Below the pieces are notes generated by a model that saw only the letters and a program-made list of their open reading frames with translations, had not been told where the DNA came from and did not search any database. DNA of 38,969 nt from Desulfobacteraceae bacterium (lineage in GTDB: Bacteria; Desulfobacterota; Desulfobacteria; Desulfobacterales; SKZT01), in assembly GCA_011389745.1 (NCBI GenBank), contig JAABTQ010000033.1, positions 1-38,969 on the forward strand. The letters run 5' to 3'. Position 1 is the first letter of the stretch, and each line of letters starts with the position of its first letter. Made by a program: the position numbers and the translations under genes. Positions 1 to 38,969 of the stretch are shown here, piece by piece.

Positions 1-1
1 C

Positions 2-670
2 AGGATTTTCCAGGCTTCCACTTCGGAGGTATATGGTGATCCCGAGGTGCATCCGCAGCCGGAGACCTACTGGGGCAAAGTGAATCCTATCGGTAAACGT
101 TCCTGCTATGATGAGGGCAAGCGTTGTGCGGAGACGCTTTTTTTCGATTATTACCGTCAGCACAACCTGAAAATTAAAGTGGCCCGAATCTTTAATACTT
201 ATGGTCCGCGAATGCACCCCAACGACGGTCGTGTGGTATCCAATTTCATTATGCAGGCATTGCAGGGAAAATCCGTCACCATTTATGGAAATGGATCCCA
301 GACCCGATCTTTTTGTTATGTCGATGATTTGATCGAGGGGTTTATCCGACTAATGAACACCCCGGATGATTTTACCGGACCTGTCAACCTTGGCAATCCG
401 GTTGAGTTTACCATCCTGGAGCTGGCGGAAAAGATTTTAACTCTAACCGGATCACGATCCAAAATACTATTCAAATCCTTGCCTGAGAATGATCCACAAC
501 AGCGAAAACCCGATATCACAATGGCTATGCGGGAACTGAACTGGAAACCTCGCGTTCAACTTGAGGACGGATTGAAAAAAACAATCAGCTATTTTGATAA
601 CCTGCTGTCGGGTTTAGCTGTGAATAAAGAGCACATTCTCTCCGCACCGGAAAGTGCCGGATCGGAATGA
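2..670 (+). CDS. UDP-glucuronate decarboxylase-like NAD-dependent sugar epimerase, 5' truncated
   Basis: This is the C-terminal two thirds of a short-chain dehydrogenase-type sugar-nucleotide enzyme. The frame is open from base 2, so the Rossmann GxxGxxG region lies outside the window. Visible family marks are the [17 protein letters not shown] stretch, the catalytic Tyr and Lys in [27 protein letters not shown], and [16 protein letters not shown]. This pattern is typical of UDP-xylose synthase (UXS), which converts UDP-glucuronate to UDP-xylose in the cytoplasm. It sits 34 bp before a methyltransferase and upstream of an ABC ATPase and glycosyltransferases, so it probably supplies an activated sugar for an exported polysaccharide. 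A related dTDP-glucose dehydratase or epimerase is possible, but the PEVHPQPE and [10 protein letters not shown] motifs favour UXS. Confidence 0.88.
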
Positions 671-704
671 TACTGGAATAGTTACCCAATAGGAGTATCG
701 TTTA

Positions 705-1517
705 ATGTGGTATCAATTGAAAGTCAACCTGCTGAAAATTCCATGTATAAACCGTCTGTGGCGACATTGGTATGCCCGTCAAGGTCACTTTGTGGGTAAC
801 TACCATGATCTTCCCAACTATATTAATCAATTTGCACCTGGACGAAGCTTTGTCGATATCGGTTGTATGTGGGGAGTCAATGGCGAATTTGCTTTTCTGG
901 CTGAAGAAGCAGGAGCTTCCATAGTTAAAGGAGTTGATGTGTTTGGCCCGACTCCGGAATTTGAAGAGAAAAAGGCTGATCGAGGCTCTAAGGTCCACTT
1001 TATTTTGGGGGATGCCGGCAGTACTGACACAATTTCCCAAGTGGGAGTCATGGATGTTGTTTTTTGTGCCGGGGTACTTTATCATCACCCCAGCCCTTTT
1101 GATCTGCTGGTGGCCCTACGTCAAATGTGCGGGCAAACACTAATCCTTCGCACTTCGACCATCCCTGAAATTAATAATCTTCCGAACGCAGCCGTTTATT
1201 TTCCGTTCCTCAACGCAAAGGACTGCCGCTTATGGAATTTGTCGAGACTGGGTGTTTCCAAGCAAGTAGGAATTACCGATGGTTTCGAACCGGCAGAAGG
1301 ATATGGCAACTGGTTTTGGGGATTGACACCAAGCTGTTTGGAGTCAATGGTTAAAACAGCCGGCTTTCGCATAGAGAAGAGGGATACTGAACCTTTTGCC
1401 CAGACTCTCATTTGCAAGGCTGTTAATCCACCTTTCATCCATGAACTTCCAGACCAAACCAAAGCACGTGACATGGCAGCAGTTATCTCAAAAGCGGGTA
1501 TTGCCCGGCCGGCATAG
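705..1517 (+). CDS. SAM-dependent class I methyltransferase in a polysaccharide locus
   Basis: A 270-residue protein with a class I methyltransferase fold. Motif I is visible as FVDIGCMWGVNGEFAFLAEE near residues 48-67, and an acidic strand end follows in KGVDVFGP. A later DVVFCAGVLYHHPSPFDLL stretch resembles the post-motif region of the DUF1698/Methyltransf_23 type. The ATG at 705 follows AGGAG at a good distance. The gene lies between the nucleotide-sugar enzyme and the Wzt-like ATPase. It may therefore methylate a sugar or the end of a glycan chain, as chain-terminating methyltransferases do in ABC-dependent O-antigen systems. The substrate cannot be read from the sequence, and a lipid or small-molecule methyltransferase cannot be excluded. 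Confidence 0.8.
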   Translation: MWYQLKVNLLKIPCINRLWRHWYARQGHFVGNYHDLPNYINQFAPGRSFVDIGCMWGVNGEFAFLAEEAGASIVKGVDVFGPTPEFEEKKADRGSKVHFILGDAGSTDTISQVGVMDVVFCAGVLYHHPSPFDLLVALRQMCGQTLILRTSTIPEINNLPNAAVYFPFLNAKDCRLWNLSRLGVSKQVGITDGFEPAEGYGNWFWGLTPSCLESMVKTAGFRIEKRDTEPFAQTLICKAVNPPFIHELPDQTKARDMAAVISKAGIARPA

Positions 1518-1665
1518 AAAATCATTTTACTGTAGGAGGCGACATTGGTATTTCTACAAAAAATTTGAAAACCATACTTTTCCATTCATATTACGATTGC
1601 AAGATTTTTGAATTCTTTGATCTATATTTTTACAGAGAAAAACCTATATTCCCTTTGGAGAAACA

Positions 1666-2913
1666 ATGACAACACCAGTGATTTCTGTTCAGGGCCTGGG
1701 GAAAAAATTTCGCCGGAATTCTGCAGAAGGTCCATTTAAAATTAAGCACTTATTTACAGGAAGGATTTTTAAAAGAAAATATGAATCCTTTTGGTGTTTG
1801 GATGATGTCACTTTCGAAGTTCCCGAGGGACAGATGATCGGTATCATCGGTCCAAACGGATCCGGCAAATCAACCTTGCTTCGATTGATCGGCGGGGTGG
1901 GACGTCCCGATAAAGGATCTTTGGAGGTCAATGGCAGAATCGGCGCCCTTTTGGATTTGGGAGCCGGTTTTCATAACGATCTTAACGGACGAGACAATAT
2001 TTATATCAGCGGTGTAGTGGCCGGGTTAACACGCCGGCAAATTTCGGAGCGCTTTGACGAAATCGTTGCTTTTGCTGATCTGGAAAGCTTTTTGGACAAT
2101 CCCATGAGAACTTACAGCTCCGGCATGAGAATGAGGCTGGCATTTGCTGTGGCCACCAATATCGACCCTGATATTCTTCTCATCGATGAAATTCTTTCCG
2201 TAGGTGATTTGACTTTCCAAAGCAAATGCCTGGAAAGAATTAATCGATTCAAGCATAAAGGTTGCACCATGCTCCTGGTGTCCCATGATGTCGGGCAAGT
2301 TGAAAAAATCTGCGATTCGGTTTTATGGTTAAAAAATGGAAAAGTCAATGGTTTCGGGCCACCCAAGGAAATTATACGGGCCTATGAGGAAGAAATGTCC
2401 TCTGAAACTCGAAAGAGAACTCCATTAAACCAGTTGGATGACAAAACCGGTAAAAGCAGCCTTCTGAAACTCAATGAAAACCGCTTTGGATCAATGGAAG
2501 TCGAAATTTCAGTTGTCCGTATCATTAACCCTCATGGATACCAGATTCATAAAATAAACAGTGGAGAACCTCTCAGAATAGAAATAGGCTATAAGGCTCA
2601 TAAACCGTCGAATTCGCCCACATTCGGCGTTACCCTATCCAGGGAGGATGGTCAGATTTGCTGTGAAATGATGATGGATAAGAACCAATTTAAGCTGGAA
2701 GGTTCGCGCAAACAAGGGGTTATAATTCTTGACATCGAGCGTTTGGATTTGAGAGGAGGTGAATATTTTGTCGACGTGGGCATCTATGAAAAAAACTGGG
2801 AATATGCATACGATTATCACTGGCATGTTTATCCTTTGAAGGTCCAATCAAATTATTCTTTTAAGGGAATGTTGGCTCCCCCGCACGCCTGGTCCTGGAC
2901 CATACAACATTAA
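1666..2913 (+). CDS. Wzt-like polysaccharide ABC exporter ATPase with C-terminal carbohydrate-binding domain
   Basis: A 415-residue ATPase subunit of a polysaccharide ABC exporter. Residues about 1-245 form the nucleotide-binding domain: Walker A is GPNGSGKST, the signature is YSSGMRMRLAFAVA, Walker B is DILLIDEILSVGD, and the switch His is in LLVSHD. The LGAGFHNDLNGRDNIYISG stretch is characteristic of the Wzt/TagH/RfbE subgroup. Residues about 270-415 form a beta-rich extension like the Wzt C-terminal domain, which recognises the modified end of the glycan before export. The matching permease (Wzm) is not in the window and should lie upstream. The start is ATG at 1666 after TTTGGAG. The gene is followed after 71 bp by a glycosyltransferase. 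The family assignment is firm; the glycan identity is unknown. Confidence 0.92.
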   Translation: MTTPVISVQGLGKKFRRNSAEGPFKIKHLFTGRIFKRKYESFWCLDDVTFEVPEGQMIGIIGPNGSGKSTLLRLIGGVGRPDKGSLEVNGRIGALLDLGAGFHNDLNGRDNIYISGVVAGLTRRQISERFDEIVAFADLESFLDNPMRTYSSGMRMRLAFAVATNIDPDILLIDEILSVGDLTFQSKCLERINRFKHKGCTMLLVSHDVGQVEKICDSVLWLKNGKVNGFGPPKEIIRAYEEEMSSETRKRTPLNQLDDKTGKSSLLKLNENRFGSMEVEISVVRIINPHGYQIHKINSGEPLRIEIGYKAHKPSNSPTFGVTLSREDGQICCEMMMDKNQFKLEGSRKQGVIILDIERLDLRGGEYFVDVGIYEKNWEYAYDYHWHVYPLKVQSNYSFKGMLAPPHAWSWTIQH

Positions 2914-2984
2914 GAAATTATTTTAACTACTCCTTATAAATTGGATTCTTTTGAAAATACAAAACTCTTTCAGGTATCAGAAAA

Positions 2985-5603
2985 ATGTATGATCGCATAA
3001 AAGTTATTGATGAAGAACTCAGTGATCCTCCTCATACTGTTGAGGGTTTGGAAGGTTATGCCGGGGTCAAAATTCTGGCAAGAATTCACGGCATTCCCTT
3101 GGGTTGGGTTTCACTGCCGGTAATAAACGGGCAATGCACGGCCACCATGATCAGAAAGAACATTTTGGAAAAGCATGGCAACGCGATCTTGATGCAACTG
3201 ATGCAAAACAGGCTTGTTGAAGTACCATTAGATGAATGGCAGGGTATTGAGGATTTGTTCAATAGAATACCCGGTAATTCTCAATTGTCCCTTCCACTGG
3301 TGACGGTGGTTGTGTGTACCAGAGACCGCACCGATAACCTTAAACAATGTCTTGATTCATTACTTCTTTCAGATTATCCGAATACTGATTTTTTGGTGGT
3401 AGATAATGCTCCGGTCAACAAGGATACTGCACGCCTTGTGAATGAATCATACCCGAATGTAAGATATGTTTGTGAAGATCGTCCGGGGTTAAACTGGGCT
3501 CGTAACCGGGCTGTACGCGAAGCTAAGGGAGATATCATTGCTTATACAGATGATGATGTCATCGTGGACAAGCAATGGATCCGTGCCATTGTTGATGTTT
3601 TTGTTAAATGTCCGGAAGTAATGGCGGTTACAGGTCTGGTTGTTCCTTTTGAGCTGGAAACAAAAGCACAAAATCTTTTTGAACACTATGGAGGATTCGA
3701 TAGAGGTTTCAAAAGAAAATGGACACAATTGGTCAATGATATCGGGGGAAAAAAATTTCCTTTCGGGACAGGTCAGTTTGGAACCGGTGCCAACATGGCT
3801 TACCGTCGGTCATTGTTTGATTTGATTGGGTTGTTTGATCCGGCCCTTGATGTGGGAACGGTCACCAATGGCGGTGGTGACCTGGAGATGTTTTTTCGTG
3901 TGCTCAAGGAGGGTTTTATACTTGTTTATGAACCTCGTGCCATGGTGCGTCATCGTCATCGACACGATTATGATTCATTAAAACATCAAATTCGCAATAA
4001 TGGAATCGGATTTTATTCTTTCCTGGTTCGAAGTGCAATTGCTTATCCTGAAATAAAGTTTTCCGCAGCCCGTTTTGGTTTATGGTGGTTTTGCTGGTGG
4101 AGCATCAGGAGACTTTTGTTGTCATTGTGGTATCCCATGCGGTTGCCGCGCAATCTCATTTGGGCGGAATTGATAGGCTCCATTATCGGGTTGGGACGAT
4201 ATTTCAAAGCACGACGTAATGCCTTTAATATTGCATTGTCGTTTGAATCGGAAAAACAAAAGGCTTATTCCACCACGATAGAAAAAAAAGCCATTTCTCT
4301 CAAAAAATCGGCATCCCACGGCACAGCTGTCCGATCTTTAAATCTGAACCGGCCGCTGTTACCAATTACCGATGTCGGTGAATTCAACACTGTTATACTA
4401 TATGTTTTATCGAATGAAAAACTATATGGATGCGTAGCCATTAAAAACAATGGGCACTCAATCCCTGTAACACTTCTGGCGGAAGTTGTGGTTCAAAATA
4501 TTGGATTGAACCTATTTGACAATGCTCATCAATTGAAATTAGACGTTCAGTGGGCAAAAGCCTTAAGCGCAGTCTATCGACGATATATGCCCGATGAAAA
4601 AGAAGAAAAAAATTGTCTTTCAAACGATATTTCACTTTCTGTAGTGGTGGCAACCTATGACAGGCCCGAAGATCTCCGTCAATGTTTGCAATCCTTGGTG
4701 AATCAAAAAACGGATCGTAAAGTTGAAATTATCATTGTGGATAACAACCCGGCATCCGGATTGACTCCACCGGTGGTTTCGGAATTTTCCGGGGTTACCC
4801 TTGTAAGTGAAAAACGAAAAGGATTGTCCTATGCCAGAAACACAGGCATTTTAAAAAGTGCTGCGGATATTGTGGCCACAACCGATGATGACGTTGTAGC
4901 ACCTCCGGACTGGATTGAAAAACTGGTCACACCTTTTGTACAAAATGATGTCATGGTCGTGACCGGAAACGTTTTGCCTTATGAACTAAAAAGTACAGCA
5001 CAACTTTTGTTTGAACGCTATGGAGGTCTGGGACGAAATTTTAATGAAATGGCGGTAGGGCCTGAATGGTTTGAATCTTTCAAATGGGATGCCGTTCCCA
5101 CTTGGCGTTTAGGAGCAACAGCCAATGCAGCTTTTCGCTCCACTGTCTTTAGTCACCCTGAAATCGGTATGTTTGATTTAATGCTGGGAGCAGGAACGCC
5201 GACAGGCTGCAGTGAAGATACACTTCTTTTTTACAACGTTTTAAAAAACGGGTATATTATTAAATACGAGCCTTCAGCTTATGTCTGGCATAAGCACCGA
5301 AAGGATATGGCATCTTTGAGAAAGCAGATATACAACTACAGCAAGGGACATATTGCCTACCATTTACTGGTATTTTGTCGTAACATGGATTTTCGTGCAA
5401 TCTTGAGGATCCTGTATACCTTACCTTATTGGCACTTACGACAACTTTACCGATATATCAAATTTGCAATCAAAAGACGCCCCCAGCCATATCCTCTGCA
5501 ATTAATCCTGTGTGAAATTAAAGGCCATTTGGCAGGCCCATGGTCCCTGTGGCAATCCTGGCGGCATGTCAAGCGGTTGGGGAAGGGCCAAAATACCACA
5601 TAA
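2985..5603 (+). CDS. Duplicated family 2 glycosyltransferase (two adaptor + GT2 modules)
   Basis: An 872-residue protein with two GT-A fold family 2 glycosyltransferase domains. The first runs from about residue 106 (LPLVTVVVCTRDRTDNLKQC), with the acidic metal-binding motif TDDDV at residues 188-192. The second starts near 547 (ISLSVVVATYDRPEDLRQC), with TDDDV at 633-637. Both contain an FExYGG element and an NGGGDLEMFF or GCSEDTLLFY acidic motif, followed by a basic-aromatic C-terminal part that may touch the membrane. The roughly 100-residue segment before each GT2 domain is also similar (VKILARIHGIPLGWV and VILYVLSNEKLYGCV), so the whole half seems duplicated. Cytoplasmic or peripheral-membrane action on a nucleotide-sugar donor is expected. 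Both active sites look intact, so two linkages or an alternating polymer are plausible. Donor and acceptor are unknown. Confidence 0.9.
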   Translation: MYDRIKVIDEELSDPPHTVEGLEGYAGVKILARIHGIPLGWVSLPVINGQCTATMIRKNILEKHGNAILMQLMQNRLVEVPLDEWQGIEDLFNRIPGNSQLSLPLVTVVVCTRDRTDNLKQCLDSLLLSDYPNTDFLVVDNAPVNKDTARLVNESYPNVRYVCEDRPGLNWARNRAVREAKGDIIAYTDDDVIVDKQWIRAIVDVFVKCPEVMAVTGLVVPFELETKAQNLFEHYGGFDRGFKRKWTQLVNDIGGKKFPFGTGQFGTGANMAYRRSLFDLIGLFDPALDVGTVTNGGGDLEMFFRVLKEGFILVYEPRAMVRHRHRHDYDSLKHQIRNNGIGFYSFLVRSAIAYPEIKFSAARFGLWWFCWWSIRRLLLSLWYPMRLPRNLIWAELIGSIIGLGRYFKARRNAFNIALSFESEKQKAYSTTIEKKAISLKKSASHGTAVRSLNLNRPLLPITDVGEFNTVILYVLSNEKLYGCVAIKNNGHSIPVTLLAEVVVQNIGLNLFDNAHQLKLDVQWAKALSAVYRRYMPDEKEEKNCLSNDISLSVVVATYDRPEDLRQCLQSLVNQKTDRKVEIIIVDNNPASGLTPPVVSEFSGVTLVSEKRKGLSYARNTGILKSAADIVATTDDDVVAPPDWIEKLVTPFVQNDVMVVTGNVLPYELKSTAQLLFERYGGLGRNFNEMAVGPEWFESFKWDAVPTWRLGATANAAFRSTVFSHPEIGMFDLMLGAGTPTGCSEDTLLFYNVLKNGYIIKYEPSAYVWHKHRKDMASLRKQIYNYSKGHIAYHLLVFCRNMDFRAILRILYTLPYWHLRQLYRYIKFAIKRRPQPYPLQLILCEIKGHLAGPWSLWQSWRHVKRLGKGQNTT

Positions 5604-5645
5604 CAAAATATTGCACCATTCCCAAGGTAAGGAATATTTGTTTTG
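5602..5645 (+). terminator. Possible weak terminator after the polysaccharide genes
   Basis: Right after the glycosyltransferase stop, AACAAAATATT (5602-5612) can pair with AATATTTGTT (5633-5642), with a further ATTCC/GGAAT pairing inside, and TTTT follows. The stem is AT-rich and has a bulge, so termination would be inefficient. The call rests only on pairing and position. Confidence 0.3.
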
Positions 5646-5670
5646 ATAAAAAAGATGATTAAATTAAAAT
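5643..5670 (+). promoter_or_regulatory. Candidate sigma70 promoter for nifU-nifS
   Basis: TTGATA (5643-5648) and TAAAAT (5665-5670) are separated by 16 bp and each match the consensus in five of six positions. The predicted transcript would have an untranslated leader of about 115 nt before the nifU ATG at 5792. No clear IscR-type box was recognised. The region is AT-rich, so the match could be fortuitous. Confidence 0.45.
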
Positions 5671-5791
5671 ATTATTTAGGGGCGTTGCAAGTTCTAAGCT
5701 AAAATTTTGATCATTAAATTAATAAGATGTGAATATAGACTTAAAGATTACGTATCATCTTAATCTCTGTTGGAAAAAAGGGGGTAGTTAC

Positions 5792-6619
5792 ATGTGGGAA
5801 TATACGGATAAAGTAAAGGACCATTTTTTGAATCCTCGAAATGTCGGTAAAATAGATGATGCCGATGGTGTGGGAGAGGTAGGGTCACTGGCTTGCGGGG
5901 ATGCGCTTCGGCTCTATTTCAAGGTGGATAAAGACGGAAAAATCATCGATGCCAAATTTCAAACATTTGGGTGTGCCAGTGCAATAGCATCGTCTTCGGC
6001 CTTGACCGAAATGCTCAAAGGAATGAACCTTGAAGAGGCTCAAAAAATAAGCAACGAAGATATTGCACAGTTTTTAGGCGGGTTGCCCAAAGAAAAAATG
6101 CACTGTTCGGTAATGGGAAGAGATGCCCTTGAAAAGGCAATCGATTACTATCGGGGTGAGTCTGAAAAAAAGCAGGAGGGTAACATCGTATGTGAGTGTT
6201 TCGGTGTTACTGATCTGGAGATTGAGAGAACTGTTCGGGAAAACAATCTCAGGACTATCGAGGATGTTACCGACTACGTAAAAGCAGGGGGTGGTTGCGG
6301 CCAGTGTCATGACCAGATACAGGAAATTATTGATTCGGTTACAGGCAAAGAAACACCTAAAAGAAAAGAAAAGGTCGGCATGACCAATTTACAGAAAATC
6401 AAATTAATCGAGGAGACGCTGGAGCGAGAGATCAGACCGGCACTGAAACAGGATGGAGGTGATATCGAGCTGATCGATGTCGATGGCAACCAGGTTTTGG
6501 TCAAGCTTCGGGGCACTTGCGCAAAATGCGCAGCATCTCAGGTCACCTTAAAGCACTATGTGGAAAACAAACTCCAGGAATTTGTTGCCCCTGAACTGGT
6601 GGTTGAGGAGGTGCAATGA
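5792..6619 (+). CDS. nifU: NifU-type Fe-S cluster scaffold protein
   Basis: A 275-residue three-domain scaffold that receives sulfur from NifS and builds Fe-S clusters in the cytoplasm. Residues 1-120 are the IscU-like domain with its three cluster-binding cysteines, C35 (ACGD), C61 (FGCAS) and C105 (HCSVM). A BFD-like [2Fe-2S] domain follows, with CEC and CGQC cysteine pairs in VCECFGVTDLEIE and GGGCGQCHDQI. The C-terminal Nfu domain has the CAKC pair. The frame is open further upstream to 5729, but the ATG at 5792 is preceded by a GGGGG-rich ribosome binding site and begins the conserved MWEYTDKVKDHF, so it is chosen. The stop overlaps the nifS start by 4 bp (ATGA). No nitrogenase genes are nearby, so a housekeeping role is likely. 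Confidence 0.95.
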   Translation: MWEYTDKVKDHFLNPRNVGKIDDADGVGEVGSLACGDALRLYFKVDKDGKIIDAKFQTFGCASAIASSSALTEMLKGMNLEEAQKISNEDIAQFLGGLPKEKMHCSVMGRDALEKAIDYYRGESEKKQEGNIVCECFGVTDLEIERTVRENNLRTIEDVTDYVKAGGGCGQCHDQIQEIIDSVTGKETPKRKEKVGMTNLQKIKLIEETLEREIRPALKQDGGDIELIDVDGNQVLVKLRGTCAKCAASQVTLKHYVENKLQEFVAPELVVEEVQ

Positions 6620-7812
6620 TGCATATTGTATATATGGATAATAATGCCACCACCAAAGTTGATCCCCAGGTGGTGGAGGAAATGATACCATATTTTATGG
6701 AAAGTTATGGAAACCCCTCAAGTATGCACATATTGGGCGGGCAGGCGGGTATTAAATTGAAAGAGGCCAGGGTGAATGTCGCCGGCCTGATCGGCGCGCA
6801 GCCTGAAGAAATAATCTTTACAAGTTGTGGCACCGAAAGTGACAATACGGCAATCTGGGCAGCCCTTAAATCCAACCCCGGCAAAAAACATATTGTGACC
6901 ACACGGGTTGAGCATCCGGCAATTAAAAACCTGGCAGAATACCTGGCAAAAAACGGTTACAGGGTAACTTTTGTGCCGGTAGACCGTAAAGGGCGTCTGG
7001 ATATGGATTTTTTTTATGAGAGTCTCACTGATGACACGGCGGTAGTCAGTGTGATGTGGGCCAACAACGAGTCCGGCGTGATTTTCCCTATTGAGGAGAT
7101 TGCTCCTGTCCTTCGTGACCGTGGAATCGTATTTCACAGCGATGCTGTTCAGGCAGTTGGAAAATTGCCTGTCAATGTGGAAAAAGTCGAAGTAGACATG
7201 CTTTCTTTATCCGGTCATAAATTGCACGCTCCAAAAGGTGTTGGTGCGCTATATGTCAGAAAGAGAACCAAGTTTTCGCCGTTTCTGATGGGTGGCCACC
7301 AGGAAAAAGGCCGACGGGGGGGGACTGAAAATGTTGCATCCATAATCGGATTGGGCAAGGCTGCACAACTGGCTTTGGAGCGTCATGAAGAAGTCAATAC
7401 CCGCGTCAGGGCGCTTCGGGACAGACTGGAAAAAGAATTGCTGGAAAGAATTCCCAACAGCATGGTCAACGGTGATCAGGAAATGCGTCTGCCCAATACG
7501 ACAAGTATCGCCTTTGAATATGTGGAAGGAGAGGCTATATTATTGATGATGAACGAGCTGGGTATTTGTGCATCATCAGGATCTGCCTGTACATCGGGCT
7601 CTCTGGAGCCGTCTCACGTGCTCAGGGCCATGGGTGTGCCTTTTACGGCCGCTCACGGTTCAATCAGGTTCAGTCTCAGTACTTATAACACAGACCAAGA
7701 GGTTGAATTTATCATCAAAAAACTTCCGCCGGTTATTTCCCGGCTGCGGGAAATGTCTCCGTTCTGGGCCGACCGGGAGGGACTTGCCAATGCCGTATGT
7801 TCGGTCCAATGA
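6616..7812 (+). CDS. nifS: NifS/IscS-type cysteine desulfurase
   Basis: A 398-residue PLP-dependent cysteine desulfurase that takes sulfur from L-cysteine and passes it to the scaffold NifU. Family marks are YMDNNATTKVDPQVVEEM at the start, the PLP-contacting FTSCGTESDNTA and VEHPAIKN, the PLP-binding Lys in LSGHKLHAPKGVGA, and the active-site Cys loop in SSGSACTSGSLEPSHVLRAMG. The gene overlaps nifU by 4 bp, and AGGAGGT lies just before its start, which indicates translational coupling. Two consecutive ATGs (6616 and 6619) are possible starts. Length is normal for the family. No iscR, hscA or fdx gene follows, so nifUS stands as a minimal pair here. Confidence 0.96.
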   Translation: MMHIVYMDNNATTKVDPQVVEEMIPYFMESYGNPSSMHILGGQAGIKLKEARVNVAGLIGAQPEEIIFTSCGTESDNTAIWAALKSNPGKKHIVTTRVEHPAIKNLAEYLAKNGYRVTFVPVDRKGRLDMDFFYESLTDDTAVVSVMWANNESGVIFPIEEIAPVLRDRGIVFHSDAVQAVGKLPVNVEKVEVDMLSLSGHKLHAPKGVGALYVRKRTKFSPFLMGGHQEKGRRGGTENVASIIGLGKAAQLALERHEEVNTRVRALRDRLEKELLERIPNSMVNGDQEMRLPNTTSIAFEYVEGEAILLMMNELGICASSGSACTSGSLEPSHVLRAMGVPFTAAHGSIRFSLSTYNTDQEVEFIIKKLPPVISRLREMSPFWADREGLANAVCSVQ

Positions 7813-7937
7813 TCTCAGGGCTGGATAACATAAAAATCAGGGTTATTGCTTATTTACAACTCACGGAAACTGTATTAAAAAATTAGTAAAAGATATGGTT
7901 TCTAATCACCCAAAATCAAAGGATGGAAAGGTGAGAG

Positions 7938-8102
7938 ATGATGAATAAGGATACGAGTGGAAACAAAGGATTGGAGCTTTTAATAAGAAAATATCGTGAA
8001 AAATTCAGAATCTCGGAAAATCTGGATTACTATTCTGACGAAGATTTGAAAAAAGCTGAAAAGAAATTTCTCAAGTATATACTGGGTCATTCCCAGCACT
8101 AA
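7938..8102 (+). CDS. Small conserved-looking protein of 54 residues, function unknown
   Basis: This small ORF starts at ATG ATG after AAGGTGAGAG, a good ribosome binding site, and ends just before the large hairpin terminator. The product is charged and helical, with LELLIRKYREKFRIS, NLDYYSDEDLKKAEKKFLKYIL and no cysteine or signal peptide. No domain is recognised. It lies 125 bp after nifS on the same strand and could be read from the nifUS transcript or from its own promoter. Good start context and a downstream terminator support a real gene. Its first codon could be 7938 or 7941. Confidence 0.65.
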   Translation: MMNKDTSGNKGLELLIRKYREKFRISENLDYYSDEDLKKAEKKFLKYILGHSQH

Positions 8103-8155
8103 AAACGGGATTCCCTCAATCGGATGGCCTCCGTCATTTAGAGCATTCCTTCAAG

Positions 8156-8190
8156 TAAACAAGGGCGGTAATAATTACCGCCCTTGTTTA
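8156..8190. terminator. Strong bidirectional hairpin terminator
   Basis: A perfect 17-bp inverted repeat, TAAACAAGGGCGGTAAT (8156-8172) and its complement (8174-8190), separated by one base; the real loop would open by a few bases. The GC-rich core is AAGGGCGGT, with A- and T-rich ends on both sides. It lies between the plus-strand nifUS genes and the minus-strand SPFH gene, so it can stop transcription from both directions. Confidence 0.85.
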
Positions 8191-8215
8191 TTTTCCTGGT
8201 ATGAAAAATAATGCC

Positions 8216-9145
8216 TTAGTTGATATCGGTTTTGACTTTCTGCAAAGCAGTCATGGATGTTATTACCATCCCGGCCAGATCACTCACATTGCTTGGGATG
8301 ACCAAGGTGTTGGAGGCCTTGGCCAGCTTACCAAATTCAGCGATATAGTGCTCGGCAACCCGCAGGTTGGCTGCTTCCTGGCCGCCTTTCATTTGAAGTT
8401 GCTCAGCAATGGCCTTCAGGCCTTCCGCAGTAGCCTGGGCCACTGCCAGAATCTCCTTTGCCCGACCTTCAGCCTCATTGATTAGTTTTTCCTTCTCACC
8501 TTCGGATCGCAGTATGGCATCCTGACGTTCTCCTTCGGCACGGTTGATCGTGGATTGTCTTTCCCCCTCGGATTTGGCAATCGCCGCCCGTTTTTCCCGT
8601 TCCGCCGTCATTTGGGCTTCCATAGCCTTTTTGACCGATTCAGGGGGTATAATGTCTTTAACCTCGTAGCGCAAGACTTTGACACCCCATGCCTGCGCAG
8701 CTTCATCAATGGAGGCGACAACCTGGCCGTTTATGGTTTCACGCTCCTCAAAAGTTTTGTCCAGGTCGATTTTTCCGATGCAGGATCTTAATGTAGTTTG
8801 CGCAAGCTGCGAAGATGCCAGTCGATAATCATTTATTCCGTAAGCAGCCAGTTTGCTGTCCATTATCTGAAGATAGATCAGCCCATCAACCTCGACCGTT
8901 ACATTATCCTTGGTGATACATGTCTGGCTGGGAATATCGAGCACCTCTTCTTTCAGTGAATACTTGTAGGCCACCCGGTCCAGGAATGGAAACAGAACAT
9001 GAAAACCAGCGCCGAGAGTTTTATTATATTTGCCAAGTCTTTCAATAATGTACTCGCTTTTTTGAGGGACGATCACAGCGGTTTTAAAAATAACAACGAC
9101 AACAAGTACGGCCAAAAGCACCATGGCGATCAGCGTTGCATTCAT
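8216..9145 (-). CDS. SPFH/stomatin-prohibitin family membrane protein (QmcA-like)
   Basis: A 309-residue protein with one N-terminal membrane segment (about residues 5-25) and an SPFH (band 7) domain. Recognisable parts are VPQKSEYIIERLGKYNKTL, LDIPSQTCITKDNVTVEVDG and LRSCIGKIDLDKTFEERETI. A long coiled-coil region with 11-residue-type repeats such as SEGERQSTINRAEGERQDA follows. These proteins form oligomeric scaffolds at the inner membrane and are often paired with NfeD proteins and membrane proteases. Here the NfeD gene lies directly upstream in the same operon, separated by 87 bp. The ATG is preceded by GGAG. The gene ends at the strong hairpin at 8156-8190. The molecular role is unknown beyond family-level membrane organisation or protein quality control. 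Confidence 0.93.
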   Translation of the reverse strand: MNATLIAMVLLAVLVVVVIFKTAVIVPQKSEYIIERLGKYNKTLGAGFHVLFPFLDRVAYKYSLKEEVLDIPSQTCITKDNVTVEVDGLIYLQIMDSKLAAYGINDYRLASSQLAQTTLRSCIGKIDLDKTFEERETINGQVVASIDEAAQAWGVKVLRYEVKDIIPPESVKKAMEAQMTAEREKRAAIAKSEGERQSTINRAEGERQDAILRSEGEKEKLINEAEGRAKEILAVAQATAEGLKAIAEQLQMKGGQEAANLRVAEHYIAEFGKLAKASNTLVIPSNVSDLAGMVITSMTALQKVKTDIN

Positions 9146-9232
9146 GACAGGGCTCCAGATGATATTTTAAGTTAACAGCTCCGTAAAATCTTACTCATGG
9201 CAATAAATTCATCAACACTTGAAACAATATGC

Positions 9233-9745
9233 TCAAATTTCTTTATATCTTTCATCTTCCGGCGTGGAATTTTTTTCGGAACCATCCATTTTTTTTACAA
9301 AAAAAACCAGGCGGGAATTGTCTGCAAAGCTCATGATTTCAGCCAGCTCACCTTCACCGATTTCTTCATCCGCAGCAGCATCCCAAAATGAACCACGGTA
9401 ATGGATACGTCCATTGGAATTGGGAGTGATTTGCTGAACCACCTTGACGCGCACTCCCATAGGAAAATCGTCGAAATCATTGCGAGCATGACCAACGGCA
9501 AAACCACGGAAAATTCTTATCACCAGTCTGCGCAAAAGAACGATCGATGTAATGGTTGAAGCAATAAAGACAAAGATTTGCTGTGTGATGGTCAAGTCCA
9601 GGATCATCAGAGTCCCCGCTACGATCCAGCAACCAACTCCAAAAAACAGGACTATGAATCCCGGCATGTAAAGTTCTAAAAAAGCAAGTCCGATTCCCAA
9701 TAAAAACCAGATAAGCCAGGCTGGAAAAATAGTATCCGGATTCAA
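9233..9745 (-). CDS. Short NfeD-like membrane protein
   Basis: A 170-residue NfeD protein of the short type, without the serine-protease domain. The first half is hydrophobic, with three likely membrane segments (AWLIWFLLGIGLAFLELY, IVLFFGVGCWIVAGTLMIL, IFVFIASTITSIVLL). The C-terminal part from about residue 95 (VKVVQQITPNSNGRIHYRG) is the OB-fold domain. The start appears to be TTG at 9745. It has GGGGA six bases upstream, and the first in-frame ATG would cut into the first membrane segment. The gene lies 18 bp after galE and just before the SPFH gene, the classical NfeD-stomatin pairing. The pair probably forms a membrane complex. Confidence 0.9.
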   Translation of the reverse strand: MNPDTIFPAWLIWFLLGIGLAFLELYMPGFIVLFFGVGCWIVAGTLMILDLTITQQIFVFIASTITSIVLLRRLVIRIFRGFAVGHARNDFDDFPMGVRVKVVQQITPNSNGRIHYRGSFWDAAADEEIGEGELAEIMSFADNSRLVFFVKKMDGSEKNSTPEDERYKEI

Positions 9746-9763
9746 GATTATTCCCCTGATATT

Positions 9764-10786
9764 CTATGTTGCATACCCTTCCGGATGCGCTTTGTGCCAT
9801 TTCCACGCTGTCTCGACAATGGTTTCGAGATCGGCAAATTGCGGTTTCCATCCGAGTGTCTCTATAGCTTTCTTACTCGATCCTACCAGCACCGCCGGGT
9901 CACCCTTGCGCCTTCCGGCAATTTGAACCGGTATGACCTGTCCGGTTATTTTTGAGGCATGCCTGATGACCTCCTTTACCGAGTGCCCTTCACCATTACC
10001 AAGATTATAGTGCCCTGCGGAAAACCCATTAAGAAGTTTCTCAAGTGCCAGAAGATGTGCCTGGGCAAGATCATAAACGTGAATGTAGTCACGGATACAG
10101 GTGCCGTCAGCTGTGGGATAGTCATCGCCGAAAATACTGATGCCTTCTTTTTTACCAAGGGCTGCCTGCAGCACCAGAGGAATCAGATGTGTCTCAGGCC
10201 GGTGGTCCTCACCGATCTCACATTCCGGATCTGCTCCGGCCGCGTTGAAATACCTAAGGCAAATGTGCCTGATCCCGTAAGCATGATGAAAATCTTCCAG
10301 CATCTGCTCGACCATCAGCTTGGTTCTTCCGTAAGGATTCACCGGGTTTTGGGGATGATCTTCCTTCATGGGAATATCAACGGGCTCTCCATAGGTTGCG
10401 CATGATGAGGAAAATATAAAATTGTTTATCCTGTATTTAATCATTTCCTCAAGAAGGATTGCCGTGTTAGAAACATTGTTTCGGTAATATTTTGCCGGTT
10501 CCGTGACGGATTCACCGACATAACAATAAGCGGCAAAATGCATGACCGCTGAAATCTTATGCTTTTGAAAAATATGACCGAGTAAGTCCTTGTTTTCCAT
10601 GGATCCTTTGTAAAAAGGACCCCATTTGACCGCTTCCTTATGTCCGTAAACCAGGCTGTCAAGGACAACAGGGGTGTAACCGTGCCTTACCAGAAATTTG
10701 CACATGTGGGAACCGATGTAACCGGCGCCTCCCACCACCAGGATATTTGGTTTGGTATTGTTGATTGGGTGCATTGTTGTCTTCAT
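9764..10786 (-). CDS. galE: UDP-glucose 4-epimerase
   Basis: A 340-residue extended short-chain dehydrogenase that interconverts UDP-glucose and UDP-galactose, feeding cell-surface glycan synthesis. Seen are the NAD-binding GGAGYIGSH near residue 20, HFAAYCYVGESV, the catalytic Ser region FSSSCATYG, the Tyr/Lys pair in NPYGRTKLMVEQML, and the GalE-typical LRYFNAAGADP. Length is normal. The start could be 10786 or the ATG at 10774 (MHPINN); neither has a clear ribosome binding site. It is the first gene of an operon with nfeD and the SPFH gene and is divergent from nnr. The epimerase may supply the polysaccharide locus at the start of the window, but that link is inferred. Confidence 0.95.
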   Translation of the reverse strand: MKTTMHPINNTKPNILVVGGAGYIGSHMCKFLVRHGYTPVVLDSLVYGHKEAVKWGPFYKGSMENKDLLGHIFQKHKISAVMHFAAYCYVGESVTEPAKYYRNNVSNTAILLEEMIKYRINNFIFSSSCATYGEPVDIPMKEDHPQNPVNPYGRTKLMVEQMLEDFHHAYGIRHICLRYFNAAGADPECEIGEDHRPETHLIPLVLQAALGKKEGISIFGDDYPTADGTCIRDYIHVYDLAQAHLLALEKLLNGFSAGHYNLGNGEGHSVKEVIRHASKITGQVIPVQIAGRRKGDPAVLVGSSKKAIETLGWKPQFADLETIVETAWKWHKAHPEGYAT

Positions 10787-10913
10787 GATTTTGGGCGAGG
10801 GGCTGATTGTTGTGGTGCAATAATTATGTCTGAATCCTGTTTTAATAACTTATAGGATTGTTCATTTAAATTTATATACGACAGATGGTTTTCAATAGCA
10901 TCGGGGTTTAATT

Positions 10914-10942
10914 TTGACAAGTTAAAAAAATGTTGTTAGACA
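10914..10942 (+). promoter_or_regulatory. Candidate sigma70 promoter for nnr and the radical SAM gene
   Basis: A consensus -35 box TTGACA (10914-10919) is followed after 17 bp by TAGACA (10937-10942), a weak -10. It lies in the divergent galE/nnr gap, about 40 bp before the nnr ATG at 10984. An upstream in-frame ATG at 10930 falls inside this promoter, which argues against it as the start. Confidence 0.5.
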
Positions 10943-10983
10943 AATTATTATTTGGTTTTATTTTCCCAAAGAAAAGGATTTAT

Positions 10984-12552
10984 ATGAAAGTCAGCAGTGT
11001 CGAAGAAATGAGAAATCTGGATAAGATGGCTATTGAAAAATATGGCATTGCCGATGAGTTGCTTATGGAAAATGCAGGGCTTGCCGTTTACCAGGTGCTG
11101 TCTGAAAATATCGGGATTAAAAAACAACGTTTTCTGGTGTTTTCAGGGGCAGGCAACAACGGAGGGGATGGATTTGTAATTGCAAGAAAAATTCATTCCA
11201 ATGGCGGAATGGTCAAGGTGTTTTTGATGGGCAGTCCGGACAAATATCGTGGTGCGGCAAAATTAAACTACGATATTCTCAGAAAGCTTCCTGTCTCTAT
11301 AAAAATAGTTGAAAAAAAAGATTCGGTCCAGTCGGATATTTTTCACTGTGATGTGATTGTCGACGCTATTTTCGGTACAGGATTGACCCGTAATGTGGAA
11401 GGAAAATATGCGGATATTATCGAGCTGATCAATTCCTGCGACAAACCTGTCATCAGTGTGGATATACCATCAGGTGTCAACGGCGATAACGGCCAAATCA
11501 TGGGCACATCGGTATGGGCTGATTATACTGTGACATTTGGACTTCCCAAAATAGGCAATATGCTTTACCCCGGCTCTGAGCGTTGCGGCAGGCTCTATGT
11601 GACCCATATATCATTTCCGCCGTCCATGGTTGATGACATCAAGGTAAAAGTCAATAAACCCATAGTTATTCCTGAAAGAAATATCAGCGGTCATAAAGGA
11701 GATTTTGGTGAAACCCTTTTTATTGCCGGAGCTGCGGGCTATTACGGGGCCCCATATTTTTCGGCACTATCATTTTTAAAAGCCGGTGGTGGATATTCCA
11801 GGCTTGCCGCGCCAAAATCGATCACGCCGTTTATCGCAAACAAAGGAAGTGAAATTGTTTTTATACCCCAGAAAGAGAATGCCGAAGGAAGTATATCCCT
11901 TGAAAATAAGCAATCCCTGTTGGAGCTGATCTCAAAAATGGATTTTGTGGTTATCGGACCGGGACTTTCTCTGTCTGAAGAAACCCAGCAACTTGTCAGG
12001 GAACTGGTTGAAAAAATCGATAAACCAGTTGTTATCGATGGTGATGGCATTACAGCTCTTGCCGGAAATCCCGAGATCATAAAATCAAGAAAAGCGCCGA
12101 CGATACTGACCCCTCATCTTGGTGAGATGTCCCGCATAACAAAGGTGAGCGTGGCCGAGATCAATCAAAACAAAGTGGAAATTGCCCAGGTTACCTCAAG
12201 GCAACTCAACGCTTTTATTGTGCTCAAAGGCGCCCATTCTCTGATCGGGTGTCCGGACGGAACTGTTTATATTAACATGAGCGGAAATTCAGGAATGGCA
12301 ACAGCAGGATCCGGAGATGTGCTCACCGGAACAATCGCCGCCATGCATGGTTTGGGTTTATCCGTAGAAGATGCTGTCCGTAAAGGTGTTTTTATGCACG
12401 GTTTTGCCGGCGATCTGGCGGCTGAAGAAATCGGTGAAGACGGCATGACCGCCCAGGATATTTTAGAATACCTTCCCATGGCCATGCAATTGGACCGGCA
12501 GGGCCTGGATGAAGACCTCATGGAAATTTATTCAGGGGCAAAAATTATCTGA
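10984..12552 (+). CDS. nnr: Bifunctional NAD(P)HX epimerase / ADP-dependent NAD(P)HX dehydratase
   Basis: A 522-residue metabolite-repair enzyme that re-forms NAD(P)H from its hydrated, damaged form. The N-terminal half (about 1-215) is the YjeF_N epimerase, with FSGAGNNGGDGFVIARKI and DAIFGTGLTRNVEG. The C-terminal half is the ribokinase-like NnrD dehydratase, with GHKGDFGETLFIAGAAG, TPHLGEMSRI and the catalytic GNSGMATAGSGDVLTGTIAA. The frame is open to 10930, but the ATG at 10984 follows AAAAGGA and begins the conserved MKVSSVEEMRNLDKMAI. The radical SAM gene follows after 10 bp, so the two are probably cotranscribed. Function is secure from the family; the pairing with the next gene may be fortuitous. 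Confidence 0.95.
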   Translation: MKVSSVEEMRNLDKMAIEKYGIADELLMENAGLAVYQVLSENIGIKKQRFLVFSGAGNNGGDGFVIARKIHSNGGMVKVFLMGSPDKYRGAAKLNYDILRKLPVSIKIVEKKDSVQSDIFHCDVIVDAIFGTGLTRNVEGKYADIIELINSCDKPVISVDIPSGVNGDNGQIMGTSVWADYTVTFGLPKIGNMLYPGSERCGRLYVTHISFPPSMVDDIKVKVNKPIVIPERNISGHKGDFGETLFIAGAAGYYGAPYFSALSFLKAGGGYSRLAAPKSITPFIANKGSEIVFIPQKENAEGSISLENKQSLLELISKMDFVVIGPGLSLSEETQQLVRELVEKIDKPVVIDGDGITALAGNPEIIKSRKAPTILTPHLGEMSRITKVSVAEINQNKVEIAQVTSRQLNAFIVLKGAHSLIGCPDGTVYINMSGNSGMATAGSGDVLTGTIAAMHGLGLSVEDAVRKGVFMHGFAGDLAAEEIGEDGMTAQDILEYLPMAMQLDRQGLDEDLMEIYSGAKII

Positions 12553-12562
12553 AGAAAAAGAA

Positions 12563-14407
12563 ATGTTCAATGACCGTATAGCCCTTATCTCAGCTCCATG
12601 GCCTGTTTTCAACCGGCCTTCCATTCAACTGGGTGCGTTGAAAGCCTATGTTAAAAAACAAATTCCAAACATGGAGATCGTGGCCCACCATTTTTATCTC
12701 CAGCTGGCTGAATCTATCGGTTACGATGTTTATAAGGTTCTGAGTGAACGCACCTGGATTGCTGAAAGCATTTATGCTGCCATGCTTTATCCGGAAAACT
12801 TTGGAAGGATTGAAAACTTTTTTTATAAACAAACCCGCAATAAATCAGAAATTGGAAATGTACAATTCGACCAGCTTGTTCAACAGGTAGAAAATACTTC
12901 GAAAAATTTTATTTCAGAAAATTTTTGGAACAGTTGTGGATTGGCCGGATTTTCGGTATGCCTCTGCCAGTTAACCTCATCGCTGTATTTTATCCGGGAA
13001 ATCAAAACCAGGTATCCTGAAATTGTGACAGTGGCAGGCGGCTCACTGCTTGCCGCCTCCTCTGCAAAAGCCATGCTGGAGCAATTTCCCCATATCGATG
13101 CCATTATTGTGGGAGAGGGGGAAAGGCCGCTGGTGGGTCTGGTGGAACATCTGAGAAAAGACGACTCAGTGACAAATTTGCCTTTCATCAACGGAGTCGT
13201 AACCCGCCATCGATCCGATCAACCCGCGGCATGTTTTTATCAAACAGCCACTCTGACTGAAATTCCGCAGCCGGATTACCAGGAATATTTTGATGTGTTG
13301 AATAAATTTGTCCCTGAAAAAAGATTTTTCCCGATACTTCCTGCGGAAATTTCCAGGGGATGCTGGTGGAGGGGCAAAAAAGGACATAGAAAAGAAAAAG
13401 GATGCGCATTTTGTAATCTGAATCTGCAATGGAAAGGTTACAGAACAAAAAAAACAGAACAGGTGGTTTCCGAAATTGATGATATGACCTCCCGTTACGG
13501 GCTTCTAACCGTATCCTTTACAGACAACGTGATTCCCCCGAAACAGATAATTCCCATTTTCAATGCCTTGTCATCCCTGAAGAAGGATTTTCATCTGTTT
13601 TGTGAATTGAGGGCTTCTGTCAGTGAACAGGAATTAAGGGTTCTCCGGCAGGCAGGTGTTGAGGAAGTGCAAGTGGGAATCGAAGCATTAAGTACCGATT
13701 TGTTAAAAAAAATGAACAAGGGGGTCATGGCGATTCAAAATATCGAGATCATGAAACATTGCGAAGCACTATCCATTAAAGACATATCGAATATTTTGAT
13801 TTGCTTTCCCGGAAGTGATGAACAAGATGTGGCTCAAACTCTTGAAGCCATAACGTTTTTACAACCGTTTCATCCGCTTAAAATTGTATCTTTCTGGCTG
13901 GGCCTGGAAAGTCCGGTTTATCAAAATTATAAGGCCTTCGGCTTGAGTACTGTTTTTAACCACCCTAATTACCGGGTGCTTTTTCCATCAGAAATTTTTA
14001 AACGCGTTGAATTTTTGATCCAGGATTACAGGGGGGATAAAGGCAGGCTGCGAAAACTGTGGCGTCCTGTAATTGAAGCGGTTGCAGCCTGGAGAAAAAA
14101 CTATGAAAAATTAAAAGAAAAGCCCGGATCCGGTCCTATTCTCAGCTACAGTGACGGACGGGAGTTTATCATTATCCGGGAACGCCGAATTAAGGGCGAT
14201 CACCAGAATCATCGCCTGAAAGGAACATCCCGCTCCATATATCTTTTTTGTAATCATGCACGCTCAACCGGCGAAATCCTTGAAAAATTCCCAACATTGA
14301 ATGAAGAAAAGCTCATTTCCTTTTTAACCGTGATGACCCGTAAAAAATTGATGTTCGAAGAAAATGGCATTTTTTTGAGCCTGGCAGTGCCTGCGGGGCG
14401 GGTTTAG
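12563..14407 (+). CDS. B12-binding radical SAM protein of the RiPP-maturation type (TIGR03975-like)
   Basis: A 614-residue protein with a cobalamin-binding-like N-terminal region (about 1-215, ending in IIVGEGERPLVGLVEHL), a radical SAM core and a C-terminal winged region. The core begins with ISRGCWW, and the cluster cysteines are C267, C281 and C284 (CX13CX2C). VSFTDNVIPP, VQVGIEALSTDLLKKMNKG and the C-terminal RSIYLFCNHARSTGEIL and FLSLAVP resemble TIGR03975 RiPP-maturation enzymes, which as I recall have a shorter CX7CX2C spacing. Such enzymes modify ribosomal peptides or C-methylate substrates. The chosen ATG at 12563 is 10 bp after nnr, with a weak GAAGAAAAAG leader. No clear precursor peptide or exporter gene is next to it. 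The family call is fairly firm; the substrate is unknown. Confidence 0.8.
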   Translation: MFNDRIALISAPWPVFNRPSIQLGALKAYVKKQIPNMEIVAHHFYLQLAESIGYDVYKVLSERTWIAESIYAAMLYPENFGRIENFFYKQTRNKSEIGNVQFDQLVQQVENTSKNFISENFWNSCGLAGFSVCLCQLTSSLYFIREIKTRYPEIVTVAGGSLLAASSAKAMLEQFPHIDAIIVGEGERPLVGLVEHLRKDDSVTNLPFINGVVTRHRSDQPAACFYQTATLTEIPQPDYQEYFDVLNKFVPEKRFFPILPAEISRGCWWRGKKGHRKEKGCAFCNLNLQWKGYRTKKTEQVVSEIDDMTSRYGLLTVSFTDNVIPPKQIIPIFNALSSLKKDFHLFCELRASVSEQELRVLRQAGVEEVQVGIEALSTDLLKKMNKGVMAIQNIEIMKHCEALSIKDISNILICFPGSDEQDVAQTLEAITFLQPFHPLKIVSFWLGLESPVYQNYKAFGLSTVFNHPNYRVLFPSEIFKRVEFLIQDYRGDKGRLRKLWRPVIEAVAAWRKNYEKLKEKPGSGPILSYSDGREFIIIRERRIKGDHQNHRLKGTSRSIYLFCNHARSTGEILEKFPTLNEEKLISFLTVMTRKKLMFEENGIFLSLAVPAGRV

Positions 14408-14436
14408 CTGAACAGAAGATTTTCAAGTTCTTTTTA

Positions 14437-14604
14437 TTATTTCTCGATTTTACAATCGCCACATCCACACACAGGACAATCCATCGATTGCACAGCGGTT
14501 TTGTCTTCATCGGCATCCCGGACAATTCGATCCACAAATGCCTTGAATGCATGTCCGCACTCGGGGCATAAAGCATCGACATTTTCATTATTTTCATTTT
14601 CCAT
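14437..14604 (-). CDS. Small two-CxxC (zinc-ribbon-like) protein of 55 residues
   Basis: This minus-strand ORF encodes a 55-residue protein with CPECGHAFKAFVDRI near residues 13-27 and CPVCGCGDCKIEK at the end (C43, C46, C48, C51). The two CxxC pairs suggest a zinc ribbon; rubredoxin-like iron binding is less likely because of the short loops. The start has a good ribosome binding site (AGGAAAGGAACC) and a near-consensus promoter upstream. It is convergent with the radical SAM gene, with 29 bp between the stops. It may be an independent regulator or metal-binding protein. Its cysteine-rich tail next to a RiPP-type enzyme leaves open a peptide-substrate role, but its own promoter and opposite strand make that uncertain. 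Confidence 0.75.
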   Translation of the reverse strand: MENENNENVDALCPECGHAFKAFVDRIVRDADEDKTAVQSMDCPVCGCGDCKIEK

Positions 14605-14666
14605 AATAGGTTCCTTTCCTTGGTTTGATGACTAAGAAAGCTTTTTTCCACAGGTAACCTTTTAAA

Positions 14667-14695
14667 ATAATAGGCCTTGCTCATTTTTAAATCAA
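14667..14695 (-). promoter_or_regulatory. Near-consensus sigma70 promoter for the small CxxC protein
   Basis: On the minus strand TTGATT (14690-14695) is followed after exactly 17 bp by TATTAT (14667-14672). This would give a leader of about 55-60 nt before the ATG at 14604. It is among the best promoter matches in the window. Confidence 0.6.
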
Positions 14696-14810
14696 GTGAT
14701 ACTTTATATTTTCAATTTAAAAAACTATAAAGAATCACAGAATAGACTATTTTTTAAAGTTACAGTTCCTTTTGGAATCCATCACCAAAAGTTATCAAAC
14801 GGGGTATTTT

Positions 14811-15614
14811 ATGAAGCCACCTAATGATCTGAGCGATGCGCTCGTCGAAGAAGTCATGTGTGACATGGCGGAGAATTTTTTTGGTTCCAGGGTAGAAATT
14901 GATGACATGCTGGAACTTTTTGAAGAGTACGTGTTAGAATTAAAAAAAAATGCCGAAGGTGTTTCTCTCAGAGCGGGGTTGCTGAATTCCCTGTTAATAG
15001 ATTCAAAAACTATTGCTGAGTTTTATTCTAATCTGAAAGTGGACCCCCAAAATCTCACGGACAAAAATACATATTCAGAAAAAGTATTACCTGATAAATT
15101 GCCTTTCAGCATTACAGAAAAAGGCGAATTTACTAAGTTATTTCTATTTGCTTACGAGTCTTTACAACAGGCTTGCCGCGAATACGCCCGTGGTAATAAT
15201 TTTATGGGTTATAAAAATGACAGTGAAGATGAAGAAAAACAATCGGTTAATTATGCCTTGTTGCTGAATATGAGTCAGATGATCAACGAGAAGATTAAAA
15301 AAGTTAATGAGAGATCTACTATTTGTACGCTTCAGTATACCCGCCAGTTCAAGCCTGAAACCATCGAAAAAGAGCATATTGCCGGCACAGGTCTTTCGGA
15401 TATCGGATGCGATGATCTTGAAAGGAATATGAAATTTAAACCTGTAAAATTAAACTCTTACAATATTGAAAAATACCCTGAACTTCCCAAAGTCGACACT
15501 GTAAAATCTGACATAACCGCTTTTGCTAAAAAGGTATTTTCCACTAAAACAACTGCTGCAAAAAAAATACTTTCAGATATCAGGGGCAAGATCAGAGTCC
15601 GGAAAAAAAAATAA
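14811..15614 (+). CDS. Uncharacterised helical protein of 267 residues
   Basis: No domain is recognised. The protein is mostly helical and charged, with no signal peptide or membrane segment. It begins MKPPNDLSDALVEEVMCDMA, has a hydrophobic helix NYALLLNMSQMINEKIKKVN in the middle and ends in a very basic tail (RGKIRVRKKK) that could bind nucleic acid or a membrane surface. The open frame extends to a TTG at 14772, but the ATG at 14811, preceded by ACGGGGT, is a better start. The stop at 15612-15614 directly abuts the stop of the truncated phosphoesterase on the other strand, with no terminator between. Base use resembles the neighbours. It stands alone, with no operon partner. Confidence 0.7.
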   Translation: MKPPNDLSDALVEEVMCDMAENFFGSRVEIDDMLELFEEYVLELKKNAEGVSLRAGLLNSLLIDSKTIAEFYSNLKVDPQNLTDKNTYSEKVLPDKLPFSITEKGEFTKLFLFAYESLQQACREYARGNNFMGYKNDSEDEEKQSVNYALLLNMSQMINEKIKKVNERSTICTLQYTRQFKPETIEKEHIAGTGLSDIGCDDLERNMKFKPVKLNSYNIEKYPELPKVDTVKSDITAFAKKVFSTKTTAAKKILSDIRGKIRVRKKK

Positions 15615-15824
15615 TCAGGCAACATTCGGATGCAAAACTTTTATTTCGATATCAAGGGCTCCTAACCTTTTTAATGTCTGATTTTTGGAAAACAAACCGG
15701 CGATATCCCCTGGTATAATAAGCAGGTCAGGTTTTAATTCGGTCACACTTTTTTCTACCACGGACAGACTGTCCGCATTGCCATGGATGTCGGAGACAGC
15801 GTAAATTCGAAACAATCTTTTCAT
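15615..15824 (-). pseudogene. Truncated metallophosphoesterase remnant
   Basis: A 69-residue ORF that carries only the N-terminal part of a calcineurin-like phosphoesterase. The first metal motif is YAVSDIHGN and the second is PDLLIIPGDIAGLF. It stops soon after and lacks the GNHE/D and downstream His motifs that complete the two-metal site. Known family members are usually 160 residues or longer, so this copy should be inactive as an enzyme. The start overlaps the stop of the upstream 49-residue gene (ATGA). The truncated end abuts the stop of the plus-strand gene, which suggests a deletion or rearrangement joined the two. A small functional fragment cannot be ruled out. Confidence 0.65.
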
Positions 15825-15970
15825 TTGCTTGGTGAATCCTCTTCCAAAACCCATTTTAACATATCAATCATCAACTCACTTTCCCTGACAACGGATTTGG
15901 AGCAGGGCCATTTTTTAATATAGGCTTCAATGCGTTGTATTTCCTCTCGAATTTCCTCCTCGGATTTCAT
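15821..15970 (-). CDS. Small protein of 49 residues, function unknown
   Basis: A short ORF between the Nudix gene and the phosphoesterase remnant. The product is charged and helical, with MKSEEEIREEIQRIEAYIKK at its start and LMIDMLKWVLEEDSPSK at its end, and it has a single cysteine in KWPCSKS. The start has AAAGGATAAG upstream. The gene lies 17 bp after the Nudix stop, and its TGA overlaps the next ATG, so it is the middle gene of a three-gene operon. No domain is recognised. Confidence 0.65.
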   Translation of the reverse strand: MKSEEEIREEIQRIEAYIKKWPCSKSVVRESELMIDMLKWVLEEDSPSK

Positions 15971-15987
15971 AAGATCTTATCCTTTTT

Positions 15988-16536
15988 TCATGCCTGTTTT
16001 GGTGTGATTGTTGTCAATAGCCTCATGACCATAAAAATACCGGAGATGGTTTTTGCGTCACAAATATCGCCTTTATAGATCATATCGATGACGTGGTCAA
16101 ATGAGATCATATGAACCGATAAACACTCATCTTGTTCCGGATGGCCTCCGACTTCGTATAGTTCGGTTGCCAGATACAACAAAATCCTTTCATCAGAATA
16201 ACCGGGTACAGGAACGATTTCTCCCAGTTTTTTCCAATTTTTGCCTGAAAATCCGGTTTCTTCCTCAAGCTCTCTTTTTGCACACGCCAGATGGTTTTCA
16301 TTTGGATCGAGTGTGCCTGCCGGAATTTCCCATATAAAGTCACCAATTGCATGACGATACTGGCGAACCATTATGATTTCTTTCTTGTCGGTCAGTGCTA
16401 CAATAGCTGCAGCTCCGGGATGCCTGATCACCTCTAAATCTACCTTGATCTGATTTGGCAGAGTAATATTTTCCCGGACAAGCTTGTAAACACGACCGGT
16501 ATGTATGATTTCTGAAGAATTTAATTTGACTGTCAA
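15988..16536 (-). CDS. Nudix hydrolase, ADP-ribose pyrophosphatase-like
   Basis: A 182-residue Nudix protein that probably hydrolyses ADP-ribose or a related nucleoside diphosphate sugar in the cytoplasm. The Nudix box is complete as GTLDPNENHLACAKRELEEE followed by TGF, with the metal-binding glutamates in RELEEE. ADP-ribose pyrophosphatase features are the RHPGAAAIVAL stretch, VRQYRHAIGDFIWEIPAG and PVPGYSDERI. The start is TTG at 16536 with GGGAG seven bases upstream; the first internal Met (residue 57) would remove the beta strands before the Nudix box. A MITE-like element begins about 20 bp upstream, so the native promoter may have been displaced. Confidence 0.9.
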   Translation of the reverse strand: MTVKLNSSEIIHTGRVYKLVRENITLPNQIKVDLEVIRHPGAAAIVALTDKKEIIMVRQYRHAIGDFIWEIPAGTLDPNENHLACAKRELEEETGFSGKNWKKLGEIVPVPGYSDERILLYLATELYEVGGHPEQDECLSVHMISFDHVIDMIYKGDICDAKTISGIFMVMRLLTTITPKQA

Positions 16537-16555
16537 TTTAATACTCCCTGGTCCA

Positions 16556-16922
16556 GCAATTCTAATTTTGAAAAGGTCAATTACTCAAAGTTTAATAGCA
16601 ACGCCCAGGAGTTGAAAATGGAAAATAAAATCAATCCCTGCTATGGATGTAATATGGTCAGGCCTGAAAGGCCTTAACATATCAGCCCAGGGCAACGCCC
16701 TGGGTAGTTTGTATTTTTAATTCAGCCCTGTAAGGGCGTAACATTAAATCAGAATTGTTGCAGTAAAAAACCTTTTATGTCACGCCCTTACAGGGCTAAA
16801 ATCATAGGGTGTATCAAACCCAGGGCGTTGCCCTGGGCTGATATGTCTTGCGCCTTCAGCGCATAAGGCTGTGCAATAAAATTATGATTTCATATCGTTA
16901 GTATGGTCAAAATTAGAATTGC
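16556..16922. repeat. MITE-like extragenic element with nested palindromes
   Basis: A 367-bp noncoding element bounded by perfect 16-bp terminal inverted repeats, GCAATTCTAATTTTGA (16556-16571) and its complement (16907-16922). Inside is a perfect 29-bp inverted repeat (16677-16705 with 16818-16846); each arm contains its own hairpin CCCAGGGC/GCCCTGGG. Within that lies a 21-bp repeat with one mismatch (16724-16744 with 16777-16797). A 7-bp direct repeat CCTGGTC flanks the element (16547-16553 and 16927-16933) and could be a target-site duplication. No ORF is present, so any mobility would need a transposase elsewhere. The CAGGGC-rich palindromes resemble widespread extragenic palindromic repeats. 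Only one copy lies in the window. Confidence 0.75.
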
Positions 16923-17157
16923 ACTGCCTGGTCAATATTTTTATGCAATTAAAATAATGGTGCACGCTTATTAATAGCCTCAATTCTTGATTTTTTCTAT
17001 ATAAAGTTATATGAACCTGATATTAAAATGTTATAAAGAGTTTTGGGGAAGCATAATTAATATATCTTGAATTGACATATTATCTTTTGCCCCCCAGCCC
17101 TTCCCACTGGGAGGGGAGTTTTCGTTCAAGCACTATTAAGACTGGAGTTTTTCCCGG
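16923..17157. other. Gene-free leader region before smc
   Basis: Between the MITE-like element and smc there is AT-rich sequence with no credible ORF. A TTGACA (17072-17077) lacks a good -10 at the right distance. A GC-rich hairpin CCCTTCCCA/TGGGAGGGG (17098-17116) is followed by AGTTTT, only 40 bp before the smc ATG; it may be a repeat fragment rather than a terminator. No smc promoter could be assigned with confidence. Confidence 0.5.
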
Positions 17158-20100
17158 ATGAAGCTGAAAAAGCTTGAAGTTATTGGATTTAAGTCCTTTC
17201 TGGATAAAGCCCAAATTGATTTTCCTCAGGGTATTTCAGCTATTGTGGGGCCCAACGGTTGTGGCAAAAGCAATGTGATCGATGCCATCCGCTGGGCAAT
17301 GGGAGAACAAAGTGTTAAACAACTCCGGGGAAAATCCATGGAGGATATCATTTTTTCCGGGGCTGATGGAAAACCACCCCTGAATATGGCGGAGGTGACA
17401 TTAACCCTTCTGAATAATAACGGGACATCACCGGAAGAGTTCAAAGATTTTAGCGAGATACAGGTGACCCGAAAACTGTATCGTTCCGGAGAAAGCGTAT
17501 ACCTGATTAACAAACGGGCCTGTCGCTTAAAAGATATTCACCATCTGTTTTTAGGAAGCGGAATGGGAAGCCGATCGTATGCGATTATACAGCAGGGAAA
17601 TATCGGTGCGATTACCGAGGCTGGTCCTGAAGAAAGACGGGTTTTTATAGAAGAAGCCGCCGGGGTATCCCGTTACAAAACAAGGAAAAAGGAAGCACTT
17701 CAAAAAGTTGATGCCACCAATCAGAATCTGCTTCGTTTAAATGATATCATTACAGAAGTTCATCATCAGATGGAAGGATTAAACCGGCAAGCAAAAAAAG
17801 CAGATCGATACCAGAAAATTCAGGATAAAGTGAGAAAACTCGATATTCTTGTCCACCTTGATAAATTCACGCGGCTTTCCCGGGAGATCGATGAAACCGA
17901 CACCTTGTTGATATCCATTAAAGATGAAGACCTTGCCCATTCGACACAGCTGAAAAAACTGGATGCTGTTGTTGAAAAAATCAAGTTGGAGCGATCACAG
18001 AAGAGCAACGAGATCGAGAAATATAAAAATACACGATATGAGACCCAACGCCGGCTTGATACACTGGAAAACGACATGGAGCATCTCAAGCGACAATTTG
18101 CACAGCGGGAACAGGAAATCAATGACCTGGAATCGGCAAAATTTGAGCTGGAAGAAAAAAATCGCCATGTCGCCGATGAAGTCGTTCAGAGTGAAAGTGA
18201 ACTTGACCAATTAGACGAACAAATTGTCATCCTAAAAGCAACACTGGAACATGAACGAAAAAGTCTCATTGAAATGAAAAAGCAGGTGTCACCTTTAAGC
18301 GAAAAGCTTGAGCAATATAAAAAAAGACTCATGGAACTGGTAGCTCAAGAGGCCAGGATCAATAATATTTTCCAGACCACCACCCAAAATATGGAGAGCA
18401 TCGAAAGGCGTCTTAAAAGAATTGATGAAGAATCGGTCACTGCCGAAAAAAAGGTTAACCAGCTTTCCGCCGGCGAGACGGCAGGACGCAGACACCTTGC
18501 CGAATGCCGTGAAAATTTGGTGGTGATTGATTCGAATATCCGCTGCCTTCGTGACGAGCTTGATATAAAATCAAGAGAATTGGGGGACCAGGTAAAAGTT
18601 GTGCAAACATTAGAGCTGTCACGAAAAGAAACCAGGTCCAAATACAATGCTTTGAAAAAAATGGATGAAAATTTCGAATGGTACAAAGATGGTGTCAAGG
18701 CGATCCTCAAGCATGCAGCTTCCAAAGGGGTACAGAGTGAAAGCGGGATTTTCGGTATTGTAGCTGATGTCATCACTGCTGAGCCAGGCTTTGAAACAGC
18801 CGTTGAAGCGGTTCTTGGCGAGGGACTGCAATATGTGCTTGTTAAAGACCAGCATGTTGGTGAATATTCCATCAACTATCTTGCAAATCAAAATAAAGGA
18901 CGTTCCGGTTTTATCCCTTTGTCCTGCTTAAAACCGTTGACTTTCATTGAACAAAATCCTGATAAATCGTCAAAGCTATTAAGTCATGTTCAAGTCAAAG
19001 AGGGATTTGAAAAAACCCTGGAGTCATTGTTGGGAAATGTTGTAGTGGCTTCTGATATAAAGGAAGCCCTGATGATCTGGAATGATAACGGTAAGGTTCA
19101 GAGCATTGTTACCACCGACGGTCATCTGATTTCGGAACAGGGAGTGATGACCGGTGGAAGCAAGGATAAGCTTTCGGGCATTCTTGAAAAAAAGCGTGAG
19201 ATACAAGACCTGCAAAAGAGCCTGGGACTGCTGGAAGAAAAAATCAAACAAGCCGGAAAAAACCAGGAACAGATGGAAATTCATGTAAGGCAGCTTGAAG
19301 CGGATTTACAACACCAGATTCAGGAAAAAAACCACGCAGCACTCATGGAAACGGATGCGGAAAAGTCCCTTTTCAAAATAGGTGAGGAACTTAAAAATGC
19401 CCGGCGTAATTTGGAAATAATTCAGTTGGAGCAGGATCAATTATATGGAGAGCAAAACGATATTGACCATGAAATGACCAGATACGATAAAGAACGTATG
19501 GAAACCACACAGGCAGTTCAGGAAGCTCAAAATAATGTGGCAAAAACCAGTGTGAGCATCGAAAATCTTTCCGTGGAGTTAGAATCGCGCAATCAGCGGG
19601 TTGTGGATGTTCAGCTAAACCTCACATCACTCACCGCAAAATTCGAGAACAGTCAAAATACTCTGAGACGCTTAAAGGATTTTGAGAAAGATGGTATCAA
19701 AAGGCTGGAAGACATCACCGAAGATATTTCCGTAAAGGCTGAAAAGCAAAAGAAAGACCAACTCAAAATTGAAAGCAATGAAAAGCTGCTTGCCGGGCTT
19801 TATGATACTTTTCATTTGATAGATCAACAGTTGGAGAGTATCGAAGCCGATTTTCGGATTATCGATTCCCGGTTGAAAGAAAATGATGATGTTAAATCGG
19901 AAATCGAAAACAGACGAAAACAATCGCTTGAGAAACTTCGTTATCTGGAGCTGGAACAATCCCAGCGGCTAATTAAGAGGGATAATATTATCAGTCGCAT
20001 TGAAGAACGTTACAATCAAAAATTTGGTCGAATTTATGAAAAGTTTCGTGAAATGCTCGAAAATTCCAATATTGCCTCTGAAGAAATGGAAGCCGCTTTG

Positions 20101-20769
20101 GAGCAAAATAGGGATAGACTTCAAAAGCTCGGGGATGTCAACATGGGAGCCATCAAAGAGTATGAGCAGTTAAAGACCCGTTATGACTTTTTGATTGAAC
20201 AAAGAGAAGATCTCCAAAAGGCGATCCAGGACCTGCATACGGTAATTCGTAAAATCAATCGAATTACCCAGGAAAAATTTATCAGCACTTTCGAAGCCAT
20301 CAATGAAAGGATGGGTGAAATTTTTCCGCGCCTTTTCGAGGGAGGCAGTGCAAAACTTGTTCTTACTGAGCCTGATAAACCTCTGGAAACCGGGGTTGAA
20401 TTTATGATCCATCCGCCCGGCAAAAAACTGACACGATTAAGCCTGCTTTCCGGAGGTGAAAAAGCACTTTCTGCAATCGCCTTTATTTTTTCTATTTTTT
20501 TGATCAAACCGACATCTTTTTGCCTGTTGGATGAAATCGATGCTCCTCTGGATGAAGCAAATGTATACCGATTCAATAATCTTTTGAAAATGATTGGAGA
20601 AAGTTCACAAATTATCATGATCACCCATAACAAAAGAACCATGGAGTTTTCAGACAGACTTTTGGGTGTGACCATGGAAAAAAAAGGAATTTCAAAGCTC
20701 GTATCGGTTAATTTGGGTGGATATGGGAACCAGCAGAAAAACGTTTTGGAAAATCAGAATTTAAATTAA
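17158..20769 (+). CDS. smc: Chromosome segregation and condensation ATPase Smc
   Basis: A 1203-residue SMC protein, the full length expected. The N-terminal head has Walker A GPNGCGKSN (residues 31-39) and the Q-loop region (IRWAMGEQSVKQLRG). Two long coiled-coil arms follow, the first about residues 170-500. They flank the hinge domain at about 515-680 (ESGIFGIVADVITAEPGFE to GVMTGGSKDKLSG). The C-terminal head carries the ABC signature LSGGEKALSAIAF near residue 1098 and Walker B FCLLDEIDAPLDEAN near 1121-1135. The protein dimerises through the hinge and, with ScpA/ScpB (not in the window), loops DNA for chromosome segregation. It starts at ATG 17158 and is followed after 30 bp by ftsY, a frequent bacterial pairing. 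Confidence 0.98.
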   Translation: MKLKKLEVIGFKSFLDKAQIDFPQGISAIVGPNGCGKSNVIDAIRWAMGEQSVKQLRGKSMEDIIFSGADGKPPLNMAEVTLTLLNNNGTSPEEFKDFSEIQVTRKLYRSGESVYLINKRACRLKDIHHLFLGSGMGSRSYAIIQQGNIGAITEAGPEERRVFIEEAAGVSRYKTRKKEALQKVDATNQNLLRLNDIITEVHHQMEGLNRQAKKADRYQKIQDKVRKLDILVHLDKFTRLSREIDETDTLLISIKDEDLAHSTQLKKLDAVVEKIKLERSQKSNEIEKYKNTRYETQRRLDTLENDMEHLKRQFAQREQEINDLESAKFELEEKNRHVADEVVQSESELDQLDEQIVILKATLEHERKSLIEMKKQVSPLSEKLEQYKKRLMELVAQEARINNIFQTTTQNMESIERRLKRIDEESVTAEKKVNQLSAGETAGRRHLAECRENLVVIDSNIRCLRDELDIKSRELGDQVKVVQTLELSRKETRSKYNALKKMDENFEWYKDGVKAILKHAASKGVQSESGIFGIVADVITAEPGFETAVEAVLGEGLQYVLVKDQHVGEYSINYLANQNKGRSGFIPLSCLKPLTFIEQNPDKSSKLLSHVQVKEGFEKTLESLLGNVVVASDIKEALMIWNDNGKVQSIVTTDGHLISEQGVMTGGSKDKLSGILEKKREIQDLQKSLGLLEEKIKQAGKNQEQMEIHVRQLEADLQHQIQEKNHAALMETDAEKSLFKIGEELKNARRNLEIIQLEQDQLYGEQNDIDHEMTRYDKERMETTQAVQEAQNNVAKTSVSIENLSVELESRNQRVVDVQLNLTSLTAKFENSQNTLRRLKDFEKDGIKRLEDITEDISVKAEKQKKDQLKIESNEKLLAGLYDTFHLIDQQLESIEADFRIIDSRLKENDDVKSEIENRRKQSLEKLRYLELEQSQRLIKRDNIISRIEERYNQKFGRIYEKFREMLENSNIASEEMEAALEQNRDRLQKLGDVNMGAIKEYEQLKTRYDFLIEQREDLQKAIQDLHTVIRKINRITQEKFISTFEAINERMGEIFPRLFEGGSAKLVLTEPDKPLETGVEFMIHPPGKKLTRLSLLSGGEKALSAIAFIFSIFLIKPTSFCLLDEIDAPLDEANVYRFNNLLKMIGESSQIIMITHNKRTMEFSDRLLGVTMEKKGISKLVSVNLGGYGNQQKNVLENQNLN

Positions 20770-20799
20770 AAGTACAAGGTATAGAGGAATTTAAAAAAT

Positions 20800-21909
20800 A
20801 TGGGGTTTAATTTTTTTAGAAAAAAGAAAAAAGATACTGAAAAAGAAGGGGAAGGCGGACATGAAATCGCTGAACCTCAATTCGAAACGGAGATGGTTCA
20901 ATCCGTTGAATCCGGGGATGATCCCCACGAAGAAAATGTTACCATAGAAAGCAACAAGCCTGAAATGCAAGAGACCGGCAAGACCAGTTCCTTTCATGAT
21001 TCTGAAAAGGGATTTTTTAAACGGCTAAGGCATGGGATGTCCAAAACCCGGGAGATTTTAACTACGGATATCGATGAATTGTTTTTTGGTAAGAAAAAAA
21101 TCGATGAGTCCTTACTAGAAGATCTGGAGGCCCTTCTCATCACATCAGATATGGGAGTAGAGACCACCATGGCTTTGATGGAATGTATTACCAAAAAGGC
21201 CGGAAAAGTCAATGACACTGCACAGCTCAAAGCAGTATTGAAAGAAGAAATTCTCACTATTATGCGCGATATGTCCGATCCACCGGAAATATCAGTTGAA
21301 AAACCTCACGTGATAATGGTTGTGGGTGTAAACGGTACCGGCAAAACCACAACGATCGGAAAGCTGGCCGCGCGTTTTGAAGCTCAGGGGAAAAAGACTT
21401 TGATAGCCGCCGCTGATACATTTCGCGCGGCTGCAATAGAACAGCTCGGTATCTGGGCCGACAGGGCAGGGTCAGAATTCGTTCGAGGCAAGGACAAGGC
21501 GGATCCCGCCGCAATTGCTTTCGATGCTATCGGAGCATCTCTCGCGCGAAACATAGATATTGTTTTAATCGATACGGCAGGACGGCTTCATACAAATATC
21601 AACCTTATGGAAGAGCTTAAAAAGATTAAACGGGCAATTGCCAAAAAAATTCCTAATGCACCTCATGAAATCCTTCTGGTTTTGGATGGCTCTACCGGCC
21701 AAAATGCTATATCGCAGGCAAATTTGTTCAACGAAGCTCTCGGTGTGACCGGGATGGCTTTGACCAAACTGGATGGAACTGCCCGCGGAGGAATCGTGGT
21801 CAGCATATGCAGCAACTTGAAAATTCCACTTCAATATATCGGAATCGGGGAACAGATTGAGGATCTTCAGGATTTTTCTGCTGATCGATTTGTGGATGCA
21901 CTGTTTTAA
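20800..21909 (+). CDS. ftsY: Signal recognition particle receptor FtsY
   Basis: A 369-residue SRP receptor GTPase that docks ribosome-nascent-chain complexes at the inner membrane. The first 85 or so residues are the charged, acidic A domain with a basic start (FFRKKKKD). The NG domain follows, with P-loop GVNGTGKTTTIGKLAARF from residue 176, DTFRAAAIEQL, DTAGRLHTNINLMEEL, TKLDGTARGG and the closing IGIGEQIEDLQDFSADRFVD. The GAGGAA ribosome binding site lies before the ATG at 20800. The gene is 30 bp after smc and most likely cotranscribed with it. No strong terminator is visible after it. Confidence 0.98.
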   Translation: MGFNFFRKKKKDTEKEGEGGHEIAEPQFETEMVQSVESGDDPHEENVTIESNKPEMQETGKTSSFHDSEKGFFKRLRHGMSKTREILTTDIDELFFGKKKIDESLLEDLEALLITSDMGVETTMALMECITKKAGKVNDTAQLKAVLKEEILTIMRDMSDPPEISVEKPHVIMVVGVNGTGKTTTIGKLAARFEAQGKKTLIAAADTFRAAAIEQLGIWADRAGSEFVRGKDKADPAAIAFDAIGASLARNIDIVLIDTAGRLHTNINLMEELKKIKRAIAKKIPNAPHEILLVLDGSTGQNAISQANLFNEALGVTGMALTKLDGTARGGIVVSICSNLKIPLQYIGIGEQIEDLQDFSADRFVDALF

Positions 21910-21989
21910 AAAGTTGTCGCAAGATCATATCGCCGAAGAAATCCTGGGGGAAAAACAGCAAAAAAAGTTAGGTAAATTCGTAAAATTCA

Positions 21990-22016
21990 TTGACACAGCG
22001 CCGTTGCTGCTATATT
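21990..22016 (+). promoter_or_regulatory. Sigma70 promoter for the HU gene
   Basis: A perfect -35 TTGACA (21990-21995) and TATATT (22011-22016) are separated by 15 bp, a little short of the ideal 17. The boxes lie 58 bp before the HU ATG, in the gap after ftsY, and fit independent, strong expression of a DNA-binding protein. Confidence 0.6.
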
Positions 22017-22073
22017 CGTCAAGAGTTGATAGCCCATCATTAACACAACAACAACAAAGGGGGGAATGCGATC

Positions 22074-22346
22074 ATGACAAAGACCGAACTTGTTAAGACG
22101 ATGGCTGTGGATGCAGGTATTACTAATGCTCAGGCCAAGACGGCATTAGATTCTATGATGGATAACATCATGGGTGCACTGAAAAAAAAGGATGGGAAAG
22201 TTACTTTGGTTGGTTTTGGAACTTTCTTAAAAACCCGCAGAAAAGCACGAAATGGGCGTAACCCGCAGACCGGAGAACCAATCAAAATTAAAGCTGCGAA
22301 CGTTGTGAAGTTTAAACCCGGAAAAAAACTTCGGGACGCTGTTTAA
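22074..22346 (+). CDS. HU family nucleoid DNA-binding protein
   Basis: A 90-residue histone-like protein that binds and bends DNA as a dimer. The whole family pattern is visible: MTKTELVKTMAVDAGITNAQ, the helical dimer part, TLVGFGTFLKTRRKARNGRN (beta arm start) and PQTGEPIKIKAANVVKFKPG with the intercalating-loop proline. The ribosome binding site AAAGGGGGGA is strong. The gene has its own promoter and a hairpin terminator, so it is a monocistronic unit between smc-ftsY and the convergent acylphosphatase. HU alpha versus beta or IHF cannot be decided, but the sequence fits HU better. Confidence 0.96.
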   Translation: MTKTELVKTMAVDAGITNAQAKTALDSMMDNIMGALKKKDGKVTLVGFGTFLKTRRKARNGRNPQTGEPIKIKAANVVKFKPGKKLRDAV

Positions 22347-22368
22347 TGGTAATTCCGATTTAAAAGAA

Positions 22369-22417
22369 AAAACCGGCGGCTTTCCTTGATCTGTCATTGC
22401 GGGAAACCGCCGGTTTT
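22369..22417. terminator. Bidirectional hairpin terminator between HU and acylphosphatase
   Basis: AAAACCGGCGG (22369-22379) pairs with CCGCCGGTTTT (22407-22417), and a further TTTCC/GGAAA pairing follows across one bulged C. A-rich and T-rich ends on the two sides allow termination of both the plus-strand HU gene and the minus-strand ligA-acylphosphatase operon. Confidence 0.85.
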
Positions 22418-22434
22418 CAATATCGCCTGTTTAA

Positions 22435-22716
22435 TCAATACCGAATACTAAAACCGGTAAACTTGCCGGTATAGGGTTCCCACTCAATGTCGACATTATC
22501 AACCCTTGAAACGGGAGGTCCCTGCCTGCACCATTGAATAACGGAATCCACCAGAGCCTTTTCACCCTCGAAAACAGCTTCAACAGTACCATCCTGTTTG
22601 TTTTTCACCCAACCTGAAACTCCGGTTTTTCTAGCTTCCTCAAGGGTTTCCATTCTGAAAAAAACACCTTGAACTTTTCCGCTGATAACTACGTTTGCCC
22701 TGACAAGTTCGGCCAT
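22435..22716 (-). CDS. acyP: Acylphosphatase
   Basis: A 93-residue acylphosphatase that hydrolyses carboxyl-phosphate bonds such as in acetyl phosphate. The catalytic arginine is R21 in GKVQGVFFR and the asparagine is N39 in GWVKN; GTVEAVFEGEKALVDSVIQW completes the fold. Length is normal. A perfect AAAGGAGGT ribosome binding site lies in front of the ATG. It follows ligA by 20 bp and is the last gene of the minus-strand operon, ending at the hairpin at 22369-22417. Confidence 0.95.
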   Translation of the reverse strand: MAELVRANVVISGKVQGVFFRMETLEEARKTGVSGWVKNKQDGTVEAVFEGEKALVDSVIQWCRQGPPVSRVDNVDIEWEPYTGKFTGFSIRY

Positions 22717-22736
22717 TTTTACCTCCTTTTCAGGAG

Positions 22737-24896
<2,160 letters not shown>

Positions 24897-24957
24897 TTAG
24901 CCCTTATATAACAGCATATCCAATTGTTCTGAGTGAATTCCCATGCAACATCGGGGT

Positions 24958-25209
24958 TCATTCAGGTTCTACCCGGCGGCTCAGCTCTTCTTTAACGTCG
25001 TCAATGATCTCATAAAACCACTCCAGATCTTCTATACTGAGACGACCTGCCTTGCGCTGGGTCTCCTGGCCGTCTTTTCTCGTAAACACGCGCGGGCCGA
25101 TTTGAAGCTTAGCTTCACCTTCCCCATATCGGTTAATAGTTACCAGCAAACCGGTTTCTTCAGATTTCCATTTTTTTAGTACTTTATCCTTCTCAGGATC
25201 AAACGGCAT
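24958..25209 (-). CDS. Small charged protein of 83 residues, function unknown
   Basis: An 83-residue acidic and basic protein beginning MPFDPEKDKVLKKWKSEETG, with a GEAKLQIGPRVFTRKDG middle and a helical end (LSIEDLEWFYEIIDDVKEEL). No cysteine, signal peptide or membrane segment. The ATG at 25209 follows GAGGAAAAAAT; the frame is open further upstream, but the overlap with glyS makes the shorter form better. It lies 22 bp after glyS and is part of that operon. No domain is recognised. The good start context and the compact fold-like pattern suggest a real conserved gene. Confidence 0.75.
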   Translation of the reverse strand: MPFDPEKDKVLKKWKSEETGLLVTINRYGEGEAKLQIGPRVFTRKDGQETQRKAGRLSIEDLEWFYEIIDDVKEELSRRVEPE

Positions 25210-25231
25210 ATTTTTTCCTCGTAGAGTTATG

Positions 25232-27310
25232 TTATGCGGATATTTTTGAAAAATCGGCGATTTTTTCAAAAAGATCGGCAATTCTTTTTAATAGTGACAA
25301 TCGATTATTTCGAACTTTCAAATCGTCGGCCATGACCAGAACATCATCGAAAAAGCTGTCGACAGGGTTTCTGAGAGTTGCCATATGATGCAAAACGCGG
25401 TCAAAAGCCCCTTCTTTAAGCTCGTTTTCAACCTTTTTCTCTACTTTAATAAGTTCTTTAAATAGTGTTGTTTCCGAAGGATTTTCAAACAAGGACTCAT
25501 CAACTGCTGAAGCATCAATGGCCGGGGCTTTTTTAATAATATTGACCACGCGTTTGAATGCTACTGCCAAAGGTTCAAAATCAGGTTGGCTTCTGAGGGC
25601 GTCAAGGGCTTTTGCCCGTTTCCATGTGTTGGGTATGTGGTCTATGGAAATATCCACAATAGCGCCGACCACATCCCTGGAAACCCCTTCTTCCTCAAGC
25701 ATGCGGGAGATTCGGGTTTTTATGAAAACATAAACTTTTTCCGAGGTATCGGCAATATTCTCTTTAGTTTTGTTCGCAAAGAGTCCTGTCGCTTTTTCGA
25801 TGAGCTGCTTTAGAGAGAATGAAAACCCTTTATTCAGCATGATATTGATAATGCCGATTCCCTGCCGGCGAAGTGCATAGGGGTCGGCCGCACCCGTGGG
25901 CAAAAGGCCGACACTGAAACATCCGCAAATGGAATCGATTTTATCGGCAATGGCGACAATAGCTCCGGTAGTGGTTTCAGGAAGAACACCTCCGGAAAAG
26001 GTTGGGCGGTAATGTTCTTCGATGGCTAGGGCCACTTCTTCAGGTTCCTGGTCCACGCCGGCGTATACTTTGCCCATAATTCCCTGAAGTTTTGGAAATT
26101 CACCCACCACATGGCTGACCAGGTCTGATTTACAAAGCCTGGCAGCCTTTTGAGCCCGATTTTTCAGTTCAGGGTTGTTCTGGATCGATTGGGCCAGATA
26201 ACCGGCAAGCTCTGTAATCCGCTCCATTTTTTCATACATGGAACCTAGTCTGGCCTGAAAAAGAACCCCTTTGAGCTTATTGACCCGCGTTTCCGCCAAA
26301 ACCTTCAGGTCGCTTTCATAGAAAAATTCGGCATCGGATAACCGGGCCCTTAGAACTCTCTCATGTCCTTTAGCCACAAGATTCATATCTTTGGTTATGG
26401 TGTTATTGACAGCGATGAAATGAGGCATGAGGTTTTCATTTTTATCGATGATCGCAAAATATTTCTGATGCTCCCGCATGGCCGTTATCAGAATTTGTGG
26501 AGGAAGCTTCAGGTATTTTTTTTCAAAGGTGCCGGTAACCGGTGCCGGAAATTCAATGAGATTGGCCACAGTGTCCACCAGCCCGGGATCAAAAAGCACT
26601 TTGCCTTTGCGATCAGCAGCCTGCTGAGCGATCTGTTTCTCCACACCTTCCTTGCGTTCTTTAATATCGGCCCATACATAGGCATCCCGAAGTTTTTCCA
26701 GGTATTCATCCGGATGGCCGATGGTTATTTTTCCGGAACTTAAAAACCTGTGACCAAATGTAGTTCTGCCGGTTTTAATGTTTTCCATGGTAAAAGAAAT
26801 AATTTTTTCCCCTAAGAGGGCAACAATCCAATGAATGGGACGTGTGTACACCAGAGACAAATCTGCCCATTTCATGGTTTTTGGAAAAGGGATGGCCTTT
26901 ATGACATCAGGAAGAATTTTGGATAAAACCGTTTTTGCGGAAAGCCCCTTTTGGGTTTTACGGGCATAAAGATACTTCCCTTTCCCGGTTTTTTTGACTT
27001 TTAAGGATTTTAATGCAACTCCGGCCTTTTCTGCAAATTTTTCAGCTGCTACTGTTGGATTTCCATCGGCATCAAAGCCGACACTTTCCGGAGGGCCGAC
27101 CAGATCCTCGGTTATGGAAGTCTGCTTGTCGGCGACACCTTCCACTATGATTGAAATCCGTCTGGGGGTTGCGTAAACTTTTGCCTCACCATGGCCAAGA
27201 CGGGCATCTGTCAGTTTTTGCAAAAGATTGGATCTCAACGCATCCAAAGCCGGTTGAATATATCCGGCCGGTATTTCCTCGGAGCCTATCTCAAGAAGTA
27301 ACGTGTTCAT
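25232..27310 (-). CDS. glyS: Glycyl-tRNA synthetase beta subunit
   Basis: A 692-residue beta subunit of the heterotetrameric glycyl-tRNA synthetase, which binds tRNA and contains an HD-like and anticodon-binding part. Marks are MNTLLLEIGSEEIPAGYIQP at the start, LARVYTRPIHWIVALLG-like VYTRPIHWIVALLG, HRFLSSGKITI, LPPQILITAMREHQKYF and YAGVDQEPEEVALAIEEHY with the RRQGIGIINI region. Length is normal. The true start is the ATG at 27310 after GAGGTG; the longer frame starts at a GTG two codons earlier. It follows glyQ by 38 bp. Confidence 0.97.
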   Translation of the reverse strand: MNTLLLEIGSEEIPAGYIQPALDALRSNLLQKLTDARLGHGEAKVYATPRRISIIVEGVADKQTSITEDLVGPPESVGFDADGNPTVAAEKFAEKAGVALKSLKVKKTGKGKYLYARKTQKGLSAKTVLSKILPDVIKAIPFPKTMKWADLSLVYTRPIHWIVALLGEKIISFTMENIKTGRTTFGHRFLSSGKITIGHPDEYLEKLRDAYVWADIKERKEGVEKQIAQQAADRKGKVLFDPGLVDTVANLIEFPAPVTGTFEKKYLKLPPQILITAMREHQKYFAIIDKNENLMPHFIAVNNTITKDMNLVAKGHERVLRARLSDAEFFYESDLKVLAETRVNKLKGVLFQARLGSMYEKMERITELAGYLAQSIQNNPELKNRAQKAARLCKSDLVSHVVGEFPKLQGIMGKVYAGVDQEPEEVALAIEEHYRPTFSGGVLPETTTGAIVAIADKIDSICGCFSVGLLPTGAADPYALRRQGIGIINIMLNKGFSFSLKQLIEKATGLFANKTKENIADTSEKVYVFIKTRISRMLEEEGVSRDVVGAIVDISIDHIPNTWKRAKALDALRSQPDFEPLAVAFKRVVNIIKKAPAIDASAVDESLFENPSETTLFKELIKVEKKVENELKEGAFDRVLHHMATLRNPVDSFFDDVLVMADDLKVRNNRLSLLKRIADLFEKIADFSKISA

Positions 27311-27348
27311 ATTCACCTCGTATATTAGACAAAATATGTGCCAAAGGA

Positions 27349-28218
27349 TTAACGATTCAGGAGTGGATATCCCATGGATTCGCGTTGGTTCAGGTATCCT
27401 TCAGCGCCGGCCCTGGCCAGATTTCGGATTCTTCCGATGTATCCGGTTCTTTCAGTGACGCTGATGGCTCCTCGGGCATCCAGAAGATTAAATGTGTGGG
27501 AGCATTTCAGGCAGTATTCATAAGCGGGTAATACCAGCCCTTTATTGATAAGCCGAAGAGACTCGGATTCATATTTATTGAAAAGGTCCAACAACATATC
27601 CACATCAGCCTCTTCGAAGTTGTAGGTGGATTGCTCCACTTCCTGCTGATGGTGAACATCCCCGTATTTGACAGTATCATTCCATTTGAGGTCATAGACG
27701 TTGTCAATGCCCTGAAGATACATGGCAATTCTTTCAAGACCATAGGTAAGTTCAACGGATATGGGCTTTAACTCGATGCTTCCGGCCAACTGAAAATAGG
27801 TGAACTGGGTAATTTCCATACCGTCGAGCCAGACTTCCCACCCAAGTCCCGATGCCCCTAAGGTCGGGGATTCCCAGTCATCCTCAACAAAACGAATGTC
27901 ATGTTCCAAAGGATCAATCCCTAAAACCCGAAGGCTCTCTAAATATTGATCCTGCACATCCATGGGTGAGGGCTTTAAAATCACCTGGTACTGATAGTAA
28001 TGTTGAAGCCGGTTTGGATTTTCCCCATACCTTCCGTCCGTTGGCCGGCGTGATGGCTGTACGTAAGCCACTTTCCATGGCTCAGGTCCCAGGGCCTTAA
28101 GAAGTGTGGTGGGGTGAAATGTTCCTGCCCCGACTTCCATGTCATATGGCTGAACCATAACACAGCCTCTGTCGGCCCAAAATTTGTTTAAATTTGAAAT
28201 GACATCTTGAAATTTCAT
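27349..28218 (-). CDS. glyQ: Glycyl-tRNA synthetase alpha subunit
   Basis: A 289-residue class II aminoacyl-tRNA synthetase alpha subunit that activates glycine. The sequence is strongly conserved: [80 protein letters not shown] and [15 protein letters not shown]. The start is the ATG at 28218, preceded by AAGGGAAAAAG, rather than the in-frame start six codons earlier. It lies in the operon with glyS downstream and the GHMP kinase upstream (61 bp gap). With glyS it makes the complete alpha2beta2 enzyme. Confidence 0.98.
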
Positions 28219-28279
28219 CGCTTTTTCCCTTCCCAACCGAAATCAAAAATTTGTCGCAAAACTTCCGAACATTATTCCA

Positions 28280-29344
28280 TTATTGATTGAACAAGAGGTG
28301 GCTGCACCATAAACCATCCGTATCGAGTTCTTCATCAATAAGATATGCTGTTTGTCTTTCGGACAGTGTATTTTCCCATTTTATTTTTAACTGATCGATA
28401 TTTTCCCTGTCCCCTAACGCCCATATACAACCGCCTCCCCCAGCACCGGTAAAGCGAGCCCCACACCCTGACTCAACAGCTTGATTAACAAGTTTTTTAC
28501 CCATATCATCCAGTACATCCGGGGTCATATGGAATCGGATGTCGGTTTCACGGTTCATCCACCAGGATGCTTCCTTATAGTTTTCTTTCATCAATGCGTC
28601 AACAAAGCTTTGGGTACAAAGGACAATTTCCTTCCAATGGCTGCGATGCATACCCGAAATAAATTGTTTAACCCATCGGCTGTTGACATCCCTGGATTCA
28701 TGAGGAACCCCGCAATAAGCAATAAGTATGTGATTTCTGAAATCTGATTTGCGGGCGTCAATAAAAATGTTTTTTTTCCTGTAGATTTTACCATCCATGT
28801 CAGGGATCCAATACCATGCATTGACTCCTCCATAGGCTGCGGCCAACTGGTCCTGCAAACCGCAGGGAACCCCGGCAACACTTTGTTCAAGGGCATGGGC
28901 CAAAAAGACGACTTGATCTTTGGAAATCATCGGAGGCATATGTTCATCCCGAAAAGCAGCATAACATGCGGCTACAAGGGCTACCGCGGCCGATGACGAC
29001 CCTCCCAGTGCGCTTCTGGGCGGTGATGACGACTCAATGTGAATATGAACACCGTCGGCTCTGAAATAGGCGGCTACGGCAAACATCAATCCAAGCGGAT
29101 GATCAAAAGGAGTTGTATCAATCATAAATTCAGCACTTTCAAATCCTTTTGAAGAGACCCTGACATAACCGTCACGGTAAGGATGAAGACTGACTTCAGT
29201 TCTCATATGGATTGCGGCATTGAACGTGCAGGGTTTGAGGTGTCGGAGCGGAAAATAAAATGTACTGATATCAAGACTACCCCCCATGTCCACACGACAT
29301 GGGGCCGAGGCTCGGATGATGTCATCAAAAAAAGGATGTTTCAA
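28280..29344 (-). CDS. GHMP-family sugar kinase
   Basis: A 354-residue GHMP kinase. Motif 1 is SAPCRVDMGGSLDIS, motif 2 is the ATP-binding PPRSALGGSSSAAVALVAA, and motif 3 is the glycine-rich FTGAGGGGCIWAL near the end. The closest families I can name are sugar-1-kinases of the galactokinase and HddA (heptose-7-phosphate kinase) type; SALGGSSS and RVDMGGSLD fit the HddA/fucokinase side. The start is TTG at 29344 with AAAGGA six bases upstream, 10 bp after the recO stop; the first internal Met lies within motif 1. The gene is placed between recO and glyQ, an unusual slot for a sugar kinase. Substrate unknown. Confidence 0.85.
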   Translation of the reverse strand: MKHPFFDDIIRASAPCRVDMGGSLDISTFYFPLRHLKPCTFNAAIHMRTEVSLHPYRDGYVRVSSKGFESAEFMIDTTPFDHPLGLMFAVAAYFRADGVHIHIESSSPPRSALGGSSSAAVALVAACYAAFRDEHMPPMISKDQVVFLAHALEQSVAGVPCGLQDQLAAAYGGVNAWYWIPDMDGKIYRKKNIFIDARKSDFRNHILIAYCGVPHESRDVNSRWVKQFISGMHRSHWKEIVLCTQSFVDALMKENYKEASWWMNRETDIRFHMTPDVLDDMGKKLVNQAVESGCGARFTGAGGGGCIWALGDRENIDQLKIKWENTLSERQTAYLIDEELDTDGLWCSHLLFNQ

Positions 29345-29354
29345 CTTGTTTCCT

Positions 29355-30155
29355 TTATCTGTCTTTCATGATGGTTTTTGCTTCAGATATTTTTTGGGTT
29401 CGAAGCTGCCTCAAAAAAGTCAGGCTTTTCGGCCTGATCCCCAAATGAAAAGGTACAAAATTTTCCAAAAAAGAAAGGCTTTCACGCTGCACCTGAGGGG
29501 AAAACCGCATCCTGAATATTTTTTCCGCCGGCTTTTCGGTTATCCACTTCAGTTGTTTGATCGCCCCTCTTGAAATGAACACATTATGCTCAGACCGGGA
29601 AGCACATGTTCCACATATCAGACCACCTTTTCCAAGATGAAATATCAACCGGTCCCCGATAATGTTATCAAAGGCAAGACCGCATTGGCCGCACTGATCG
29701 AAGTTTGGATAAATTCCTGAAATTGTGATAAATTTTGCCTGAAATACAATGCTTAGAACTTCGGGTGACATAGTTTTTCCATCCAGAACCCCCAAAACTT
29801 TTTGAAAAAGCTCGAATATTTTCGGTTCCTTCTGGCCTTCTTCCATCCATTCATTAACAAGCTGGGCCCAATAACTGGCGTAGGCGGTTTTTTCAATATT
29901 GGATCGGATATTTATAAACGGATGCCGCACAGACGCTTCCTTTAAAACATACAGCTTACCTCTGCTCCTGGTACAGACAATATCAAGCATGTAAAAAAGC
30001 TCTAAAACTCCGGAAAAGCGTTTGACACTTTTTTTTGCATTCTTAGCAATACTTGATATTTTGCCATGCTCAAGGGTCAAAAAAGTTAAAATCAGATCAG
30101 CATCTCCGTGATTTACCCTTCGAATCAGAATAGCGGGTGTTGAAAAGCCTGGCAT
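29355..30155 (-). CDS. recO: DNA recombination and repair protein RecO
   Basis: A 266-residue RecO, which loads RecA onto SSB-covered gaps with RecR. It has the N-terminal OB-fold (TPAILIRRVNHGDADLILTF), the GKISSIAKNAKKS stretch, the helical middle and a four-cysteine zinc motif (CGQCGLAF and LICGTC). Length is typical. The ATG at 30155 lacks a clear ribosome binding site, so the exact start is less sure. It lies between the RodZ-like gene (49 bp gap) and the GHMP kinase (10 bp gap), in a single minus-strand transcription unit. Confidence 0.93.
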   Translation of the reverse strand: MPGFSTPAILIRRVNHGDADLILTFLTLEHGKISSIAKNAKKSVKRFSGVLELFYMLDIVCTRSRGKLYVLKEASVRHPFINIRSNIEKTAYASYWAQLVNEWMEEGQKEPKIFELFQKVLGVLDGKTMSPEVLSIVFQAKFITISGIYPNFDQCGQCGLAFDNIIGDRLIFHLGKGGLICGTCASRSEHNVFISRGAIKQLKWITEKPAEKIFRMRFSPQVQRESLSFLENFVPFHLGIRPKSLTFLRQLRTQKISEAKTIMKDR

Positions 30156-30204
30156 AAGTCAGAACCCGGGGTGATGAAAATGTCAATAAAGCAGTTATGA
30201 GGTT

Positions 30205-31017
30205 TCAAGGTAGCGTCAGATTAACAACCTGCCCCATTCTTCCAGGGACTTGAACCGGTTGCCCGTTCAAATTCAACTGCACACCGGCTGCATTTCCAAT
30301 TAAAAGATTGTATTGGGAGGCGGCATTCAAGGAAATTTTATCTCCCGGCTTCAGCGAATAATCCATTTTATTTTCCCCATCCCCGTCGATAATGACTCTC
30401 ATCCAGGTGTCCGCGGTAGCTACGATGGATAAATTTAACACTACCGGTTTTTTTTCCGGAATTTCAACTTCTTGTTCCCCGGCATTTTCTTCTGTTAAAG
30501 ATTCAATCGCCTCCACGGCTGTTTCGTCCGGTTGTTCTGAAATTTTTATTGTCGTGGATAGTGCATCATCCTCATCAATAATTTTTTCGGCCGGTTCAGC
30601 CAGTTCGATGGTTTCGGAACCAAATCGGTCTTGATAAAAAGATACGGCCAGGGCCACAATACCGATCAGTGCAGCCATAACCGCCGCTCCCATGATAAAG
30701 CGGGGCCAGATATCTCCTCTTTTTTTCTTTTTAAATTCCGTTGTTGAGTGTCTGATACCAATGTAATTACGTGTGCTTTCCAAATAACTATGGATGACGC
30801 TGTCCGCATCAATCCCTATGACCATGGCATATGCACGAATAAATCCTTTGACATACACCGGCTCAGGAAGTTTTCCATAATCTTCGTTTTCGATGGATTC
30901 AAGCATTTTTTTGCCGATTCTGGTTTTCATGGAAATATATTCCAGATCCAATCCGGCTTCTTCTCTTTTAGACTTCAAATACTGTCCGAATGTTAAACTT
31001 GAATTTTGTTCAGGCAT
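30205..31017 (-). CDS. RodZ-like helix-turn-helix membrane protein
   Basis: A 270-residue bitopic protein. Residues about 10-75 form a Cro/CI-type helix-turn-helix (FGQYLKSKREEAGLDLEYIS, KTRIGKKMLESIENEDYGKL, PEPVYVKGFIRAYAMVIGID). A single membrane segment follows at about 112-134 (FIMGAAVMAALIGIVALAVS), then an acidic linker and a C-terminal DUF4115 domain (DTWMRVIIDGDGENKMDYSL, GNAAGVQLNLNGQPVQVPG). RodZ proteins link MreB to the cell wall and help set rod shape. The start at 31017 (MPEQNSSLTFGQYL) is 13 bp after the surA stop; its ribosome binding site is weak. No mreB is in the window. Confidence 0.85.
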   Translation of the reverse strand: MPEQNSSLTFGQYLKSKREEAGLDLEYISMKTRIGKKMLESIENEDYGKLPEPVYVKGFIRAYAMVIGIDADSVIHSYLESTRNYIGIRHSTTEFKKKKRGDIWPRFIMGAAVMAALIGIVALAVSFYQDRFGSETIELAEPAEKIIDEDDALSTTIKISEQPDETAVEAIESLTEENAGEQEVEIPEKKPVVLNLSIVATADTWMRVIIDGDGENKMDYSLKPGDKISLNAASQYNLLIGNAAGVQLNLNGQPVQVPGRMGQVVNLTLP

Positions 31018-31030
31018 TCTTTTAACCCAA

Positions 31031-32041
31031 CTATCGGATGATTTTAATATGGGAACGGTTTCGAAGCTCCTGCAGCCAAGCACTAAACCTTTCGTCTACG
31101 ATTTCTTTGTAAAGCCTGTCTTCTATTTCAGCCGAGGCTTCATCCAAAGATCTGCTTTCCTTGCTTTCGATTTTATCTACAAAAAAGATTTGGTATCCCT
31201 GATCCGTATCCAGAACCGATGAAAACTCCCCTGGTTTCAAATTCACCACTGCCTCGCGTATATTGGGTGCAAGAGTTTCAGGGTCGAATGCTCCCAAATA
31301 ACCTCCCGAAGAAGCGAGTGAAGGATGAGAATGCATCCTGGCTAATTCTTCAAAATTTTCACCCTTTTCAAGTTTATCATGGATTGCCGTCATTTTTGCC
31401 TCGATTGATTCTTTATTCGTTCCATCAGTGCCGTCGGGTGCTTTCATAAGAATGCTTCTAAGATGATATTTTTTTGTTTCAGAGTATTTTTCTGTCTCTT
31501 TCTGGAAAGTATTTTTAATGTCATCTTTGGTAATAACGATTTTGGATTTTACTTCGAGACTAACGAGTTTGGACCTTAAAATCTGTTCCCGAATTTTTTC
31601 CTTGAATTCTTCCAGTGTTAACCCTTGTTGAGATAGGGCAGCTCTTAATTGTTCATCCGTGAGCCTCTGTGCCTGTTTCATTTGTTCGATGGAGGCATCG
31701 ACTTCTTTGCTTGTGATTTCAATACCGGCTTTTTTGGCTTGTTGGTCGGTTATCCTTTCGTTGATCAACTGATTCAGGATCTCTTCGCGGAGTTTATATA
31801 AAAACTGTTCTTGTTCCTCCTGAGAATATTGATATTCCTGAAGCCTGTTTGAAAATGGATTTAAAGCCTCATTAAGTTCAGACATTAAAATGACTTCATC
31901 GTTTACAACTGCGACAACGCGGTCTACAACTTCCCGGCTTTCTGCTTTGCTCGCAATAAAAGATCCAACACATAGAAAAACATTTATAAATACCAGAAAA
32001 AAGATAAATTTTATTTTTTTTATAAAGACTATTTCGTTCAT
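31031..32041 (-). CDS. SurA-like periplasmic peptidyl-prolyl isomerase chaperone
   Basis: A 336-residue secreted parvulin-type chaperone for outer-membrane proteins. A signal peptide is visible (FIKKIKFIFFLVFINVFLCV). The SurA N domain follows (VVDRVVAVVNDEVILMSELN to EEFKEKIREQILRSKLVSLE). One parvulin (rotamase) domain runs from about 190 to 300 (KKYHLRSILMKAPD, FEELARMHSHPSLASSGGYL, GAFDPETLAPNIREAVVNLK, PGEFSSVLDTDQGYQIFFVD). A closing helix ends in RFSAWLQELRNRSHIKI. E. coli SurA has two parvulin domains; this one has one, as in many deltaproteobacterial forms. The AGGGAG ribosome binding site precedes the ATG. It directly follows a PPIase-less SurA-like lipoprotein. Confidence 0.92.
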   Translation of the reverse strand: MNEIVFIKKIKFIFFLVFINVFLCVGSFIASKAESREVVDRVVAVVNDEVILMSELNEALNPFSNRLQEYQYSQEEQEQFLYKLREEILNQLINERITDQQAKKAGIEITSKEVDASIEQMKQAQRLTDEQLRAALSQQGLTLEEFKEKIREQILRSKLVSLEVKSKIVITKDDIKNTFQKETEKYSETKKYHLRSILMKAPDGTDGTNKESIEAKMTAIHDKLEKGENFEELARMHSHPSLASSGGYLGAFDPETLAPNIREAVVNLKPGEFSSVLDTDQGYQIFFVDKIESKESRSLDEASAEIEDRLYKEIVDERFSAWLQELRNRSHIKIIR

Positions 32042-32050
32042 TTCTGCTCC

Positions 32051-32755
32051 CTATGATTCATAATTCATAAATTTTCTCCAGGCAGTATCGTTAAGTTCAA
32101 CACCATATCGAATCCAAAGCCCTTTGATCCATGAAGAATATTGCTCTTTTGCTTTTTCTTTACGAAGCTGCCGGATTATCTCTTGTGAAAGTGCCATAGC
32201 CCTTTTTTCATTCTCCGGACTGACTAAAGTGTTGTTAAAATGGCTTTCATAAAACTCTTTGATTTCTTCATTCATAACAACGATATTTTTTTCCAGTTCC
32301 TCGAATACTACCCGATCTTTTAAAAGCTTTATCCTTACGCTTTCTTTCCAATAAGAATAGCGCATGGCCTTTTCCAGCAACAACTGTTCGAAACTCCCGT
32401 CAGGGTAGTCCTTTTGAATTTTCCATACTGCATTTTCCAACTCCTGGTCGGAAATTTCCAAATGAAGTTCTTTTGCCCTTTCCAGAAGAATTAATTCTTC
32501 GATAATTTCTCTCAAATGCCTTGTCTGAAGGTCCAACAAGGTTTCCGGATCTGATAGAGTTTCATCCTGATAGGCCATTTTTACCAGTTCAAAAGACTGT
32601 TTAAAATCTTCTATAGTAAAAGTTTCTTTCCCGACCTTTATCAGGTAATGTTCTTCGACTCCCGGTGATCTCTCCCGGCATCCCCCAAAGGACAAAATAA
32701 TCAGAAAAATCCATACCCATTCCAAACGTTTCATTTCCCGATTTCTCTTTTTCAT
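32051..32755 (-). CDS. SurA-like lipoprotein without a PPIase domain
   Basis: A protein of about 234 residues (227 if it starts at the ATG at 32734). The N terminus is a signal sequence ending in a lipobox-like SFGGC (LEWVWIFLIILSFGGCRERS), so it is probably anchored to a membrane after cleavage; the Phe-Gly-Gly-Cys box is not ideal. The body is a SurA-N-type helical chaperone core (YLIKVGKETFTIEDFKQSFE, ISDQELENAVWKIQKDYPDG, YSYWKESVRIKLLKDRVVFE) followed at once by the closing helix (YSSWIKGLWIRYGVELND), with no parvulin domain between. The upstream GTG start at 32785 would overlap mfd. It is cotranscribed with surA (9 bp gap). Confidence 0.8.
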   Translation of the reverse strand: MKKRNREMKRLEWVWIFLIILSFGGCRERSPGVEEHYLIKVGKETFTIEDFKQSFELVKMAYQDETLSDPETLLDLQTRHLREIIEELILLERAKELHLEISDQELENAVWKIQKDYPDGSFEQLLLEKAMRYSYWKESVRIKLLKDRVVFEELEKNIVVMNEEIKEFYESHFNNTLVSPENEKRAMALSQEIIRQLRKEKAKEQYSSWIKGLWIRYGVELNDTAWRKFMNYES

Positions 32756-32771
32756 CAGAGGGATATATCCT

Positions 32772-35700
32772 TCAGCCGTTAACACGTTGACGGATTTCTT
32801 TCAAGATGTTTTTGGTCTGGGCCAGCATGCTCACCTCACTTGCCCTGGACAAATTGGCGATAAAAATATGGTCCGGAGTAATTGCAAACTGGTTTTTTTC
32901 GTTAGTAACCATATCCACGATTCCAAACGGTTTTTTCTGATGGGATTCTGAAAAATGCAGCAAAAGCTGGTCCTCATTCAAATCCAGGCGCTTAACGCCG
33001 GCTCCGACAGCCAGAACCTTGAGCATGATTTTAATCAGAAGGTTCGATGCTTCTACAGGTAAAGAGCCAAACCGGTCTTCCATTTCAGTTTTAAATTCCG
33101 AAAGTTCCTTAACCGAATTCATGCGGGCAAGGTGGCGATATGTGGATAAACGCTGGTCTATATCCGGCATATAGGATTCAGGAATAAATGTTGACAGGGT
33201 GAGATTGATCTCAGGTTCAAGGGTATCCTGAACAGGCTCGCCTTTAAGTTCCGACATGGCCTCTTCCATAAGCTGCAAAAACGTATCATATCCCACAGCG
33301 GCGATATGTCCCGATTGTGATGCCCCTAAAATGGACCCGCCGCCCCGAATCTTCAGATCGCTCATGGCAATTTGAAACCCGGAGCCCAGATCGCTATGTT
33401 CCATGAGCACCTTTAACCGTTTAACCGCATCTTTGGTCAGTTTACTCTCCCCGGGAACAAACAGATAAGCATAAGCTTGCTCAACAGAACGTCCCACGCG
33501 CCCTCTGAGCTGGTAGATCTGGGACAATCCGAACCGGTCGGCATGGTTGACAAGGATGGTATTGGCAGAGGTAATATCCAGTCCGGATTCAATAATGGTC
33601 GTGCAAACCAGCATGTCCAGTTCCTGATTCATGAACGACAGCATGACCTTTTCAAGTTTTGATTCTTCCAGACGACCATGGGCCACCGCTATTCGTGCTT
33701 CGGGAACCTTTTCCTGTAAATGACGGGCCATAGCCTGAATGGTGTAAATGTTGTTGTGGACAAAAAAAATCTGGCCGCCGCGTTTCATTTCCTTTCGAAT
33801 CGCATCTTTTACAATAGTGTCGTCAAACTCGGAGATATAGGTAATAATTGCTCTCCGATACTCCGGAGGTGTAGATAAGACACTGATATCCCGAACACCG
33901 AGTAAAGACATATGAAGAGTCCTCGGGATCGGTGTTGCAGTTAATGTTAAAACATCCACGGTATTTTTAAATTGCTTTAACTTTTCCTTGTGCTTAACCC
34001 CGAATCGTTGTTCTTCATCCAATATTAACAACCCCAGATCTTTAAAATCCACATCTTTTTGAACCAGACGGTGGGTGCCGATTACAATGTCGATTTTGCC
34101 GGCTTTCAGATCTTCTACGATGGCCCTTTGCTCCTTAGGAGAGCGAAAGCGGCTCAGGCAGGCCACACGAACCGGATATTGAAGAAACCGCTGGGAAAAT
34201 GTGGCGAAATGCTGCTCCACCAGGACCGTTGTAGGGGCCAGTATGGCAACCTGTTTTCCGTCGTGCACCGCAAGGAAAGAAGCCCGAAGTGCTACCTCGG
34301 TTTTTCCATACCCGACATCTCCGCAAATCAGACGATCCATGGGAACCGGTGAGATCATGTCTTTGAATACCTCATCGATTGCCGAAAGCTGATCCGGAGT
34401 TTCCTCATAGGGAAATCCCGCTTCAAATTCCCTCATCTCCTCGGATACATCGGAAAAACCGTGTCCTTTGAGCACCCTGCGGGAGGCATAAAGCTTTAAT
34501 AGCTCCGATGCGATTTTTTCCACCGATTTTTTAACACGGGCTTTGACACGTTCCCATGATTTACCACCCAGTTTATCCAGTGTTGGAGTGACTCCGTCCA
34601 CTCCCATGTATTTCTGGACCATGCTGATACGGTCCACCGGAAGATAAAGTTTATCGTCATCTTTAAATAAGAGCAGAAGAAAGTCATTAATGGACCCGTT
34701 GAGCTTCAGTTTGGTCAGGCCTTGATATTGTCCGATACCGTGCTCGGAATGGACAATCAAATCCTTTTGTTTAAGCTCATTAAAAGACAGCAGTTGGGTT
34801 TTGATTTTGGGGGAGGGTGTTCTTTTATGGCGGCCTTTATTTCCGAAAATTTCTATATCGGTTATGATGGCCAAAGATTCTTCAGGCCAGACAAAACCCT
34901 TGGAAAGATCGCCGAGACATAAAAAAGCGGTTTTTGGGAAACCTTGGGTTAAAAGTCTTTTGATATGGAATTGCTCAAGAATATCCGTACGCACGCCATA
35001 GGGCCTTAATAACGCATCGATTTTTTGTGCCCGGGATTTTGCACTGCTCACAATAATGGTGTTCAGGCCCAAAGCCGCCTTCGAATTGATCCATTCGGCA
35101 AAGGGAAAAAGAAGCCTTTCACTGTCCCGATGGTCTTTCAGTTTTCTTGTCAGTTCCGAATTATCCTCAACCTTGAAATGCATCTGAATCGGTTGGTCTT
35201 CAATGTTTTCCGGACCGGACAGGGAAATTGATTTAATGGAGAGGGGACGTTCCTTTTTAAGCCCCATTTGTACTTGATCCCAGGTGAGAAAAAGACTTGA
35301 TGGCTCAACACCAAAAGATTTTTCTTCCAAGGATACCGCGTAATTTTCATTTGCCTGTTCAAATATATCATCAGCAGCTTTTTGCAAGTCACGAGGTTCC
35401 ATAAGAATATAGAGTGAACGTTCGGGAATATAGTCCATGAACGTGTCTAACTTTGGATAAATCAATGGCAACAGGATTTCGATTCCGGGAAAAACCCCTT
35501 CTTCCCTGATTCGATCCACCAACTCCCTCACCTTGGTCACAGAGGTTTCCATCCTTGAGGCTTGGGCTCGGATTCGGCTGATTATCTCGGTAAGTTCCGA
35601 TTTTTTTAAGACTGTTTCACGAGCAGGCAAAACAACGGCATCGGATATGCGTTTCAGGGTTCGCTGGTTTTCGGCCGAAAAAAACCTCAGGGAATCCACC

Positions 35701-36302
35701 TGATCTCCGAACAGTTCGATCCTGAGGGGATCATCATACAACGGAGAAAAAATGTCGATAATTCCGCCACGAAGAGAATAATCTCCCGGTTCTTCCACGA
35801 TCATGGTGCGTTCATACCCGCCGGCATTCAGTTTTTCGATCAGGCGATCCGTCTCGATCTCCTCATTTTCCATGATCAGTTCAAGGTAGTCGGAAAAATA
35901 TTCACGGGGCATGACTCTCTGAATTATGGCGCCGGATGTGGTTACCACCAGAGGCGGGGCGGACAAGGAATATTCCACAAGCTTATAAAGGACTTGAATT
36001 CGCTTTGCAGCAGTCTGACCATGATAAGAAAGATATTTGAACGGTAAAATATGATAAGGTGGAAAATAAATGATCGGCCATGATAATTCACCGCAAAAAA
36101 AATCAAGATCAGATATGAACTGTTCCGCATCCGATGCTTTGGGTAAAACTACTACCATGGGTTGCGGATGGTTCAAATAGAGCCGAAATACAAGATAAGC
36201 TCTTTGAGAGCCGGTCAATCCAAGGCATTCGATCTCCCTGTCCCTTTGGTGAACCACATTCAAAAAAGGGCCCAGTGAATTTTTCTCTTGATTTTGAAAC
36301 AT
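32772..36302 (-). CDS. mfd: Transcription-repair coupling factor Mfd
   Basis: A 1176-residue translocase that removes stalled RNA polymerase and recruits UvrA. It has the UvrB-like N-terminal part (LVFRLYLNHPQPMVVVLPKA), the RNA-polymerase-interacting domain (FNELKQKDLIVHSEHGIGQY), Walker A LICGDVGYGKTEVALRASF at about residues 655-670, DEEQRFGVKHKEKLK, TLTATPIPRTLHMSLLGVRD, the helicase C lobe (QIYQLRGRVGRSVEQAYAYL) and the C-terminal TRCF domain. The start could be ATG 36302 or GTG 36317; the ATG is preferred. It is the first gene of the long minus-strand run and is divergent from tRNA-Thr, 25 bp away. It ends 14 bp inside the longest reading of the next gene. Confidence 0.96.
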   Translation of the reverse strand: MFQNQEKNSLGPFLNVVHQRDREIECLGLTGSQRAYLVFRLYLNHPQPMVVVLPKASDAEQFISDLDFFCGELSWPIIYFPPYHILPFKYLSYHGQTAAKRIQVLYKLVEYSLSAPPLVVTTSGAIIQRVMPREYFSDYLELIMENEEIETDRLIEKLNAGGYERTMIVEEPGDYSLRGGIIDIFSPLYDDPLRIELFGDQVDSLRFFSAENQRTLKRISDAVVLPARETVLKKSELTEIISRIRAQASRMETSVTKVRELVDRIREEGVFPGIEILLPLIYPKLDTFMDYIPERSLYILMEPRDLQKAADDIFEQANENYAVSLEEKSFGVEPSSLFLTWDQVQMGLKKERPLSIKSISLSGPENIEDQPIQMHFKVEDNSELTRKLKDHRDSERLLFPFAEWINSKAALGLNTIIVSSAKSRAQKIDALLRPYGVRTDILEQFHIKRLLTQGFPKTAFLCLGDLSKGFVWPEESLAIITDIEIFGNKGRHKRTPSPKIKTQLLSFNELKQKDLIVHSEHGIGQYQGLTKLKLNGSINDFLLLLFKDDDKLYLPVDRISMVQKYMGVDGVTPTLDKLGGKSWERVKARVKKSVEKIASELLKLYASRRVLKGHGFSDVSEEMREFEAGFPYEETPDQLSAIDEVFKDMISPVPMDRLICGDVGYGKTEVALRASFLAVHDGKQVAILAPTTVLVEQHFATFSQRFLQYPVRVACLSRFRSPKEQRAIVEDLKAGKIDIVIGTHRLVQKDVDFKDLGLLILDEEQRFGVKHKEKLKQFKNTVDVLTLTATPIPRTLHMSLLGVRDISVLSTPPEYRRAIITYISEFDDTIVKDAIRKEMKRGGQIFFVHNNIYTIQAMARHLQEKVPEARIAVAHGRLEESKLEKVMLSFMNQELDMLVCTTIIESGLDITSANTILVNHADRFGLSQIYQLRGRVGRSVEQAYAYLFVPGESKLTKDAVKRLKVLMEHSDLGSGFQIAMSDLKIRGGGSILGASQSGHIAAVGYDTFLQLMEEAMSELKGEPVQDTLEPEINLTLSTFIPESYMPDIDQRLSTYRHLARMNSVKELSEFKTEMEDRFGSLPVEASNLLIKIMLKVLAVGAGVKRLDLNEDQLLLHFSESHQKKPFGIVDMVTNEKNQFAITPDHIFIANLSRASEVSMLAQTKNILKEIRQRVNG

Positions 36303-36327
36303 AAAACCAGTAATCACAAATTGGCTG

Positions 36328-36403
36328 GCCGGCGTAGCTCAGTCGGTAGAGCAGCTGATTCGTAATCAGCAGGTCAGCGGTTCAATTCCGCTCGCCGGCT
36401 CCA
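36328..36403 (+). tRNA. tRNA-Thr (anticodon CGU), CCA encoded
   Basis: A complete cloverleaf with 7-bp acceptor stem GCCGGCG/CGCCGGC, D arm GCTCAGTCGGTAGAGC, anticodon stem GCTGA/TCAGC with loop TTCGTAA, and T arm AGCGG TTCAATT CCGCT. The anticodon at 36361-36363 is CGT, reading threonine ACG codons. The 3' CCA is encoded at 36401-36403. It lies 25 bp from the divergent mfd. Confidence 0.97.
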
Positions 36404-37115
36404 GTTAAATTAAAACGTTCATGATGATCTTTTCACAACCCTGTTTCCTTTGGGAAAAATCTTATCCCGTCAAGTGGGTCCCGATCGACTAATCTTTTTC
36501 TTTTAGCATAATTAAAAGAAGCTTTCAAATATCGAATTAAACCTATGTAAGATGGCAATAAAAAAAAGCTTCCATCAGTATCCTGCCCTTTCCCATAATG
36601 ATGCAGGAATCACTGAATGCTGACATCTCAACACGTGAAACTTTTATCTGCCGGTTTGGGCGCGGCCACGGTTTTGGCCGGATGAAACGAGTATGCCTAA
36701 TTGAAATTAAATTGATGGTTATGTTTTTTGATCTTTTTAAAGGTTTAGAATAATCCTGAAAATATTATTGCAGGAAATCTTTATTCCATGATAGTAATGT
36801 TGAATTTGTATATGTGAACGATATTTGAACACTCTATAAATATGGATTAATTTTCGGATTAGGGCGATCATCTGCCGAATTTAGTGTAAAAAAGATATCA
36901 TACAAGCTCTGATATGAAATATTCAAACACTGATTTCCGCATATACTATAAACATATTTTGAAAAAACCTGTCCCAAAGGTTTCCACGACTATTTTGAAT
37001 TTTATCTAAACCAAAACTGTTGGTTTTTGCCCACATCCATGTTCATTATTTTTCCAAATCTTCCAACCCATCATATTCTAACCGATGAGATGCATTCACA
37101 ATTAGGAAAGGAGGC
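36404..37115. other. Gene-free AT-rich region between tRNA-Thr and the cytochrome gene
   Basis: About 700 bp with no credible ORF, no recognised RNA gene and no strong terminator or promoter. A weak hairpin AAACCA/TGGTTT with a T run is at about 37007-37027. A GC-rich patch with CCGG repeats lies near 36652-36683. It may hold the control region of the downstream cytochrome gene, but no site could be assigned. Confidence 0.6.
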
Positions 37116-37199
37116 ATGATGACGGAAATAACAAGCAAATTTAAAATAAATCTAACCGGCCCACTCGCCATCAGAAAAGGAGGAATTTTTTATGGGTAA
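37116..37199 (+). CDS. 27-residue leader ORF overlapping the cytochrome gene start
   Basis: ATG ATG at 37116 follows GGAAAGGAGG at ideal spacing, and the frame runs 27 codons to a TAA at 37197-37199. It overlaps the first 8 bases of the next gene (ATG at 37192). The peptide begins MMTEITSKFKINL and ends RKGGIFYG. The second ribosome binding site (AAAAGGAGGAA) of the downstream gene lies inside this ORF. The layout fits a translated leader or a coupling ORF, not a folded protein. Whether it is translated is unknown. Confidence 0.5.
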   Translation: MMTEITSKFKINLTGPLAIRKGGIFYG

Positions 37200-38969
37200 A
37201 GCTTTCATTAAAAGATCAAAATACAGTATCTGGATATTGATTCCGGCAGTTGTTGGATTATTGTGCCTTGGAAGTTTGAGTTTCACCGGAGCACAGGTGG
37301 TGGACCCGCCGGCTGACCCGCTGGCTCCTGCTTCATTGAAGGACGTGGAGGTGCCGGAACCCACCAACCTCTATGCCTTTCTTAAAGGCAATCCTGGAAC
37401 CCAAGAAGCGGCCGAGGCCAAGCAGATCGCCATCGTTCTGGGCAAGTTGTTGTTTTGGGACATGCAGGTGGGAAGCGACGATGTTCAGGCCTGCGCCTCC
37501 TGCCATTTCAACGCCGGTGCGGATGTGAGAACCAAAAACCAGCTTACGCCGATTGATGAAGAGTTTGGCAATCCTTCTGAATTCGTGCCTCCTGGAACTC
37601 CCGGGCATCCCAACTTTGCCCCCAACATGACCGTGGTGTCGACGGATTTTCCTTTCCATACCCGCTTCCCGGCCACTGAAGCGGTTGACCCATTAGATCC
37701 GGTGGCTGAATTTGATACTCTGGTCCGGGATACCAACGATGTCATGTCCTCCCAGGGTGTCAGAGAGGGTGACAGCCCCGATCCGACAGATCCCACATTT
37801 AACTGGAAGAACTTTAACCAGCGCAAGGTGGAGCCGCGCAATGCGCCTTCCATGATTAATGCGATCTTTCATCTGGATATGTTCTGGGATGGCCGGGCCA
37901 GTTTTATTTTTAATGGCGTCAACCCCTTTGGTTTCCGGGATCTTGAGGCAAAAGTGCAGAGATTTAAAGATGGAGTCATTGAGGATGTTTTCGTGCGCAT
38001 CCCCTTTGCTGCCCATGCGTCTCAGGCCGTGGGGCCTCCCTTGAGTACACTGGAGATGACGGGCTCCTCTCGTGAATTCCCGGAGCTGGCTGCTAAACTT
38101 CTTTATTCCGCTTTAAACCCGCTTGCGAAACAGATGGTGCACCCTCAGGATAGCGTTCTCGGGCCTTATGCCAAGGCGGCCTTTATCTTAAACAAAAGGG
38201 GCAGGCCAACCGGCAGGATTGACAACGTACCGGGCACGAAAAACCCTGTTACGGGTGATGATCTAACGTATCTGGAACTGATCCAGGAGGCTTTCAAGGA
38301 GGAGTGGTGGAACGGTGGTGAAAAGCAGGTGAAGCATAACTTCTCCCTCTTCTTTGGCCTGGCCACGCAGCTTTATCAGGGAACCCTTGTGGCCGATGAT
38401 ACACCATTCGACCGGTTTATGGGGGCCAATGCCAATGTTAGGGGAAATGGGCCTATTCCTCCCAATCCTACCGCATTGACTGCGCAGGAAAAGCTGGGCC
38501 TGGATCTCTTCATGGGTGCCGGCCGGTGCAACAACTGCCATCTTTTGCCGGAAAGCTCGAACCATACGGTGCGCAGCGCTCAGGCCCAATTGGTGGCTGG
38601 CGGACCTACGGATCTGGAAAACGTGGCAGTGCCCCAAGCAATTCTCGAGTTGATGCAGATGGGTGATCTCGGTTTAGGGGTTTACGATGTCGGATTTTAC
38701 AACATTGCAGTACGCCCCACTGATGAAGACTTAGGACGTTTTGCCGCGGCTCCTCCCACTATCGGCTTTGCCGAAGGCTTGCCCCTGTCCTATGTGGAAT
38801 TGGCCCTCATGAAACTGGAAGGCAGGCTTACCCCGGTCCCGGACGCCCCGGACGTAGCTCAGTTTGTGCCTGACCAGGGTATAGTTGAGGTTGTCCAGGA
38901 TGATGGAACAATCATAGATGTGCCTCTTGGTTTGGAAGAACTTTTTGATGCAGCAGACAATAGATTCGT
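37192..38969 (+). CDS. Di-haem cytochrome c peroxidase-like protein, 3' truncated by the window
   Basis: An open frame of 592 codons that runs off the window. A signal peptide is visible (WILIPAVVGLLCLGSLSF), so the protein is exported. It has two haem c sites, CASCH at residues 101-105 and CNNCH at 446-450. Between them lie peroxidase-family elements such as RKVEPRNAPSMINAIFHLDM and FWDGRASF, and after the second site TEEDLGRF-like PTDEDLGRFAAAPPT. The family (CCP/MauG type) reduces peroxide or oxidises a protein or small substrate in the periplasm. The 341 residues between the sites exceed the roughly 150 of classical CcpA. The ATG follows AAAAGGAGGAA. The base composition is more GC-rich than most of the window. 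Long antisense ORFs here are shadows. Confidence 0.88.
   Translation, partial: MGKAFIKRSKYSIWILIPAVVGLLCLGSLSFTGAQVVDPPADPLAPASLKDVEVPEPTNLYAFLKGNPGTQEAAEAKQIAIVLGKLLFWDMQVGSDDVQACASCHFNAGADVRTKNQLTPIDEEFGNPSEFVPPGTPGHPNFAPNMTVVSTDFPFHTRFPATEAVDPLDPVAEFDTLVRDTNDVMSSQGVREGDSPDPTDPTFNWKNFNQRKVEPRNAPSMINAIFHLDMFWDGRASFIFNGVNPFGFRDLEAKVQRFKDGVIEDVFVRIPFAAHASQAVGPPLSTLEMTGSSREFPELAAKLLYSALNPLAKQMVHPQDSVLGPYAKAAFILNKRGRPTGRIDNVPGTKNPVTGDDLTYLELIQEAFKEEWWNGGEKQVKHNFSLFFGLATQLYQGTLVADDTPFDRFMGANANVRGNGPIPPNPTALTAQEKLGLDLFMGAGRCNNCHLLPESSNHTVRSAQAQLVAGGPTDLENVAVPQAILELMQMGDLGLGVYDVGFYNIAVRPTDEDLGRFAAAPPTIGFAEGLPLSYVELALMKLEGRLTPVPDAPDVAQFVPDQGIVEVVQDDGTIIDVPLGLEELFDAADNRF

Follow-up and report, generated by a model that had tools for sequence, protein, structure and literature searches.

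A conserved branch of the TIGR03975 radical SAM enzymes in Desulfobacterota, located outside biosynthetic gene clusters

What does a radical SAM enzyme of a RiPP-modifying family act on when no precursor peptide is encoded beside it? This question is raised by a gene in a 38,969-nucleotide stretch of DNA from a Desulfobacteraceae bacterium (the window, hereafter), in whose genome it accounts for one of about 40 radical SAM matches. The enzyme subfamily is already known, and the branch described here is of interest mainly because its automatic annotation, "RiPP maturation radical SAM C-methyltransferase", leads one to expect a peptide natural product that the locus lacks. A previous sequence-only reading had described the gene as an open reading frame with a CX13CX2C cluster motif that follows nnr by 10 bp, and we found it intact, encoding 614 residues. 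The relevant features are:

10930..12552, + strand: nnr, NAD(P)H-hydrate epimerase/dehydratase (YjeF_N plus Carb_kinase), ending 10 bp 5' of the radical SAM gene
12563..14407, + strand: B12-dependent radical SAM gene, 614 aa, intact; TIGR03975 subfamily, "NLNxQW" clade
12575..13207, + strand: N-terminal Rossmann-like cobalamin-binding region, about residues 5–215 (PF02310 below its cut-off, plus structural matches)
13325..14122, + strand: radical SAM partial TIM barrel, about residues 255–520 (PF04055 match at 280–429, plus structural matches)
13361..13414, + strand: CX13CX2C cluster motif (C267, C281, C284) with a basic, flexible, length-variable loop (sequence, spacings in homologues, pLDDT)
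13415..13432, + strand: NLNLQW block, clade marker (N285, Q289, W290; sequence comparison)
14141..14380, + strand: predicted C-terminal RRE-like winged helix, residues 527–606, β-β-β-α-α-α plus wing (DSSP of models, VIA matches)

Family, fold and clade

The TIGR03975 (rSAM_ocin_1) profile aligns with residues 6–609 of the protein over the entire model (1–606 of 606) and scores 376.6 bits, above the cut-off of 281.85 bits, while PF04055 reaches 54.9 bits with a cut-off of 29.5. The resemblance to TIGR03975 noticed beforehand thus extends over the full length. The best profile is TIGR03975 and not that of a plain cobalamin-dependent radical SAM family with non-peptide substrates; the next-best families score at most 63 bits, far under their own cut-offs.

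Structure prediction with AlphaFold (AF2) yielded a confident model (mean pLDDT 90.1, pTM 0.88) composed of a Rossmann domain, a barrel and a C-terminal winged helix. When the full model was compared with solved structures by VIA-align, it matched the cobalamin-dependent radical SAM enzymes OxsB (Z 22.6), TsrM (Z 21.6), TokK (Z 20.9), CysS (Z 20.3) and MgmA (Z 20.0) over about residues 1–520, that is, the cobalamin-binding Rossmann domain and the barrel; the OxsB and TsrM matches are cobalamin-bound structures. Because of these matches, assignment as a cobalamin-dependent enzyme is supported even though the B12-binding profile PF02310 scores 26.3 bits (E 6.9e-6), under its cut-off of 32.1.

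Among 297 sampled Desulfobacterota genomes, two groups of proteins exceed the TIGR03975 cut-off, with scores well apart. The RiPP-type group (571–662 bits) occurs in ten genomes, often as tandem copies, and the group of the window protein (284–403 bits) in about 36, usually as one copy. All 44 members of the latter clade match TIGR03975. In a tree of these 44 and 17 RiPP-type proteins, a 100/100 branch separates the two groups completely, which supports the suspected divergence, and identity between the groups is about 24%. Full-length relatives with 44–66% identity are present in 19 of the 58 genomes searched among relatives (its own included), and the titles of the best 80 of 376 homologue matches read Desulfobacterales, Deltaproteobacteria, Syntrophobacteraceae, Thermodesulfobacteriota or similar, plus one "Proteobacteria". 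The clade is a conserved, distinct TIGR03975 branch across Desulfobacterota that stands outside biosynthetic gene clusters and, as far as the literature searched shows, is undescribed.

Residues N285, Q289 and W290, which follow the last cluster cysteine, are nearly fixed in the clade and rare in RiPP-type enzymes; further clade markers lie in the C-terminal part (W500, V503, G532, F535, S556, F587). Judged by the aligned sequences, CxFCNLNxQW (the NLNxQW block) together with the conserved C-terminal domain is a better mark of the clade than cysteine spacing.

The loop between the cluster cysteines

The cluster cysteines lie in CWWRGKKGHRKEKGCAFC (residues 267–284, window 13361–13414), with 13 residues between the first and second and two between the second and third; all three (C267, C281, C284) are invariant in sets of 44 and 64 sequences. 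The spacing of 13 recurs in 62 of the 80 best among 376 homologues, while the others have 4, 7, 11, 12, 14–17, 21 or 25 residues; CX7CX2C, far from being common to all close homologues, is found in only two of these 80. The 62 loops of exactly 13 residues comprise 61 different sequences, which agree (or nearly so) only in an initial WW and a final G. Since such different loops recur in independent genomes, a sequencing error or insert artefact is ruled out and the insert is genuine. The 80 loops carry a mean net charge of +2.8, and residues 272–276 form the only segment of the AF2 model with pLDDT below 50.

As a mark of the branch, the spacing is not supported, because loop length varies (X4, X7, X9–X25) among otherwise similar members. 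In the wider clade it ranges from 4 to 25 (4, 7, 9, 11–17, 21, 25), and one whole subclade has 4. To judge from these comparisons, the loop is real and commonly 13 residues long, yet tolerant of length, and hence no strict motif. The CX7CX2C spacing that the sequence-only reading gave for the TIGR03975 group holds for 11 of the 17 RiPP-type proteins on the tree, but not for four with a spacing of 4 and two with 9. Exceptions in the spacing of cluster cysteines are not unusual according to a review (PMC8992657), and our literature search found no paper on a radical SAM CX13CX2C motif. Subfamilies should not be defined by cysteine spacing, given that a flexible loop here changes length freely.

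Genomic neighbourhood and C-terminal domain

The sequence-only reading had seen no precursor, exporter or protease next to the gene, and this was borne out in the window and, as regards recurrent features, across 81 clade loci. No neighbour family occurs at more than nine of these 81 loci, and none at more than eight of 44 clade loci when antisense shadows of the radical SAM gene are set aside. The immediate neighbours belong to more than 100 Pfam families, none found in more than six of 112, and are varied housekeeping-type genes (e.g. WbqC, DjlA, TrmO, IOR); exporters, peptidases and second tailoring genes do not recur among them. Mining the 3 kb flanks of 44 clade loci brought up no recurrent short open reading frame except antisense or coding-overlap shadows. 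As a positive control, the same method placed Nif11-type precursors, assigned by eye, beside RiPP-type enzymes at loci L108, L112 and L116. Of the 58 relatives, four have Nif11 leaders and two have weak NHLP matches, but none of these is among the 19 carrier genomes. Two RiPP-type clusters, L112 (1–11376) and L113 (1–16677), hold four tandem TIGR03975 enzymes, L112 with its Nif11-type precursor and L113 with downstream frames that, by eye from their translations, resemble an exporter with a peptidase domain.

Several local candidates were rejected as partners. The adjacency of nnr is common only to one same-family locus. A 55-residue cysteine-rich frame (about 14437–14604, − strand), considered as a precursor, occurs in only five of 58 genomes and elsewhere not beside the radical SAM gene; it is convergent with the latter, zinc-ribbon-like (CPECGH...CPVCGCGDC), gave no Pfam match and has homologues of 51–58% identity in four other genomes of the order. 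A 117-residue frame 3' of the radical SAM gene (L146:11855–12205 and eight other loci, i.e. nine of 81, at 21–349 bp; no Pfam match) is present in only three of 58 relatives. Apparent fusion proteins at L118, L084 and L106 are long upstream open frames that lack a Pfam domain and seem to be open by chance.

Two further observations concern the surroundings. In the window, a 280-residue frame (14772–15614, + strand) has no Pfam match, and a homologue of 61% identity also follows the radical SAM gene, together with SMC, at same-genus locus L122. At seven loci of the CX4CX2C subclade (L091, L093, L095, L096, L101, L102, L117), an M48 metalloprotease gene, which from its sequence we take to be HtpX-type, lies 0.1–1.6 kb upstream on the same strand; this adjacency may be local synteny only.

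The last 90 residues of the protein are predicted to fold into three strands, three helices and a hairpin (DSSP of AF2 models). When this domain was folded alone, the first two VIA ranks were complexes of the RRE protein TbiB1 with its leader (5v1v, Z 8.8; 5v1u, Z 8.5; rmsd 2.3 over 73–75 residues) and the fourth was the RiPP enzyme TigE (Z 7.6). The RRE match is a modest one: DNA-binding winged helices of ArsR/BlaI/MarR-type regulators score Z 7.9 and lower, where rows within 1 count as tied. Most regulators align only from about residue 22–35 of the domain model on, whereas the RREs cover 8–85, first strands included. Among the best 50 VIA matches listed, TbiB1 and TigE are the only named RREs. 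With Foldseek alone, the top 50 contained no RRE and nothing reached E ≤ 0.001, and sequence searches of the domain against the Pfam RRE and PqqD models, and against Pfam and PDB, gave no match. The order β-β-β-α-α-α is that of the strict RRE definition (PMC12710340), and C-terminal RRE fusions have been reported for proteusin enzymes (PMC7470986). Because TbiB1 leads the VIA matches, the order fits and such fusions are known, we regard the predicted domain, with moderate confidence, as RRE-like.

The strand predicted to line the groove (H550-R551-L552) is conserved across the phylum in the clade and diverged in RiPP-type enzymes. Clade members share 53.8% identity in this strand and RiPP-type enzymes 17.0% (whole protein: 44.2% versus 35.7%), a comparison of six columns in a 24%-identity alignment with a RiPP-type sample that is more divergent overall. 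Such conservation would be expected with one fixed partner, six columns being a small basis.

Substrate, chemistry and known systems

The enzyme usually occurs as a single copy, has no conserved neighbour and keeps a conserved groove strand; therefore, the most likely substrate is a single conserved peptide or protein with its gene elsewhere in the genome, as opposed to a diversifying adjacent RiPP precursor. We thus infer an orphan cobalamin-dependent radical SAM C-methyltransferase that would act on a single conserved, unlinked target, a reading to which we give roughly even credence. By analogy with PoyC (PMC5682303; PMC11285071), the chemistry is most likely C-methylation of an sp3 carbon by way of a deoxyadenosyl radical and methylcobalamin. 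SAM would methylate the cob(I)alamin that the N-terminal domain binds, and a second SAM on the [4Fe-4S] cluster held by C267, C281 and C284 would be cleaved to the 5'-deoxyadenosyl radical. This radical would take a hydrogen atom from a side-chain carbon of the substrate, docked by a recognition strand to the RRE-like domain, and the methyl group would pass from cobalamin to that carbon. Methylation is not certain, because some cobalamin-dependent radical SAM enzymes catalyse other reactions (PMC13331322; PbsB in PMC12257519).

Alternatively, the protein could be an ordinary RiPP C-methyltransferase whose lineage-specific precursor is unlinked, or too short or variable for the search of open reading frames. 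The family name, the full-length TIGR03975 match and the putative RRE-like domain would fit, and precursors of RiPPs tend to be short and variable (PMC7470986). We nevertheless consider this unlikely, given flanks devoid of a recurrent short frame, immediate neighbours without a recurrent exporter, peptidase or second tailoring gene, carrier genomes without Nif11 or NHLP leaders, and a usually single copy where RiPP-type enzymes stand in tandem.

A small-molecule or lipid substrate, as in hopanoid, bacteriochlorophyll or cofactor biosynthesis, with the winged helix in a structural role, appears still less probable. The standalone, housekeeping-like distribution would suit it, the closest solved full-length folds include the small-molecule enzymes OxsB, TokK and CysS, and there are weaker profile matches to the HpnR, HpnJ, BchE, BzaD and PhpK families; these, however, score 50–63 bits against cut-offs of 360–650, and the kinship over the whole protein, C-terminal domain included, is with a peptide-acting subfamily. 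A role in RNA or DNA modification, with the winged helix as a nucleic acid-binding domain, is very improbable: ArsR, MarR and RPA winged helices score nearly as high as RREs, the Cys1–Cys2 loop is basic, and MiaB and RimO are also among the full-length structural matches, but most regulators omit the first strands that RREs cover, the MiaB and RimO matches reflect the shared core with no TRAM domain found, and the consensus of the third helix is not basic.

Returning to a conserved, unlinked target, we tentatively suggest, as a rather doubtful extension, that in many Desulfobacterota a conserved protein other than a RiPP is C-methylated after translation, a modification so far undescribed whose enzyme would have co-opted a RiPP leader-recognition domain for a fixed target encoded elsewhere. 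If so, 19 of the 58 genomes searched among relatives, or about one in three, would have an unlinked peptide or protein modification without a known target, and a RiPP-type recognition domain would have been recruited to housekeeping use.

Compared with known systems, the window protein shares the Rossmann cobalamin domain and radical SAM barrel with the solved enzymes OxsB, TsrM, TokK, CysS and MgmA (Z 20–22.6), but only 13–18% identity, and its C-terminal domain is unmatched in them; TsrM carries the canonical CX3CX2C (PMC8992657), the window protein CX13CX2C. With the RRE domains of TbiB1 (Z 8.8 and 8.5) and the N-terminal RRE-like part of TigE (Z 7.6) the predicted domain has the β-β-β-α-α-α order in common, but identity is 6–14%, it bears an extra wing hairpin, and its leader binding is putative. 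MgmA and Mmp10, protein-modifying cobalamin-dependent radical SAM enzymes of different families, would resemble the window protein in the role proposed for it, modifying a conserved protein; their target is methyl-coenzyme M reductase, an archaeal enzyme, and we know of no RRE-like tail in either. PoyB and PoyC of polytheonamide are presumably characterised TIGR03975 examples. The RiPP-type TIGR03975 C-methyltransferases have the same full-length domain order, SRGCWW motif, LSLAV end and C-terminal domain; they are, however, mostly CX7CX2C enzymes, often in tandem copies, with a precursor or gene cluster and a diverged groove strand, whereas the clade of the window protein has a loop of usually 13 (4–25) residues, is usually single-copy, stands apart from precursor and cluster, and keeps its groove strand conserved.
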